The translations under genes and the position numbers were made by a program. The notes beneath the pieces are model-generated. The model made no database searches. It saw only the letters and a list, made by a program, of their open reading frames with translations, and was not told the DNA's origin. A stretch of 64,000 nucleotides of DNA from Candidatus Accumulibacter necessarius (GTDB lineage: Bacteria; Pseudomonadota; Gammaproteobacteria; Burkholderiales; Rhodocyclaceae): contig JAFLDL010000018.1 in the NCBI GenBank assembly GCA_017302435.1, forward strand, positions 1-64,000. Reading direction: 5' to 3'. Numbering within the stretch: the first letter of the stretch is position 1; each line of letters begins with the position of its first letter. Of the stretch, positions 1 through 64,000 are shown in pieces.

Positions 1-1
1 C

Positions 2-127
2 TACATCGCCCATCACAACACCAAGCCCAAGCCCTTTATCTGGACCAAGAGCGCTCGCGACATCCTCCAGAAGGTCATTCGCGCCAACAGCCGCTTAAGC
101 GCTAAACAGAATGCAACACTACACTAG
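2..127 (+). mobile_element. C-terminal fragment of an IS630-family transposase
   Basis: The window opens inside a reading frame that ends with TAG at 125-127. It reads YIAHHNTKPKPFIWTK followed by a short basic helix. The pattern HHN-x-x-PKPF-x-WTK-xA-x-x-I is the usual C-terminus of IS630/Tc1-type DDE transposases. Only 41 codons are visible, so the DDE triad and left end lie outside the window. The terminal inverted repeat should lie between 128 and about 190, but I could not delimit it. The fragment sits directly upstream of the McrBC-like genes, as is common at edges of defence islands. Confidence 0.75.
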
Positions 128-193
128 ATCACTTCCAGCATGCTGCATGATGCGTTGCAAGCACGAGGGAAAGCCATTTCACGGCATGATGCA

Positions 194-1840
194 ATGATCG
201 AAAACAAAGAACAATTCGCCTCGGCGTTCATTCCGTATTTGAGCGAATTCTTGGTCCGTGCAAGCGCAGCAAAGCCCGAGTTGGCACAAGTGCAGGTTCC
301 TCACGAACTGCAAGGCGTGGCAAAGCAACTGGGGATCAGCTTCAAGACAAGCTTTGGGATGGGAACCGCAACCGTCATTCCTTGGCTTGCTTGCTTTCTT
401 CCCGAACAGACAGCCGGAAAAGAGGGCGTGTATCCGGTTCTCTTGTATCGCCGCGACACAAGTACATTGAGCGTTTGTTATGGCGTAAGTGCGACAGCTC
501 AGGCTGCGAATGGACATTGGCCGCGGTTCTGGCCAGGTGCTCTTATCAGCCAGCTACCCCATTTCGGGCATCAAAAATACCAGCAGTCCTATGAACTGCA
601 ACTCTTTCCCGCGACAGAATTGGATCGACACTCCGTAATCGTCGACGCTTTTGTCAAGGTTATCAACGACTATCTGCAAGTATCGAGAACTATGCCATCG
701 AACCCTGCACCGTTCATGCAACTGGAGCGGGATCTGAGCTCCCTTGCAACTTCGTCGGCCAATGATATTTCTGTCGCCGGGCTGAACTTGCAGGAGGGTA
801 TTCTCGGGCGTCTGGTCGCATCCCTGCTCACCAAACGTTTGCTGATCCTCACCGGCCTGTCCGGCTCCGGAAAGACCAAGCTGGGTCATGCTTTTGCCGC
901 ATGGATCGCCGAATCGGATACCCAGTATCGGGTCGTCGCAGTAGGGGCGGACTGGACAACCAACGAGAACCTGCTGGGCTATCAGGATGCGCTGCGGCCA
1001 GAGATCTACCGCAAGCCGAACAATGGTGCGCTGGATTTAATACTGCGGGCGCGCGATGATGCAGCACGCCCTTATTTTCTGATTCTGGATGAAATGAACC
1101 TGTCGCATGTTGAGCGCTACTTTGCCGACACGCTTTCAGCCATTGAGTCTGGCGAACCGATTGCATTGCACTCGGCTACTGAGGATTTGTCTGGGGGCGA
1201 CGGTGACACGCTGCCTGTACCGCCCCGACTGACCTTGCCAAAAAATCTGTTCATTGTCGGCACGGTGAACGTGGATGAAACGACCTACATGTTCTCGCCC
1301 AAGGTTCTGGACCGTGCAAATGTGATCGAATTTCGTGCCACGGCAGACCAGATCAACGCTTTCATGGATGATCCGCAGCCAATCCGCATGGCGGCGTTGG
1401 CGCACAAGGGTGCAGGGTATGGCGCGGCATTTGTGGCGGCGGCCGCTGGTGATGCGCCAAGGCTGGCTGAACTGCCAAAGACGATCCACCCCGATGGTGC
1501 GCAGTGCGCGGCCGATCTCAAGGCACGGCTGGTCGAAGCTTTCCAGGCACTGGAACCTATCGGGGCGGAGTTCGGTTTTCGCACGGCGTTCGAGATTTCG
1601 CGCTTTGTTGCCTTTCATGCCACGCTTACCGGTGCGGGTTGGCAATTCAACGATGCGCTTGATGCCCAGGTGTATCAGAAGCTGATGCCGAAGCTGCACG
1701 GCTCGGAACGTCGCCTGGGGCCGGTTTTGAAGGCGCTGGAGGGTTTCTGCACGACACACGGTTGCCCGCTAAGTCTTGTGAAGATTCGGCGCATGCAGGA
1801 TCGCCTGAAGGACGGTTTCACGAGTTTTGCCGAGGCGTGA
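194..1840 (+). CDS. McrB-like AAA+ ATPase with DUF3578-type N-terminal domain
   Basis: This is the putative motor subunit of a McrBC-like (type IV restriction-like) system. The N-terminal ~190 residues resemble the MrcB_N/DUF3578 recognition module (VYPVLLYRRD, SYELQLFPATE). A AAA+ domain follows, with Walker A GLSGSGKT near residues 221-228 and Walker B plus McrB-type signature LILDEMNLSHVERYF near 295-310. The sensor region reads VGTVNVDETTYMFSPKVLDRAN, the form used by McrB/MoxR-like ATPases to recognise their own dimers. I chose ATG 194 because family-like sequence starts there. An in-frame ATG at 140 would add 18 residues abutting the IS630 end, and neither start has a clear ribosome binding site. 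The downstream nuclease gene begins 6 bases after the stop, so the two are almost certainly cotranscribed and act as a complex. Nucleotide preference (GTP or ATP) and the DNA mark recognised cannot be read from sequence. Confidence 0.85.
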   Translation: MIENKEQFASAFIPYLSEFLVRASAAKPELAQVQVPHELQGVAKQLGISFKTSFGMGTATVIPWLACFLPEQTAGKEGVYPVLLYRRDTSTLSVCYGVSATAQAANGHWPRFWPGALISQLPHFGHQKYQQSYELQLFPATELDRHSVIVDAFVKVINDYLQVSRTMPSNPAPFMQLERDLSSLATSSANDISVAGLNLQEGILGRLVASLLTKRLLILTGLSGSGKTKLGHAFAAWIAESDTQYRVVAVGADWTTNENLLGYQDALRPEIYRKPNNGALDLILRARDDAARPYFLILDEMNLSHVERYFADTLSAIESGEPIALHSATEDLSGGDGDTLPVPPRLTLPKNLFIVGTVNVDETTYMFSPKVLDRANVIEFRATADQINAFMDDPQPIRMAALAHKGAGYGAAFVAAAAGDAPRLAELPKTIHPDGAQCAADLKARLVEAFQALEPIGAEFGFRTAFEISRFVAFHATLTGAGWQFNDALDAQVYQKLMPKLHGSERRLGPVLKALEGFCTTHGCPLSLVKIRRMQDRLKDGFTSFAEA

Positions 1841-1846
1841 CGCGCC

Positions 1847-4189
1847 GTGCCGGCGAACGAAACATTGGAGTTTTTCGACACGCAGGGGTTCTGCGTGGCG
1901 CGGCTGAAAATGTTCGCGCTCGACACAGACAGCCTGATCCGACTGGAACCTTCCGCCGCCCATGCCCGGGGCGAGGAGCCCGTACAGTTGCTCGAAGGTG
2001 CCCGTTACGAATACGAATTCGCAGATGTGCGCCTGCGGCTTGATGCCGCCGATGGCGAACCCGGCCGTTTGATCGAGGCCAGCCGTCTTGAGGGGCGTGC
2101 TCACAGTGGTTTTTTGTCCCCAGGGCTCAACACCGGTCGGCTGGCGCTGCTGGTGCGTGACGACACCGGGACTGTATTGGGTGCCGCCGCCCTGGAAGTG
2201 CGCTCCCGCAAACTCAGCTATCGCGAAGATTACCGGCAGATGCTGGAGGACATCACCGATCGCTGCATCGACTTGTTGATCGAGTTGCGCGCCCCGACCG
2301 CCATCCGAGCGGCACCTGACCCTGGCCACGAGCCGCGCACGCTCGCGCAGCGCTTTGCCTTCTTGAAGGCACTGCTGGGGTCGCCGTCTTTCCAGAATGC
2401 CTTGCATCGCATTGTCAGCCACCCGCACCAACGTTGGGAACCTGAAGAAGCGATGATCGACAGGCGACGAGGTTTCCGTCCCAGTGCGCGCAGTCTGCGC
2501 GAGATGGCGCGCGCAACCCGTCGTCTGCCCTTGCCGAGCAGGCATCCGCTGGCGGCTACCTTGCCGTCATTGCCGGAGCGAATCTCGCTCTACCGCAATG
2601 TGCAGACCGAGGACACACCGGAAAATCGTTTTGTGAAATTCGCGCTGCAAGCGTTTGCCGGATTCTTGGCGTTGATGCGGCAGCGATTGGATGCGATCAA
2701 CGCGAACGACGTACGGCTCCGGCAGGAGATTTCAGCTCTTGCCGGGCAACTCGACGCCGCATTGGGCGCTGACGTGTTTCGCGGGGTGTCACCCCCTGAC
2801 ATGCTGCCTCTGGGCAGCCCGGTATTGCAGCGAAAGGAGGGTTACCGCGAGGTCTATCAAGCCTGGTTGCGCTTCGACATGGCGGCGCGCCTGACTTGGC
2901 AAGGGGGCGACGAGGTATATCGGGCCGGCCAGCGCAACATCGCAACACTTTACGAATATTGGGTGTTCTTCAAGCTGCTGGAAATAGTGACAGGAGTTTT
3001 CCAGTTGGAGCGGCCGGCTGCGGCCGAACTGATGGAGGAAACCGCCGATGGCTTCGGACTGAAGCTCAAGTCCGGTGAGCAGCTTGGATTCGAGGGCATC
3101 ACCTTTGCTGGTGCACGCCCGTTGCGAGCACGCTTCAGCTACAACCTCAGCTTTACGCGCAACACGAATCGCGCAGCGACCGGTTCCTGGACGGAGCGGA
3201 TGCGGCCAGATTACACGATCAGCCTATGGCCAGCCGATTTCAGCGCTGTCGAAGCTGAAGCACAGGAACTGATGGTGCACGTCCATTTCGATGCGAAATA
3301 CCGCATCGACAACATCGAGCAGCTATTCGGCCGCGATGATACCGATCTGCAAGTGGCGGCCGCGGCAGCCGACTTGAACGAGGAAAAGCAGGAGCAGGAA
3401 CTCGGCCGCTACAAGCGTGCCGACTTGCTGAAGATGCACGCCTACCGCGATGCGATTCGACGCACACAGGGAGCCTATGTCCTCTATCCCGGCGAAATGT
3501 CGCGACAATGGCAGGGCTACCACGAAATTCTGCCGGGGCTTGGGGCATTTCCAATCAGGCCGGGCAATGGCGAAGGTGCGCTGACCAAGTTTATTCAGGA
3601 CGTGGTGGCACACGCTTGCGATCGCGCGACGGCGCGTGAGCGCCAGAGCTATCACGTATATGAAGTACAGGAAGCACCTGCCACTTACGCCGTATTGCAC
3701 ACCCTGCCAGAGAAGGCTGCGGGCAGTCCCCGGCGTTCGCCACCCCTGGCGGAAACCCATGTGTTGATTGGCTGGTATAAGGACAAGACACATCTGGATT
3801 GGGTATTGAAGGCTGGGCTCTACAACTTCCGCATGGACGTCGAGCGCGGTTCGCTACGTCTCAAACGAGAAGTATCCGCCGCGCAATATCTGCTGCTGCA
3901 CAGCCAAAAGGGCGCGACCAGCGCAAGTCTGCTGCGGGTTGCCAAGGAAGGCCCGCGTGTCCTCTCGCGCGAAGCGCTGAAGGCGAAAGGCTACCCAGGC
4001 GAGCCGTCGCGGCCGTTCTATCTGGTCTATGACGTTACCCTGGCCGAGGGATTCGACGGTTATGAGTGGGATTACCGCAAGCTCCCGGAGCGCCTACAAA
4101 ACCGTGCATCGGCAGAACCGCAAACGATTACGCTGGATGCGCTGATGACGGCGGCGGAGAGAGGGTTGGTTGTGGGGACAATACATTGA
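1847..4189 (+). CDS. McrC-like DUF2357 / PD-(D/E)XK nuclease partner
   Basis: 780 residues starting with GTG 1847, six bases after the ATPase stop. The N-terminal half resembles DUF2357 proteins, including the SLYRNVQTEDTPENRFVKFA stretch typical of this family. The C-terminal part carries a PD-(D/E)XK nuclease core: MRPDYTI (Asp455), then HFDAKYRI (Asp482-x-Lys484), as in McrC, where this core cuts DNA once loaded by McrB. About 290 further residues follow the core, including a lysine- and arginine-rich region, longer than classical McrC (about 350 residues in E. coli). With the adjacent McrB-like motor this forms a two-gene anti-invader module. Function is inferred from family membership. 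The target could be modified cytosine, RNA or another structure. Confidence 0.82.
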   Translation: MPANETLEFFDTQGFCVARLKMFALDTDSLIRLEPSAAHARGEEPVQLLEGARYEYEFADVRLRLDAADGEPGRLIEASRLEGRAHSGFLSPGLNTGRLALLVRDDTGTVLGAAALEVRSRKLSYREDYRQMLEDITDRCIDLLIELRAPTAIRAAPDPGHEPRTLAQRFAFLKALLGSPSFQNALHRIVSHPHQRWEPEEAMIDRRRGFRPSARSLREMARATRRLPLPSRHPLAATLPSLPERISLYRNVQTEDTPENRFVKFALQAFAGFLALMRQRLDAINANDVRLRQEISALAGQLDAALGADVFRGVSPPDMLPLGSPVLQRKEGYREVYQAWLRFDMAARLTWQGGDEVYRAGQRNIATLYEYWVFFKLLEIVTGVFQLERPAAAELMEETADGFGLKLKSGEQLGFEGITFAGARPLRARFSYNLSFTRNTNRAATGSWTERMRPDYTISLWPADFSAVEAEAQELMVHVHFDAKYRIDNIEQLFGRDDTDLQVAAAAADLNEEKQEQELGRYKRADLLKMHAYRDAIRRTQGAYVLYPGEMSRQWQGYHEILPGLGAFPIRPGNGEGALTKFIQDVVAHACDRATARERQSYHVYEVQEAPATYAVLHTLPEKAAGSPRRSPPLAETHVLIGWYKDKTHLDWVLKAGLYNFRMDVERGSLRLKREVSAAQYLLLHSQKGATSASLLRVAKEGPRVLSREALKAKGYPGEPSRPFYLVYDVTLAEGFDGYEWDYRKLPERLQNRASAEPQTITLDALMTAAERGLVVGTIH

Positions 4190-4371
4190 GGTTTCCCAAC
4201 TGACTGGATGGATGGCGCCCTGCGTATCCGGTGATGGGATTGAGTTGCCCCGGCTTCAGATTGTGAAGAGGGATCTCGAATTCGATATAGGCGACAGCGA
4301 GTGGGTTGCTCCAAGAGATCTTACTTGAACACTGGCTTGGGCTTGAATGGCCACGATACGAAAGCGAAGGC

Positions 4372-5865
4372 ATGGATGAACTGACCGGCAAGGCAGCGGA
4401 CGAGCTGATCGAAACCCTGGTGACCATGCGGGAGTCCCCACGCTTCGAATGCAAGCGGGTCTCCGGCAAGATGGTCGGCAAGGCGCTCGAAAGCTTGTGT
4501 GCCTTCGCCAACACCAACGGCGGCACGCTTGCGCTGGGAGTCGAGGACACGGGCAAGGCCACGGGGACCGACCGCCTTCACGGTCTTGTGGAAAACCCGG
4601 AAGCGGTCGACGAACTGCGGCGAAAGACATTGACACATCTACTGCCGATGGTCGAGGGTCTGCGCTGGCGGCGTGTCGCATGCCTGCTCAGGGACGGCAC
4701 GGCGGGGCATGTCCTGCTTGTCACTGTGCCGCAAAGTCCAAAGGTCCATTCCATCCTCGATGACGGCACCTGGACGCGGCTCGATGCCAGCAACCGGGAA
4801 ATGTCTGCCGGCGAGATCACCGAGCTCTCCTACCGGCGTGGGGTCATCAGCGCCGAGTCCGAGCCGGTAGCGGTGCCATTCGAACTGCTGGAAACCGATG
4901 TCTGGCGCCGGTTTGCCGCAAATCGCGGCTTCCTGACGGGCGACTTGGCCGACCGGCTATTTCGCATCGGCCTGGCCAAACCGGTGGCTGGCGAACGGCA
5001 GCCGGTGCGCGCGGCGGTGCTGCTGTTCGCCGACGAACCGGGCGGCCTCCTGGCTGCTCAGCAGACCCGCGCGGACGTGCGTGTGTTTCATTACCGGGGT
5101 AGCCGTATCGAACCCGGTGCGGTACCAAACCTGATCAAGGCACCCAAGACCATCTCGGGCCCCCTGCCATTGCAGATCGCCCAGGCCAGCGCGTACGTGC
5201 TGGATGAACTGGCGGCCGGCCTTACCCTCGCGGCGTCCGGCTTCAGGACCGTGCATCGCTATCCCGAGCGGGTGATCAAGGAAGCGATTACCAATGCCGT
5301 GATCCACCGCGACTACCGACTCAACCGCGACATTCACATTCGGATTCTCGACAACCGCATCGAGATCGAAAGTCCCGGCCTGTTCCCCGGGACGATCACG
5401 CCGGCCAATGTCAACCGGGCCGGCTCTTTCGCGCGCAACCCCCTCATCGCGCGCAACCTGCGCGAGTTTCCCGAGCCCCCCAATGTCGATGCCGGCGAAG
5501 GCGTACGCATGATGTTCGCTGAGATGCGCGCGGCCAATCTCTATCCGCCGTTCTACAGCGAGAACCGCGACGCTGCGCAACCTGCCGTCGTCGTCAGCCT
5601 GCTCAACGAGGAGCGTCCGCCGGTCTGGGAGCAGGTGAGTGACTGGATGGAGCGCAACGGCGCCCTAGCGAACAGCGATCTTTGCCGGATTGCTGCGGTC
5701 GACACCCTCAAGGCCTCGAAAATGCTCAAGCGCTGGGTTGAACAGGGGGTGTTGACCCGCGACGATTCCGGCGGGAAACGCCATACCGTGTATCGTAAGC
5801 CGCTGGCGGATGGCGAGGCGAATGCCGCTTCGTCAATTTCCATGCCCCTGGATAATGGGCAGTAG
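4372..5865 (+). CDS. AlbA_2 (Schlafen-like) ATP-binding protein with winged-helix tail
   Basis: 497 residues. I start at ATG 4372 because GAAGG lies just upstream; a TTG at 4306 is possible but has no such support. The N-terminal ~150 residues are an AlbA_2/Schlafen-type domain (ESPRFECKR, then SLCAFANTNGGTLALGVED), a fold found in nucleases and regulators linked to defence loci. The middle-to-C-terminal part carries a GHKL-type ATP-binding domain (HATPase_c_4) with N-box-like VIKEAITNAVIHRDYR and downstream ESPGLFPGTIT. The last ~70 residues look like a winged helix (WMERNGALANSDLCRIAAVDTLKASKMLKRW). Such proteins are usually annotated as putative transcriptional regulators. The gene lies 182 bases beyond the McrBC-like pair on the same strand and may be its regulator or an independent defence gene. 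Confidence 0.78.
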   Translation: MDELTGKAADELIETLVTMRESPRFECKRVSGKMVGKALESLCAFANTNGGTLALGVEDTGKATGTDRLHGLVENPEAVDELRRKTLTHLLPMVEGLRWRRVACLLRDGTAGHVLLVTVPQSPKVHSILDDGTWTRLDASNREMSAGEITELSYRRGVISAESEPVAVPFELLETDVWRRFAANRGFLTGDLADRLFRIGLAKPVAGERQPVRAAVLLFADEPGGLLAAQQTRADVRVFHYRGSRIEPGAVPNLIKAPKTISGPLPLQIAQASAYVLDELAAGLTLAASGFRTVHRYPERVIKEAITNAVIHRDYRLNRDIHIRILDNRIEIESPGLFPGTITPANVNRAGSFARNPLIARNLREFPEPPNVDAGEGVRMMFAEMRAANLYPPFYSENRDAAQPAVVVSLLNEERPPVWEQVSDWMERNGALANSDLCRIAAVDTLKASKMLKRWVEQGVLTRDDSGGKRHTVYRKPLADGEANAASSISMPLDNGQ

Positions 5866-6270
5866 ATTTCAACAAAACAACGTTTAAACAGTGTATTGCG
5901 TCATTTTTTATTATCCTTGCCGTGCTGTATGCATGAGCTGGGGCGTCGGGCACGGAAACCTTCGCCTTCCGCTCGGGCCGCGCACTGCTCGAAACCATCG
6001 ACCGCGTCCAGGCGTAGCTCGTGGCGGGCCGGGGTGTTGGTCAGCAGCCGAAGCGATTCAGAGCACCGAACGAGTATTCACTTGCATACGTATCGGGGGG
6101 TGATGGCTTTCGCGCCCGCCAGGTCTGGCTGTGTCGGCGATTGTCCTCAGCGGGCGGGCCGGAGGCGCTGCCAGCTCTTATCCACCGCTTACCCACATCT
6201 CTCGATCAGCGCATGGCGTGACCTAAGAGCCCAGCGCCTGATCGCGGTAGCCGCGCGCCGGCTATTCCCG
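5866..6270. other. Noncoding stretch with a possible gene remnant
   Basis: 405 bases lie between the AlbA_2 gene and the 3' end of hisP, which points towards it. At 5948-6017 (+) there is a short open stretch reading GTETFAFRSGRALLETIDRV and ending in TAG. It looks like the C-terminus of a lost protein, but I cannot assign it. Near 6248-6264 is a GC-rich hairpin (TAGCCG / CGGCTA) just after the hisP stop, without a T-run. I see no credible complete gene, tRNA or strong terminator here. Confidence 0.4.
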
Positions 6271-7053
6271 TTACTTGAGGCTGCCCGACAGGAACTGCTG
6301 CAGACGTTCGCTGGTGGGCTTGGTCAGCACTTCCCTGGGGTCGCCTTCTTCCTCAACCCGCCCCTGATGGACAAAGATGACGTGGTTGGAGACTTCGCGC
6401 GCAAAACCCATTTCGTGGGTCACGACCAGCATGGTGCGGCCCTCTTCTGCGATCGACCGCATCACCTTGAGAACTTCGCCAACCAGTTCCGGATCAAGAG
6501 CCGAGGTCGGTTCGTCAAACAGCAGCGCCTCTGGTTCCATCGCTAGGGCACGCGCAATCGCCACCCGCTGTTGTTGGCCGCCGGATAGGTGCGCCGGATA
6601 GGTGTCGCGGAATTTCCAGACGCCGACGCGTTCGAGATAACGCTCGGCACGTGCCATCGCCTCCTTTTTCGCCAGGCCAAGCACGTGGATCGGCGCCTCG
6701 ACGACGTTCTGCAGCACCGTCATGTGGCCCCACAGATTGAAGTGCTGGAAAACCATCGACAGACGGGTACGGATCTTCTGCAGTTGCTTCTGGTCGGCAA
6801 CCTTGAGGGCATCCTTGGTGCCAGGCAGCAGCTTGACTTCCTCACCGGCGACGATGATCTTGCCGGAAGTCGGCTGCTCGAGGAAGTTGATGCAGCGCAG
6901 CCAGGTGCTCTTGCCGGAACCGGAGGAGCCGATGATGCTGATCACATCGCCCGCGTTCGCCTTGAGCGACACCCCCTTCAGTACTTCGTTATCGCCGTAC
7001 TGCTTGTAGAGGTTTTCGACGCGCAGGAGTTCTTTACTCGCCTTGTGGGCCAT
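6271..7053 (-). CDS. hisP: Histidine/lysine/arginine/ornithine ABC transporter ATP-binding protein
   Basis: 260 residues with every ABC ATPase motif: Walker A GSSGSGKS, signature LSGGQQQR, Walker [12 protein letters not shown], and H-loop VVTHEMGFA. The extra sequence after Walker A ([14 protein letters not shown]) and the length match HisP/GlnQ/ArtP of the polar amino-acid family. I start at ATG 7053 ([16 protein letters not shown]), 14 bases after the hisM stop; a longer frame to 7122 would overlap hisM and add unrelated sequence. It is the last gene of the hisJ-hisQ-hisM-hisP operon and energises the HisQ/HisM channel on the cytoplasmic face. Next to a lysine degradation cluster, lysine or another basic amino acid is the likely cargo. 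Confidence 0.93.
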
Positions 7054-7067
7054 GGCAGTCTTTCCGA

Positions 7068-7805
7068 TCAGTTTTTCTTCGCGTCGCTGGCGCTGCGGCG
7101 CGGTTGCAGGTGAGCCAGCCAACGGTTTTCAGCGACGCGGAACAGGCCAACCAGAACAAAGGTCACAACAAGGTAGAGCAGTCCGGCAAAGATAAAGGCT
7201 TCGAACGGCGCGTAATGACGCGAGTAGACGTTGCGTGCGGCCCCGGTCAGATCAACCAGCGTCACTGCGCTGGCAATCGCCGAGCCTTGCAGCATCAGAA
7301 TCACTTCGTTGCTGAAGGGCGGCAGCGCCCGGCGCAAGGCCGACGGCAGAATGATTCTGCGCAGTGCGGTGCTGCGCGTCATGCCCATTGCCTTGGCGGC
7401 TTCGACTTCGCCATTCGGCGTATTGCGGATCGCCCCGGCAAACATTTCGAGCTGGTAGGCGCAGGTGTTGAGGCTGAACGCCAGCAGGGCACAGAAATAG
7501 GCATCGCGGAAGAGCAGCCAGAATGGATTTCCCGCCTCCCACATTTGTTGCATCCATTCGCTTTGACCGATGCCGTAGTAGACCAGCAGCAACTGGACGA
7601 GCATTGGCGTGCCGCGGAAGAAGTAGGTGTAGGCGCGCACCGGAGCACTCACCCAGGGGTTCTTCGACACTCGAGCGATCGACAGCGGAACCGCAAAGCC
7701 GAAACCGATGATCAGGGCGATGCCGGTGAGATGGAGAGTCATCCAGAGCCCGCGCCAGAATTCGGGCAAACTGCCGGTCACGACTGTCAGATCAAACCAT
7801 TCCAT
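7068..7805 (-). CDS. hisM: Basic amino-acid ABC transporter permease HisM
   Basis: 245 residues with about five membrane segments and the BPD_transp_1 fold. The cytoplasmic EAA loop, which docks onto HisP, reads [20 protein letters not shown]. The N-terminal [19 protein letters not shown] segment is typical of HisM-type permeases. The gene sits 9 bases downstream of hisQ and 14 bases upstream of hisP, so translation is probably coupled. HisM and HisQ form the heterodimeric inner-membrane channel. Order and length match the HisQMP and ArtQMP families; specificity within that group cannot be fixed from sequence. Confidence 0.92.
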
Positions 7806-7814
7806 GAGTCGCTC

Positions 7815-8507
7815 CTAGACGTTCGCTTCTCTGACGCCGACGTTATAGCGCCGTTCCAGCCGTTGCAGCACGGCATTCGAGACGCTTGTCATCGCGAGGT
7901 AGAGGACGCAGACGGCGAGATAGAACGTGAAGGGCTGGTGGGTCGAGCGGCCCGCCTGATCGGCCAGCCAGGTCATGTCGGAGAGGCCGATCATCGATAC
8001 GATGGCGGTGCTCTTCAGCAGGACCAGCCAGTTGTTGCCCATGCCCGGGAGCGCGTAACGCAGCATCTGCGGAAAAAGGACACGCCAGAAGGTCTGCCAG
8101 CCACTCATCCCGTAGGCCCGGCCGGCCTCCATCTGACCCGCCGGGACGGCCTGGAAGGCGCCGCGAAAGGTTTCAGTGAAATAGGCGCCAAAAATGAACC
8201 CGATGGTCAAAACGCCGGCGGCAAAGGCGTTGAGTTCGATCATCTCCCATTCGAGATAGTCGCTGACTTGATTGAGCAAGACCTGGCCACCGTAAAAAAC
8301 CAGGAGCATCATCACCAGATCGGGAACGCCGCGTACGACCGTGGTATAGAGCGCGCTCCACCAGCGTAGCGGCGCCAGCCGCGAGAGCTTGCAGGCGGCG
8401 CCCAACAGGCCCGTACCGACAGCGAGCATCAGCGACAGAATGGCGACCTGGAGCGTCACCCAGGCGCCAGCCAGCAAGCTGGGTGAGTATTCGATCAGCG
8501 CATCCAT
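7815..8507 (-). CDS. hisQ: Basic amino-acid ABC transporter permease HisQ
   Basis: 230 residues, a BPD_transp_1 inner-membrane permease with N-terminal GAWVTLQVAILSLMLAVGTGLLGA and EAA loop EAGRAYGMSGWQTFWRVLFPQ. It pairs with HisM to form the channel. It starts at ATG 8507, about 96 bases after the hisJ stop; the interval holds a strong hairpin that may set different expression levels for binding protein and channel. Confidence 0.92.
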   Translation of the reverse strand: MDALIEYSPSLLAGAWVTLQVAILSLMLAVGTGLLGAACKLSRLAPLRWWSALYTTVVRGVPDLVMMLLVFYGGQVLLNQVSDYLEWEMIELNAFAAGVLTIGFIFGAYFTETFRGAFQAVPAGQMEAGRAYGMSGWQTFWRVLFPQMLRYALPGMGNNWLVLLKSTAIVSMIGLSDMTWLADQAGRSTHQPFTFYLAVCVLYLAMTSVSNAVLQRLERRYNVGVREANV

Positions 8508-8560
8508 CGGCGAGTTCCCCCTCGGATTGTGCGTCTGCTACTGCTGCGGCGGAAATACAG

Positions 8561-8592
8561 GAAACGCCGGCCGCGTCGGCAGCCGGCGTTTC
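8561..8592 (-). promoter_or_regulatory. Intercistronic hairpin between hisJ and hisQ
   Basis: Two perfect 10-base arms, GAAACGCCGG (8561-8570) and CCGGCGTTTC (8583-8592), flank a 12-base GC-rich interior that can pair further. It starts 11 bases beyond the hisJ stop, and no T-run follows on the minus strand. It is therefore more likely an RNA-stabilising or partly attenuating element than a full terminator. Binding-protein transcripts of such operons are commonly more abundant than permease transcripts. Confidence 0.6.
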
Positions 8593-8603
8593 AGAGCGAG
8601 ACA

Positions 8604-9395
8604 TCAGTTGCCGTAGATGTCCATCGGGAAGTATTTCTTGCGGATCTCATCGTACTTGCCACTGGTGCGCAAGGCGGCGAGGGCCTTGTTCAGTTGCGCC
8701 TTGAGGTCCTGGTCCTTCTTGCGGACGGCAATGCCGATGCCTTCACCGATGACGGCGCGCTCTTCGGCGTTCTTGCCGAAGTACTGGTCACCGGCAATGC
8801 TGTAGCCAGAACCTTCCGGTTTGGTCAGGAAGCCGCCGTAGGCTTCCCAGTAGTCTGCGAAGGTCGCATCGACGCGGCCCGACTTGAGATCCAGGTAGGC
8901 CTCGTCCTGCTTGGCATAGCGGACGATTTCGACCCCCTTGCCAGCCCAGTACTTGGTGGCGAAATTGTCGGAAACGGTGCCGCGCTGAACCGCGACCTTC
9001 CTGCCTTTCAGGCTCGCCAGCTCGGGTCTCAGCGGCGACCCGGTCTTGGCAATCAGAACGACCGGCGAGGCATAGTACTTGTTGGTGAAGTCAACCTTGG
9101 CCTTTCGCTCCTCGGTGATCGACATCGAGGCGACGATGGCGTCGAACTTGCGCGCGATCAAGGCGGGGATCATGCCATCCCATTCCTGTTTCACCCAGGT
9201 ACATTTCGCTTTCATCTCGGTGCACAATGCGTTGCCGATATCGATGTCGAACCCTTTCAACGCGCCATCGGAACCCGTTTCATTGAATGGGGGGTAGGCG
9301 CCTTCGGATGCCATGCGGATTTCGGTCCATTCTTTGGCTGATAAACCGAAAGACGATAGCGCCAGAAGCGCCGACAGCAGAAGAACTTTTTTCAC
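8604..9395 (-). CDS. hisJ: Periplasmic lysine/arginine/ornithine (histidine)-binding protein
   Basis: 263 residues, SBP_bac_3 family. The GTG start at 9395 is preceded by a GGAGGAG ribosome binding site. The signal peptide is MKKVLLLSALLALSSFGLSA, with likely cleavage before KEWTEI. Mature features are typical of ArgT/HisJ: MASEGAYPPFNE, GFDIDIGNALC, WDGMIPALIARKFDAIVASMSIT, RVDATFADYWE. It captures the amino acid in the periplasm and delivers it to HisQMP. It is first in its operon and lies 248 bases downstream of kce on the same strand, so it may share the lysine-cluster transcript or have its own promoter. ArgT/LAO and HisJ cannot be separated reliably by eye; the lysine neighbourhood favours an ArgT-like role. 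Confidence 0.9.
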   Translation of the reverse strand: MKKVLLLSALLALSSFGLSAKEWTEIRMASEGAYPPFNETGSDGALKGFDIDIGNALCTEMKAKCTWVKQEWDGMIPALIARKFDAIVASMSITEERKAKVDFTNKYYASPVVLIAKTGSPLRPELASLKGRKVAVQRGTVSDNFATKYWAGKGVEIVRYAKQDEAYLDLKSGRVDATFADYWEAYGGFLTKPEGSGYSIAGDQYFGKNAEERAVIGEGIGIAVRKKDQDLKAQLNKALAALRTSGKYDEIRKKYFPMDIYGN

Positions 9396-9642
9396 TTTTT
9401 ATAACTCCTCCAAGATTGAGACAGGCCAATGGTGGCAAAAAAGCCAGCCTTAATCAACGGTTTTCTTTGCGCACGGTGCTGTGCTGCAGCAGTGCCGCGA
9501 TGAGGATTTCGACTCTTTCGACGAAACGCGAAAAACGCGAAATGCCTGCCGGCCCAGGGGAGTCGTGCCTGGAAGCTGAAACAGACCATGCCAGACGCGT
9601 TGTCTCTGCGCTGGCCAGGGTCGCTGAAGCGACTAACGCCGC

Positions 9643-10470
9643 TTAATGGTTGAGCGGGCGCGCGAGTCCTAGTATGGCGCGGGCTTCGTCCGGCGTCGCC
9701 ACGAGACGCTCCACTTCGCGGCTGATCCGGGCAATGCGGGCGACCAGCTGGGCATTGCTGGCCGCCAGTTCACCCTTGCGGAAGAAGACGTTGTCCTCGA
9801 AGCCGACACGGACATGGCCACCGAGAAGAATCGCCATCACCCCGAGCGGCAGCTGGGCCGGCCCGATGCCGGCCACCGTCCAGGTCGCACCGACCGGCAG
9901 TTGCGAGCGGAGGAACATCAGCGACTCGGGCGTCGCGGCCATCGCACCGGGAACGCCGAGCACGAGGTCGACATGCACCGGTGAATCAAGCAGTCCTTTC
10001 CTGATCCAGCGCTCTGCTGTCGTGAGCATGCCGGAATCGAAAATCTCCAGTTCCGGCTTGACGCCGTTTTCCTTCATCGTGCGCGCGAACACGGCCATGT
10101 CTGCCGGATGGTTGAGGAACACATCACCGCCAAAATTGACTGAGCCCATCGACAGGGTAGCCATTTCGGGAGCCAGTGTCACCGGCGCAAGTCGCTCTGC
10201 GGGTGTCATGCCGACTGCGCCGCCGGTCGACACCTGAATGATCACGTCGCAACGGGCACGAATAGCCGCGATGATCTCCCGATAGACCGCCTTGTCCTGG
10301 GTCGGCGTGCCATCCGGACGACGTGCGTGCAGGTGAACGATGGACGCCCCTGCCCTGACACAGGCTTCGGCCGCGGCTGCGATTTCGTCCGGCATGACCG
10401 GCAAGGCTGGTTGCTGTTCCTTGCTCACTTCCGCGCCGGTCAGGGCAGCGGTAATGATCAGTTTTTCCAT
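9643..10470 (-). CDS. kce: 3-keto-5-aminohexanoate cleavage enzyme
   Basis: 275 residues of the BKACE (formerly DUF849) family. Kce condenses 3-keto-5-aminohexanoate with acetyl-CoA to give acetoacetate and L-3-aminobutyryl-CoA. The zinc ligands His46 and His48 (IVHLHAR) and Glu14 (TGAEV) sit where they are known in characterised Kce; a later acidic motif GFEDN (Glu225) supplies the other expected ligand. Substrate motifs STGG and MGSVNFGGDVF are also present. It begins 14 bases after kal and closes the kam operon. BKACE members vary in substrate, but this operon makes the Kce assignment strong. Confidence 0.93.
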   Translation of the reverse strand: MEKLIITAALTGAEVSKEQQPALPVMPDEIAAAAEACVRAGASIVHLHARRPDGTPTQDKAVYREIIAAIRARCDVIIQVSTGGAVGMTPAERLAPVTLAPEMATLSMGSVNFGGDVFLNHPADMAVFARTMKENGVKPELEIFDSGMLTTAERWIRKGLLDSPVHVDLVLGVPGAMAATPESLMFLRSQLPVGATWTVAGIGPAQLPLGVMAILLGGHVRVGFEDNVFFRKGELAASNAQLVARIARISREVERLVATPDEARAILGLARPLNH

Positions 10471-10484
10471 TCCCGGCGCCGAGC

Positions 10485-10883
10485 CTAGCGTCGGATTCGC
10501 TGGCAGGCGACCGGCACCACGCAGGTGCCCGAGGCCTTACAGACGATGATCGGCTCGGCCAGCACATCGGCGGCTGACGGCTGACCAGCGATCCCGGCAG
10601 CTGCGATGACCTTGCGTGCTTCAAAGGCCATCTTGCGCGAGGTACGGCCCATCGACACGATGCGACCGCTCGCTTCGATGAAATCGCCGGCATGTACGGG
10701 GGCGAGAAACTCGATACTGTCGTAGGCGACGAACAAGCCCTCGTCGCCGTCGCTGCGGATCAGCAGCTCGGTCGCGACGTCGCCAAACAGATGCAACATT
10801 CTTGCGCCGTCAACGAGTCCGCCGGCGTAATGGGCATCGTGCGCGCTGATGCGCAAACGTATCAGGCTGGTCAGTTCTTGCAT
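10485..10883 (-). CDS. kal: 3-aminobutyryl-CoA ammonia-lyase
   Basis: 132 residues with a single hotdog domain ([33 protein letters not shown]). Kal removes ammonia from L-3-aminobutyryl-CoA to give crotonyl-CoA, the last dedicated step of the lysine pathway. I start at ATG 10883 because AAGGAG lies seven bases upstream; a frame extending to 10967 would overlap kamE and add unrelated residues. It sits 10 bases after kamE and 14 bases before kce. Hotdog proteins are often annotated as thioesterases; the operon identifies this one. Confidence 0.9.
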
Positions 10884-10893
10884 GGCGATCTCC

Positions 10894-11634
10894 TTAGGTT
10901 GAGTTTCTCTTGATCCATTCATGGACGGCGAACGACGCCACATCCTCGGCGTAGGTCCTGGTGCCAAAACCGGCGTCGTAACCGAGTTCCTTGGCCAGCT
11001 CGTGACTGATGCGCGGACCGCCGACGATCAGTATGACCCGGTCACGCAAACCTTCGGCTTCGAGCAGATCGGCAAGCCTGGTCAGGTTGTCAAGGTGGAT
11101 GTTCTTCTGTGTCACGATTTGCGACACCAGAATGACGTCGGCCTTTTCTTCAAGCGCCCTCTTGACTAGATCTTCGGAATCGACCTGCGCGCCGAGGTTG
11201 ATGGCGCGCATTTCGTGATAGCTCTCCAGACCTTTGTGGCCGTTGTAACCCTTCATGTTCATGATCGCATCGATGCCGACGGTATGGGCATCGGTTTCGA
11301 TGCAGGCACCGATGACGACCATCTTGCGGCGCATTTTCTCGGCGATCAGCCGGTTGACGCCCTCCTTGTCGAGGGTCTCGAACTCGGGCCGGGAGACCTT
11401 GATGCTTGACAGGTCGACCTGGTGCTTGCACTGACCATAGACGATGAAGAAGCTGAAGTCCTGACCCATGTCTTCGGCGTGCACGACCGCGGGTTCTGCC
11501 AGGCCCATCATCATCGCCAGTTGCCTGGCGCCTTCCTTGGCGGCGTCATCGAGGGCGACGGGCAGGGTGAAGGAGAGCTGGACGCGGCCGTCGTTGAGCG
11601 TATCGCCATAGGGCTTGACCAGTTTTTCGGCCAT
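10894..11634 (-). CDS. kamE: Lysine 5,6-aminomutase beta subunit
   Basis: 246 residues from ATG 11634, preceded by AGGAGGG and separated from the kamD stop by one base. The cobalamin-binding signature DAHTVG (D-x-H-x-x-G) supplies the cobalt-ligating histidine (His117 in this numbering). Eleven residues on, IMNMKGY provides Lys128, equivalent to the PLP-binding Lys144 of the clostridial beta subunit, where the same 11-residue spacing occurs. C-terminal [21 protein letters not shown] belongs to the Rossmann B12 domain. With KamD it moves the terminal amino group of L-beta-lysine (or D-lysine) to C5 using adenosylcobalamin and PLP. Confidence 0.95.
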
Positions 11635-11635
11635 C

Positions 11636-13183
11636 TCACTGCCCTCCTGCAAGCATCAGGTTCGGAAACGGGTTGAAGTAGTCGCCGGACTTGGCAATCA
11701 CGCCGTCGAGGCCTTTGCCACCGTCCGCCTTGCGGGAGATTTCGGCAAACATGCCTTTGCTGATCGCTTGCGGCAGACCCATCCTTTCGATGTCGGCCAG
11801 AATCAGTTCGGTCTCGCTGAGCACACTCTGTGCGCGCCGCTCGATCTGACCGCCTCGCCTGAATTCGACTTCCGCGTGCAAATCGCGCATGGTGTTGAAG
11901 ACGTACTTCGCGTTCTGCACGGCGAGGAAACGGTCCTGGATGAACGGCGTGTGGATGGCCTCGGTCATCATGCCAAGCAGGTGAATATCCTGCTGCGTCA
12001 GCGTGCTGACGACGTTGAACAGAGCATCCTGGATGTGGCCCCGGAAAATGTTGCCGGTCATGTGCTTGGTCGGCGGCATGTACTTGAGCGACGCCTCGGG
12101 AAAGACCTGGCGGACCAGTTGCGCGTGGGCAATCTCCCAGAGGAAGCCGTTCTCCATCTCGGGATTGATCTCGAAGGCGTGCCCGAGACCCATCTGCTCC
12201 GGCTTGAGGCCGGACAGATAGGCAAACTGCTCGTTGATCAGTTGCGAAGCCAGCACGGTGTGCGCTGCTTCGCAGGCGTCGGCCGTCGTCAGGTAGTTGT
12301 CTTCACCGGTGTTGATGATGATCCCGGCGTAGGCATTGACCATCCGCGAGAAGAACTGGTCGATGAAGGTTCGTTTCATGTTGATGTCGCGGAAAATGAT
12401 GCCGTACATCGAATCGTTGAGCATCATGTCGAGCCGTTCCATCGCCCCGATGGCCGCGATTTCCGGCATGCACAAACCCGAGCAGTAGTTGGTCAGGCGA
12501 ATATAGCGACCGACCCTGGCACCCGCTTCGTCAAGCGCCGCGCGCATCAGGCGGAAGTTTTCCTGGGTAGCGTAGGTGCCGCCGAAACCTTCGGTGGTCG
12601 CGCCGTAGGGCACATAGTCGAGCAGGCTCTGGCCGGTCGAACGGATCACCGCGATGATGTCGGCACCCTGCTCAGCAGCCGCGCGAGCTTGGATGACGTC
12701 TTCGTGGATGTTGCCAGTGGCGACGATCAGGTAGAGCCACGGCCTGCGGCTTTCGCCAACCGATTTGATTTCGCTGTCGCGCCGTGCGCGCTGCCGAGCG
12801 ATATGCTCGCACATCTTGCGGGCTTCCGCTTCGCTGGCCGCACGGATCGCCTCTTCACCCTTGTGGCGCCGCATCGTCAGTTTGCCGGCGGCCACGGCTT
12901 CGGCGACCTGCTGCGCGGTACAGCCGCGTTCGATCATGGCACCGACAACGATTGCGGCGGCACCGTGCTGCAACAGGTCCTGCTCCTGCAAATGGCTCAC
13001 CAGACGATTCGGAAGGGGCACCATGTTTTCATCCACGCCATCGATGCCAAGCAGACGCAGCGTGGCGCGCTCGACCGTCGTCGTGGTGAACGGCTTCATT
13101 TGCTCGAAGACACTGCGCGCAATGCGCCGCGCCGAGTCACGCGCGCGGTCGATTTGTGCCTGATCCAGATGCAAACGCGTCAT
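11636..13183 (-). CDS. kamD: Lysine 5,6-aminomutase alpha subunit
   Basis: 515 residues, the TIM-barrel catalytic subunit of adenosylcobalamin- and PLP-dependent lysine 5,6-aminomutase. Characteristic stretches are DGVDENMVPLPNRLVSHLQ, STGQSLLDYVPYGATTEGFGGTYATQENFR, YIRLTNYCSGLCMPEIA and MPPTKHMTGNIFRGHIQD. Start ATG 13183 has AGGAG six bases upstream and overlaps the stop of the preceding gene (TGATG), implying translational coupling. The next gene, kamE, starts one base after the stop. In the pathway it acts on L-beta-lysine from KamA and yields 3,5-diaminohexanoate for Kdd. Confidence 0.95.
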   Translation of the reverse strand: MTRLHLDQAQIDRARDSARRIARSVFEQMKPFTTTTVERATLRLLGIDGVDENMVPLPNRLVSHLQEQDLLQHGAAAIVVGAMIERGCTAQQVAEAVAAGKLTMRRHKGEEAIRAASEAEARKMCEHIARQRARRDSEIKSVGESRRPWLYLIVATGNIHEDVIQARAAAEQGADIIAVIRSTGQSLLDYVPYGATTEGFGGTYATQENFRLMRAALDEAGARVGRYIRLTNYCSGLCMPEIAAIGAMERLDMMLNDSMYGIIFRDINMKRTFIDQFFSRMVNAYAGIIINTGEDNYLTTADACEAAHTVLASQLINEQFAYLSGLKPEQMGLGHAFEINPEMENGFLWEIAHAQLVRQVFPEASLKYMPPTKHMTGNIFRGHIQDALFNVVSTLTQQDIHLLGMMTEAIHTPFIQDRFLAVQNAKYVFNTMRDLHAEVEFRRGGQIERRAQSVLSETELILADIERMGLPQAISKGMFAEISRKADGGKGLDGVIAKSGDYFNPFPNLMLAGGQ

Positions 13184-14286
13184 CAACACACTCCTGTTTC
13201 GGTCAGTACTCGTTCGAGAATCACGTCACTGACCTCGTATTCGGGAAAGGCCAGGCGGGCGGCGCCGAGAAGGTCTTGAGCAACCATATGGCGGCCATGC
13301 GGCGAGAACGGATTCAAGGTGATGCCGGCAATATTGATCCGGCGAAAAGCCAGCAAGCGACCGCCTTGGCGGCGGAACCGCTGGACATCGGCGTGTTCGA
13401 TGAACAGCTTTGTGCCGTCGGCAACCACCAGCGTCAGACCGGGGTGTCGCGCAAGGAGCGCGTCGACCGTCAGCCAGAGTGCCTTACCGACAGCACCGCT
13501 GACCGCAATCGTGCCGAGTTCCCGGTCGGCAAATTCGACCAGCGTCGATCCGGCGTTGAGAGTGGCGATATCGGCGAGGAACAGGAGTCCGCCGCTGCGG
13601 TCCCAGATGCCGACGCCGCCTGACTCAAACACGGCCTGGCAGCGCGCCAGAATTTCCGGCCCGGCCTGGGGAATGGTCAGCGTTGCCAGTCGGTCGCGCG
13701 TCTTGCGGATGACATCCTGCACGCCACCGCCGATGGCGGCGCCAGTGGCCAGAATGATTCCGTCGGCGATGGCCGGTGAAGCGTGCTGGCTGCGACCGAG
13801 AGCCCCGTCGAGGATGATCAGTGCGCAACCGCACTGTCGCAATTGCGCGATGATCTTTTGCTGATCGGAACTGCGCGACGCGCCGGCAATCTCCATTTCG
13901 CCGTGGTCCAGCGCGCGGACGATGACGATTTCGCCCATCGGGCTATCCAGTCCGGTGGCGGCAAGGAGTTTCCAGCGGACCTTGGCGCGCAGCAACGTGT
14001 CGCGGGCGGTGGCGATGATGGAATCCGACCAAACCCGCACCGGTGGCTTCGGAAAGAAGAAGACCTGATCGCGGTCTTCCCCGTCGCGCCCGATCGAGGT
14101 CACGCCAATAGCCACGCCACCCTCGGCAGCGCAAGCCAGGAGATGGTTCAAAGCCACCGTCTTGCCGGTGTTCTTGGTCATCCCCATGACGGCGAGCGTC
14201 ATCAGGCCGCACTGGTCAATCCGGTGCCAGAGGGCGCTGGTACTCATGGCCGCCTGTCGGTTCAACTGAAGAGCTTGTTGGCCCAT
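13183..14286 (-). CDS. KamB-like P-loop protein, putative lysine 5,6-aminomutase accessory/reactivation factor
   Basis: 367 residues with an early P-loop, VMGMTKNTGKTVALNHLL (residues ~33-50), then a MobB- or ParA-like segment (VAIGVTSIGRDGEDRDQVFFFPKPPVRVWSDS) and CALIILDGALGR, which resembles a Walker B strand. It lies between kdd and kamD, the place where lysine-fermenting bacteria carry kamB/kamC accessory genes. B12 aminomutases inactivate during turnover and need ATP-driven reactivation, so a chaperone-like role for KamD/KamE is plausible but inferred. No second (KamC, MutS-like) gene is adjacent. I start at ATG 14286, seven bases after the kdd stop; ATG 14247 is an alternative with a weak GGCGG upstream. 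The 3' end overlaps the kamD start by one base. Confidence 0.65.
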   Translation of the reverse strand: MGQQALQLNRQAAMSTSALWHRIDQCGLMTLAVMGMTKNTGKTVALNHLLACAAEGGVAIGVTSIGRDGEDRDQVFFFPKPPVRVWSDSIIATARDTLLRAKVRWKLLAATGLDSPMGEIVIVRALDHGEMEIAGASRSSDQQKIIAQLRQCGCALIILDGALGRSQHASPAIADGIILATGAAIGGGVQDVIRKTRDRLATLTIPQAGPEILARCQAVFESGGVGIWDRSGGLLFLADIATLNAGSTLVEFADRELGTIAVSGAVGKALWLTVDALLARHPGLTLVVADGTKLFIEHADVQRFRRQGGRLLAFRRINIAGITLNPFSPHGRHMVAQDLLGAARLAFPEYEVSDVILERVLTETGVC

Positions 14287-14293
14287 GCGACTG

Positions 14294-15331
14294 CTAAACG
14301 TACAAGTCTTCGAATAGCTGGCGCAGCTTCGGGCTTTCGCGCAGCAGGGCAAGTGCGTAGACGGCGTGGTCCCTGGCGTAGCCGTTGCCAACAATCATAT
14401 CCACATCCTTGCCGACGCCTTCGGCACCCAGCGCGGCAGCGGTAAAGCTTGTCGCCATCGAGAAAAAGTAGACCTTGCCGCGGTCGCGGGTAGCCAGAAT
14501 GCTGCCCATTTCGGTATTCTGGATGTTGACGCAGTTGATCACCACATCGGCCATGCGGCCAGCAGTCACCTTGGCGATGGCGTCCATCATCGCCACAGCA
14601 TCGGTCGCATCGACCTGCACGGCGTGGTCAACCCAGCCGAGTTCGCGCATGCGCTGACAGTCGGCTGCAAATGGCGACACGCCGATTACGCAACCCGCCG
14701 GGCCGGCGCGCTTCCGCGCCTCGTACACGCATAGCGTGCCGGACTTACCGCCACCGCCAACCACCACCACGGTGTCGCCGGGGCGAACGAGGCGCGCAGT
14801 CTGCGCCGGCGCCCCCGCCACGTCGAGAATCGCCAGGGCCACCTTCTCGGGAATGTCGTCAGGCAGCTTGGCGTAAAGGCCGGTTTCGAAGAGAATCGCC
14901 TGCGCATCCACCTCGATCTGGTCCTTGTCGAGGCGAATTTCCTTGATCGTCCTGATCTGCAATGGGGTTAGGGATAGCGAAACCAGGGTGGCGATCCTGT
15001 CACCCACCTTGAGGTCGACCTTGCCGGCCAGTGCCGGACCAATCTCGGCAATCCGCCCGATCAGCATGCCGCCCGATCCGGTGACCGGATTATGATGTTT
15101 ACCACGCCGTTCAACGATGCCAAGCACGATGCTGGCGATCCTGGCGAGGTCCCCGGCAGCTTCCTGCTTGATCTGGGTGAAACTGGCCGCATCGATGTTC
15201 AGGGCGGCAACGTCAATCAGGATTTCGTTGTCGTAAATCGCCATTGAGTTGTCGATCTTCCATGCACCCTGGGGGAGCACGCCGATCGGTTCGAGCACGC
15301 GGTGCGTGCCGTATGGGGAGCCGTGTTGCAT
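14294..15331 (-). CDS. kdd: L-erythro-3,5-diaminohexanoate dehydrogenase
   Basis: 345 residues. The N-terminus MQHGSPYGTHRVLEPIGVLP is characteristic of Kdd. The central nucleotide-binding motif is VVVVGGGGKSGTLCVYEARK, followed by the MADVVINCVN and ATRDRGKVYFFSMATSFTAAALGAEG stretches of the family. Kdd oxidatively deaminates 3,5-diaminohexanoate to 3-keto-5-aminohexanoate with NAD(P)+, linking the aminomutases to Kce. It lies between kamA (about 90 bases upstream) and the KamB-like gene (7 bases downstream). There is little ambiguity given the operon. Confidence 0.94.
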   Translation of the reverse strand: MQHGSPYGTHRVLEPIGVLPQGAWKIDNSMAIYDNEILIDVAALNIDAASFTQIKQEAAGDLARIASIVLGIVERRGKHHNPVTGSGGMLIGRIAEIGPALAGKVDLKVGDRIATLVSLSLTPLQIRTIKEIRLDKDQIEVDAQAILFETGLYAKLPDDIPEKVALAILDVAGAPAQTARLVRPGDTVVVVGGGGKSGTLCVYEARKRAGPAGCVIGVSPFAADCQRMRELGWVDHAVQVDATDAVAMMDAIAKVTAGRMADVVINCVNIQNTEMGSILATRDRGKVYFFSMATSFTAAALGAEGVGKDVDMIVGNGYARDHAVYALALLRESPKLRQLFEDLYV

Positions 15332-15422
15332 GGTCGTAAGCCTGGTCAGATCTCAAAAAGGGGAGCGTCGCCACAGCGGCCGCATCGGTGCAACCGGTGT
15401 CTTGCGGCAATCAGTTGCTCAA

Positions 15423-16604
15423 TCAGTTGCTGTGCGTCGGTAGGGCGTAGTCGCGCCCAAGACCTGGCATCTCGACCGTTTTGCCGGCGTAGTTACGGCA
15501 CTTCACGGTCGTGCCCGACCCATCCGGCAGCTCTTCTTCCTTGACGTAGCTCGGAATGATCGGCAGCTTGCCGAGGCCGCCGAGGCCATCAACAATGAAC
15601 GTCGGAACCGCCGGACCGCTGATCCAGCCACGGAGACCTTCGTACAGTTCCAGCATGCGCTGATACGGCACAATGAAGTGGTGGGCGCCTTCAACCATGT
15701 CGGTCGAGTACACGTAGTAGGGACGAATCCCCATTTCGATCGCTTGCAGGAACAGTTCGCGCATGACCTCCACATCGTCATTGACGCCCTTCAGGCAGAC
15801 GGTTTGCAGACCCATCATGATGCCGGCCTTCTGCAGCATCTTCACCCGCTCGCGCAGCAGCGGCGTGATCTCCTTGGGGTGGTTGATGTGGGTATTGACC
15901 ATCTGCAGGCGGTGCTTTTCGAGCACGGCACAGAGTTCCGGTGTGATCCGGGTTGGCAGTTGAACGATCATCCGCGAGCCCATGCGCAGAAAGCGAACGT
16001 GCGGCGCGCGACGGCGGATCTCGCCGAGGATGTAGTCGAGTCGCTCGTCGCTGAAGGTCAGCGGATCACCACCCGAGAGCAGGACGTCCTGAATCTGCGT
16101 GTTGGCAGCGATGTAGTCGATCGACCGTTCGATCTCGTCTTTGTGCACGGAACCAGCGGGCTGCGACACCATGCGCTTGCGGGTGCAGAAGCGGCACAGG
16201 GTGGCGCAGGCATTGGAAACGAGGAAGAGCACGCGGCGCGGATAGCGGTGCACGATACTGGTACCGGGGACGGTATCGCCTTCTTCGCCGAGTTGATCAA
16301 GCAGGGTGACAAAGCCGGGCTTCGTCTCTTCGGCAAAGGTCGGCATGTATTGCAGACGGATGGGGCAAGCCGGATCCTCGCGATCCATCAGCTGTGCCAC
16401 ATAAGGCGTGATCGACACTGCGAACTTGCCATACACGGTCTCATCGACCTTCTCGACGTTGTTGAGGACGTCGTTGAGTTCACAGTGGTGCGTGTAACGG
16501 CGCGCGAACTGCTTCTGCCACGATTCTGCCGACGGATCGTAGGCATCCAGCGCTTCCCGGGTGAGCAACTTGTTCTGGATATTGAATTCGATTGTCTGCA
16601 GCAT
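15423..16604 (-). CDS. kamA: Lysine 2,3-aminomutase (radical SAM, PLP)
   Basis: 393 residues. The radical-SAM [4Fe-4S] motif CATLCRFC gives Cys133, Cys137 and Cys140 (CxxxCxxC). The PLP-binding lysine is Lys346 in GLGGLGKLPIIPSYV, the counterpart of the GGGGK loop of clostridial enzymes. ATG 16604 is preceded by GAGAGGAGAA. The enzyme converts L-lysine to L-beta-lysine, the first step of the pathway. EpmB, which modifies elongation factor P, is related, but the gene order here (kamA-kdd-kamB-like-kamD-kamE-kal-kce) shows a catabolic role. It is the first gene of the operon and diverges from an Lrp-type regulator, with a perfect inverted repeat between them. Confidence 0.95.
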   Translation of the reverse strand: MLQTIEFNIQNKLLTREALDAYDPSAESWQKQFARRYTHHCELNDVLNNVEKVDETVYGKFAVSITPYVAQLMDREDPACPIRLQYMPTFAEETKPGFVTLLDQLGEEGDTVPGTSIVHRYPRRVLFLVSNACATLCRFCTRKRMVSQPAGSVHKDEIERSIDYIAANTQIQDVLLSGGDPLTFSDERLDYILGEIRRRAPHVRFLRMGSRMIVQLPTRITPELCAVLEKHRLQMVNTHINHPKEITPLLRERVKMLQKAGIMMGLQTVCLKGVNDDVEVMRELFLQAIEMGIRPYYVYSTDMVEGAHHFIVPYQRMLELYEGLRGWISGPAVPTFIVDGLGGLGKLPIIPSYVKEEELPDGSGTTVKCRNYAGKTVEMPGLGRDYALPTHSN

Positions 16605-16720
16605 GCGATTCTCCTCTCCGGTGCGATTGATTGAATTTCGATCAAGGCGACGACAGAGGCGCAGTTTAGGGACGGGTCGCGCCGGCAGAAACAGGCAACC
16701 TGCCTGAAACATCGCAAAAA

Positions 16721-16741
16721 AATCAGTCATACTGACTGATT
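16721..16741. promoter_or_regulatory. Probable Lrp/AsnC-type operator between kamA and its regulator
   Basis: A perfect inverted repeat: AATCAGTCA (16721-16729), spacer TAC, TGACTGATT (16733-16741). It ends 24 bases before the regulator ATG and lies about 117 bases upstream of the kamA start. Lrp/AsnC proteins bind short inverted repeats and usually autoregulate from a divergent promoter, so this is the natural candidate site. Binding itself is inferred. Confidence 0.7.
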
Positions 16742-16765
16742 CTGCGGCAATCCGAAGGAAAAGCA

Positions 16766-17209
16766 ATGGCGAGAACCCTGGACAATCTCGATCAGCAGCT
16801 GATTGAACTGCTCAAGGTCAATGCCCGCCTGCCGGTCGTCACGCTGGCCAAGTCACTGGGTTGCGCCAGAAGCACCGTGCAACTGCGCCTGAAAGCACTG
16901 GAGGACAGCGGCGTCATTTCGGGCTACACGGTGAGCGTCAAGAAGCGGCAGCAAGATTCGAGCATTCGGGCGATGGTGTTGATCTCGAGCGATTCCAAGA
17001 CCGAATTCGACGTCATCAAGGGACTGACACGGCGGCATGAGATCGTCAAGCTCTATTCGATCAGCGGCCGCTACGATCTGTGCGCGATACTGACGACCGA
17101 ATCGACCCAGGAGCTCGATGCGGTCATCGACAAGATTCGCGCAATCAAGGGTGTGGTCGACACCTTTTCAACCATCGTGCTCTCCACCAAGCTGGATCGT
17201 CCGGAGTAA
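16766..17209 (+). CDS. Lrp/AsnC-family transcriptional regulator of the lysine cluster
   Basis: 147 residues. An N-terminal winged helix (LDQQLIELLKVNARLPVVTLAKSLG, recognition helix CARSTVQLRLKALEDSG) is followed by the RAM/AsnC ligand-binding domain (VKLYSISGRYDLCAILTTESTQELDAVIDKI). ATG 16766 has AAGGAA upstream. It is transcribed divergently from kamA across a 161-base region carrying a perfect 21-base inverted repeat. The likely role is sensing lysine or a pathway intermediate and controlling the kam operon and itself. The inducer and the sign of regulation are unknown. Confidence 0.88.
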   Translation: MARTLDNLDQQLIELLKVNARLPVVTLAKSLGCARSTVQLRLKALEDSGVISGYTVSVKKRQQDSSIRAMVLISSDSKTEFDVIKGLTRRHEIVKLYSISGRYDLCAILTTESTQELDAVIDKIRAIKGVVDTFSTIVLSTKLDRPE

Positions 17210-17212
17210 GGG

Positions 17213-17350
17213 CTGACCGTTGTCGTCAAAGCCTTGGCCCACGCCCTGCCAGTTGCCTCGCCGCCAGAGCCGCTGGATCAGACGGTTGACTCCCATCGTT
17301 TGTTTTGAGCTTGAAGAGATAGCGCTGCCCATCCAGGATCGACTGCAGCC
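17213..17350 (-). pseudogene. Frameshifted remnant resembling a DDE (IS1380-like) transposase
   Basis: On the minus strand one frame reads DGQRYLFKLK and, after a one-base shift, continues MGVNRLIQRLWRRGNWQGVG before running into the 3' end of the Lrp gene. The joined pattern YLFKLK-x-T-x-x-V-x-x-LI-x-RL resembles the middle of IS1380-type transposases. No terminal repeats or catalytic triad are visible. This is a low-confidence reading of a short decayed segment. Confidence 0.35.
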
Positions 17351-17626
17351 AGGTGCCGAGAACGTCGACCGCCTCTGGCGCGTCGGGGCGCGTGGAACAG
17401 GCCATCCGACACGCGCCCGCCCGCCAGCGGGTGAGTCATCCCGAGACTTCGAGGAACCCGGCAAAGAGCGCCACCTGCCGCCCGCTGGCGACTGACCGCT
17501 CCCGCCAGCCGGAACATTCGGTCGACCTGCGCATCGTCGATCGCTCGTGCTGGCCAACGGCGAGGCCGACATTGCCGTGAGGGAGGCCTGACTACCGCAT
17601 TGACGCTCACACCCTGCCGCTGGATT
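17351..17626. other. GC-rich noncoding stretch upstream of kdp
   Basis: Apart from the transposase-like remnant at its left edge and a KdpE-like box at its right edge, the interval between the Lrp gene and kdp holds only overlapping open frames with arginine/proline-rich, unrecognisable translations. I see no ribosome binding site followed by a credible start. It may be further decayed insertion-sequence DNA. Confidence 0.4.
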
Positions 17627-17643
17627 CTTATGGTTTCTTTACA
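17627..17643 (+). promoter_or_regulatory. Candidate KdpE-binding box upstream of kdpFABC
   Basis: CTTATG, five bases, then TTTACA (17627-17643). The enterobacterial KdpE site is a direct repeat TTTATA-N5-TTTACA. The right half matches exactly and the left half at four of six positions. It lies 83 bases upstream of the first ORF of the kdp operon, a plausible distance for an activator. The match is by eye only. Confidence 0.45.
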
Positions 17644-17726
17644 GACGTCCACACTCCTTTTTCGACCATCTTGATGCCCCCCAGCCTAGCATTCAGTTGG
17701 TCGAAACACTTAAACGGAGGAATGCA

Positions 17727-17822
17727 ATGGACGTCGTCTATCTTGCCGCGCTGGCCGCCCTGTTCGGGCTCGCCGCGGCATTCGCCAAGGGCTGCGCGCG
17801 ATTGACGGGAGAGCGCACATGA
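17727..17822 (+). CDS. 31-residue hydrophobic peptide at the head of the kdp operon
   Basis: The reading [20 protein letters not shown] followed by a basic tail ([11 protein letters not shown]) is one membrane helix plus a positively charged cytoplasmic end. It has a strong ribosome binding site (GGAGG six bases before ATG 17727), and its stop overlaps the kdpF start (ATGA). It is too short for routine gene calling, but spacing and overlap make translation likely. It resembles small unnamed ORFs that I believe precede kdpF in related betaproteobacteria. It could be an extra Kdp subunit or a translational coupler; I cannot assign a function. Confidence 0.6.
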
Positions 17823-17911
17823 GCCTGCTGACCCTTCTCGCCGGCATCTCTGCGGCCGGCCTGCTGATCTACCTGATTGCGGCGCTGCTCTTTCCGGAGG
17901 ATTTTTCATGA
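17819..17911 (+). CDS. kdpF: Potassium-transporting ATPase subunit KdpF
   Basis: 30 residues: one transmembrane helix ([22 protein letters not shown]) ending in FPEDFS, which fits KdpF in length and in the [10 protein letters not shown] tail. It overlaps the upstream small ORF (ATGA at 17819-17822), and its own stop overlaps the kdpA start (ATGA at 17908-17911). KdpF stabilises the KdpABC complex in the inner membrane. Confidence 0.85.
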
Positions 17912-19719
17912 ACAACCACGCCTGGTTGTTGCTTGGTCTTTTCATGACCGTACTGCTGCTCCTGGTCAGACCACTGGGAATCTATATCTCCAGGGTGATG
18001 ATGATGGAACGTCGCCAGACCCTTGTCAGCGGCTTCGAAGACGCAGTCTTCAGAGTGTGCGGCGTTCAGCGCGACGAAGACATGGGCTGGCTGAAATACG
18101 CGTTGGCCGTGCTGTTGTTCAACGCACTCGGCCTACTCGCCCTCTATGCCCTGCAGCGCCTGCAACTCTGGCTGCCCCTGAACCCGCAGGAGATGGCCAA
18201 TGTCAGTGCCGATTCTTCTTTCAACACGGCGGTCAGTTTCGTCACCAACACCAACTGGCAGGGCTATGGCGGCGAGTCGACGATGGGCTACCTGGTCCAG
18301 ATGCTGGGCCTGACGGTGCAGAACTTCCTTTCCGCGGCCACCGGCATCGTTGTCGTGACTGCCTTCATTCGTGGCTTTGCGCGCCATTCGGCGGCTGGCA
18401 TCGGCAATGCGTGGGCGGACCTGTTCCGCGCCACCACCTGGATTCTGCTGCCGCTGTCGCTGGTCTTCGCACTCTTTCTGGCGAGCCAGGGCGTGATCCA
18501 GAACTTCGCCGCCTACCAGGACGTGACGACGCTGCAAGTAACGAACTACGAAACACCCAGACTCGGCACCGACGGGCAAGCGCTGAAGGACGAGAACGGC
18601 AATCCGGTGACGGAGCCGGCGTCCACACCCATCCAGACCCTGGCCATGGGTCCGGTTGCCTCACAGGAGGCGATCAAGATGCTCGGCACCAACGGCGGCG
18701 GCTTCTTCAACGCCAACTCAGCCCATCCCTTCGAGAACCCGACGCCGCTCACGAACTTCGTCCAGATGCTGTCGATTTTCCTGATTCCCGGCGCGCTGTG
18801 CATTGCCTTCGGCTGCATCGTCGGCGACGAACGCCAGGGTTGGACGCTGTTTGCCGCGATGGCCTTGCTCTTCGTCACCTTTGCCATTGCCGCAATCGGC
18901 TTCGAGCAGCAAGGCAATCCCTTGCTGGCGAAGGTCGGCGACGCTGACACGGTGAGTATGACTACCACCGCCTTGACCGACGGCAACATGGAAGGTAAGG
19001 AAACGCGCTTCGGCATTGCCGATTCGGCCCTCTTTGCGGCCATCACCACGGCCGCGTCCTGCGGTGCGGTCAATGCCATGCACGATTCCTTCACACCGCT
19101 CGGCGGTGCCGTGCCGCTGGTCTTGATGCAACTCGGCGAAGTGGTTTTCGGCGGCGTCGGTTCCGGCCTCTACGGCATGCTGATCTTCGCCGTGCTGGCG
19201 GTATTCATCGCTGGCCTGATGATCGGACGGACGCCGGAATACCTGGGCAAGAAGATCGAGGCGCACGAGATGAAAATGACGTCGATCGCCATTCTCGCCA
19301 CGCCCCTGCTGGTGCTGGTCGGCACGGCCATTGCCGTGATGACCGAGGCTGGCCGCACCGGCATCGCCAACCCCGGTGCGCACGGCTTTTCCGAAATCCT
19401 CTACGCCCTGTCGTCGGCAGCCAACAACAACGGCAGCGCCTTCGCCGGACTCTCGGCCAACACGCCTTTCTACAATGGACTGCTGGCGGTCGCGATGTGG
19501 TTCGGCCGTTTCGGCGTGATCATCCCGGTGCTGGCGATGGCCGGGTCGCTGGCAGGCAAGAAGCGGATCTTCGTGACCGCCGGGACGCTGCCGACGCACG
19601 GCCCACTGTTCGTCACCCTGCTGATCGGTGTGGTGTTGCTGGTTGGTCTGCTCAACTATGTGCCTGCGCTGGCGCTCGGCCCGATGGTCGAGCATCTGGT
19701 GCTATGGTCGGCCCATTGA
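17908..19719 (+). CDS. kdpA: Potassium-transporting ATPase subunit A (K+ channel subunit)
   Basis: 603 residues, about ten membrane segments, of the superfamily of K+ transporters. Selectivity-filter-like loops are visible: [50 protein letters not shown] and [14 protein letters not shown]. KdpA selects and passes K+; transport is powered by KdpB. It overlaps kdpF (ATGA) and is followed 16 bases later by kdpB. Length is normal for the family. Confidence 0.96.
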
Positions 19720-19735
19720 TTCGCTGGAGAATTTC

Positions 19736-21802
19736 ATGACACGCAAGACGTTTTCCCTGTTTGACCCGGCGCTGCTCAAGCCGGCCATCGCCGACTCGTT
19801 CCGCAAGCTGGACCCGCGCGTGCAGTGGCGCAATCCAGTGATGTTTGTCGTCTTCATCGGCTCGCTCCTGACGACGCTGGCGGCAATCCCCGCGCTGAGC
19901 GGTCCGGGTCAGGAGTCGACGGCGTTCATCCTCGGCGTTGCGATCTGGCTGTGGTTCACGGTGCTCTTCGCCAACTTTGCGGAAGCTCTGGCCGAAGGAC
20001 GCAGCAAGGCGCAGGCTGCGTCATTGCGCGGTCTGAAGAAGGAAACCTGGGCAAAGCGGCTGCACGCGCCGCGCCCGGACGCCGAATGGCACACGGTACC
20101 CGCTGACGACCTGCGCGTCGGCAACGTCGTGCTGGTCACTGCCGGCGAAACCGTCCCCGCCGACGGCGAGGTGATCGAAGGCGTCGCCTCGGTCGACGAG
20201 TCAGCAATCACCGGCGAATCAGCACCGGTGATCCGCGAATCAGGTGGCGACTTCTCGGCGGTCACTGGTGGCACCCGCGTGCTCTCCGACTGGCTGGTCG
20301 TGCGCGTCACGGTCAATCCAGGCGAAACCTTCGTCGACCGGATGATCGCCATGGTCGAAACGGCGAAGCGGCAGAAGACGCCAAATGAGATTGCGCTGGC
20401 GATCCTGCTGGCGGCATTGACCATCGTCTTTCTCGGCGTCACCGCAACCCTGTTGCCGTTTTCGGAGTTCAGCGTGAACGTTGCCGGTTCCGGCTCGCCG
20501 GTCAGCATTACCGTTCTCATCGCGCTACTCGTGTGCCTGATTCCGACGACCATCGCCGGCCTGCTTTCGGCCGTTGGCGTCGCCGGCATGAGCCGCATGA
20601 TGCAGGCCAATGTCATTGCCACTTCGGGCCGCGCGGTCGAAGCCGCCGGCGACGTCGACGTGTTGCTGCTCGACAAGACCGGCACGATCACGCTGGGCAA
20701 TCGCCAGGCGGCTGCCTTCCTGCCCGCCGATGGGGTCAGCGAGAGCGAACTCGCCGACGCCGCGCAACTGGCGTCGCTCGCCGACGAAACGCCGGAAGGA
20801 CGCAGCATCGTCATCCTCGCCAAGCAGCGCTTCAATCTGCGCGAGCGCGATGTGCACGCGCTCGAGGCGCAGTTCGTGCATTTCTCGGCGCAGACCCGGA
20901 TGAGCGGCGTCGATGTGCATGGCCGGCAGATTCGCAAGGGGGCCACCGACGCCATCCGCCAGCATGTCGAGGCCATCGGCGGCGCCATGCCAGCGTCGGT
21001 GCTGACGGCGGTCGAAGCGGCGGCACGGCGTGGCAGCACGCCACTGGTCGTTGCTGATGACCAGTGCGTGCTCGGCGTCGTCGAATTGAAGGACGTCGTC
21101 AAGGGTGGCATCAAGGAGCGCTTCGCCGAACTGCGCCAGATGGGGATCAAGACGGTGATGATCACCGGTGACAACCGTCTGACGGCCGCGGCGATCGCCG
21201 CCGAGGCAGGTGTCGATGATTTTCTCGCCGAAGCGACGCCGGAAGCCAAGCTGGCGCTGATCCGCCAGTACCAGGCCGAGGGCCGCCTAGTAGCGATGAC
21301 CGGCGACGGCACCAACGATGCCCCCGCACTGGCGCAGGCGGATGTGGCCGTGGCGATGAACACCGGCACGCAGGCGGCCAAGGAAGCCGGCAACATGGTG
21401 GACCTCGACTCGAATCCGACCAAGCTGATCGAAGTCGTCGAGACCGGCAAACAGATGCTGATGACCCGCGGTGCGCTGACCACCTTCAGCGTCGCCAACG
21501 ACGTGGCCAAGTACTTCGCGATCGTTCCAGCCGCCTTCGTCAGTACCTACCCGGCGCTGTCGGCGCTCAATGTGATGGGGCTGGCCAGTCCGTCCTCGGC
21601 CATTCTCTCGGCGGTCATCTTCAATGCCCTCATCATCATCGCGCTGATTCCACTGGCCTTGAAGGGGATCCGTTATCACGCCGTCGGCGCCGCCAGCCTG
21701 CTGCGTCGCAACCTGGCCATCTACGGCCTGGGTGGTCTCGTCGCACCCTTTATCGGCATCAAGCTGATCGACATGGCACTGGCCGCCGCCGGTCTTGCCT
21801 GA
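19736..21802 (+). CDS. kdpB: Potassium-transporting ATPase subunit B (P-type ATPase)
   Basis: 688 residues. P-type ATPase landmarks: [14 protein letters not shown] in the actuator domain, phosphorylation site [10 protein letters not shown] with Asp313, the nucleotide-domain motif [10 protein letters not shown], and hinge [22 protein letters not shown]. Start ATG 19736 follows GGAGAA; a longer frame back to 19628 overlaps kdpA and is not family-like. KdpB hydrolyses ATP to drive K+ through KdpA. All catalytic residues are intact. Confidence 0.96.
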
Positions 21803-21812
21803 GGAGATAGTC

Positions 21813-22388
21813 GTGAAAAACCTGCTTCGTCCCGCCATTTCGCTGTTCGTTCTGCTGTCGATCGTTACCGGGGTGTTCTATCCTCTGCTGGTCACTGGCG
21901 TCGCCCGACTGGCTTTCCCGGCTGCGGCCAGCGGCAGCCTGATCGTCATGGACGGCAAACCGATAGGCTCCGAACTGATCGGCCAGAACTTCACCGAGCC
22001 GAAGTACTTCTGGGGCCGGCCATCGGCAACCGCACCGCAGCCCTATAACGCGGCCGCTTCGTCCGGGTCGAATCTCGGGCCGCTCAATCCGGCGCTGGCC
22101 GCCGCTGTCAAGACCCGAATCGAGGCGCTGCGCGCCGCCGACCCCGGTAACCCGCGGCCGGTACCGATCGACCTGGTCACCGCCTCGGCGAGTGGTCTCG
22201 ACCCGCACATCAGCCCGGCGGCAGCCGACTACCAGGCGGAGCGAGTCGCACGTTCCCGCCAGATTGATCCGCAGGCCGTGCGTCAGCTCATCGCGCAGCA
22301 CAGCGAAGGCCCCGACCTCGGCGTCTTCGGCGAGCCACGCGTACATGTCCTCAGGCTCAACCTCGCCCTTGACGCGATAAAGCGCTGA
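21813..22388 (+). CDS. kdpC: Potassium-transporting ATPase subunit C
   Basis: 191 residues with a single N-terminal membrane anchor ([28 protein letters not shown]) and an exported domain carrying KdpC motifs: [35 protein letters not shown] and [20 protein letters not shown]. Start is GTG 21813 with GAGGAG upstream, 10 bases after kdpB. It completes KdpFABC. Confidence 0.95.
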
Positions 22389-22474
22389 ACGGGCTCTCCC
22401 TCGCCCGAGATACATGACCGTATGGACCTGAAAACAGCGGAAAATGCAGGAATCCTTTCGATGGAGTCCAGCCC

Positions 22475-23440
22475 ATGCTGATCAACTGCGTTGCCTACCG
22501 CGAAGGCCAGAAGCTTGCCGATATCGATGTTGATGAAATCAGTGACTACCTCAAGGATGCCGATTGCTTCGTCTGGGTTGCGCTGCGCGATGCAACACCG
22601 GACGAACTCGACAAGATGCGCTTGGAATTCGACTTGCATGCGCTTGCCATCGAGGACGCAAACCACGGTCACCAGCGGCCGAAGATCGAGGAGTATGGCG
22701 ACGACCTGTTCGCCGTCATTCAGCTGCTCGAAATGGAGCATGGCGAGATCACCGTCGGCGAAGTGGCTATCTTTGTCGGTCGCAATTTCATCCTGTCGGT
22801 CCGTAACCGCAGCAAGCAGCACCTGCTGGGCGTACGCGAACGCTGCGAACGGGAGCCCGAGGTCCTCAAGGAGGGCTCGGGTTTCGTCCTTTACGCCCTG
22901 ATGGATGCGGCGGTGGACCGCTACTTCCCGATCGTCGATGCCATCGAGTCGGCACTCGAGAACATCGAGGAGCACATCTTCGACAAGGGGGCAGCGCGCT
23001 TGCATATCCAACGGCTGTATGACCTCAAACGTCGGTTGACTGTCGTCAAGCACGCCGTCGCGCCGCTGCTGGAAGCAGTTGCCAAGCTCACCGCCGGCCG
23101 CGTGCCGCCGGTCTCCGCCAAGAGCCGCCACTATTTCCGTGACGTCCATGATCACCTGGCACGCATCAATGCCCAACTGGACACTCTGCGCGACACCATC
23201 GGCACCGCCATCCAGGTCAGCCTCTCGTCGGTGGCCATCGAACAGAACGATGTCGCCAAACGCCTCGCCGCATGGGCTGGGATCTTTGCCGTCGCCACCG
23301 CCTTTGCCGGCATCTGGGGGATGAATTTCAAGTGGATGCCCGAGTTGCAATGGGAGTACGGCTATCCCATTGCACTGACGATCATCGCCAGCACCACCAT
23401 ATTTCTCTACCTCCGCTTTCGGCGCATGGGCTGGCTATGA
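22475..23440 (+). CDS. corA: CorA-family divalent metal ion transporter
   Basis: 321 residues. A long cytoplasmic N-terminal domain is followed by two C-terminal membrane helices with the signature GMN (WGMNFKWMPELQWEYGYP) between them and the usual basic C-terminus. CorA proteins are pentameric Mg2+/Co2+/Ni2+ channels. The gene lies 86 bases after kdpC, and its stop overlaps the kdpD start (ATGA at 23437-23440), so it is translationally coupled to the potassium sensor kinase. That placement inside a kdp locus is unusual. Confidence 0.92.
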   Translation: MLINCVAYREGQKLADIDVDEISDYLKDADCFVWVALRDATPDELDKMRLEFDLHALAIEDANHGHQRPKIEEYGDDLFAVIQLLEMEHGEITVGEVAIFVGRNFILSVRNRSKQHLLGVRERCEREPEVLKEGSGFVLYALMDAAVDRYFPIVDAIESALENIEEHIFDKGAARLHIQRLYDLKRRLTVVKHAVAPLLEAVAKLTAGRVPPVSAKSRHYFRDVHDHLARINAQLDTLRDTIGTAIQVSLSSVAIEQNDVAKRLAAWAGIFAVATAFAGIWGMNFKWMPELQWEYGYPIALTIIASTTIFLYLRFRRMGWL

Positions 23441-26148
23441 CGAGCGACGGGCGTCCTGACCCCGATCAACTCCTGGCGCGTGTTCAGGAGGAGGAAGCCA
23501 AAGCTGCCCGCGGCAAACTGAAGATTTTCTTCGGCGCCTCTGCCGGCGTCGGCAAGACCTACGCCATGCTCGGCGCCGCGCGACGGCAAAAGGAGCTTGG
23601 CACCGATGTGGTCATCGGCGTCGTCGAGACCCACGGCCGCAAGGAAACCGAGGCCCTGATCACCGGTCTCGAACGTCTGCCCCTGTGTGAGATCCCCTAT
23701 CGCGGCAGTGTGCTGAAGGAGTTCGATCTCGACGCTGCGCTGGCGCGGCGCCCGGCGTTGATCCTGATGGACGAACTGGCTCACTCCAACGTTGCCGGCT
23801 CTCGTCATCCCAAGCGCTGGCAGGACATCCATGACTTGCTCGCCGCGGGGATCGACGTCTACAGTACGGTCAACGTGCAGCATCTGGAGACCCTCAACGA
23901 CGTGGTCAGCGGGATTGCCGGCATTCGTGTATGGGAGACGGTACCCGACCGGATCTTTGACGAGGCTGACGAAGTGGTACTGGTCGATCTACCGCCCGAC
24001 GACCTGCTGCAGCGCTTGAAGGAGGGCAAGGTCTACCTGCCGCAACAGGCTGAACGGGCGATTCGCAACTTTTTTCGCAAGGGCAACCTCATCGCCCTGC
24101 GCGAGTTGGCCCTGCGCCGCACGGCCGACCGCGTGGACGACGAAATGCTGGCCTACCGCCGCGAAACCTCGGTGGCCACGGTATGGCAAACGCGTGACGC
24201 GCTGCTGGTCTGCATTGGATCGGGCACGGGGGCGGAGAGACTGGTGCGCACCGGGGCGCGCCTGGCGGGACGACTCGAGGCCCCCTGGCACGCCGTTCAC
24301 GTGCATACGCACAGCTCGGAGCCGGAGGTGGAACGGCAACGCATCGTCCACGCCCTCGAACTATCCGCTTCCCTCGGTGCCGAAACGGCCACACTCGTGG
24401 CTGACGACCCGGTTACTGCGCTCGTCGATTATGCTCGCGAACAGAACCTGTCGCGCCTGCTGGTCGGACGCGATCACCCCCGACCCTGGCGGCCCTGGTA
24501 CCGTTCGATGGCTGACCGGATTGGACAAGCCGCGCCCGACCTCGACGTGATTCAGGTGGCGCGAAACGAAGATGCGCGTGCAGCCCGTTCGCCATCAACC
24601 GCCGCACCGGCGCCCGGCAACTGGCTCGCGTATCTCAAGGCAGCGGCAATCTGCGCCGTTGCCACGGGGCTGGCAACGCCGCTTGCCGGAGTCATCGAGC
24701 TCACCAACATTGCGATGCTGTTCCTGCTTGCCGTACTCATCGTGGCCATGCGTCTTGGCCGCGGCCCGGCGGTCGCCAGCTCGTTTCTGGCCGTTGCCGC
24801 CTTCGACTTCTTCTTCGTGGCACCGCGTTTTTCCTTCGCCGTCAGCGATGCTCAGTATCTGATGACCTTCGCCGTGATGCTCAGCGTGGCGCTGATCACC
24901 GGCCAGCTGACCGCCCGCTACAAGCAGCACGCCGACGTGGCGACCCAGCGCGAAGCGCGCGCCCGCGCGCTCTACGAAATGGCACGGGATCTTTCGGCAG
25001 CTCTGCTACCGATGCAGATCGCCGAGGCCTGTGATCGCTTTCTGTCGGTCGAGTTCGGTGCCCAGGCCGCTTTGCTCCTGACCGATGCGGGGGATCACCT
25101 GCAGGTGGAGACGGTCAGCGCCAAAGGTCGCAGCGGCAGCCCACCGATCGTCGACGAGGGCGTCGCACGCTGGGCCTTCGATCACGGCGAGGCGGCAGGA
25201 CTGTCCACCGACACCTTGCCGGGCAGCCCACTGCTTTACCTGCCACTCAAGGCGCCGATGCGGACGCGCGGCGTGCTCGCCATCGCGCCGCGTGATCCCC
25301 TGCGCGTGCAGGGACCGGAAGCCCGCCGGCAGCTCGATACCTTTGCCAGTCTGGTGGCGATTGCCGTCGAGCGCATGCACTATGTCGAGGTAGCGCAGTC
25401 CACGCTGCTGCAAATGGAATCCGAGAGCCTGCGCAACTCGCTGCTGGCGGCGATCTCGCACGATCTGCGAACGCCGCTGAGTGTGCTGGTGGGGCTGGCC
25501 GAGTCGATCAGGCTGACGCAGCCGCCGCCAACCGATGACCAGGCCAGGCTTGCCGGAACATTGAAGGAGGAAGCGCTGCGCATGAGCGTCAAGGTCAACA
25601 AGCTGCTGGACATGGCGCGCCTGCAGGCCGGAAAGATTCAGCTCAACCGCCAGTGGCAGCCCTTGGAGGAAATCGTCGGAAGCGCCCTAATGGCTACCGC
25701 GGCACCCCTCGCGGCACATTCTGTGAGCGCCGTCCTGCCCGATGACCTGCCACTGATCGAGATCGATGCCGTGCTGATCGAGCGTGTGCTGTGCAATCTT
25801 CTTGAAAACGCCGCCAAGTTTACCCCGGCCGGCACGCACATCAGCATCAGCGCGGCGGTGCGCGGCAGCGAGGTCGACGTGTGGGTGGACGACAGCGGTC
25901 CGGGCTTTCCAAAAGGGCGGGAGGAAGCCATTTTCGAGAAGTTCGAACGTGGCGCACGCGAGAGCGCGACACCGGGCGTAGGTCTTGGTCTGGCCATCTG
26001 CCGCGCCATCGTCGCGGCGCACGGCGGCAGCATTCATGCCGAGAACCGGGCTGGCGGCGGTGCTCGTTTCGTCTTTTCGCTGCCGCGCGGCATGCCGCCG
26101 ACGACCGCCGAAGAAATCGTGGTTCCGGCAGACGGCGGCACGCCCTGA
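23437..26148 (+). CDS. kdpD: Sensor histidine kinase KdpD
   Basis: 903 residues. The N-terminal KdpD domain carries Walker A GASAGVGKT (~33-41), then a universal-stress-protein-like domain (to ~370). Four clustered membrane helices follow (~398-495: IELTNIAMLFLLAVLIVAMRLGRGPAVASSFLAV). Next come a GAF-like domain, HisKA with ISHDLRTPLSVLVG (phospho-histidine near residue 675) and HATPase (NLLENAAKFTPAG, DDSGPGFP, GLGLAICRAIV). Start ATG 23437 overlaps corA. KdpD senses K+ limitation or ionic stress and phosphorylates KdpE, encoded 56 bases downstream. Confidence 0.95.
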   Translation: MTSDGRPDPDQLLARVQEEEAKAARGKLKIFFGASAGVGKTYAMLGAARRQKELGTDVVIGVVETHGRKETEALITGLERLPLCEIPYRGSVLKEFDLDAALARRPALILMDELAHSNVAGSRHPKRWQDIHDLLAAGIDVYSTVNVQHLETLNDVVSGIAGIRVWETVPDRIFDEADEVVLVDLPPDDLLQRLKEGKVYLPQQAERAIRNFFRKGNLIALRELALRRTADRVDDEMLAYRRETSVATVWQTRDALLVCIGSGTGAERLVRTGARLAGRLEAPWHAVHVHTHSSEPEVERQRIVHALELSASLGAETATLVADDPVTALVDYAREQNLSRLLVGRDHPRPWRPWYRSMADRIGQAAPDLDVIQVARNEDARAARSPSTAAPAPGNWLAYLKAAAICAVATGLATPLAGVIELTNIAMLFLLAVLIVAMRLGRGPAVASSFLAVAAFDFFFVAPRFSFAVSDAQYLMTFAVMLSVALITGQLTARYKQHADVATQREARARALYEMARDLSAALLPMQIAEACDRFLSVEFGAQAALLLTDAGDHLQVETVSAKGRSGSPPIVDEGVARWAFDHGEAAGLSTDTLPGSPLLYLPLKAPMRTRGVLAIAPRDPLRVQGPEARRQLDTFASLVAIAVERMHYVEVAQSTLLQMESESLRNSLLAAISHDLRTPLSVLVGLAESIRLTQPPPTDDQARLAGTLKEEALRMSVKVNKLLDMARLQAGKIQLNRQWQPLEEIVGSALMATAAPLAAHSVSAVLPDDLPLIEIDAVLIERVLCNLLENAAKFTPAGTHISISAAVRGSEVDVWVDDSGPGFPKGREEAIFEKFERGARESATPGVGLGLAICRAIVAAHGGSIHAENRAGGGARFVFSLPRGMPPTTAEEIVVPADGGTP

Positions 26149-26204
26149 CCGACCAACCCGATGATCAACATCGACGACTTTGATGCTAGCAGATAGATAA
26201 CGTC

Positions 26205-26897
26205 ATGACAGAGCCACTGGTCACCATCGTCGTCGTTGAAGATGAAAACAACATTCGCCGCTTCATCAAGCTGGCGCTCGAAAGCCAGGGGTTCCAGGTA
26301 TTCGAGGCCGACAGCCTGCAGCGCGGCCTGATCGAGGCCGGCACCCGACGCCCTGACCTGGTGGTGCTCGATCTGGGTCTGCCCGACGGTGACGGCGTCG
26401 ACTTCATCCGTGATCTGCGGACTTGGTCGGAGATACCGGTGATCGTGCTTTCGGCACGCAGCGCCGAGACCGACAAGGTAGCCGCGCTCGATAGCGGCGC
26501 TGACGACTATCTGACGAAACCCTTTGGTACCGCCGAATTGCTCGCCCGCGTACGTGCGCAATTGCGCCGTCGCAGCCGAGGCGCCACCGGCACACCACTC
26601 GCCGAATTCGGGTCGATTCGCGTGGACCTGGTGCGCCGTACAGTCGAGCGTAACGGCGTGCCCATTCACCTGACGCCAATCGAATATCGGCTGCTCAGCT
26701 ATCTGATCGGTAATCCTGATTGCGTTTTGACCCATCGCCAACTGCTGAAGAACGTCTGGGGCCCCTCGCATGTCGAAGACAGCCACTACGTCCGCGTTTA
26801 CATGGGTTATTTGCGCAAGAAAGTCGAAGAGGACCCCACGCGACCGAAGCACATTCTCACTGAAGTGGGCGTTGGCTATCGCTTCATTGGCGCGTAA
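26205..26897 (+). CDS. kdpE: KDP operon response regulator KdpE
   Basis: 230 residues, OmpR/PhoB class. The receiver domain has acidic pair VVVEDEN, phospho-acceptor in [13 protein letters not shown], and conserved Thr/Ser and Lys positions ([15 protein letters not shown]). The C-terminal winged helix includes [25 protein letters not shown] and [17 protein letters not shown]. The expected target is the kdpFABC promoter; a matching direct-repeat box lies at 17627-17643. Confidence 0.95.
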
Positions 26898-27102
26898 CCT
26901 GGCCGCGGCGATAAGGCGAGGCTGGCAATCAGCGCAACCTTCATCACTCGACCGGCCGCAAGAAGTCATGCCCTTTGCCGACAGGCAGGGCCGCTCCAGC
27001 CTGAGCCGAGTCTGCTATAGTTCGGCCTGCGCACCGCCAGCGGGCCCGCCTTCAAGGTCCCGACCGGCGGCTTTTGCTTTGTTGCCGCATGAAAGTCCCC
27101 TC

Positions 27103-28737
27103 ATGAGTACCACCCTCAGCGAGTCGTCGAACGAAAGCCGGTTCCCACCCGAAATCCTGCGTGACATCGCCAGGCGTCGCACCTTTGCGATCATTTCGCA
27201 CCCCGACGCCGGCAAGACAACGCTGACCGAAAAACTGCTGCTTTTCGGCGGTGCCATCCAGCTCGCCGGTACGGTCAAGGGGCGCAAGAGCGCCCGCCAT
27301 GCCACTTCGGACTGGATGGAAGTGGAAAAGCAACGCGGCATTTCGGTGACCAGCTCGGTGATGCAGTTCGAGTACCAACAGCACACCATAAACCTGCTCG
27401 ACACCCCTGGCCACGAGGATTTTTCCGAGGACACCTACCGCGTCCTTACCGCCGTCGACGCGGCGGTCATGGTGATCGACGCTGCCAAGGGCGTTGAGGC
27501 GCAGACCATCAAGCTGCTCAACGTCTGTCGTATGCGCAATACGCCAATCATCACTTTCGTCAACAAGTTGGACCGTGAAGTGCGCGACCCCTTCGAACTG
27601 CTCGAGGAGATCGAATCGGTACTTGGCATCGAGTGCGCACCGATCACCTGGCCGATCGGCATGGGCAAAACTTTTCGCGGGGTATATCACCTTCTCGATG
27701 ACCGTCTGCTACACTTTGCCGCCGGCGAGGAGCGCCGTAGCGAATCGGAGCGGCTCGATGGCCTGGACAATCCGCTCCTTGATGCCCAGTTTCCGGCAGA
27801 GGTCGACAAGCTGCGCGAGGATGTTGACCTGATTCAGAACGCGAGCAGCCCTTTCGACCTGGTCGGCTTTCTCGCCGGGCGGCAATCCCCGGTGTTTTTC
27901 GGCTCGGCAATCAACAACTTCGGCGTCCAGGAGATTCTGCAGGCGCTGCTTGACTGGGCTCCGGCGCCACAGGAGCGCGACGGTGGTACGCGCTTGGTGC
28001 AACCCGGGGAGGCTGCCTTCAGCGGCTTCGTGTTCAAGATCCAGGCCAACATGGACCCCAAACACCGCGACCGCATTGCCTTCTTCCGCGTGTGCTCCGG
28101 TCGCTACGCGCCGGGCATGAAGGTCAGACACATTCGTCTCGATCGTGAGATGAAGCTGGGCAACGTGCTGACCTTCATGGCCAACGAACGTCTCCTGATG
28201 GAGGACGCCGTCGCCGGTGACATCATCGGCATTCACAACCATGGCAACCTGCACATCGGAGACTGCCTGAGCGAAGGCGAGACTCTTGGCTTCAAGGGCA
28301 TCCCCTACTTCTCGCCCGAACTCTTCCGCGCTGCGCGGCTGCGTGACCCTCTGAAGAGCAAGCAGTTACTCAAGGGCCTGAAGGAGCTCGGCGAAGAGGG
28401 GGCGATCCAGGTATTCGAGAACCTCGCCAGCGGCGCGCTGCTGCTCGGCGCGGTAGGTAACCTGCAATTCGAGGTGGTCGCCCAGCGTCTGCAGACCGAG
28501 TACAAGGTCGACGCGATTTTCGAGTCGGCCGACATCTACACTGCGCGCTGGCTGACTTTTCCCGACGACACCACGCGACGCAATTTCGAGCGCGAGCAAC
28601 TCCACCGCATGGCCAAGGATGTGGACGGCAATCCGGTTTACCTGGCGAGCACGCGCTACAACCTCGAGGTGACGAGCGAGAAGTGGGGCCGTGTCGGCTT
28701 CCATGACTCGCGGGAGCACGGGCAGTTGTTCGCTTGA
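27103..28737 (+). CDS. prfC: Peptide chain release factor 3
   Basis: 544 residues, translational GTPase. G1 is [16 protein letters not shown]3 is [14 protein letters not shown] and G4 is NKLD; the residues between them ([24 protein letters not shown]) are the RF3 switch I region. Domains II/III include [25 protein letters not shown]3 recycles RF1/RF2 from the ribosome after termination. I chose ATG 27103 (MSTTLSESS); a frame reaching back to 26770 overlaps kdpE and adds non-homologous residues. Confidence 0.95.
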
Positions 28738-28864
28738 ACATGGACGCTGCCAGAGCTCCTCAGTCCTGCAGCGTTGCTGCAGTCAACCCCGGCCACCGCA
28801 AAGCGGAAGTCTGGGCGCCTGGACCGGCCCGTCAGACTCTACCCAACCCGAAACGGAGCCAGCC

Positions 28865-29563
28865 ATGGCGGAATCTCCCGATAGTCCACGAGTACTGAGT
28901 TTTCTTGAGGCGCGGATACTTGGCGTGCTGATCGAAAAGGAAAAGACGACCCCTGACACCTATCCTCTGACACTGAACAGTCTGACCGCCGGCTGCAATC
29001 AGAAATCCGCACGCGACCCGGTGATCAGCGTAGCGGAAAGTGAGGTCCAGGCGGCACTCGAAGATCTGCGCAGCCGCGTTCTGGTGCTTGAAACCTATGG
29101 GGCCTCCGGTCGCGTATTGCGCTATGCGCAGAACTTCGGCAGGGTGTATGGCCTTCCCGCAGCGAGCGTCGCGTTACTCGCGACCCTGGCACTGCGCGGC
29201 GAGCAAACCGTCAGCGAATTGCGCGCCAACAGCGAGCGCCTTTACCGCTTCGACGACAGCTCATCGGTGGAGGCTTACCTGGAAGAATTGGCCGGGCGCA
29301 GCAGCGGCGCGCTAGTCATCAGGTTGCCCCGGCAGACAGGCTCGCGCGAACATCGTTGGGCACATCTGTTGTGTGGGGCCGCCACGCCGCAGGCTGAAAA
29401 GGAGGCCTCCTCGCACGCGGATGTCGAGGAACAGACCGGACTGGTTGAAAGAGTCGCCCGGCTGGAACTCGAGGTTGCCGAACTCCGGACAGCTCTCAAG
29501 GTACTCCTTTGCCAACCGGGCGAACTCGCAGATCGGGGGGACAAACCTCAGCACGGCGCCTGA
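28865..29563 (+). CDS. yceH: YceH family protein (DUF480)
   Basis: 232 residues. The sequence LEARILGVLIEKEKTTPDTYPLTLNSL followed by GCNQKSARDPV is the YceH/DUF480 hallmark. The fold is two winged-helix domains with a C-terminal coiled-coil-like segment (LVERVARLELEVAELRTALKVLL). Function is not established. The gene starts at ATG 28865, 127 bases after prfC on the same strand. Length is usual for the family. Confidence 0.88.
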   Translation: MAESPDSPRVLSFLEARILGVLIEKEKTTPDTYPLTLNSLTAGCNQKSARDPVISVAESEVQAALEDLRSRVLVLETYGASGRVLRYAQNFGRVYGLPAASVALLATLALRGEQTVSELRANSERLYRFDDSSSVEAYLEELAGRSSGALVIRLPRQTGSREHRWAHLLCGAATPQAEKEASSHADVEEQTGLVERVARLELEVAELRTALKVLLCQPGELADRGDKPQHGA

Positions 29564-29691
29564 CGGAAGGATCGCCACTCGCTGCGGGCGTCGCCGTCAC
29601 CTGGCGCCCTGGCAGGCACTGCGCGCCCTGGCCAGAATTGCCGCACGGCTGGACTACCCATTGGCCGGGGTGGAAATAGTTTCCCTGTCCG

Positions 29692-30849
29692 TCAGGCATC
29701 CACCGCAACAGCCTGAGCCAGAAAGTCTATTTTCTTTTGCAGATCGTCGTCCGAATCGGGATAGCGCTGGGCAATCGACCGGAACTCGTCCGCTATCTCA
29801 ACAAAGGCGTCGACGACGTCGGGGTCGAAATGGCTTCCACGACCCTCGACGATGATCTGGGTCGCCTGCTCGTGTGTCATTCGATCCTTGTAGACCCGCC
29901 GGCTGATCAGAGCATCGTAGACGTCGGCCACCGCCATCAGGCGAGCGGACGCCGGGATCGTGTCACCGGCAATGGCTCCCGGATAGCCGCTGCCGTCCCA
30001 TCTTTCCTGATGACAAAGGGCAATCTCCTTGGCAATGGTGAGAAACTCGACAGGCTTGCCCAGCCAGTCCTCAGCAAGCTGAATGGCATCGCGACCAAGC
30101 AGGGTATGGTTTTTCATGATCTCCATTTCCTGCGGCTCAAAACGCCCCGGCTTCAACAGAATGCGGTCCGGTATGCCGACCTTGCCAATATCGTGCAAGG
30201 GTGCCGACTTGAATAGCACCTTGATATTCTGGTCGGTGAGGAAATTCGAGAAGCGTGGATGGGGCCGCAACTTCTCCGCCAGGGCCTTCACGTACCGTTG
30301 GGTGCGCAGGAGATGTTTGCCGGTTTCCGAATCCCGGGTCTCGGCCAGCGATGCCATGGCAAGAATGGTGACGTCCTGAATCGCCTCGAGTTCGCTGGTT
30401 CGTCGGGCCACTTCGGCTTCAAGGAAGTCGTTCTGGCTACGCAGGAAATCGGCGCTGGCTTTGAGCGACAACTGCGTCGCAACGCGCGCCATCAGGATCG
30501 GCGGACTGATGGGCTTGGTAATGTAGTCAACCGCACCCAGCGCCAGGCCCTTCTGCTCGTCCTCGACTTCCGATCTCGCGGTCAGGAAGACGACGGGGAT
30601 GTCGCGCGTCCGTGGGCTGGCTTTCAGCCGTCGACACACCTCATAGCCGTCGATGTCGGGCATCATCACATCGAGCAGAATCAGATCGGGGGGCGTTGCC
30701 GACGCGGCAATCCTGAGTGCCTTGTCGCCGTGGTTGGCGACCTTGACCTTGTAGCTATTCTTGAGCAACGCCGACATCAGCGACAGGTTATCCGGCGTGT
30801 CATCGACCACGAGGACGGTGGCCCTATCGTTGAAGTAGTGAGTATCCAT
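29692..30849 (-). CDS. Response regulator with HD-GYP phosphodiesterase domain
   Basis: 385 residues. The N-terminal receiver domain has VLVVDDTPDN and phospho-acceptor in DLILLDVMMPDIDGYEV, plus YITKPIS. A coiled-coil linker precedes the HD-GYP domain with HD pair PLHDIGKVGIPD, the metal-site histidine in NHTLLGRDA, and CHQERWDGSGYPG, in which the GYP signature is intact. Such proteins hydrolyse cyclic di-GMP. The gene follows the hybrid kinase by 17 bases, so it is probably the kinase's output. Start is ATG 30849; an upstream TTG at 30870 overlapping the kinase stop is possible. Confidence 0.92.
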   Translation of the reverse strand: MDTHYFNDRATVLVVDDTPDNLSLMSALLKNSYKVKVANHGDKALRIAASATPPDLILLDVMMPDIDGYEVCRRLKASPRTRDIPVVFLTARSEVEDEQKGLALGAVDYITKPISPPILMARVATQLSLKASADFLRSQNDFLEAEVARRTSELEAIQDVTILAMASLAETRDSETGKHLLRTQRYVKALAEKLRPHPRFSNFLTDQNIKVLFKSAPLHDIGKVGIPDRILLKPGRFEPQEMEIMKNHTLLGRDAIQLAEDWLGKPVEFLTIAKEIALCHQERWDGSGYPGAIAGDTIPASARLMAVADVYDALISRRVYKDRMTHEQATQIIVEGRGSHFDPDVVDAFVEIADEFRSIAQRYPDSDDDLQKKIDFLAQAVAVDA

Positions 30850-30866
30850 ACCAGCATCTACCCTGT

Positions 30867-33800
30867 TCAAATTGCGATCCCGGCAGCACCGGCGCTCGTC
30901 CGTAGCGCTGCCAGTCCGGCTTCATACTCGAAGCCCCGAACAGCACTCTCAAGCGTCCGATAGCTGCCGCCAAAAGCGGCCTTCAGCAACGCTGCCTCGG
31001 CATCAAGAACGTAGCCCGCTTCGGCATCGCTTTCGGCGAGCAACACCGCCAACTGGCGACACACCCGACTCAGCCGCCACCGATCGACGGCTGTCGCCTC
31101 CTCGCCGATCGCTTCGGACGGCAGCCAGGCGACCAGGTCGCTGATCAGTACCCTCAGCATTCTAGCGGCAGATTCAAGCAGCACATCCACGTGGATTCGC
31201 TCTCGTTTTTGGCTGATTGCTGATTCCAGTCGTTCCGCCTCGGCTCTCAGTCCGTTGGCGCCGATATTGCCGGCAAGGCCCTTGAGCGTGTGCGTCAGAC
31301 GCTCAGCCGTGCCCCAGTCGCCAGCGTCGAGAGCGGCGGCGATTTCGGCGGCCACATGCTGTTGTCCGGCGGCAAACTTGCGCAGCATCGACAGGTAGAG
31401 ATCTTTCTTGCCGAGCACACGTCGCAGGCCATTGACCGTGTCGAGGCCACGAACATGCCGCGCCGCTTCGAATTGCGGATCGGATTCCGTGCTTCCAGGC
31501 GGCCGCTGCGCTGGATGCTTCGGCTTGACCCATCTGAGCAGTGCTTCCCAGAGTTCGTCGGGCTCAATCGGCTTGGCAACAAAATCGACCATGCCCGCCG
31601 CGAGACATTTTTGCCGGTCAGACGGCATGGCGTTGGCCGTCATGGCGACGATCGGCAGGTCCGAGTGCTCAGCGAGCTTCCTGATCGCCAGCGTTGCCGT
31701 CGCCCCATCCATGATTGGCATGTGCATGTCCATCAACACGATGTCGTAGGCGCCCTCACGGACCTTATTGACCGCCACCGCACCGTCCTCGGCCAGGTCG
31801 ACGACAAGACCGGCGCTGGCAAGCAACTCGCTTGCAACCTCCTGGTTCAGTTCGTTGTCCTCGACCAGGAGGACGCGCGCACCCTCGATGGCAGAGAGGC
31901 GCGGGTCTGCCAGCGCCGGAGAGGTCAATTGCCCAAGTGACTCGCCCTGCCCGCCACCAATCAGGCGAATGGCGCTGTCGAACAGCAGGGAGGCATTGAC
32001 TGGCTTGAGGAGAATGTCCCTGATGCCGGCTGCCGTGGCGCGCCCGAGCAACTGCTCAGAGCTGTCGGCGGTGATGATGACCAGATGCGGAGCGGGCGAT
32101 AGCCCCAGTGAGAGAATCTTGCGAGCGGTCTCGATGCCGTCCATTCCTGGCATCAGCCAGTCGAGAAAAACGATCTCGTACGGTTCCGCTGCCGCCGCCA
32201 TGGATACGGCCTCAACGGCCGCCTGGCCAGAAGAACGGTCGCTGACGACGAAAGTCATCGCGGTCAGCAGATCGCGGATGACGCCCCGCGCGCTATCGTT
32301 ATCGTCAACCACCAGGACTCGCCGACCGCGCAGGTCAGGCGTGGGCAGGAGCGTTCGTGTTGCCTGCACGGCCCGGCCTACGCGGACGGTAAACCAGAAT
32401 GTCGAGCCCTTGCCATGTTCGCTGCGCACACCGACGTCACCGCCCATCAGTTCAACGAGCTTTTTGGAAATCGCCAGACCCAGCCCAGTACCGCCAAATC
32501 GCCGGGTGGTCGAGATATCGGCCTGGGAAAAGCTCTGGAACAGGCGCCCCATCTGCTCCTCGGTCAACCCTATCCCCGTATCCTGGACGGCAAAGTGCAG
32601 CAAGAGGTTCTCGCCACCGTTTTCGCGGACGCTGACGCGAATATCAACTTCACCCTCCTCGGTAAATTTGATCGCGTTGTTGGTGTAATTGATCAACACC
32701 TGCCCCAGACGCAGCGGATCGCCAATCAACAGCGACGGCACCGCGGGATCGACGTCAAAAACCACTTCAAGACCCTTGGCGCTCGCTTTGCCAACGATCA
32801 GGTTAGCGACGGTGTCGAGCACCTCTTCGAGCGCGAACTCCGTCTGCTCAACCGTCAGTTTGCCGGCCTCAACCTTGGAAAAATCGAGGACATCATTGAC
32901 GATCCCGAGCAAATGCTGGCCGGAATCCTGGATTTTTTTCACGTAGTCGCGCTGGCGCGGCGTGAGGTCAGTCTTGAGAACCAAATGCGACATGCCGATG
33001 ATGGCATTCATCGGAGTGCGAATCTCGTGGCTCATGTTGGCCAGAAAGCTGCTCTTCATCCTGGTCGTTTCTTCAGCCAGTTCCTTTGAGCGCTGCATCG
33101 CCTCGGCCGCTTCGCGCTCCTTGGTCACATCCTCGAACATCCATACCGTTCCCTGCGCCAACTTGGCAGCATCGACGGCTCGGCCGCTGATTCGACACCA
33201 GAAGCGCGATCCGTCCTTGCGCTGAAGTTCCATCACGCGTTTGATGATGTCACCGCGCATCAGGTCGTCGTCGGACTCGCCGATACTGTCAGGGTATTCG
33301 TCGGGCACACAAACCCGGGTCGCCTGACCAATCAGTTCATCGGGAGCATAGGCGAGCAGTTCCTCAAGCCGCCGGTTGACATTGACGAAGGTATTATTCC
33401 TGATAAAGGCGATACCGAGGCTTGCGGTGGCAAAGATTGCGGTCTGCTCTTCATGGGCTTGGCGGATCCGTTCCTCGGCTGCCCGGCGCTCGGTGATGTC
33501 GCGCAAGACCACCACCGTACCCACCAGAACACCGGCCTTGTAAAAGGGAGTCGTGGCATATTCAACCAGCAGCGGCGTACCATCCTTGCGCCACAGCACC
33601 TCGTTATCCACCTTGCGCGCTAGCCCGTCCAGCGACGTCAGATACATCGGACAGCGCTCATAGGGAAAGGCCGCTCCGTCAGGGTACGCGTAGTGTACCC
33701 GCGCGTGAAAAGGCGTACCGAGAAGCTCTTCCCTGCCATAGCCGAGCAAGCCAAGAACGGCCGGGTTGGCAAAGATCAGGCGCCCGTCGCCATCGAGACC

Positions 33801-35213
33801 GAGAATACCGTCGCTCACCGACCCCAGGATCAGTCTACTGTGCTCCTCCATGGCTGCCAGTTCGACCGCCTGCTTTTCCAGTTGTGCCGCCTGTTCCTGC
33901 TTCGCCTCCAGCAGCCTCTGGGTGCGCGTGCTTCGCTCGATGATTTCAAGGCTCATCGCGACGATCGGCAGCAAACCGTCGAGGACCAACCTTTCATCCT
34001 CGGAGAACGGCCTGGACGCGGCCAGCTCGATCACCGCCAACGACCGCCCGGAGCGCATCACCGGTACCAGCAGAACGGCCTTCGCCGGCGCCGACGTCTG
34101 CCCAGGACTCAAGCTGTCGTTGGCCGCAAGGGAGTCGCCAACCAGCAGCGGCGTGCCCTCTACGGCACAGCGCCCAACTGGGCCTTCACCGGCTCTGATC
34201 ACCTCTGATTCGTGGGTGCGATCGGCCCCATACGTGGCGATCAGCTTCAAGATCTGGCGATCTTCAGTCACGATGAAAAACGCTCCTTCCACCGCACGGA
34301 GCAGCGGACTCAGGCTTTCCATAAGCTTCCGGGCAAGCTCGGTAAAAGAGCTGGCCTGTTGCAGTTCGCGGGAGATCGAAGCGATGTTTGTCCGTATCCA
34401 GCGTTGCGCCGCCATCCTTTGGTAAACATCCTGCAGGATGGCGACTCCGCGCCCAATCTCGCCGATCTCGTTCGGCTGATTCTGGCAGGGAATCGTCTGA
34501 CCCAGCTTCCCTTCCGACAGGCTCACAATGCTGTCGCGAAGCCGCCGCAGTGGGAGAGCAATCGAGCGAGCAAGAATGAATGCGGAAAGGAGCAGCAGGA
34601 TGAGGCACCCGGCAACAAAGTAGATCGCCTGTTGCCGTTCGTCGCGATAGATTTCGATCGCGCGCTCGTGCATGGCCAAGGCACTCGCAGACGAGGACTT
34701 GCTGATCTGATCAAGTCGTTCTGCCAGGAGCGGCGCCGGATTACCCGGAGCGGAATCAAAAGTTCGCCGCCGTGCGGCATCCGAAGCACCAGATCCCGAA
34801 TGTTCGAGGGTCACTGCCCGGTACGCCACCAACTCTTCATAGAGCGCCTGCGCATCCGTCACGTCCTGCTGCTCCCCCGCATAGGACGCTCGCAAGCCAC
34901 GCACCCCATCGAAGAATCGAGCGTCGCAGCGACCAAGCTCGCGCTCCAGTTGTTCCCGCTTTTCCTGGTCTTCTTCCCGCAGGAGATCACGCAGGAGGTG
35001 CCGCATTCTCAGCAGTTCGTACTGCATGTCCTTGACGGTACTGAGGCTGCTGTGTGGATAGTGGTAGAAACTGCGGTTGATCTCGGCCAGAGTCTGCAAC
35101 TGAGGAAAGATGGACAGACCGACGGCCAGCACGGCCAGCATGGCGAGGACTGCAAAGCCGAGCATGCGACGGGACACCGTCAGTCGCTCAAGATAGGCAG
35201 TCAGGATCTCCAA
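30867..35213 (-). CDS. Hybrid sensor histidine kinase (HAMP-GAF-PAS-PAS-HisKA-HATPase-REC-REC-HPt)
   Basis: 1,448 residues. Approximate order: membrane segment 16-38, periplasmic loop to ~195, second membrane segment ~197-215, HAMP to ~270, GAF ~275-430, PAS ~455-580, PAS ~585-700, HisKA with NMSHEIRTPMNAIIG (~725), HATPase with NYTNNAIKFTEEG and FGGTGLGLAISKKL, REC1 with IVFLDWLMPGMDG, REC2 with IVLMDMHMPIMDG, and C-terminal HPt with THTLKGLAGNIGA. This is a full internal phosphorelay. The start is TTG 35213, supported by GGAG five bases upstream; the next Met would truncate the first membrane helix. The HD-GYP regulator 17 bases downstream is the likely final acceptor. The stimulus is unknown. 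Confidence 0.93.
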   Translation of the reverse strand: MEILTAYLERLTVSRRMLGFAVLAMLAVLAVGLSIFPQLQTLAEINRSFYHYPHSSLSTVKDMQYELLRMRHLLRDLLREEDQEKREQLERELGRCDARFFDGVRGLRASYAGEQQDVTDAQALYEELVAYRAVTLEHSGSGASDAARRRTFDSAPGNPAPLLAERLDQISKSSSASALAMHERAIEIYRDERQQAIYFVAGCLILLLLSAFILARSIALPLRRLRDSIVSLSEGKLGQTIPCQNQPNEIGEIGRGVAILQDVYQRMAAQRWIRTNIASISRELQQASSFTELARKLMESLSPLLRAVEGAFFIVTEDRQILKLIATYGADRTHESEVIRAGEGPVGRCAVEGTPLLVGDSLAANDSLSPGQTSAPAKAVLLVPVMRSGRSLAVIELAASRPFSEDERLVLDGLLPIVAMSLEIIERSTRTQRLLEAKQEQAAQLEKQAVELAAMEEHSRLILGSVSDGILGLDGDGRLIFANPAVLGLLGYGREELLGTPFHARVHYAYPDGAAFPYERCPMYLTSLDGLARKVDNEVLWRKDGTPLLVEYATTPFYKAGVLVGTVVVLRDITERRAAEERIRQAHEEQTAIFATASLGIAFIRNNTFVNVNRRLEELLAYAPDELIGQATRVCVPDEYPDSIGESDDDLMRGDIIKRVMELQRKDGSRFWCRISGRAVDAAKLAQGTVWMFEDVTKEREAAEAMQRSKELAEETTRMKSSFLANMSHEIRTPMNAIIGMSHLVLKTDLTPRQRDYVKKIQDSGQHLLGIVNDVLDFSKVEAGKLTVEQTEFALEEVLDTVANLIVGKASAKGLEVVFDVDPAVPSLLIGDPLRLGQVLINYTNNAIKFTEEGEVDIRVSVRENGGENLLLHFAVQDTGIGLTEEQMGRLFQSFSQADISTTRRFGGTGLGLAISKKLVELMGGDVGVRSEHGKGSTFWFTVRVGRAVQATRTLLPTPDLRGRRVLVVDDNDSARGVIRDLLTAMTFVVSDRSSGQAAVEAVSMAAAAEPYEIVFLDWLMPGMDGIETARKILSLGLSPAPHLVIITADSSEQLLGRATAAGIRDILLKPVNASLLFDSAIRLIGGGQGESLGQLTSPALADPRLSAIEGARVLLVEDNELNQEVASELLASAGLVVDLAEDGAVAVNKVREGAYDIVLMDMHMPIMDGATATLAIRKLAEHSDLPIVAMTANAMPSDRQKCLAAGMVDFVAKPIEPDELWEALLRWVKPKHPAQRPPGSTESDPQFEAARHVRGLDTVNGLRRVLGKKDLYLSMLRKFAAGQQHVAAEIAAALDAGDWGTAERLTHTLKGLAGNIGANGLRAEAERLESAISQKRERIHVDVLLESAARMLRVLISDLVAWLPSEAIGEEATAVDRWRLSRVCRQLAVLLAESDAEAGYVLDAEAALLKAAFGGSYRTLESAVRGFEYEAGLAALRTSAGAAGIAI

Positions 35214-35372
35214 GGTGTCTCCGATTGGGCTTCGCAGCGGCCGCGAGAGATGAATTCTGGGCCATTTGCCTTGCGCGGTCCACGGCCGGCCAATGCGGCG
35301 GGCGCCTCCGGTATACCGCCGAAGACGTTCTTCCTACCGGGGCTACGGCCAATCTGCTGCCGGATCGGTCAG

Positions 35373-35933
35373 TTACCAGCGTGCAAGGAGCACCTTCTCC
35401 GCCCAGAGAAGCCCGGTGATGGTCTTTGCATCGGTAATCGCCCCGGCGCGCACCGCTGCCAGCGCATCAGCCAGCGGCAGGCTGAGCACATCAAGAAACT
35501 CGCTGCTGTCGAGCGTCGGTTCCGCTTCGCGCTGGAGACCACGGGCAAGAAAAATCTCGATTCGCTCATCAGAATACCCGACGCAGGGGTGCATCACACC
35601 GAGATGGCGCCATTCCGCCGCGCTGTATCCGGTCTCCTCGAGCAATTCGCGCCTACCCGTGGCAAGGATTTCTTCGCCCGGATCGATCTTTCCGGCAGGC
35701 AGCTCAAGGAAGGACCGGCTTAGTGGATAGCGATACTGACGGACAAAAAGGAGCTGTCCATCGGCGAGTTGCGCAATCACCGCTACCGCCCCCTGATGGC
35801 GGACGTATTCACGCTGGCACTCCTTGCCATCCGGCAAGCGTACCCGGTCGCGACGCAGGTCAAGCAGCTTGCCGCGGAAGATCTGCGTGCTCTCCAATAG
35901 CTCCTCGTAGAGGTGACGGTCATCGTTGTGCAT
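35373..35933 (-). CDS. Nudix hydrolase, ADP-ribose pyrophosphatase type
   Basis: 186 residues. A perfect Nudix box (G-x5-E-x7-R-E-x2-E-E-x-G) runs from GKIDPGEEIL through RRELLEETGY. Residues before it (REYVRHQGAVAVIAQL, LFVRQYRYPLSRSFLELPAG) match the ADP-ribose pyrophosphatase (NudF) subfamily, which cleaves ADP-ribose to AMP and ribose 5-phosphate. It lies just beyond the nuo terminator and is expressed separately. The exact substrate within the subfamily is inferred. Confidence 0.88.
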   Translation of the reverse strand: MHNDDRHLYEELLESTQIFRGKLLDLRRDRVRLPDGKECQREYVRHQGAVAVIAQLADGQLLFVRQYRYPLSRSFLELPAGKIDPGEEILATGRRELLEETGYSAAEWRHLGVMHPCVGYSDERIEIFLARGLQREAEPTLDSSEFLDVLSLPLADALAAVRAGAITDAKTITGLLWAEKVLLARW

Positions 35934-35945
35934 TCCGCAACTCCC

Positions 35946-35974
35946 AATTAAAACGCCCCGACTGGCGGGGCGTT
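35946..35974 (-). terminator. Rho-independent terminator of the nuo operon
   Basis: On the minus strand AACGCCCCG, a five-base loop and CGGGGCGTT form a perfect 9-bp stem (35952-35974), followed by TTTTAATT. It lies 22 bases beyond the nuoN stop and directly before the Nudix gene start. It therefore separates the nuo transcript from the Nudix gene. Confidence 0.88.
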
Positions 35975-35995
35975 CGGATCAAGTGGCCAAACCAA

Positions 35996-37483
35996 TCAGA
36001 GCGACCGCAAGAGCGAGAAAGCGCATAGTGACATCAGCGCCTGCGGGAAGATCCCCAGCAACGCCACGGCCAGGCCGTTCGCCGACATCAGAATCTTCAT
36101 GTCCATCGGTGCGACGATTGGCGCCGTATTGGTCGGTTGATCAAAGTACATGATCTTGACCACACGCAGGTAGTAGAAGCAACCGATCAGAGAGAAGAGG
36201 ACGGCGACAATGGCCAGCCAAAGGTAGCCAGCGGCGACCACGGCCTGCAACACCGAGAATTTGGCAAAGAATCCGACGAAGAACGGCACCCCGGCCATTG
36301 AGAACATCATCATCATCATCACGGCGGCGAACCACGGGCTGCGCTTGTTGAGTCCCTTGAAGTCTTCGAGTTCATCGGATTCGAGACCACCTCGCGCCAG
36401 CAGCAGGATCATGCCGAAAGTGCCGGCACTGGTGAGTACGTAGGTGATGACATAGAACATCGACGAACTGTAGGCGTTGAGCGCAAAGCGCGCGTCGCCA
36501 CCAACAACGCCGGTCACCATTCCGAGCAGCATGAAGCCCATGTGCGAAATCGCCGAATAGGCCAGCATCCGCTTCAGGTTGGTCTGCGCAATGGCGGCAA
36601 TGTTGCCGATGGCCATTGACAGAACCGAGAGCAGGATCAGCATCGTCTGCCAGTCCTGGGCAAGGACAATCAGCCCGTTCACCAACAGGCGGATGACCAT
36701 CGCAAAGGCAGCCAGCTTAGGTGCAGTGGCAATGAACAGCGTGACCGCCGTCGGCGCGCCATGATAGACGTCGGGAATCCACATGTGGAAAGGGACGACG
36801 CCGAGCTTGAAGGCCAGGCCGGAAACCAGGAAGACCAGGCCGAACACGAGGATTGACTTGTCCGCCTGCCCCGTGTAAAGGCGCTCGGCGATGGTCGTGA
36901 TCTCCAGCGTACCAGTCGCTCCGTAGATCATTGACATGCCGTACAACAGGAGACCGGAAGCCAGCGCGCCAAGAACGAAGAACTTCATCGCGGCTTCGGT
37001 TGCCGGTACCGAATCACGATTCATCGCCACCAGGGCGTAGAGAGAGAGCGACAGCAACTCGAGACCGATATAGACAGTGACCAGATGGTTGGCTGAAATC
37101 ATGACCATCATGCCGAGGGTCGCAAACAGTACCAAAGAGTAATACTCGCCGCGGGCCATCTGTTCCCGCTCGAGGATGTAGCCTCGCGAATAAAACAGAA
37201 CCACAATCACTGTCAGGTAAAGAAGCAGCTTCAGCAGGTCACCCATCAGGTCACCGACGTACATGTTGCTGAACGTGTAGGCAATTTCACCCGAACTCGT
37301 GGCAAAGGTAACCACGGCCGCTCCAATCAGGGTCAACTGCGTGGCAACGAACGTCACCGTCCTTTTCCTGTCCTTGACAAAAAGGTCCAGGATTAGGATC
37401 AGGCAAGCCATCAGCAACATGAAGATCTCCGCGCTGGCAAGGCGGAGGTCCGGCATCTGGAACTGCATTTCGGCAAGAGTCAT
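35996..37483 (-). CDS. nuoN: NADH-quinone oxidoreductase subunit N
   Basis: 495 residues, about 14 membrane helices, antiporter-like proton-pumping subunit of complex I. Conserved core: [14 protein letters not shown], the charged helix [25 protein letters not shown] with its Lys, and [19 protein letters not shown] start at ATG 37483; the open frame continues to a TTG next to the nuoM stop. It is the last gene of nuoA-N, followed by a strong terminator. Confidence 0.95.
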
Positions 37484-37495
37484 AGCGGCTACCAA

Positions 37496-38980
37496 TTATT
37501 GGATCTTGCTGAGGGCGACGTGACGCAGCAACTCATTGACCGAGCTGTGCATGACTTCAGTAAACGGTTGGGGATAAAGACCCATGCCCAGCGCACCGAT
37601 GGCGAAGAGGACGAAAACGAGAAACTCGCGGGCGTTGATGTCGGTCAGATCGGCCACGTGGTGATTGGCCACCGCGCCAAACACCACGCGCTTGTACATC
37701 CACAGGGTGTAAGCAGCACCGACGATCATCGTCGAGGCAGCGGCGAAGGCCACCCAGAAATTGTAATCGACTGCCGCGAGGATGACCATGAACTCGCCGA
37801 CAAAGCCGGAGGTCGCCGGAAGGCCGGCGTTGGCCATGGCAAAAAGCATGAAGAAGGCGGCAAATTTGGGCATCGTATTGACCACGCCGCCGTAGTCGGC
37901 AATCTGACGCGAATGCGCGCGGTCATACATGACGCCAATAGCGAAAAACATCGCGCCCGATACGAAACCGTGCGAGATCATCTGGACCAAGGCGCCTTCG
38001 ATCCCCATCGCGCTGAACATGAAGAAACCGAGCGTGACAAAACCCATATGGGCAATCGACGAATAGGCAACCAGCTTCTTCATGTCCTCCTGGACCAGAG
38101 CGACAAATCCGATATAGATTATTGCGATGAGTGACAGTGCAATGACCAGGCCAGAAAGCTCATGCGAGGCATCCGGCGCAATCGGCAGCGAAAAACGGAG
38201 AAAGCCATAGGCGCCAAGCTTCAGCGCGATGGCAGCCAGGACGATGGAGCCGCCAGTCGGCGCCTCAACGTGTGCGTCGGGCAACCAGGTATGCACCGGC
38301 CACATCGGCACCTTGACAGCGAAGGCAACCAGAAAGGCCAGGAACAGCCAGGTCTGGGCGCTCATCCCGATAGGCAGCTGGTGCCAGTCAAGGATCGCGA
38401 AGCTGCCACCCGAGTTGATGAACAGGTAAAGCAGCGCGAGCAGAAAGAGAAGCGAACCAAAGAGCGTAAAGAGAAAGAACTTGAACGCCGCGTAGACACG
38501 GTTGGGGCCACCCCAGATACCGATGATCAGATATAGCGGGATCAATGAGGCCTCAAAGAACACGTAGAAAAGGACGCCGTCAAGGGCCGAGAAAATGCCG
38601 TTCAACAGGCCAGACATGATCAGAAAGCCCGCATTGTACTGCGCGACCTTATTGTCGATGACCTGCCAGCCAGCCAGGACAACGGTGACCGTGATGAAGC
38701 TGTTGAGGATTACGAAGGGCATCGAAATGCCGTCAACGCCCAGATGGTAGTTGACGTTGAAACGGGGGATCCAGGTGGCAAGCTCGACGAACTGCATCGC
38801 CGGGGTGCGCATGTCAAAACCCGTGTACAGCGGGATCGTCACCAGCAGGCCCGCAACGGCACCAATCAGCGACAGCATCCTTGCCAGCGGTGCATTGCGA
38901 TCGGAGCCCGTAGCCAGAACAACGAAACCGGCGAGAATCGGAACCCAGATGGCAAGAGAGAGAAGCGGCGTGCCTGACAT
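37496..38980 (-). CDS. nuoM: NADH-quinone oxidoreductase subunit M
   Basis: 494 residues, about 14 membrane helices, antiporter-like. Key features: YVFFEASLIPLYLIIGIWGG with the conserved membrane Glu, AFAVKVPMWPVHTWLPDAHVEAPTGGS, and KKLVAYSSIAHMGFVTLG. It forms one of the three proton channels of the complex I membrane arm. It lies between nuoL (23 bases upstream) and nuoN (12 bases downstream). Confidence 0.95.
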   Translation of the reverse strand: MSGTPLLSLAIWVPILAGFVVLATGSDRNAPLARMLSLIGAVAGLLVTIPLYTGFDMRTPAMQFVELATWIPRFNVNYHLGVDGISMPFVILNSFITVTVVLAGWQVIDNKVAQYNAGFLIMSGLLNGIFSALDGVLFYVFFEASLIPLYLIIGIWGGPNRVYAAFKFFLFTLFGSLLFLLALLYLFINSGGSFAILDWHQLPIGMSAQTWLFLAFLVAFAVKVPMWPVHTWLPDAHVEAPTGGSIVLAAIALKLGAYGFLRFSLPIAPDASHELSGLVIALSLIAIIYIGFVALVQEDMKKLVAYSSIAHMGFVTLGFFMFSAMGIEGALVQMISHGFVSGAMFFAIGVMYDRAHSRQIADYGGVVNTMPKFAAFFMLFAMANAGLPATSGFVGEFMVILAAVDYNFWVAFAAASTMIVGAAYTLWMYKRVVFGAVANHHVADLTDINAREFLVFVLFAIGALGMGLYPQPFTEVMHSSVNELLRHVALSKIQ

Positions 38981-39003
38981 ATCGTTCCCAGTCTTTCTCT
39001 AGC

Positions 39004-41094
39004 TCAGGCGCGCGTGACCCAAAGGGTCATCAAGACGAACACGCCAATAATCATCGTAAAAGCGTAGTGGTAGATGTGGCCGGTCTGGAACAAGCGAACC
39101 ACGGTCGCAAACCAACCCACGAAACGTGCGGAGCCGTTGACGATGATGCCGTCAATCAGGCCAGCGTCGCCACCCTTCCAGAGGCCCCGCCCAAGCAGGC
39201 GCGCGCCTGCGGCAAAGAACACCTCGTTGAACTTGTCAAAGTAGTACTTGTTTTCCAGGAGCGAATAAAGCCAACCGGAACGGGCCTTGATCGCTTCCGG
39301 GATATCCGGGCGTTTCATGTAGAAGAACCAGGACAGCGCCACGCCCGTGAATGCCAGCCAGAACACTGGCGTGGTAAGCGCGTGCGTAGCCATTGCGAAC
39401 GCACCGTGGAAATGGGTTGCGAGTTCGGTCATGACCGGATGTGCTTCGGCATCGACGACGATGGCGTCCTTGAAGAAGTTGCCAAACAGCATGGGGCCAA
39501 TCCCGATGTAGCCGATGATCACCGAGGGAATGGCCAGCATGATCAGGGGCAGCGTTACCACCCACGGCGTCTCATGCGGCTTCTCACCCGGAGCAAGACC
39601 GTGAGGATGTTCATCATGCGCATCGTCCGCATGGTGATCCTGGTCCGCATGCGAACCATCGGGCTCGGCATGCTTCTCTGCCTTCGAGTGTGCAGCATGG
39701 TCTTCGTGGTGTGGCGCCGCAAGACCGAAACGCTCCGCGCCGTGAAACACCAGGAAATACATCCGGAACGAATAGAAAGCGGTAACAAAGACTCCCGCCA
39801 TTACCGCAAAGTAGGCGAATCCGGCGCCCGGGATATGCGAAAGCGCAACCGCCTCGATAATTGAATCCTTGGAATAGAAGCCAGCGAAAAATGGTGTGCC
39901 GATCAGCGCCAGCGAACCGATCAGGGAGGTGATCCAGGTAATCGGCATGTACTTGCGCAGGCCACCCATGTTACGAATGTCCTGATCGTGGTGCATGCCG
40001 ATGATCACCGAACCGGCGGCGAGGAAGAGCAGCGCCTTGAAAAAGGCATGTGTCATCAAGTGGAAGATGGCGACCGAATAGGCCGAAGCACCGAGGGCGA
40101 CCGTCATGTAGCCGAGTTGTGACAGCGTCGAATAGGCCACCACCCGCTTGATGTCATTCTGGATGATGCCGAGGAAACCCATGAACAGCGCGGTGATCGA
40201 ACCGATGATGATGACGAAGGATAGCGCCGTGTCGGACAGCTCGAAGAGCGGCGACATGCGCGCGACCATGAAGATGCCGGCGGTGACCATCGTGGCAGCG
40301 TGGATCAGCGCCGAGATCGGGGTCGGACCTTCCATCGAGTCGGGCAGCCAGACATGCAGGGGAACCTGCGCCGACTTGCCCATCGCTCCGATGAACAGCA
40401 GAATGCAGATCGCCGTCATCAGCGCGACCCCCTCGCCTTCGCCAAACAGCGCAAGCCGGGTATCGGCGGCCAGTTCCGGCGCCTTGGCGAAAACGGCGGC
40501 GTAATCGAGCGTGCCGAAGTGGGCCAGCACCAGGCCAATGCCCAGGATGAAGCCGAAGTCACCCACCCGGTTGACCAGGAAGGCCTTGAGGTTGGCAAAG
40601 ATCGCCGTCGGCCGGGTATACCAGAAGCCGATCAGCAGGTACGAAACCAGGCCGACAGCCTCCCACCCGAAGAACAACTGCATGAAGTTGTTGCTCATCA
40701 CGAGCATCAACATGGAGAAGGTGAACAGGGAGATGTAGCTGAAGAAGCGGTTGTAGCCGGGATCGTCCTGCATGTAGCCGATGGTGTAGATATGCACCAT
40801 CAACGACACCGAGGTGACGACCAGCATCATCGTCACCGTCAGCTGATCGATCAGAAAACCAACCTCGAAATGGTAGTCGCCCGAGGTCAGCCACTGGTAA
40901 ACCGGTCCGTTGTAGGTGTTGCCGGCCATCACGTCCCTGAAGATCACATACGACGCGATGCAGGCGATCGCCACTCCGGCGATGGTCACCGTATGCGCTA
41001 CCCAGCGCGGGATCACGCGACAGAACAGACCTGCAATGATGGCACCGACGAGCGGCGCCACTGGAACCAGCAGGTAGAGCTTTTGCATTTCCAT
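39004..41094 (-). CDS. nuoL: NADH-quinone oxidoreductase subunit L
   Basis: 696 residues. Antiporter core: FFGWEAVGLVSYLLIGFW, AMGKSAQVPLHVWLPDSMEGPTPISALIHAATMVTAG, and KRVVAYSTLSQLGYM; the long lateral helix lies at the C-terminus. A loop near 39560-39720 is exceptionally rich in His and Asp/Glu. Start ATG 41094 lies two bases after the nuoK stop; a TTG at 41100 overlapping nuoK is less likely. Confidence 0.95.
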   Translation of the reverse strand: MEMQKLYLLVPVAPLVGAIIAGLFCRVIPRWVAHTVTIAGVAIACIASYVIFRDVMAGNTYNGPVYQWLTSGDYHFEVGFLIDQLTVTMMLVVTSVSLMVHIYTIGYMQDDPGYNRFFSYISLFTFSMLMLVMSNNFMQLFFGWEAVGLVSYLLIGFWYTRPTAIFANLKAFLVNRVGDFGFILGIGLVLAHFGTLDYAAVFAKAPELAADTRLALFGEGEGVALMTAICILLFIGAMGKSAQVPLHVWLPDSMEGPTPISALIHAATMVTAGIFMVARMSPLFELSDTALSFVIIIGSITALFMGFLGIIQNDIKRVVAYSTLSQLGYMTVALGASAYSVAIFHLMTHAFFKALLFLAAGSVIIGMHHDQDIRNMGGLRKYMPITWITSLIGSLALIGTPFFAGFYSKDSIIEAVALSHIPGAGFAYFAVMAGVFVTAFYSFRMYFLVFHGAERFGLAAPHHEDHAAHSKAEKHAEPDGSHADQDHHADDAHDEHPHGLAPGEKPHETPWVVTLPLIMLAIPSVIIGYIGIGPMLFGNFFKDAIVVDAEAHPVMTELATHFHGAFAMATHALTTPVFWLAFTGVALSWFFYMKRPDIPEAIKARSGWLYSLLENKYYFDKFNEVFFAAGARLLGRGLWKGGDAGLIDGIIVNGSARFVGWFATVVRLFQTGHIYHYAFTMIIGVFVLMTLWVTRA

Positions 41095-41096
41095 GT

Positions 41097-41402
41097 TCAA
41101 CCCTTCAGGCTGTCCAGATCATCCACGTGGATGGTCTTCAGGTTGCGGAACAGCGCCACGAGAATCGCCAGCCCGATTGCCGACTCGGCAGCGGCAACGG
41201 TCAGGATGAAGAAGACAAACACCTGCCCGGCAAGATCCTGCAAGTAGTGGGAGAAGGCGATGAAATTCAGATTCACCGCCAGCAGCATCAGCTCGATCGA
41301 CATCAGTATGATGATGAGGTTCTTGCGGTTGAGGAAGATGCCGACGACGCTGATCGCGAACAGGATCGCGCCCAGGATCAAAAAATGGGACAGTGTAAGC
41401 AA
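41097..41402 (-). CDS. nuoK: NADH-quinone oxidoreductase subunit K
   Basis: 101 residues, three membrane helices. Conserved [27 protein letters not shown] contains the membrane glutamates of the NuoK proton path. The start is TTG 41402, supported by GGGAGG six bases upstream and by family-like sequence from the first residue; no ATG or GTG is available nearby. It is separated from nuoJ by 91 bases, the largest gap in the operon. Confidence 0.94.
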
Positions 41403-41493
41403 GGTGCCTCCCTGATTCCTTCTGCATGAGGTGGGGCGTCGCCGCCGCCACTCCGTCTTATTCTGAGTCTTGGTGATTGCCTCGAACGCGTCC

Positions 41494-42096
41494 TCAGTCG
41501 CTCTTCTCGGCGGGCATCTGCAGCACGCGTACGCGATCCCCGGCTTTGACGAAAACCTGCTGGCTGGGGCTGACCGACTTGTTCTTCCGCTTCCCGCGCT
41601 GGGTCAGCGCTACGGCGGCGATAATCCCCACAAGAAGAATCACCGAGGCCAACTCGAAGGGATAGACGTACTCGGTGAATAGCAGTCGCCCGACTGCCTG
41701 CACATTGCTGTATTCGGCACTAGACTGGGGGACTGAATTCTCGAACAGCCCAAGGTAATTCCCGCCAAGAACAAGTCCCATTTCGGCGACCATCAGTAAC
41801 GCGATGATCGAACCAAGCGGCAAATAGCTCCAGAACCCTTCGCGCAGACGATCCAGATTGATGTCCAGCATCATGACCACGAACAGAAAGAGAACCATCA
41901 CCGCGCCAACGTAGACCAGCACTAGTGCGATGGCCAGGAACTCGGCCTGCAACAACATCCAGACACCGCTCGCAGTAAAGAATGCGAGCACCAGGAACAG
42001 CGCGGCGTGCACCGGGTTGCGTGCAGTGATCACGCGCAGCCCGGCAAATACCAGAATTGCCGAGAGAAAGTAGAAAACGAAAGTCTTGAATTCCAT
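41494..42096 (-). CDS. nuoJ: NADH-quinone oxidoreductase subunit J
   Basis: 200 residues, five membrane helices, including [51 protein letters not shown], the NuoJ core with its characteristic helix irregularity. It couples quinone chemistry to the membrane channels. The C-terminal ~35 residues are charged and variable. It starts 12 bases after nuoI. Confidence 0.94.
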
Positions 42097-42108
42097 CGCG
42101 TCGGCCTG

Positions 42109-42597
42109 TCAGCGATACTTCGAGTCGAGTTCGCGGTCTGCTGCGATCTGCGCTTCGTAGCGGTCGCCATTGGCCAGCAACATCGGCTTGGTGTAGTAGA
42201 GGTCACCACGCGTTTCCCCGTGGTACTCGTAGATCCGCGTTTCAACGATGGCGTCGACCGGGCAGGCCTCTTCACAGAAACCGCAAAAGATGCATTTCGT
42301 CAAATCAATGTCGTAACGCGTCGTGCGGCGCGAACCGTCATCACGCTGATCCGATTCGATGGTAATTGCCAGCGCCGGGCAGACCGCCTCGCACAACTTG
42401 CACGCGATGCACCGCTCCTCGCCGTTCGGATAGCGTCGCAACGCGTGGAGGCCACGGAAGCGAAAGCTCTGCGGTGTCTTTTCTTCCGGATACTGGACGG
42501 TGATCTTGCGGGCAAACATGTAGCGCCCGGTGACCGACATCCCCTTGAACAGTTCCTTGAGCAGGAGACTGTTGAAAATTTCCTTCATCGAACCCAT
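42109..42597 (-). CDS. nuoI: NADH-quinone oxidoreductase subunit I (2 x [4Fe-4S])
   Basis: 162 residues. Two ferredoxin motifs, [12 protein letters not shown] and [12 protein letters not shown], bind clusters N6a and N6b that pass electrons towards Nuo[19 protein letters not shown] and YDIDLTKC are typical of betaproteobacterial NuoI. The start may be ATG 42597 or ATG 42588 ([10 protein letters not shown]). Confidence 0.95.
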
Positions 42598-42607
42598 GGC
42601 TAGCCTC

Positions 42608-43660
42608 TCATTTCCAGATGTTCAGCGGCGACATCATCCAGCAGCCGACGACGACGAGCCAGATCAGGCACAATGGGATGAACACCTTCCAGCCAAGACG
42701 CATGATCTGGTCGTAGCGATAGCGGGGAAACGTGGCGCGAATCCAGAGGAAAAAGAACAGCACTGCGGAGATTTTCAGGAAGAGCCACAGGATGCCGTCC
42801 GGCAGGAAGCCGATCGGCGACAGCCAGCCGCCGAGGAACAGAATCGATGTCAGCGTCGACACCAGGATCATGTTCGCGTATTCGGCAAGGAAGAAGACCG
42901 CAAAAGCCATTCCGGAGTACTCAACGTGGAAACCCACTATTTCGGACTCGCCCTCCGCCATGTCGAACGGCGCCCGGTTGGTCTCGGCAACGATCGACAC
43001 CAGATAGACGACAAACATTGGCAGCAGCGGCAGCCAGTTCCACGAGAGGAACCCGAGCCCCTTGTCGGCAAAGTAGCCCTGGCCCTGGCCCCTCACGATA
43101 TCCCCGAGGTTGAGGCTGTTTGAAACCATCAGCACCACCACCAGCGCCAACCCCATGGCCACTTCGTACGAAATCATCTGCGCCGCAGAACGCATGCCGC
43201 CAAGGAAGGCGTATTTCGAATTCGACGCCCAGCCGGAAAGGATGATCCCATAGACACCGATCGACGTGATTGACATGATGTAGAGCAGGCTGGCGTTAAC
43301 ATTCGCCAGCACCAGCGTATCGTTGAACGGCACCACTGCCCAGGCGGCCAGCGCCGGTGCAAAGGCGAACATCGGCGCGATCAGGAAAACGCCCTTGTCG
43401 GATCCGGTCGGGATCACGACCTCCTTCAGCAACAGCTTGAGCCCATCGGCGATCGGTTGAATCAGTCCCCAAGGCCCGACACGGTTCGGTCCGATACGTA
43501 CCTGCATCCAGCCGATGACCTTGCGTTCCCAGAACGTCAGGTAGGCAACGGCAAGCAGAAGCGGCGCGATGATCAGAACAATCTTGAGCAGTGTCCATAC
43601 CAAAGGAAAAGCCGACCCGAAAAGTCCCTTTAACAGTTCCTGCAGCGCATCGACCATCAT
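42608..43660 (-). CDS. nuoH: NADH-quinone oxidoreductase subunit H
   Basis: 350 residues, eight membrane helices. It forms much of the quinone chamber: [52 protein letters not shown] (acidic loop) and [20 protein letters not shown]. Its start overlaps the nuoG stop by four bases (ATGA), so the two are translationally coupled. Confidence 0.95.
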
Positions 43661-45984
43661 GCACGCTCCACGTTGATCGCACTGAACATGTCACCCAGCG
43701 CTGCCGTCGAAACATGTGCTGCGGCGATTCGAAGGCAGGCCGCGGGCACGGCCTCGTCCACCCGTACCGTGAGAACAGCCTCGCCGCTCGCCTGCCAGAC
43801 CCGCACCGTGGCGCCATCGGTGAGACCAAGCGCCTGCAAGGTTTGCCCACCCATTCGCGCGGTCGGCGCAACGGCATCGTGCGTTTTCTGAAGTGCCGGA
43901 GCACGCCGCGCGAGGGGGTCAGCAAAATAGATCGGCACATCAGCCACGCGCTGCAGAAAACCGACCGCAGCAGGCAGAGACAAAGGCACGCCGTTGATGC
44001 TGTTGTTCAGACCATCGACAAAGCCTTCACCCGCCGGAACGATCTCGTCGCGTACCTGCTCGCTCGAGTCCTGGTCAAAACCGGGCAGCCCCAGCAGATT
44101 CCCCAACACGCGCAAAACCTTCCAGGCTGGACGCGAATCACCGAGGGGACGAACGACACCGTTGAAGCTTTGAAGACGGCCCTCGGTGTTTACAAAGGAG
44201 CCTGAGGTTTCGGTAAAAGGCGCGATCGGCAGCAGGACATCGGCGTAGTCACGCGCAGCACCATCGCTGAAAGACGTCAGCGAAACCACCAGTGCCGCCC
44301 CCTTGAGCGCTGCAACCGCCTGTTGCGGGTGATGGCAATCCAGTTCGGGCTCGACGCCGAGCAGGATGTAGGCTTTGCGCGGCTGGGCAAACATTTCGTA
44401 AGCGTTGAGCGCGGTCGGAAAGGCCTTCGCCACGTAACCGCCGACACTGTTCGCTGCTTCGCCGATGAAGCCGCAACTGGCCCCGGTCAGCCGGGCAAGT
44501 TCGCTTGCCAGGGCGTGCAGTTGGGCCGCATGCGGATTCTGTTCGGCAGCGTTACCCAGAAAGATCGCCCGCTTGTTACCCTCGAGCAGGCTCCTGGCAA
44601 TTGATTCGCTGGTCGGGCAGGGTTTGACGGCTTCGAGTCCCGCAGGCACCGCCTCGCCCTTGAGTTGAGCAACCGCCTTGACAACCGCCGCCAGCGCAAG
44701 CGGCAGTTCAGCAGGAGAGACCGTCACTTGCGCGTGCAACTTGATGAGCGGATCGTCACCACTCACCGAAAGCAGGCTGACCTTGCCCCACTTCTTGGCA
44801 AGCTGACGCAGACGTTGGGCGAACAGGGGATGGTCCTTGCGCAAGAAACTGCCAACCACGACTGCCGCGTCGAGATCCTTGATTTCGGACAGTTTCAGGC
44901 CGAGCCACGGCACACCGCCAAGCTTGCTATCGGCCGAAAAATCACGTCGCCGCGGCCGGAAGTCGATGTTGCCTGAGCCAAGCCCACGAGTCAGCTTCTG
45001 CAGCAGATACAGCTCTTCGAGCGTCGCCTGCGGTGATGCCAGAGCCGCCAGCGATTCGGCGCCGCTGTTGCTGACGACGTCCTTGAGCGCATGCGAGACA
45101 TAGTCAAGTGCGACGTTCCAATCGACTTCGCGCAGCGCGCCGTCCACCCGAACCATCGGCTTCCGCAGCCTGGCCGGCGAATTAAGCGCTTCGTACGAGA
45201 AGCGCTCCTTGTCCGAGATCCAGCACTCGTTGATGTCCTCGTTGTCGCGGGGGAGAATACGCAGCACGACATTGTTCTTGACCTGCGCGGTCAGGTTGGC
45301 GCCGATACTGTCGTGCGGGCTGATCGACTTGCGCCGCGACAGCTCCCAACTGCGGGCCGAATAGCGGAAGGGTTTGGAGGTCAACGCACCCACCGGGCAG
45401 AGATCGATCATGTTGCCCGACAGCTCTGAATCGACTGACCGGCCGACGAAGGTCGTTATCTCCGAGTGCATGTTGCGACTGGCCATGCCGAGTTCCATCA
45501 CCCCGGCAATCTCCTGCCCAAAGCGAACACAGCGAGTACAGTGGATGCACCGGGCCATCTCCTGCATCGAGATCAGCGGACCGACGTCCTTGTGAAAGAC
45601 GACCCGCTTGTCTTCATGAAAGCGGGAGGCACTGCCACCGTAGCCGACCGCCAAATCCTGCAACTGGCATTCGCCACCCTGATCGCAGATTGGGCAGTCG
45701 AGCGGGTGGTTGATCAGCAGGAACTCCATCACGCCCTTCTGGGCCTTGACTGCCAGCTCCGAATGCGTAAACACCCGCATGCCGTTGGTCACCGGTGTTG
45801 CGCAGGCCGGCAGCGGCTTCGGCGCTTTCTCGACCTGCACCAGGCACATGCGACAGTTGGCGGCGATCGAAAGCTTCTTGTGATAACAGAAATGCGGAAT
45901 ATAGGCACCAAGCTGCTGCGCGGCATCCATGATGGTACTGCCGTCAGGCACATGGGCCACCTTGCCGTCGATTTCGATTTCCAT
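43657..45984 (-). CDS. nuoG: NADH-quinone oxidoreductase subunit G
   Basis: 775 residues. The N-terminal [2Fe-2S] domain ([17 protein letters not shown], with its last Cys in PACATPV) is followed by a His-Cys3 4Fe-4S site ([14 protein letters not shown]) and a second 4Fe-4S motif ([13 protein letters not shown]). The remainder is a molybdopterin-oxidoreductase-like domain without cofactor. It is the long electron wire of the peripheral arm. It starts 11 bases after nuoF. Confidence 0.95.
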
Positions 45985-45995
45985 CGTCTCGTACC

Positions 45996-47324
45996 CTAAA
46001 CCGTTGCCGTAAAGAAGCCACTGCCGGCGCGCTGGACATCAACGGGCACGAGGCACTTCCTGTGTTCGATGTGGTACGCGAACTCGTCGCGAAAATGCTT
46101 GATGAAGCTCTGTACCGGCATGGATGCGGCGTCGCCAAGCGCGCAAATGGTGCGACCCATGATGTTCGTGGTGACGCTCGAGAGCAGATCAAGGTCATCG
46201 GGGCGACCTTTTCCGTGCTCGATTCGGTGCACCACCTTGTACAGCCAACTTGTGCCTTCGCGGCAGGGGGTGCATTGTCCACACGACTCTTCGTAGTAGA
46301 AGAATGAGAGCCGCTCGAGCGCTTTCACCATGCAGGTCGTCTCGTCCATGACGATGACCGCGCCGGACCCCAGCATCGAACCAGCCTTGCTGATCGAATC
46401 GTAGTCCATGGTGCAGTCCATCATCGCGGCAGCCGGCACCACCGGCGCTGACGACCCCCCTGGAATGCAGGCCTTCAGTTGCCGGCCACCGCGCATGCCA
46501 CCCGCCATTTCCAGAAGGGTGGCGAAAGGCGTCCCGAGGGGAATCTCGTAGTTACCGGGCCGATTGACGTGCCCCGAAACCGAGAACAGCTTGGTCCCGC
46601 CGTTGTTCGCCTTGCCCGCTTCGAGATAGGTCTCGCCGCCCAGGTTGATGATGTAAGGTATCGAGGCAAAGGTTTCGGTGTTGTTTATCGTCGTCGGTTT
46701 GCCGTAGAGGCCGAACGAGGCAGGAAAAGGTGGCTTGAACCGGGGCTGTCCCTTCTTGCCTTCGATCGACTCCAGCAGTGCCGTTTCTTCACCACAGATA
46801 TAGGCGCCGTAGCCGTGATGCGCAAAGAGATCGAAGTTGAAACCCGAACCCAGGAGGTCAGAACCGAGAAAACCAGCCGCCCGTGCTTCATCCAGCGCTT
46901 CCTCGAAGCGCTGATAGATCTCCCACACTTCGCCATGGATGTAGTTATAGCCACGCGCAGCGCCCATCGCATAGGCGGCGATCGCCATCCCTTCGATCAC
47001 CGAATGCGGGTTGTAGCGCAGAATATCGCGATCCTTGAAGGTGCCGGGTTCGCCTTCGTCCGAATTGCAGACGACGTACTTGTCGCCCGGGAACGAGCGG
47101 GGCATGAAACTCCACTTGAGGCCGGTTGGAAACCCCGCGCCACCCCGACCGCGCAGAACCGATTTCTTGACCTCGTTGATCACGTCGCCCTGCGGCAGCT
47201 TTTCTTCAAGAATGCGCCGCAGCGCCGTATAGCCGCCACGTTTGACGTAATCTGCCAAGCGCCAGGCATTGTCGCCATCCAGACCGACGCTGAGCATCGG
47301 GTTGAGTGCACCGAGGATCGCCAT
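45996..47324 (-). CDS. nuoF: NADH-quinone oxidoreductase subunit F (NADH/FMN site)
   Basis: 442 residues. The FMN/NADH fold shows [19 protein letters not shown] and [16 protein letters not shown], followed by [18 protein letters not shown]. The 4Fe-4S N3 motif is [15 protein letters not shown] 47324 overlaps the nuoE stop (TAATG). It oxidises NADH and passes electrons to the cluster chain. Confidence 0.95.
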
Positions 47325-47797
47325 TACTTGAGCTCCGCCAGCAGTTTGTCGATTTGCTCGGGTTGCATCCAGCTGCACATGCGACGGTTGTTGACGATCA
47401 TCACCGGCGCATCACCGCAGGCGCCCATACACTCACCTTCCTTGAGGGTGATCAGGCCGTCGGGCGTCGTTTCGTTATATCCGATGCCCAACTTTTTCTT
47501 CAGGTAGTCACCGGCATCGACGCCGCCGCTCAGCATGCACGGCAGGTTGGTGCACACCGAGACCTTGTACTTGCCGACCGGTTTCAGGTCATACATGTTA
47601 TAGAAGCTGGCCACCTCGTAGGCGGCAATCGGTTCCATGCCGAGGTAGTTGGCCACCGACTCGATGGCTTCGCTCGACAGCCAGCCCTGCTGTTCCTGCG
47701 CAATGGCAAGGGCCGCCATGACCGCCGACTGCCTTTGGTCAGCCGGGTACTTGGCAATTTCGCGATCAATTCTCGCAAGGGATTCTGAAGTCAGCAT
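47324..47797 (-). CDS. nuoE: NADH-quinone oxidoreductase subunit E ([2Fe-2S])
   Basis: 157 residues, thioredoxin-like with a 2Fe-2S site: CTNLPCML supplies two Cys and [11 protein letters not shown] the other two. It is the off-path N1a cluster of the NADH module. Its start overlaps the nuoD stop (TGATG) and its stop overlaps the nuoF start (TAATG), showing tight translational coupling. Confidence 0.95.
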
Positions 47798-49059
47798 CAG
47801 CGGTCAATCTCGCCAAAAACAACGTCCTGGGAACCTATGATCGTCACCACGTCGGCCAGCATGTGGCCCCGCACCATCTCATCCATGGCCGAAAGGTGCA
47901 CGTAACCCGGAGCGCGGATCTTCAGTCGATATGGCTTGTTGGCCCCGTCCGACATCAGATAGATGCCAAACTCTCCCTTCGGGTGCTCAACCGCTGCATA
48001 GGCTTCGCCCTCGGGTACGTGGATACCTTCGGTGCACAGCTTGAAGTGGTGAATAAGCTCTTCCATGTTTGACTTCATGGCTTCGCGATCCGGTGGCGCA
48101 ACCTTGTGGTTGTCCGACATCACGGGCCCCGGGTTCTGCCGCAGCCAGTCGATACACTGCTTGACGATGCGATTCGACTGCCGCATTTCTTCCATGCGGA
48201 CCAGATAGCGATCGTAGGAATCGCCGGTGACACCCACCGGGATATCGAAGTCCAGCCGGTCATACACTTCGTAGGGCTGCTTCTTGCGCAGATCCCAGGC
48301 AATACCTGAACCGCGCAGCATCGGTCCGCTGAAACCGCGCTGCAAAGCGCGCTCTGGCGAGACGATACCAACGTTCACCAATCGCTGCTTCCAGATCCGG
48401 TTGTCAGTAAGCAGCGTCTCGTACTCGTCGAGCAACTTCGGGAAGCGACTGACAAAATCGTCGAGGAAGTCGAGCAGCGAGCCACTGCGCGCTTCGTTGA
48501 AGGGCTTGATCTGCGCAGCACTCTTCCATTTCGATTCCTGGTACTGCGGCAGGCTGTCAGGCAGATCACGATAGACGCCACCCGGCCGATAATACGCCGC
48601 GTGCATCCGCGCACCCGAGACGGCCTCATAGGCATCGACCAGATCCTCACGCTCGCGGAAAGCGTACAGCACCATGGTCATCGCACCGACGTCGAGACCA
48701 TGACAGCCGACCCAGAGCAGGTGATTGAGGATACGGGTGATTTCGTCAAACATCACCCGAATGTACTGGGCGCGGAGTGGGACCTCGATCTGCAGCAACT
48801 TTTCCACGGCCATGCAATAGGCGTGCTCGTTGCACATCATCGAAACGTAGTCGAGCCGGTCCATGTACGGCAGCGACTGGATCCACGTCTTGTTCTCGGC
48901 CAGCTTTTCGGTCGCGCGATGCAGCAAGCCAATATGTGGATCAGCGCGCATCACCACTTCGCCATCAAGCTCGAGAACCATCCGCAGCACGCCATGTGCT
49001 GCCGGATGCTGCGGTCCGAAGTTCAGGGTAAAGTTGCGAAGTTCAGGCATTTTCGACAT
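47797..49059 (-). CDS. nuoD: NADH-quinone oxidoreductase subunit D (49 kDa)
   Basis: 420 residues. [22 protein letters not shown] contains the quinone-headgroup histidine. [42 protein letters not shown] and the C-terminal [20 protein letters not shown] are diagnostic. The start overlaps nuoC by 17 bases; ATG 49050 is an alternative. It builds the quinone cavity with NuoB. Confidence 0.95.
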
Positions 49060-49648
49060 CCCCGTAAGTGGCTTCGCGGACGATCCGCGGCGTCACCTCG
49101 CGCGGCTCGATAGTCACCGGCTGATAGGTCACCCGCTGCTGTTCCGGGTCATAGCGCATTTCGACATAGCCGGAAATCGGGAAATCCTTGCGGAACGGAT
49201 GTCCGACAAAACCATAGTCGGTCAGAATCCGACGCAGGTCTTCGTGGCCCGGGAAAACAATCCCGAACAGGTCGAAAGCCTCGCGCTCGAACCAATTCAC
49301 GCTGTTCCAGACCGAGCTTACGGAAGGCAGAGAAGGAAAATCATCCTCCGGCGCAAAGCAGCGAACGCGCAGTCGCCAGTTCCGAGCAATCGACAGCAGA
49401 TGACTGACGGCGGCAAAGCGCTTGCCCTCTCGGGGCACGTTGGCATAGACCGAATAGTCGATCCCGCAAAGGTCGATCAGCTCTTCGAACGCCAACTCGG
49501 GCTCGTCACGCAGAGTCTGCATCACGGAGAGGTAGTCGGCCGCATCGACCTCGATGGTCACTTCACCGAGCGCGATCTTCAGGGACTTCACTCGATCGCC
49601 GAGATGCTTTTGCAGGTTATGACTAAGCGCTTCCAGCTTGGCGGACAT
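49043..49648 (-). CDS. nuoC: NADH-quinone oxidoreductase subunit C (30 kDa)
   Basis: 201 residues with the 30-kDa signature ERE[34 protein letters not shown], read here as [20 protein letters not shown] and so on. It is encoded separately from nuoD, unlike the enterobacterial NuoCD fusion, which supports a betaproteobacterial origin. Confidence 0.95.
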
Positions 49649-49676
49649 GACTCACTCTCGGTTGGTTTGGGTTTGC

Positions 49677-50153
49677 TCAGCGGGCGATGGTGCTGTTCCG
49701 ACGAATCTTGTTCTGCAATTGAATCAAGCCGTAGATCAGCGCCTCGGCGGTCGGCGGACAGCCCGGAACATAGATGTCGACCGGCACGATCCGGTCGCAA
49801 CCACGCACCACGGAGTAGGCGTAGTGGTAGTAACCACCGCCATTGGCGCAGGAACCCATCGAGACCACCCATCGCGGTTCCGCCATCTGGTCGTAGACCT
49901 TGCGCAGAGCGGGTGCCATCTTGTTGGTCAGCGTCCCGGCGACAATCATCACGTCAGACTGCCGCGGGCTGGGACGAAAGACGATGCCGAAGCGGTCCAG
50001 ATCGTAGCGCGAGCAACCGGCATGAATCATCTCGATGGCGCAGCACGCCAGCCCGAAGCTCATCGGCCACAGCGACCCGGTACGGACGTAGTTGATCAAC
50101 TTGTCCGCCGTCGTGGTGACGAAGCCTTCCTGGAGAATCCCCTCAATGCCCAT
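49677..50153 (-). CDS. nuoB: NADH-quinone oxidoreductase subunit B (cluster N2)
   Basis: 158 residues. The tandem cysteines in [10 protein letters not shown], with [17 protein letters not shown] and [12 protein letters not shown], ligate terminal cluster N2 next to the quinone. It starts 3 bases after nuoA. Confidence 0.96.
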
Positions 50154-50156
50154 CGC

Positions 50157-50531
50157 TCACTCCCAATCCAGAGCGCCCTTGGCCCAGGCGTACACATACC
50201 CCACGACCAGGATGGCGATAAAAACCAGCATCTCGATGAAGCCAAACCACTTCACCGAATCGGTTTGGACGATTTCCTTGAAGATTGTCGCCCACGGCAG
50301 CAGAAAGGCCACTTCGAGGTCGAACAGGATAAAGAGGATGGCGATCAGGTAGTAGCGCACATCGAACTTCATGCGCGCATCTTCGAAGGCTTCGAAGCCA
50401 CACTCGTAGGGAGAAAGCTTTTCGCTGTCCGGCCGATGCGGCGCAACGATCAGACCAGTGACGACGGGCGCAATACCGAAAGCGACGCCAATCAGTATGA
50501 AGACAAATACCGGGAAATAACCTTCCAGCAT
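50157..50531 (-). CDS. nuoA: NADH-quinone oxidoreductase subunit A
   Basis: 124 residues, three membrane helices: [23 protein letters not shown], then [44 protein letters not shown]. The conserved cysteine and Glu/Asp loop form part of the quinone-gate region. I start at ATG 50531 (MLEGYFPV); a GTG at 50543 would add four residues. First gene of the operon, 59 bases downstream of tRNA-Leu. Confidence 0.94.
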
Positions 50532-50590
50532 GATCCGCCCCACAAGCCCTTCGATTCAGACTACAGCCACCCGCACCGGATGGCTCCTCC

Positions 50591-50675
50591 TGGTGCCGAC
50601 GATGAGACTCGAACTCATACGACCGAAGTCACTACCCCCTCAAGATAGCGTGTATACCAATTTCACCACGTCGGC
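50591..50675 (-). tRNA. tRNA-Leu (anticodon GAG)
   Basis: An 85-base cloverleaf on the minus strand. Acceptor arms GCCGACG and CGTCGGC pair perfectly, and A plus an encoded CCA end the gene. The anticodon arm has stem CTATC / GGTAG with loop TTGAGGG, giving anticodon GAG. The long variable arm (GTGACTTCGGTCGT region) identifies a type II tRNA, and the T-arm carries GTTCGAGTC. It lies between secG and nuoA, an arrangement common in betaproteobacteria. Confidence 0.96.
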
Positions 50676-50742
50676 ACTGCGATACACAGAGGACGATCCG
50701 ATCGAGGAATACTGCCCGTCCCGCCCCTGCCTTGAAACCAAA

Positions 50743-51114
50743 TTACCTGGGAATATCTTTCGCCTTAGAATCAGGATCCGCGGGGCTTTTTCCCTGGTCA
50801 ACACCCCCTGTGGCAGGTGCTGGAACCGGCGCTGATTTTATCGCATCCTGCATCACACTGCCAGCCGTTTTTGGTTTGCTGGAGGCAAGATAAGCCAGAG
50901 AAAGGCTAGTCACAAAAAATATCGTCGCCAGTACCGCCGTGGCACGGCTGAGGAAATTCGCCGAACCGGTGGCACCAAAAAGACTGCCCGAAGCGCCGCT
51001 ACCGAAAGCGGCACCCATGTCGGCCCCCTTGCCGTGCTGCACCAGGACAAGACCGATGACACCGATCGCCGCCACGATGTGCACCATCAGAGCCACTGAG
51101 AAAAGATAGTCCAT
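50743..51114 (-). CDS. secG: Protein translocase subunit SecG
   Basis: 123 residues with two membrane helices around the SecG signature LVLVQHGKGADMGAAFGSGASGSLFG. The C-terminal ~40 residues are low-complexity, rich in Ala, Pro, Lys and Asp. SecG aids SecYE-mediated export. A tpiA gene often precedes secG in related bacteria; none is seen here upstream. Confidence 0.93.
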   Translation of the reverse strand: MDYLFSVALMVHIVAAIGVIGLVLVQHGKGADMGAAFGSGASGSLFGATGSANFLSRATAVLATIFFVTSLSLAYLASSKPKTAGSVMQDAIKSAPVPAPATGGVDQGKSPADPDSKAKDIPR

Positions 51115-51573
51115 ATACCCTCATATTCGAGCCGGCGCCTGGGAGGTCGCGAATTCAGAGCCTAGCCGCGCCACGGCGATCCGGTCGCTTGTTCCTAGTC
51201 CTGGTGCATCGCCTTCACTGCGCCGAGCGCACCGAAAAAAACTTCCGCAGTATAGTCAGTTTGACCTGCTATGGTCAAATGACGGTCGCCACCTTCACGC
51301 CGTCGATCCCCTTGCAGAGGCAGGATGTCGGGCGTTGATCGCCAGCAATAGCCCTTTCTGACTCGATCCGACCGACACCGCCCGAGCTGAGTCCCCCGAA
51401 CTGGTTTTCTTCAGGCCGTGGCAGCGCGAGGCGCCCGCACGCGTGCCGGCTCGTTCTGCCCGGCATGGTCCACACCGGGCACGGGTTTCGAGACAATAGC
51501 CGGTAGAATGCGGCTGCCTGGAGAAGAACCTCATGCGTGTCCTGCTACCGATAATCGTTGAAGATTCCTGAAC
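51115..51573. other. 459-base intergenic region with divergent promoters
   Basis: This region separates secG (minus) from the kinase-like/exonuclease gene (plus). Its notable element is the inverted repeat at 51260-51279. A short open stretch starts at ATG 51534 (MRVLLPIIVEDS) and stops just before the ATG at 51574; it has no clear support. I see no tRNA or further gene. Confidence 0.45.
51260..51279. promoter_or_regulatory. Perfect inverted repeat, candidate operator
   Basis: TTTGACC (51260-51266), six bases, GGTCAAA (51273-51279). The 7-base arms are exact. It lies 146 bases upstream of the secG start and 295 bases upstream of the exonuclease-fusion start, in a divergent promoter region. 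A dimeric regulator would fit, but I cannot assign a family. It lacks a T-run, so it is not a terminator. Confidence 0.5.
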
Positions 51574-53739
51574 ATGAATGCGCGTACCCGTTTTGTCATC
51601 TCGGTCATCATTCTCGGTCTGCTGATGACCGGACCCTTCGTGATTACGGCGCTCCTGATCTGGGTAGGTGCGCAAGCCGACGAGCAAGCCCTGCTCGTCC
51701 AGTTGATTCTCCCACACCTGTCGCTTGGCGCCCTGATGACCACTTTTGGCTTCGTCCTGGGTTTGCTGGTCATCCGTTACCTCTTCCGTCAGTACGTCCA
51801 GGGATTGCTCAAGATGGTGGAGAACCTGCGCCTGATGCTGTCGGCGAACCGCAACTTCCGGGTCACCGCGGAGGGGCCGCCCGAAGTCCAATTGCTGGCC
51901 CAGGCAACCAACGATCTGGCCCAGCAGCGGGATGGCCTGATGGACGATGTCGAGGCTCAGATCGCTGCTGCCAAGGCCTCGGTAGAGGAAGAAAAAAACC
52001 GTTTGGCCGCACTGATGTCGGAGTTGGCGCAAGCGGTGGTCGTGTGCAATCTCGATGGCCGTATTCTGCTCTACAACAGCCGTGCTCGCCTGCAGTTTCG
52101 TGCGTTGGCACAAGGCAGCACGGCCGTCGCGGGAGGCGCGTTGATTGGCCTTGGCCGTTCCATCTTCTCGATTCTTGAACGTAATCAGATCGACCACGCG
52201 CTGGAGGTCGTGCGCCAGCGCCTGCTCAAGGGCGCAGCGACTGCGATCGCGAACTTCATTACGACGGCACGGGGCGGGCAACTGCTGCGTGTTCAACTGG
52301 TACCCGTGCTGGCGACCGGGGATCCTTTGCGCGAGCGCGAGCTGAGCGGCTACGTGCTGACCGTTGAGAACATTACCCGCAGCCTGGAGCAGGAATCCCG
52401 TCGCGATCAGGTGCTGCAGTCGCTGACCGATGGTAGCCGAGGCAGCCTCGCCAACATCCGAGTGGCCGTTGGCAACCTGATGGACTATCCGGATATGGAA
52501 GCAGACATACGCGAGCGCTTCGTCAGCATCATCAGCGACGAAGTGGTGCGAATGAGCCAGCGCCTCGACCAAACGATGAGCGAATTCGCCGATTCACTGA
52601 AGACGCGTTGGCCGCTGGAGGACGTGCAGGGGATGGATATCATCGCCGCCGCCCAGCGCCGCATAGAGACAGAGCTGAAAGTCACCACCAAGACCGAAGC
52701 GATCGACGAGGGCGTCTGGCTGAGAGCCGAGAGTTTCTCACTGGTGTTCTCGATATGTTTCCTGGCATCCCGTCTGGTCGAGCATTATCAAATCAGGGAA
52801 CTGCGCTTCCGGCTACAGCCTGTCGGCAAGCTGGCCTACCTGGACATCATCTGGGCCGGGCACGCCATGTCGTCGGAGACCTTCTACACCTGGGAAACCG
52901 ATGCCATGCACCTCGCCAAGGAAAGCTCGCCCCTGTCACTACGCGATGTCATTGACCGCCACGGCGGGGAAATCTGGTACGAGCGTGAAAAGGCTGCGCA
53001 TCGTGCCTTCTTTCGCTTCGTGCTCCCTGTTGCCTCGCCGGACTCCATGCCGCAAAGCGAGATGATCGGTGACATCGCCACGCGACCGGAGTACTACGAC
53101 TTCGACCTGTTCCATTTCCGCGATCAAAGCATTGATCTTGACCGACCGTTAGCCGATCTCACCTACACCGTATTCGATACCGAAACGACTGGCCTTGAAC
53201 CAGCGGCTGGAGACGAGATCATTCAGATTGGCGCCATACGCATCGTCAACGGCCGTTTGTTGCGGCACGAGAATTTCGACCAGCTGGTCGATCCGCAGCG
53301 TTTTTTGCGACCCGAAGGAATCCGGATCCATGGCATCACCGATGACATGGTGCATGGACAGCCGCAGATCGACATCGTCCTGCCGGCCTTCCATGATTTC
53401 TGCAGCGATACCGTGCTCGTCGCGCACAATGCTGCCTTCGACATGCGCTTCCTGCAATTGAAGGAAGCCGAGACCGGGGTGGTCTTCAGTCAGCCAGTGC
53501 TCGATACTTTGCTGCTGTCGGCCGTGCTGCACGCCAACCAGGACTCACACCAACTCGAGCCCATCGCTGAACGGTTGGGAGTCACGATCAGCGGCCGCCA
53601 CAGTGCGCTAGGCGATGCCTGCACGACCGGCGAGGTGTTCCTCAAGATGCTGCCTTTGCTGGCCCAGATGGGAATCGTGACGCTGAGGCAGGCGCTTGAT
53701 GCGTCCGAAAAAACCTACTTTGCGCGCGTAAAGTACTGA
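51574..53739 (+). CDS. Membrane histidine-kinase-like protein fused to a DEDDh 3'-5' exonuclease
   Basis: 721 residues. Two membrane helices (about 7-30 and 45-67) are followed by HAMP (~68-120), a PAS-like domain (~145-270), a degenerate kinase region (~275-490), then a DnaQ-type exonuclease (~525-715). All exonuclease motifs are intact: VFDTETTGLEP (Exo I), VAHNAAFDMRFL (Exo II) and HSALGDACTTGEVF (Exo III), consistent with an active DEDDh nuclease. Where a kinase would carry its phospho-histidine the sequence reads DGSRGSLANIRVAV, with no His, and no clear N-box or glycine-rich ATP lid is visible, so the sensor half probably binds signals without phosphorylating. A comparable fusion of sensor and exonuclease modules exists in some betaproteobacterial proteins, but its function is unknown to me. 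The gene is monocistronic and convergent with a 44-residue ORF. Confidence 0.88.
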   Translation: MNARTRFVISVIILGLLMTGPFVITALLIWVGAQADEQALLVQLILPHLSLGALMTTFGFVLGLLVIRYLFRQYVQGLLKMVENLRLMLSANRNFRVTAEGPPEVQLLAQATNDLAQQRDGLMDDVEAQIAAAKASVEEEKNRLAALMSELAQAVVVCNLDGRILLYNSRARLQFRALAQGSTAVAGGALIGLGRSIFSILERNQIDHALEVVRQRLLKGAATAIANFITTARGGQLLRVQLVPVLATGDPLRERELSGYVLTVENITRSLEQESRRDQVLQSLTDGSRGSLANIRVAVGNLMDYPDMEADIRERFVSIISDEVVRMSQRLDQTMSEFADSLKTRWPLEDVQGMDIIAAAQRRIETELKVTTKTEAIDEGVWLRAESFSLVFSICFLASRLVEHYQIRELRFRLQPVGKLAYLDIIWAGHAMSSETFYTWETDAMHLAKESSPLSLRDVIDRHGGEIWYEREKAAHRAFFRFVLPVASPDSMPQSEMIGDIATRPEYYDFDLFHFRDQSIDLDRPLADLTYTVFDTETTGLEPAAGDEIIQIGAIRIVNGRLLRHENFDQLVDPQRFLRPEGIRIHGITDDMVHGQPQIDIVLPAFHDFCSDTVLVAHNAAFDMRFLQLKEAETGVVFSQPVLDTLLLSAVLHANQDSHQLEPIAERLGVTISGRHSALGDACTTGEVFLKMLPLLAQMGIVTLRQALDASEKTYFARVKY

Positions 53740-53751
53740 CAGGATGCCAGC

Positions 53752-53886
53752 TCAGCGTGCCCTGAGGCCTTGCTGACGATGACGAGCCAGCCAGTCGACG
53801 ACTATGCCAACGGCAGGTGATGCCAGACAGGCAACCATGAAAAGAATGGTAATGCATGCGCCCAAAACCGGAATGCCCGTTTCCAC
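53752..53886 (-). CDS. 44-residue single-pass membrane protein
   Basis: Open frame from GTG 53886 to TGA 53752, reading VETGIPVLGACITILFMVAC, then LASPAVGIVVDWLARHRQQ and a short basic tail. AAGGAG followed by AAGGAAA precedes the start. It predicts one long membrane helix and a positively charged end, which by the positive-inside rule would be cytoplasmic. It is convergent with the exonuclease-fusion gene, 12 bases from its stop. Function is unknown, and no ATG start exists. Confidence 0.55.
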   Translation of the reverse strand: METGIPVLGACITILFMVACLASPAVGIVVDWLARHRQQGLRAR

Positions 53887-54225
53887 TTTCCTTCTCCTTC
53901 TGTTCGTAAGCGATCGCGTCGCAACCGAGGTCGGTCCTTGTTTCCGTGTTGCCTGAGCAGTTTTGTCTGGCCGAGCATACGGTAGCCAATCTAGGTGGTT
54001 GTTCCCGTGGCGGCAAACGATAAAATCTCATGCAATGCGTGAGATTTTTTCATTCATCCGGCTGGTCTCCTGCCGCCACGCAGTTCAAGCGGAAACCCGA
54101 TTCGCCCTGACGTGATGCCGGCTCATGGAGGCGATTTCCGGCCCCATCCCTGCACCCGCGGCGATGGACCTGCGCCGGCCAGGTGCCGCAACGCCTGCCC
54201 TGGTTCTTTCTCTTCCCCGACGGAC
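53887..54225. other. Noncoding stretch with a terminator
   Basis: 339 bases between the 44-residue ORF and the decayed membrane gene. Besides the terminator at 54022-54050 it should hold the promoter of the small ORF, read leftwards. No other gene is apparent. Confidence 0.45.
54022..54050. terminator. Rho-independent, probably bidirectional terminator
   Basis: AAAATCTCATGC and GCGTGAGATTTTTT form a 12-bp stem with one G-T pair and a three-base loop (AAT). A T-run follows on the plus strand and the mirrored A-run serves the minus strand. It is the first strong stop signal after the exonuclease-fusion gene and shields the region from the decayed genes on the right. Confidence 0.8.
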
Positions 54226-55342
54226 GTGCTGATCAAGCTGCTGCTCCTGTCGCTGGCCACCCTGCTGGCTGCCATCGCTCCTCTGCCCACGCCCCTGGAT
54301 ATCCTGCTGGCGGGGGGCCTGGTCGGCTGGCGGGACTGCGACAGGCCTTTGGCGTCATGGAGGCGGTGTCGCAGGGTCGGCTTACCGCCGGCGAGCGGTC
54401 CACCTTCCAGCCGGGCCCCGAGAGAAAGAACCTGCCATGGAACCTGCTCGCCATCTTCCTGATCTGGGGCGCCCTGATCGCCCTCGTCGGCGGGGTCAGC
54501 ACCACTCTGCACTGGACCATCCTCATCTTCTTCTGCCTCGGACTGCCAGCCAGCGTCATGACCCTGTCAGTCAGCAACAGCTTGCGACAGGCGCTGAATC
54601 CGGTGAAATGGGTTTTCCTCATGCGGCAGGTGGGCAAGCCGCATCTGCTACTGCTACTGCTATTCCATCTGTTCCTGCTCGCCAAGGGTGCGCCCTACGC
54701 CCAGCGCCTGCTCCTCCCCCGGCTCGGTGACTGGCTGATCCTGCCGGCCCTGACCTGGACCCTGCTCTACTTCACCGTGATCATGTTCGCCATGATGGGT
54801 TACGTCCTCTACCAGTTTCATCGGCGCTCGGGCTCAAGGTCCGGATCAGCTTCGCCCGCTCGTCGAGCAATCCCGCGGCCAGGGCAGCCATCGCCCAGGC
54901 TGACCCGATGGCCAAGGCGGTCGCGAACAAGATCGCCATAGGTGAGCTGGATGCGGCGATCGATATTGCCGATGAGCAGCGGCGACAGTATCCGGAGGAT
55001 CTGGCCATCCAGGAGCGCTGCCAGATGCTGTTGCTGGCAGCAGGCAGGACGGAGCGTGCGCTGGCGCACGGCCAGACCTATCTGGGACTATTGCTGCGCC
55101 TGGGGCGCGCCGAGCAGGCATTGGATCTGCTCAAGCGCCTGCGCGGCGTGGACGGGGCATTCTTGCCCGAGCGGCCGGATGCGGTCCTGCCGCTGGCCGA
55201 GGCGGCCTTCGGCCGGCGGGATGCCGACACCACGGTGGCGCTGGTACGTGGCTTCGACAAGCGACACCCGCGCCACCCGGATATCCCGGGCGTCTATTTC
55301 CTCTCTGCCCGCCTGATGAGCGAACTGCTGCGCCGGGAAGCC
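54226..55342 (+). pseudogene. Frameshifted membrane protein with repeat-rich C-terminal domain
   Basis: One protein appears spread over three frames. Frame one reads LIKLLLLSLATLLAAIAPL and PLDILLAGGL. After a shift near 54330 the next frame reads AFGVMEAVSQGRLTAGE, then four hydrophobic helices to YVLYQFH. After a second shift near 54825 it continues ALGLKVRISFARSS, then a TPR-like helical domain (AAIDIADEQRRQYPEDLAIQ, RLGRAEQALDLLKRLRG) ending around YFLSARLMSELLRREA. No stop follows; the frame runs into the antisense of the neighbouring rhomboid remnant. This suggests two indels plus a deletion that fused the two gene ends. The family is not recognised. Confidence 0.55.
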
Positions 55343-55344
55343 AT

Positions 55345-55967
55345 CATCCGTGGCCGCTTCCGGCAGGTCCACCGTCGTCACCTGATGGCGCCACCGGTAC
55401 CACGCGATCAACAGCGCGCCTGTGACGAAGCCGCCGGCGTGGGCCATGTAAGCCACGCCACCCTGGCCGTCGAGCTGCTGCTGCACCAATTCGTGGGCGA
55501 TCCAGACCGGCAGGAGGATGATCGCCGGCGCCTTGACGTAATCGAAGTAGAACAGGAACTGGTAGAAGAAGCGAATGCGTCGGCGGCCGTAGAGGCTCAC
55601 GTACATGGCCATCAGGCGGATCCGGACGCACGATCCTGCCGGCATGCAACGCGGCCTGAAAGTCGCGGTCACGTTCCATCAACCTCAACAGGTGCTGACT
55701 GTCGTCACCACTCGCCAAGTGCTCGATTCTGCCGGCAAGTTCGCGCCGTTGCGGATTGTCGCTCTGGCGCAGGTAGTCGGCATAGCGCGGGAACTCCAGC
55801 GCGGGCAGATCGGACTGCGTGTAGAAGTCGACGCCTCGCTGTCAGGCCCGCTCGTCGGCGCGCTGCGGACCAAAATAGACGAGACAATTGAGCAGAATCA
55901 GCAGGACGGTCATCCACGGCGGATTGAGCCAGTCGGGCTTGCTGCTGAGAGGGAAGACGAGGAACAT
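55345..55967 (-). pseudogene. Decayed rhomboid-family intramembrane protease
   Basis: From ATG 55967 the frame reads MFLVFPLSSKPDWLNPPWMT, a helix and YFGPQRADERA, then hits TGA (55842-55844). Beyond it the same frame resumes GVDFYTQSDLPALEFPRYAD and continues to AGRIVRPD. A break near 55615-55630 joins, in another frame, LMAMYVSLYGRRRIRFFYQF and AHELVQQQLDGQGGVAYMAH, the last helices of a rhomboid. The missing segment would have held the catalytic GxSG serine and the upstream His/Asn, so no active protease can be made. The 3' limit is approximate. Confidence 0.65.
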
Positions 55968-56083
55968 CGAGAGGATTATGCCACGGCCGTCAGACACTCG
56001 GCGGCAGGGCTCAGGGGCGTCTCGAAGCGCCTTCGGTGTTTACGGCAGCCTGCCCGGCAGTCCTTCCCGGGCGGTAGTTCGGC

Positions 56084-56203
56084 CATTCCCGCGCAGGCGG
56101 GAGTTCACCCATTCCCCGCCCATTCCCGCGCAAGCGGGAATCCAGTCCAGAGTCTGTTCTACAACCGGCCGAACGGTGGCTCCCCGCTTTCGCGGGGATG
56201 ACG
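56084..56203. repeat. Cluster of REP-like palindromic units
   Basis: Three related palindromes: ATTCCCGCGCAGGCGGGA (56085-56102), ATTCCCGCGCAAGCGGGAAT (56122-56141), and the inverted form TCCCCGC-TTTC-GCGGGGA (56181-56198) followed by TGACGG. Such dispersed extragenic palindromes are common in proteobacterial genomes. The third unit lies inside the 3' end of bfd. Confidence 0.75.
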
Positions 56204-56428
56204 GCTGTCGCTTATCGGTGTTTCAATCTCTGGAAATCGCTTTGCCCTGGCCGCCTGGCGCTGACTTTCGTTGGCCTCGGCCAGGCACCGTCGGGCATAA
56301 GTCGCGCAGCTGCCACATTCGCTGGTGACGCCGAGATCGCGCCGCAAGTCTTTCAAGTTGCGGGCGCCAGCCGCGGCGGCTTCGCGGATCTGGCGGTCGG
56401 TGACGGCCATGCAGACGCAGACGTACAC
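56159..56428 (-). CDS. bfd: Bacterioferritin-associated ferredoxin
   Basis: 89 residues; a BFD-like [2Fe-2S] domain with CVCMAV at the N-terminus and CGSCATYARRCL about 30 residues on. Bfd docks on bacterioferritin at the heme and reduces the core to release iron. The start is GTG 56428 (MYVCVC) with GGAGA upstream. The last ~15 residues (DSRHPRESGEPPFGRL) are encoded by a REP-like palindrome, so the original C-terminus was probably replaced when the repeat arrived. It lies 73 bases downstream of a bfr gene on the same strand. Confidence 0.88.
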   Translation of the reverse strand: MYVCVCMAVTDRQIREAAAAGARNLKDLRRDLGVTSECGSCATYARRCLAEANESQRQAARAKRFPEIETPISDSRHPRESGEPPFGRL

Positions 56429-56501
56429 GGAGATTCTCCAGGAAAACAGGGGACCGCAGAGGTGGCCAGCGAGCGGGCGGTCACGCGCAGGCGCTTTCCT
56501 T

Positions 56502-56984
56502 TCAGTCGCCGGCCGGATCGATGTGTGCCTGCAGATAGTTTGCCAGCGTCAGGTCGTCAATCAGGCTGTGCTGCGTCTCCAGCCAGTCGATGGCTTCTTC
56601 GCAGTGCTCCAGCAGGTCTTCCAGCAGGTCGCGGCTGACGTAGTCCTGCAGCTCTTCACACAGTGCAATACTCTCGATCAGCAGCGGGCGCTGGAGCTCG
56701 CCCTCGTACTTGAGGTCGCACTGCAGACATTCGACGACGTTTTCGCCAATCAGCAACTTGCCCAGGCTCTGCAGGTTGGGCAGCCCCTCGAGAAAGAGGA
56801 CGCGATCGATCAGTTTGTCGGCTTCCTTCATGACCCGGATGGACTGCTTGTAGCGGTAGTCGTTGAGCTTCTCCAGGCCCCAGTGGCGGAACAGGCGGGC
56901 GTGCAGGAAATACTGGTTGATCGCCGTCAGTTCGTTTTTCAGCACCTTGTTCAGGGCGCCGACAATTCTCTTGTCACCTTTCAT
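56502..56984 (-). CDS. bfr: Bacterioferritin subunit, heme-ligand type with altered ferroxidase site
   Basis: 160 residues, four-helix ferritin fold (NELTAINQYFLHARLFRHWGLE, LFLEGLPNLQ). In the segment that normally reads E-M-K-H, this protein has VMKEADKLIDR: the axial heme methionine (Met52 equivalent) is kept, but the ferroxidase Glu51 and His54 positions are Val and Glu. Later, EEAIDWLE has Ala where His130 would be. It therefore looks like a heme-carrying, ferroxidase-deficient subunit. The neighbouring bfr copy shows the opposite pattern. It sits 16 bases after that copy, so the two are likely cotranscribed and coassembled. Confidence 0.9.
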   Translation of the reverse strand: MKGDKRIVGALNKVLKNELTAINQYFLHARLFRHWGLEKLNDYRYKQSIRVMKEADKLIDRVLFLEGLPNLQSLGKLLIGENVVECLQCDLKYEGELQRPLLIESIALCEELQDYVSRDLLEDLLEHCEEAIDWLETQHSLIDDLTLANYLQAHIDPAGD

Positions 56985-57000
56985 CGCTGCGCCTCTCTAT

Positions 57001-57482
57001 GCCGGGTTGCCAGAGTCGATCTGGCTCTGTTGATAGTTCTTGAGGCCGACCAGCTCGATCAGGCGAAGCTGCTTTTCGAGGTAGTAGGCGTGGTCCATCT
57101 CGGTGTCGTCGAGTTGAATGGCGAGCATGTCGCGGGTGACGTAATCCTGGGCCTTCTCGCAGGCGGCCATCGCCTTCTTCAGCTCGCCGACGACATGGTA
57201 TTCGTAGTCGAGATCTGACTGGAGCATTTCAGGCACGGTCCTGCCGATCTTGAGCACACTCCGCTTGCTCATGTCGGGCGTGCCTTCGAGAAAGAGAATC
57301 CGCTGGATGATCGCCAGGGCGTGCTGTCGCTCGTGTTCGGATTCGTGCAGCGCCTTTTCCGCCAGTCGGGTGAAGCCCCTGTCCGCATACATTTCGCCGT
57401 GGATGAGGTACTGGTCGACGGCGGACAATTCCCCAGCCAGAAGGGCGTTAAGGATGTTGATGATTTTTTCGTCGCTCTTCAT
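57001..57482 (-). CDS. bfr: Bacterioferritin subunit, ferroxidase type lacking the heme methionine
   Basis: 160 residues from ATG 57482 (MKSDEKIINILN), with GGAGAG upstream. Ferroxidase ligands are retained: GELSAVDQYLIH (Glu18), SEHERQHALAII (Glu51, His54), EKAQDYV (Glu94) and TEMDHAYYLE (Glu127, His130). The position of heme-ligating Met52 is Arg. It is the first gene of the bfr-bfr-bfd run. A frame extending to 57557 adds repeat-derived residues and is unlikely. Confidence 0.9.
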
Positions 57483-57506
57483 GAGGCTCTCCGAAAACTG
57501 TTGAAA

Positions 57507-57536
57507 CAAGGATTGAAACCGCAAGGATTGAAACCG
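57507..57536. repeat. Tandem 15-base repeat upstream of bfr
   Basis: Two exact copies of CAAGGATTGAAACCG (57507-57521 and 57522-57536), 25 bases before the bfr start in its probable leader or promoter region. The copies are directly adjacent without spacers. Purpose unknown. Confidence 0.7.
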
Positions 57537-57712
57537 AATGGCTGGCGGAAGAAACAATCAAACTGCCGGCAGCGTGCAGTCGAGCCATTGACCGTCATAC
57601 CTGCCAGTCCCGCCCAATTGACAGCATACGCCGCTGCCAGTTCAACCGCATCGACCGGCCTTCCTGGCCACTGGCAGACGGCGGTCAACGCGTTTTCCCG
57701 CCACCATCTCGC

Positions 57713-60700
57713 TCAAAAGCCTTCCCACATCTTCTGCAGGCGTTTGCTCGACACCGGCACCGGCGTCCGCAGTTCCTGGGCGAACAGCTGGACGCGCAAT
57801 TCCTCGAGCAGCCAGCGGAACTGCTCGAGTTGCGCGTCGCTGACGCCCTGCCTGGCGAGCACACTGGCGCGGCGCTCGTAATGGGTCCATAGCGGCGCCA
57901 GCTCGGCCAGCAGGCGCGCATCACGCGCCGCGCCCAACGCACCGCCCGCTTTCAGCTTGTCGAGACGCAGCGCAATCGCCCGCAGATAGCGCGGATAGTG
58001 CTGCAGACGCTCGAAAGGCGTCTCGATGATGAAGCGCTGGTTGAGCAGCCGCGCCAGTTGCCCGTCGATGTCCTGCACCGTCGTGGCAAAGGCCTTGAAG
58101 GCCGGCAGCTTCTTCTGCAGTGCCTGCCAGTCGCTGAGGATCTGTCCGACCAGGCGGCAGATCTCCTGCGCCAGCAGGCCGATCCGTGGCTTCGCCTCAA
58201 GGCAGCGCGTGCGAAAACCCGCGGCATCGGTCGGCCAGGGTTCGACCAAGCAGGCGCGCGCGCAGCTCAGGTCGATCAACTGCCGCCGCAGTTCATCAAG
58301 CGTGCCAAGCGCCATGAACTGCATCGCCATCTGGTTGAGCCCCGGCAGGTTCTTCTCGAGATACTTGAGTTGTTCGCGGAACTGCAGCATGAACAGGCGC
58401 AGCAACCCCGCCCGGTGTGCCTGCTGCGCCTCGGCCGGCGTATCGTAGACGCGCAGCGAGACGCTGTCGCCGTCGTCGACCAGGCCGGGGTAGCCGAGCA
58501 CCCGCTGACCGCTACCGACGCTCACCTCCATCAGCTCGGGCAGTTCGTCGAAGGTCCAGTCGCGCATCCCGGCATACTCGCCCGGCGTTTCGTGCAGCTC
58601 CGAGAACTCGTGCTTGGCTTCGCGCCCCCACTCGGCGCGCAGTTCGTTCAGCTGGCGGCTCATCCCGAGCTGCCGCCCGTTCTCGTCAACCAGGCGAAAG
58701 TTGAACGACAGGTGCGCCGGCAAGGCATCCGGGCGAAAAGCGTCGGGGGTGATCTCCCAGCCGCGCGCGTTGAGCCCGCGCGACTGCAGAATGAAGTGGA
58801 TCAGCGCCAGGACCAGCGGCTTGTCGACCGGCGGCACCTGCGCCACGAACTCGGCGGCGAATTCGGGCACCGGCACCAGCTTGGCGCGCAGCCGCTGCGG
58901 CAGCGTCTTCACCAGCTGCACCACCTTCTCCTTGAGCAGGCCGGGCACCAGCCACTCGCAGCGCGCAAGCGGAATCTGGTTCAACTGCGCCAGCGGCACG
59001 GTCAGCGTCACGCCATCGCGCGGGCTGCCGGGTTCGAAGTGGTAGGCCAGCCCGTAATCGACCCCGGCGAGCCGCAGCTGATGCGGGAAGGCCTCGCTGG
59101 TCACGCCGGCGGCCTCGTGCCGCATCAGGTCTTCGCGCTGCAGGTAGAGCAGACGCGGCGTCTCGCGCTCGGCCTCGCGCCGCCACTTGTCGAAGGCAGC
59201 GCCGCTGTAGAGGTCCGGCGGGATCAGGCGGTCGTAGAAGGCAAAGATCAACTCGTCGTCGACCAGCACGTCGGGCCGGCGGGACTTGTGCTCGAGCGTT
59301 TCGATCTCGAGCATCAACTGCTGGTTGTGCGTGTAGAAACCCCAGCGACGCTCGAACTCCTCGCTGACCTCACCGCCGACCAGCGCCTGGCGGATGAAAA
59401 TCTCGCGCGCCGCCGGCGGATCCAGCGGCCCGAAGTTCACCCGCCGGCGGGCATCGACGACGATCCCATACAGGGTAATCCGCTCGAAAGCGATCGCCTG
59501 CATCGCCTTCTTTTCCCAGTGCGGGTCGAACCAGCTGCGCTTGAGGAGATGCGCGCCGACCCGTTCCAGCCACTCGGGCTCGATGCGTGCGACGCAGCGT
59601 GCAAAAAGGCGCGTGGTCTCGCTGATCTCGGCGGCAACGATCCACTTGCCGGCCTTCTTCTGCAGCGCCGAGCCCGGATGGATCAGGAACTTGATGCCAC
59701 GCGCGCCGAGATAATGCGCCGACTCTTCGGATTTGCAGCCGAGGTTGCCGAGCAACCCGGCGAGCAGCGCGCGATGGATGGCGTCGTAGGTCGCCGGCAA
59801 GGCGTTCTCCTGCCAATGGTGCTCGGCCGCCAGCGCGTGCAACTGGCTGTGGATATCGCGCCACTCGCGCATGCGCAGCGCCGAGAGGAAATTCTCGTGG
59901 CACGCCTCGACCAGCTTGCGCTGTGACTTGCGGTGTTCGACCTCGGCCTGGTACCAGTCCCAGAGCCTGAGCCAGGAGAGAAACTCCGACTTCTCGTCGG
60001 CGAACTTGCGGTGCGCGGCGTCGGCCGTTCCCTGCCGCTCCTGCGGCCGCTCGCGCGGGTCCTGCACGGACAATGCGGCGGCGATCACCAGTACCTCGCG
60101 CAGGCAGCCCTCGTCGCGGGCGGCGACGATCATCCGCCCGAGCCGCGGGTCGAGCGGCATCTTCGCAAGTTCCTGGCCGGTCGGTGTCAGCGCATGTTCG
60201 GCCGTCACCGCACCGAGTTCGAGCAGCAACTGGTAACCGTCGCTTATCGCCTTGCGCGGCGGCGCCTCGAGGAAGGGAAAATCCTCGACGTTGCCCAGAC
60301 GCAACGCCTTCATGCGCAGGATCACGCCGGCCAGCGACGAGCGCACGATCTCCGGGTCGGCATACGTTGGCCGCAGGGCGAAATCCTGTTCTTCGTACAG
60401 GCGGATGCACACCCCCGCCGCCACCCGGCCGCAGCGCCCGGAACGCTGGTTGGCCGAAGCCTGGGCGATTTTCTCGATCTGCAACTGTTCGACCTTGTTG
60501 CGATACGAGTAGCGCTTGACGCGCGCCAGCCCCGAATCGACGACGTAGCGGATTCCCGGCACGGTCAGCGAGGTCTCGGCGACATTGGTCGCCAGCACGA
60601 TGCGGCGGCCGACGTGCGGCTTGAAGATGCGGCTCTGCTCCTCGGCCGACAGGCGGGCAAACAAGGGCAGGATCTCGGTGTGCGGCGGGTGATGCTTGCG

Positions 60701-61642
60701 CAGCGCTTCGGCCGCGTCACGGATCTCGCGCTCGCCAGGCAGGAAGACCAGCACGTCGCCCGGCCCGACGCGATGCAGCTCGTCGCAGGCGTCGGCAATC
60801 GCGTCGTAGAGATCGCGTTCGTCGTCCGGTGCGGCGTTGCTCGCCGCGTTCGCCACCGCATCGCCTGGCGCCTTCTGCAACGGGCGATAACGCAGCTCGA
60901 CCGGAAACAGCCGGCCCGAAACCTCGATCACCGGCGCGCCACCGAAGTGCTGCGAAAAGCGCTCGGCATCGATCGTCGCCGAAGTGATGATCAGCTTCAG
61001 GTCGCGCCGCTTCGGCAGTAGTTGCTTGAGATAGCCGAGCAGGAAATCGATGTTCAGGCTGCGCTCGTGCGCCTCGTCGATGATCAGCGTGTCGTATTGC
61101 TCCAGCCAGGGGTCGCCCTGCGTCTCGGCGAGCAGGATGCCGTCGGTCATCAGCTTGACGAAGGCATCGGGCGAGCTGCGGTCGCTGAAACGGATCTTGT
61201 AGCCGACCAGGCGGCCGGGTTCGCTCTGCAGCTCCTGCGCGATGCGCGCCGCCGTCGCCCGCGCGGCGATCCGCCGCGGCTGCGTGTGGCCGATCAGGCC
61301 AGTCGTTCCGCGGCCGAGTTCGAGACAGATCTTCGGGATCTGCGTCGTCTTGCCGGAGCCGGTTTCGCCGCAGACGATGACCACAGGGTGCTTCGCGATC
61401 AGCGCCGCGATTTCGTCGCGGCGAGTGTTGACCGGCAGGTCGTCGGCAAACTCCGGTTTTGGCAGGCGCGCCCGGCGCGCCGCGACCGCCGCGCGCGATC
61501 TGCCGAGCAACTCGTCGCGCTGCGCCTGCAGCGCATCGCGCTTGCTGCCGAAAACGTGCCGCAGGTCGCGCGCCATCGACCGCAAACGGCGCTGATCGAG
61601 TGCCAGGCAGTCGGCCAAGGGGTCAGCCGGCAGGGATGGCAT
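57713..61642 (-). CDS. hrpA: ATP-dependent RNA helicase HrpA (DEAH box)
   Basis: 1,309 residues, about the length of E. coli HrpA. Motifs: Walker A GETGSGKTTQIP, Ia HTQPRRIAARATA, DEAH in LIIDEAHERSLNIDFLLGYL, SATIDAERF, VLATNVAETSLTVPGIRYVVDSG and QRSGRCGRVA. The helicase-associated domain, OB fold and the long DUF3418 C-terminal region (GMRDWTFDELPELMEVS, FRLVDENGRQLGMSR) follow. HrpA is linked to mRNA processing and rescue of stalled or collided ribosomes. The start is ATG 61642. Monocistronic; no sign of decay. Confidence 0.95.
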   Translation of the reverse strand: MPSLPADPLADCLALDQRRLRSMARDLRHVFGSKRDALQAQRDELLGRSRAAVAARRARLPKPEFADDLPVNTRRDEIAALIAKHPVVIVCGETGSGKTTQIPKICLELGRGTTGLIGHTQPRRIAARATAARIAQELQSEPGRLVGYKIRFSDRSSPDAFVKLMTDGILLAETQGDPWLEQYDTLIIDEAHERSLNIDFLLGYLKQLLPKRRDLKLIITSATIDAERFSQHFGGAPVIEVSGRLFPVELRYRPLQKAPGDAVANAASNAAPDDERDLYDAIADACDELHRVGPGDVLVFLPGEREIRDAAEALRKHHPPHTEILPLFARLSAEEQSRIFKPHVGRRIVLATNVAETSLTVPGIRYVVDSGLARVKRYSYRNKVEQLQIEKIAQASANQRSGRCGRVAAGVCIRLYEEQDFALRPTYADPEIVRSSLAGVILRMKALRLGNVEDFPFLEAPPRKAISDGYQLLLELGAVTAEHALTPTGQELAKMPLDPRLGRMIVAARDEGCLREVLVIAAALSVQDPRERPQERQGTADAAHRKFADEKSEFLSWLRLWDWYQAEVEHRKSQRKLVEACHENFLSALRMREWRDIHSQLHALAAEHHWQENALPATYDAIHRALLAGLLGNLGCKSEESAHYLGARGIKFLIHPGSALQKKAGKWIVAAEISETTRLFARCVARIEPEWLERVGAHLLKRSWFDPHWEKKAMQAIAFERITLYGIVVDARRRVNFGPLDPPAAREIFIRQALVGGEVSEEFERRWGFYTHNQQLMLEIETLEHKSRRPDVLVDDELIFAFYDRLIPPDLYSGAAFDKWRREAERETPRLLYLQREDLMRHEAAGVTSEAFPHQLRLAGVDYGLAYHFEPGSPRDGVTLTVPLAQLNQIPLARCEWLVPGLLKEKVVQLVKTLPQRLRAKLVPVPEFAAEFVAQVPPVDKPLVLALIHFILQSRGLNARGWEITPDAFRPDALPAHLSFNFRLVDENGRQLGMSRQLNELRAEWGREAKHEFSELHETPGEYAGMRDWTFDELPELMEVSVGSGQRVLGYPGLVDDGDSVSLRVYDTPAEAQQAHRAGLLRLFMLQFREQLKYLEKNLPGLNQMAMQFMALGTLDELRRQLIDLSCARACLVEPWPTDAAGFRTRCLEAKPRIGLLAQEICRLVGQILSDWQALQKKLPAFKAFATTVQDIDGQLARLLNQRFIIETPFERLQHYPRYLRAIALRLDKLKAGGALGAARDARLLAELAPLWTHYERRASVLARQGVSDAQLEQFRWLLEELRVQLFAQELRTPVPVSSKRLQKMWEGF

Positions 61643-61785
61643 TCGCGCTTGCGGAGAAGGGGAGCGGACTGAGGATCATCGGTCGAGGAAATTGGGCGAT
61701 AGGAGCCAGACCTGTGCGGCAAGGCTCCACGGTCGCGCCCGGCACATGGGCATCCGGGCGCCGCGGCACGCTAGGGTCGTAGCGT

Positions 61786-61866
61786 CGTAGGTTGGGTTAG
61801 GCCGCAGGCCGTAAGCCAACATCCCACGGAAAAAAGTCCGCTTACGCTGCGCCAACCCGACCTGCG
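61786..61866. repeat. Imperfect inverted repeat / hairpin between hrpA and intI
   Basis: GTTGGGTTAGGCC (61791-61803) and GGCCGTAAGCCAAC (61807-61820) form a hairpin. A third arm (CTTACGCTGCGCCAACCC, 61841-61858) is an imperfect inverse copy of the first, followed by GACCTGCG mirroring CGTAGG at 61786. Related GTAGG-TTGGGTTAG repeats are dispersed in many proteobacterial genomes. It sits beyond the 3' ends of neither gene's coding region and has no coding content. Confidence 0.55.
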
Positions 61867-61908
61867 AAGGTGCCCGCGCATGCCCGTGAAAAGTCTCACC
61901 CGCGCATT

Positions 61909-62928
61909 CTACACCAGTGCGTCGAGCGGACTCCGAACCCCTCGTCCACCGCTGTTGAGCACGTGCGTGTAGATCATCGTCGTGGCCACATCCGAATGAC
62001 CCAGCAGCTCCTGCACGGTGCGAATGTCGTAGCCGCTTTCGAGCAGACAAGTGGCGAACGAATGGCGCATGGTGTGCGGAGTGGCCGGCTTGCTGATGCC
62101 GGCGTGGCGTAGCGCGTTGCGCATTGTGCGCTGAATACTTTGGGCCTCGACATGGTGTCGGCGTACCGCTCCGGAGCGTGGGTCGACCGATCGCCTGGCG
62201 GCGACGAAGACATACTGCCACGCCCATTCGCATGCGGCATGCGGATACTTTCTCGCCAGCGCCCACGGCAGGTAGACTTCGCCGCAACCTGCGGCAAGGT
62301 CTTCATCGTGCAGCGCCGTCACCCTTGCCAGATGACTTTTCAGCGGGGCGGCCAGCGTATTGGGCAACATCGTCACCCTGTCCTTGAAACCCTTCCCCTC
62401 GCGCACGAGGATTTCGCCGCGCGCAAAGTCGACATCCTTCACCCGCAAGCGCAGACACTCCATGATGCGCATGCCGGTACCGTAGAGCAGCCGCAGGATC
62501 AGCCCGGCGGTGCCCTCGATCAGCACCAGCAGGCGCTGGACTTCGTCAGGCGTGAGAACGACTGGCAAGCGCTTCGAAGCCTTCGCCGATTCAACGTCAT
62601 CCAGCCACGGCAGCTCGGTCTCCAGCACCTCCTTGTAGAGGAAAAGCAAGGCGCTCTTCGCCTGGTTCTGAGTCGATGCCGAAACACGCCCGGCGACCGC
62701 AAGGTGAGTAAGAAACGCCTCGACCTCGTGCGCCCCCATTTCACGAGGGTGCCGCTTGTTGTGAAAGAGGATGAAGCGTCGTACCCAGCCGCAATAGGCC
62801 TGCTCCGTGCGTATGCTATAGTGCTTGAAACGGATGCGGTCGCTGAGTTGATCGAGCAGCCGCCGGGGTGGTTGCGGCGCCTGGGGGACATTGACGCAAT
62901 TGCCGGAAATTTTAGTGGACCGGTCCAT
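61909..62928 (-). CDS. intI: Integron integrase (tyrosine recombinase)
   Basis: 339 residues. Tyrosine-recombinase catalytic residues are present: Arg in [19 protein letters not shown], His-x-x-Arg in [14 protein letters not shown], and His/Tyr in [14 protein letters not shown]. The segment between, [20 protein letters not shown] to [20 protein letters not shown], is the extra IntI-specific domain, and the C-terminal [16 protein letters not shown] matches IntI proteins closely. IntI recombines attC cassettes into attI. I start at ATG 62928 (MDRSTKISG), with GAGGTG upstream; ATG 62940 lacks a ribosome binding site. It is divergent from a cassette array on the plus strand. A LexA-type box 39 bases upstream indicates SOS control. 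Confidence 0.95.
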
Positions 62929-62966
62929 GGCACACCTCATTGTTTTGTCAGAGACTTTTTCGTTTG

Positions 62967-62982
62967 CTGTACATGTGTACAG
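62967..62982. promoter_or_regulatory. LexA-type (SOS) box in the intI promoter region
   Basis: CTGTACATGTGTACAG fits the CTG-N10-CAG LexA consensus with near-complete dyad symmetry. It lies 39 bases upstream of the intI start. LexA repression of intI is established for several integrons, so integrase expression is probably induced by DNA damage. Confidence 0.82.
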
Positions 62983-62988
62983 TATAAT
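62983..62988 (+). promoter_or_regulatory. -10-like hexamer facing the cassettes
   Basis: TATAAT directly abuts the LexA box and points into the cassette array, 45 bases before the array starts. A convincing -35 was not found (TCGTTT at 62960-62965 has 17-base spacing but matches poorly). It is the best candidate for the cassette promoter Pc. Confidence 0.4.
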
Positions 62989-63033
62989 GATGCAAAGCTT
63001 TGCGTCAAGTAGGATTGCTACTTCACGTTAGCC
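62989..63033 (+). other. attI-side recombination region
   Basis: The first cassette begins at GTTAGCC (63027-63033), where crossover falls between G and TT. This site is the exact reverse complement of GGCTAAC, the R'' box of the downstream attC, as expected when both derive from one cassette. The bases to the left, up to the promoter region, form attI. Its internal weak integrase-binding sites cannot be delimited by eye. Confidence 0.7.
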
Positions 63034-63799
63034 CTGCCGATGGTCCTGCGCGCAATCCTCCGGCCTCTCGTATGGCTCTACCTCTGCGCTGTATCGCTGA
63101 CGGTCTGGGGCGAGAGTACCTGTTACGGATCCGTGAGTAACGGCCGACTGGAGAATGGAGTCGGGCTGCCGGGGAACGGCCGAAACTTCAGCGCCTATAG
63201 CTCCGCTGCGGGAGTGCTTCGGCGGACTTATGTTCACTCCAAGGTCGCTGAGATCGTCTCTGCCGCGTATAGCGCGCTTGAGAAGACAGCTCCTGGTAAG
63301 GTATTCGTCTACGGGGAGACCGGTTGGCCATCCGGAGGTCGATTTCGGCCGCACAAGACACACCAGAACGGGCTTTCGGTGGATTTCATGGTGCCAGTTG
63401 TCGACAGCGCCGAACGGTCGGTGGCATTGCCGGGCAACGCGCTTAACCGGTTCGGGTACGACCTCGAGTTTGACGAAGTCGGGAAGTATCAGACTCTGCA
63501 GATTGATTTCGAGGCGATGGCGGAGCATATCTACCAGCTGCAACTTGCCGCACGCGCTCGCTCGGCGGATATTGCGCTAGTGATCTTTGATCCGCGCTTC
63601 CTGAAGTCACTACTCGCCGCGCCCAGGGGGGCATACCTCAGGCAGAATGTGAAATTCCTTCAGGGGCCGGCCTGGTGGAGACATGACGAGCACTACCACA
63701 TTGATTTCGCGGTCCCCTGCAGAACAATGCAGGGCTAACCAATGCGTCAACCGGAGGGTACCCGCCGCGTTACGCGCCGGCGCCCGGTTACGCATGTCG
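63028..63799 (+). mobile_element. Integron gene cassette 1
   Basis: The cassette runs from TTAGCC after the attI junction to the G that opens the next GTTGGGC. Its start GTTAGCCCTGC and the sequence GCAGGGCTAAC at 63729-63739 are perfect 11-base complements, which is how a circular cassette's attC arms would pair. It carries one gene, in cassette orientation, with 12 bases before its ATG and its stop inside attC. It therefore depends on the integron promoter. Confidence 0.85.
63040..63738 (+). CDS. Exported MepA-like penicillin-insensitive murein endopeptidase (cassette gene)
   Basis: 232 residues. A signal-peptide-like N-terminus (MVLRAILRPLVWLYLCAVSL, likely processed after WGES) is followed by the motif set of LAS/MepA zinc peptidases: GETGWPSGGRFRPHKTHQNG then LSVDFMVPV (His...Asp ligands), and WWRHDEHYHIDFAVPC (HxH). 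E. coli MepA cuts D-Ala-meso-DAP crosslinks in murein, and similar chemistry is likely here. Start ATG 63040 has no visible ribosome binding site, and the TAA stop lies within attC. Similar cassette proteins may be misnamed in databases; the metal-site pattern supports peptidase. Confidence 0.82.
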   Translation: MVLRAILRPLVWLYLCAVSLTVWGESTCYGSVSNGRLENGVGLPGNGRNFSAYSSAAGVLRRTYVHSKVAEIVSAAYSALEKTAPGKVFVYGETGWPSGGRFRPHKTHQNGLSVDFMVPVVDSAERSVALPGNALNRFGYDLEFDEVGKYQTLQIDFEAMAEHIYQLQLAARARSADIALVIFDPRFLKSLLAAPRGAYLRQNVKFLQGPAWWRHDEHYHIDFAVPCRTMQG

Positions 63800-63805
63800 T
63801 TGGGC
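63733..63805 (+). other. attC recombination site of cassette 1
   Basis: R'' GGCTAAC (63733-63739), L'' ATGCGTCAACC (63742-63752), L' GGTTACGCAT (63786-63795), R' GTTGGGC (63799-63805). L'' and L' pair except for one extra C in L'', the extrahelical base expected in attC hairpins. R' matches the GTTRRRY core. Total length is about 73 bases with a GC-rich centre. Confidence 0.85.
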
Positions 63806-63814
63806 ATCTGAATA

Positions 63815-64000
63815 ATGACTAAACGCCAAGTAGCAGTTGGTCACCTGAGGACAGGAAAACCCTTACACTTGATTGCGCAAGAAATGGATGTATCGTTCCA
63901 AACGATCGTCCGCTACATGAAACTACAAGTTGCCGAAGGCGGCGTAACAGCTTCAGAAGTGTTCTTCGGAATCGATCCCGCACGCCGGAATCAACTTCAC
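63815..64000 (+). CDS. Cassette 2 protein with helix-turn-helix, truncated by the window end
   Basis: From ATG 63815, 62 codons are open to the window end. GKPLHLIAQEMDVSFQTIVR followed by YMKLQVAEG resembles a helix-turn-helix, and ASEVFFGID follows. It lies 10 bases after the attC R' box, as expected for a cassette gene, and may be a small DNA-binding protein such as an antitoxin or regulator. Its base composition is less GC-rich than the neighbourhood, consistent with mobility. The 3' end and its attC are outside the window. Confidence 0.6.
   Translation, partial: MTKRQVAVGHLRTGKPLHLIAQEMDVSFQTIVRYMKLQVAEGGVTASEVFFGIDPARRNQLH

Follow-up and report, generated by a model that had tools for sequence, protein, structure and literature searches.

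A LexA-linked chromosomal integron beside hrpA and the probable replacement of its platform in place

Introduction

The sedentary chromosomal integrons of Vibrio carry large cassette arrays with homogeneous attC sites. Their integrase gene, which encodes the LexA-controlled IntIA, diverges from the array, and the layout is completed by an attI site, attC-bearing cassettes and a LexA box over the intI -10 region, as described in PMC3108266; this layout recurs at the locus reported below. For other integrons, the same paper describes a LexA motif that overlaps the intI promoter, and thus the mechanism linking LexA to integrons is already known. The present locus differs from the Vibrio integrons in that its array holds only 13 cassettes and its attC sites are of mixed size (55-87 nt). 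According to PMC11551772, the genomic location of Vibrio integrons is likewise plastic.

A second point of reference is provided by the Xanthomonas integrons at ilvD. PMC12444791 reports a genus-wide site marked by one conserved gene, an intI exchanged for a distant one and an abrupt boundary, all of which have counterparts at our locus, and a similar intI swap is inferred there at ilvD in Xanthomonas arboricola. By comparison, the site here is hrpA, a second integrase lineage occupies other sites in the genus, and the proposed swap alters the presence of an exact LexA box. Conflict between intI trees and host trees has also been reported already, in PMC2426708. Given these Xanthomonas, Vibrio and tree-conflict precedents (PMC12444791, PMC11551772 and PMC2426708), the process is not new. 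In a limited search of open-licence papers, no description of a LexA box change accompanying an intI swap was found.

Here, we analyze a window comprising the first 64,000 bases of contig C10 (84,770 bases), from a draft genome of 4.56 Mb in 88 contigs. The locus at its right edge provides a clean and complete case of a chromosomal integron linked to LexA, ordinary in its kind but with a modestly interesting history: the hrpA site occurs in the genus in both states, exact LexA box present or absent, and offers a natural comparison of how SOS control might affect array turnover. For the overall account, in which a chromosomal integron on the hrpA side is LexA-linked and has had its platform replaced in place, we estimate a probability of about 0.88.

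An integron integrase gene adjoins hrpA

In a profile search, the intI product matched the integron integrase model TIGR02249 with 487.8 bits (cut-off 265), while the XerC and XerD profiles gave 147.8 and 147.6 bits, both far under their own cut-offs. Among solved structures, the sequence comes closest to that of the Vibrio IntI 2A3V (PDB, E 3.4e-91), and the alignment with it extends across the integron-specific region. The predicted structure of IntI also has 2A3V as its top fold match; the quality of the model is modest (mean pLDDT 78.3, pTM 0.59), so that this match adds little beyond the sequence result. The gene is a single open frame with its catalytic residues present, and R158, H289, R292, H315 and Y324 fall among the columns that are invariant across 20 aligned IntI sequences. 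These results agree with the first-pass annotation, which had called the gene an intI with its specific domain: a close profile match exists, and the alignment covers that domain.

A search of the genome recovered one intI, the five other matches being short and 30-57% identical. Because the integron adjoins hrpA, a gene matched in all 28 genomes of the genus, it is in all likelihood chromosomal, as had been proposed. An Rfam search of part of the window returned no match. Taking these data together with those on the array below, we regard it as virtually certain that the locus is an integron. The coordinates of its features are collected in Table 1.

Table 1. Features of the hrpA-side integron, in contig C10 coordinates. 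Cassette boundaries are set at G|TT; "no family" refers to Pfam and PADLOC at E 0.1.
Feature	Position	Strand	Remarks
hrpA	57713-61642	-	flanking chromosomal gene
hrpA-intI spacer	61643-61908		also present at hrpA in the lineage-B integrons of G013 and G008; absent from lineage-A sites
intI, integron integrase	61909-62940	-	343 aa from first ATG; alternative ATG at 62925
A-to-B similarity switch	61957-61985	-	near intI 3' end; B is the hrpA-site type of G013 and G008
LexA box CTGT-N8-ACAG, CTGTACATGTGTACAG	62967-62982		exact match; begins 42 nt upstream of first intI ATG, coding strand
Probable intI promoter TTGACG-16-TATACT	62981-63008	-	consensus match only; overlapped by LexA box
attI region	63003-63033 (left edge approximate)	+	R box GTTAGCC 63027-63033; crossover G|TT
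Cassette 1	63028-63799	+	ORF 63040-63738, M74 (MepA-like) murein endopeptidase relative
attC1	63733-63805	-	folds as the bottom strand, with one extrahelical base; model R1 47.7 bits (site in training set)
Cassette 2	63800-64681	+	ORF from 63815, 260 aa; weak Swt1-like HEPN
Cassette 3	64682-65001		no ORF of at least 110 aa wholly inside
Cassette 4	65002-65593		168 aa, no family
Cassette 5	65594-66776		327 aa, no family
Cassette 6	66777-67575		two ORFs, 108 and 111 aa, no family
Cassette 7	67576-67991		75 aa, no family
Cassette 8	67992-70131		DinB-like and IS110 element
Cassette 9	70132-73868		XRE antitoxin-like gene, group IIC intron, IS1380-like element
Cassette 10	73869-74447		SMI1/KNR4
Cassette 11	74448-75168		LysE/RhtB-type exporter, under curated cut-offs
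Cassette 12	75169-75765		GFA
Cassette 13	75766-76316		PPOX-class flavoprotein, weak

attI, attC sites and an array of 13 cassettes

The sequence of C10 past 64 kb was included, which allowed the continuation of the array to be examined directly. The array comprises 13 cassettes (contig 63028-76316), of which two are interrupted by insertions (IS elements and a group IIC intron). It contains 12 whole attC sites and one interrupted site, that of cassette 9. In all nine lineage-A leaders (see below) that reach the attI region, the window's included, similarity holds up to GTT and is lost past it (by eye). The attI junction that the first-pass annotation had placed here is therefore supported, as are two further elements of its description: the ends of cassette 1 form a perfect inverted match of 11 bases, and the long helix of the folded attC1 contains a single unpaired base, the fold energy being only mildly better than that of shuffled sequences (z -2.04). 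All the elements named in that annotation stand at, or very close to, the positions it gave. More cassettes had been expected past 64 kb, and 12 further ones lie on the extended contig, where an attC covariance-model search indeed found further sites. Several cassette proteins have no family match.

We then compared cassette ends with cassette starts in 12 cassettes, excluding the interrupted cassette 9. The R boxes were placed visually with the integron consensus as a guide, a procedure that biases the comparison toward a good match. The last seven bases of the cassettes agreed with their own first seven at 79 of 84 positions and with the start of the next cassette at 65 of 84. The cassette's own start was matched exactly in nine of the 12 and the next start in two, and none of 50,000 permutations reached 79. 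In folding comparisons, for which the edges of attC6, attC11 and attC12 were set one base off (as they were in the alignment), attC2, 3, 6, 8 and 11 folded far better than shuffled sequences, with attC2 the best of all sites; attC1, attC4 and attC5 also surpassed the shuffles (z between -2.0 and -2.7), and attC7 and attC10 did so slightly; attC12 and attC13 folded no better than the shuffles.

The covariance model (R1) was trained on 12 sites, all from this array, and in the rest of the window it produced a single match (E 0.8). When applied to 26 named relatives, a subset of the 80 retrieved and mostly those with long flanks, it gave 91 matches at E <= 0.001, corresponding to 90 sites (one matched on both strands) in 23 of the 26 genomes. 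All 90 sites have the expected orientation and are located 5' of intI (positions by eye); at the same threshold, no attC was found in relatives L019, L044 and L055. Twenty congener stretches yielded 62 matches at E <= 0.1, unsorted by side.

With respect to cassette content, the ORF of cassette 1 matched PF03411 with 42.5 bits (cut-off 25) and PRK09429 (NCBIfam) with 44.6 bits, under the cut-off of 272. Relatives of its protein occur in five others of 300 genomes sampled from the order. The relative in L212 sits between attC sites, which shows this gene to be capable of moving as a cassette; around the other four, the attC model had no match. For the proteins of cassettes 2 and 5, no relative was found in the 299 other genomes of the same sample. 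The cassette 2 ORF matched PF18731 with 21.3 bits, below the cut-off of 27.5, and is a weak PADLOC candidate. Both proteins (L007 2815-3597 and 4639-5622) show, by eye, an RX4H motif, which we take to be that of HEPN nucleases, the weak family match being confined to cassette 2. In cassette 9, a toxin-like frame upstream of the XRE antitoxin-like gene looks broken (by eye), and the antitoxin-like gene had HTH matches in a defence-family scan of the cassette proteins. The IS110 and IS1380-like elements of the locus are within the array. Just past it, at C10 ~77.3-79.5 kb (L007 16291-18482), an IS481-like transposase (under its curated cut-off) is followed by a TIGR03015-like ATPase.

By analogy with known integrons, IntI would join attI with folded, single-stranded attC, so that cassettes would be inserted, excised and shuffled; 13 are now stored.

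A LexA box overlaps the likely intI promoter

The box CTGTACATGTGTACAG is the sole exact CTGT-N8-ACAG in the 64 kb, where 0.57 are expected, and since 40 of 100 shuffles hold at least one exact match, its sequence alone proves little. Its position and its company are more specific. It covers the -10 element of TTGACG-16-TATACT, on the intI strand, and this is the only promoter-like match in 62880-63080 (mean of 0.1 in shuffles). The host's own lexA and recA each have an exact LexA box upstream, and one lexA gene in the genome exceeds the profile cut-off. The extended pattern TACTGT-N8-ACAG occurs at five places genome-wide, the intI box included (six matches, one place being matched on both strands), and the reversed control gave two matches.

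The box also recurs in the genus. Across ten lineage-A leaders, the window's among them, it is exact at the same place in seven and has one mismatch in three; its half-sites depart from the majority letter in three of 80 cells and its spacer in 13 of 80 (hand count). In the wider set, exact boxes are infrequent, at five of the 72 named relatives with enough upstream sequence, although shuffles yield 0.2%.

The likely intI promoter carries a putative LexA operator of the host's own type, and LexA very probably represses intI. The first-pass annotation had named both a LexA box and an SOS-linked intI; the operator match is borne out by the boxes at lexA and recA and by the congeners, while the regulation itself is read from sequence. 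If the locus behaves as known integrons do, LexA on the promoter would keep intI silent, and DNA damage or incoming single-stranded DNA would, through RecA, lift this block. Cassette shuffling would thereby be tied to stress.

A group IIC intron and possible signs of array decay

The group IIC intron of cassette 9 (C10 ~70821-72075; L007 9821-11075) is on the minus strand, within R'' of attC9 at GT|T. It is a group IIC-attC intron by strand, opposite to the cassettes, and by position, at the attC R''; introns of this class share the opposite strand and the insertion in R'' at GT|T, as described in PMC7923331. Compared with those introns, the copy seems internally deleted and its reverse transcriptase (RT) is fragmentary: RF02001 scored 72 bits, Rfam recognises the D1-D4 region only, and the RT is a fragment. 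The intron therefore appears to be internally deleted and defective. An intron start of the same sequence adjoins an attC on contig C54 (L206 near 2200).

These insertions raise the alternative that the platform is anatomically intact yet dormant, with a decaying array and with LexA control as a relic. The IS110 element, the IS1380-like element and the defective intron in cassettes 8 and 9 would fit such a state, as would the weak or degenerate last attC and the condition of lineage-A intI genes in congeners, one with a stop codon (G013) and others represented by partial or fragmented matches (G004, G016, G023). However, the window's own intI is one open frame with catalytic residues, the LexA half-sites vary less than the spacer between them in the leader counts given above, and congeners differ past attI, so that cassettes must have been gained or lost at this point after their divergence. 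We consider dormancy unlikely.

Two integrase lineages in the genus

A survey of the upstream side of hrpA covered all 28 genomes of the genus. In eight of them, hrpA is directly adjoined by an intI of 298 or more matched residues: the window's genome, G008 (where the neighbor is an hrpA fragment), G013, G016, G023, G024, G025 and G027. Remnants of intI stand beside hrpA in G003 and G004; no intI was found upstream of hrpA in 17 genomes (2.2-5.3 kb examined), and in G026 the contig ends. The hrpA-side intI genes of the seven congeners make up a lineage of their own, B, whose identity to the window's gene is 63-68%. In a tree of 43 IntI sequences, lineages A (11 rows) and B (seven rows) each fall on one side of a 100/99 branch. 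The window's IntI belongs to lineage A, as sister (99/96) to that of G005, whose gene sits at another site.

Lineage A occupies one place common to G005, G010, G020 and G026, a second common to G014, G016, G025 and G027, and separate places in G013 and G018; the partial lineage-A genes of G004 and G023 were placed roughly. The flanks of both shared places exist in the window's genome, and the stretches around them contain no attC and no intI. Within 300 nt upstream of the seven lineage-B genes there is no exact LexA box, and two of the seven have a box with one mismatch. Neither the position nor the vertical inheritance of intI is thus stable in the genus, with lineage A at several sites and hrpA accompanied by lineage A here and by lineage B in seven congeners.

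The genus looks rich in integrons. G010, a single contig of 5,169,514 bases, contains a number of intI genes or gene pieces that belong to different lineages. Among genomes of the same family in the IntI tree, G028 pairs with a Rhodocyclaceae row and G029 groups with Rhodocyclales rows; as evidence on the host these groupings are weak, because intI moves between hosts. At the end of the flank query for the first shared place, L118 ~18232-18360 has many matches per genome across the genus and is a dispersed repeat of ~130 nt.

A mosaic integrase gene suggests replacement in place

In alignments that extend from hrpA into intI, the window's spacer is shared with the lineage-B sites of G013 and G025 (contig C68), both at 84%, and of G008, at 76%; by these alignments and by sliding identity, lineage-A sites do not share it. 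The upstream part of the gene has a different affinity. In an informative-site comparison, the best breakpoint is 61985/61984, so that similarity switches from lineage A to lineage B within the last ~75 nt of intI. With G005 as the A parent and G013 as the B parent, the sites divide 299:19 above the switch, 0:6 below it within intI and 22:120 downstream of the stop, which leaves six informative sites as the basis of the switch inside intI. Taking G008 for the B parent instead gives 315:24, 1:5 and 26:106. A run of 27 nt ending at 61957 is identical in G005 and G013 at the switch. When G016, G023 or G024, whose spacers differ, was taken as the B parent, no switch was found inside intI and the best breakpoint lay at its very end. 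The switch is blurred (213:56 above, 8:15 below) when G020 takes the place of G005 in the comparison with G013.

This turn from A-like to B-like sequence over the final ~75 nt of intI is suggestive of a replacement in place through homologous recombination. The window's IntI is 93% identical to that of G005 although HrpA is 85% identical, which fits transfer; against G020, the values are 86% for IntI and 90% for HrpA. We consider it likely, from these alignments, that a lineage-A platform replaced a lineage-B platform in place at hrpA. The mosaic is seen with two B types as parents, and the order and mechanism of events were probably as follows. An integron of lineage B, of the G013/G008 type and devoid of an exact LexA box, would first have stood at hrpA. 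A box-bearing lineage-A platform would then have taken its place through homologous recombination, one crossover falling in the final ~75 nt of intI. In the distal flank of the array, no trace of an old lineage-B array was found: the matches between the array and the congener stretches compared are mostly of attC length, and the rest, of 154-211 bp, lie in the IS/intron part.

A reversed order, in which lineage A reached hrpA long ago and was replaced by lineage B in the other species, has to be weighed against this. G013 and G008 have the window's long spacer and carry lineage B, so that the junction alone leaves the direction unfixed. Both B subclades are nevertheless at hrpA, in seven genomes, and lineage A is at other sites in congeners, which makes this order quite improbable. 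That the lineage-A intI at hrpA is a chimera of the draft assembly is less probable still. The fragmentation of the assembly and the identical run shared by G005 and G013 at the switch would favor such an artifact, but the junction is well inside its contig, and a chimera should leave its other halves elsewhere, whereas the genome has only one intI-like place.

If lineage A did replace lineage B in place, SOS control may behave as an exchangeable module. A platform without a recognisable operator would have been replaced, via the conserved 3' end of intI, by one bearing an operator, leaving a mosaic integrase and an array under DNA-damage control. We lean slightly toward this reading.

Hairpin repeats and attC-like sites elsewhere

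The proposal that the enzyme is a Xer- or phage-type tyrosine recombinase and its repeats REP-like hairpins, for which one could cite the XerC and XerD matches and a REP-like palindrome between hrpA and intI, is scarcely credible, given that only the integron model passes its cut-off, that 2A3V is the top fold match, that the repeats are spaced like cassette ends and match each cassette's own start, and that in relatives they occur in one orientation beside intI. The own-start match and the sites in relatives led us to reject REP repeats as a reading of the hairpins.

The palindrome itself, at ~61790-61870 in the hrpA-intI spacer, also occurs in the spacer of G013 (by eye). Four more attC-like sites, without intI, were found near contig ends, at L206 2200-2287 and 2763-2826 (C54) and at L207 1160-1255 and 1888-1954 (C51); these may represent additional cassette clusters that the assembly has truncated.
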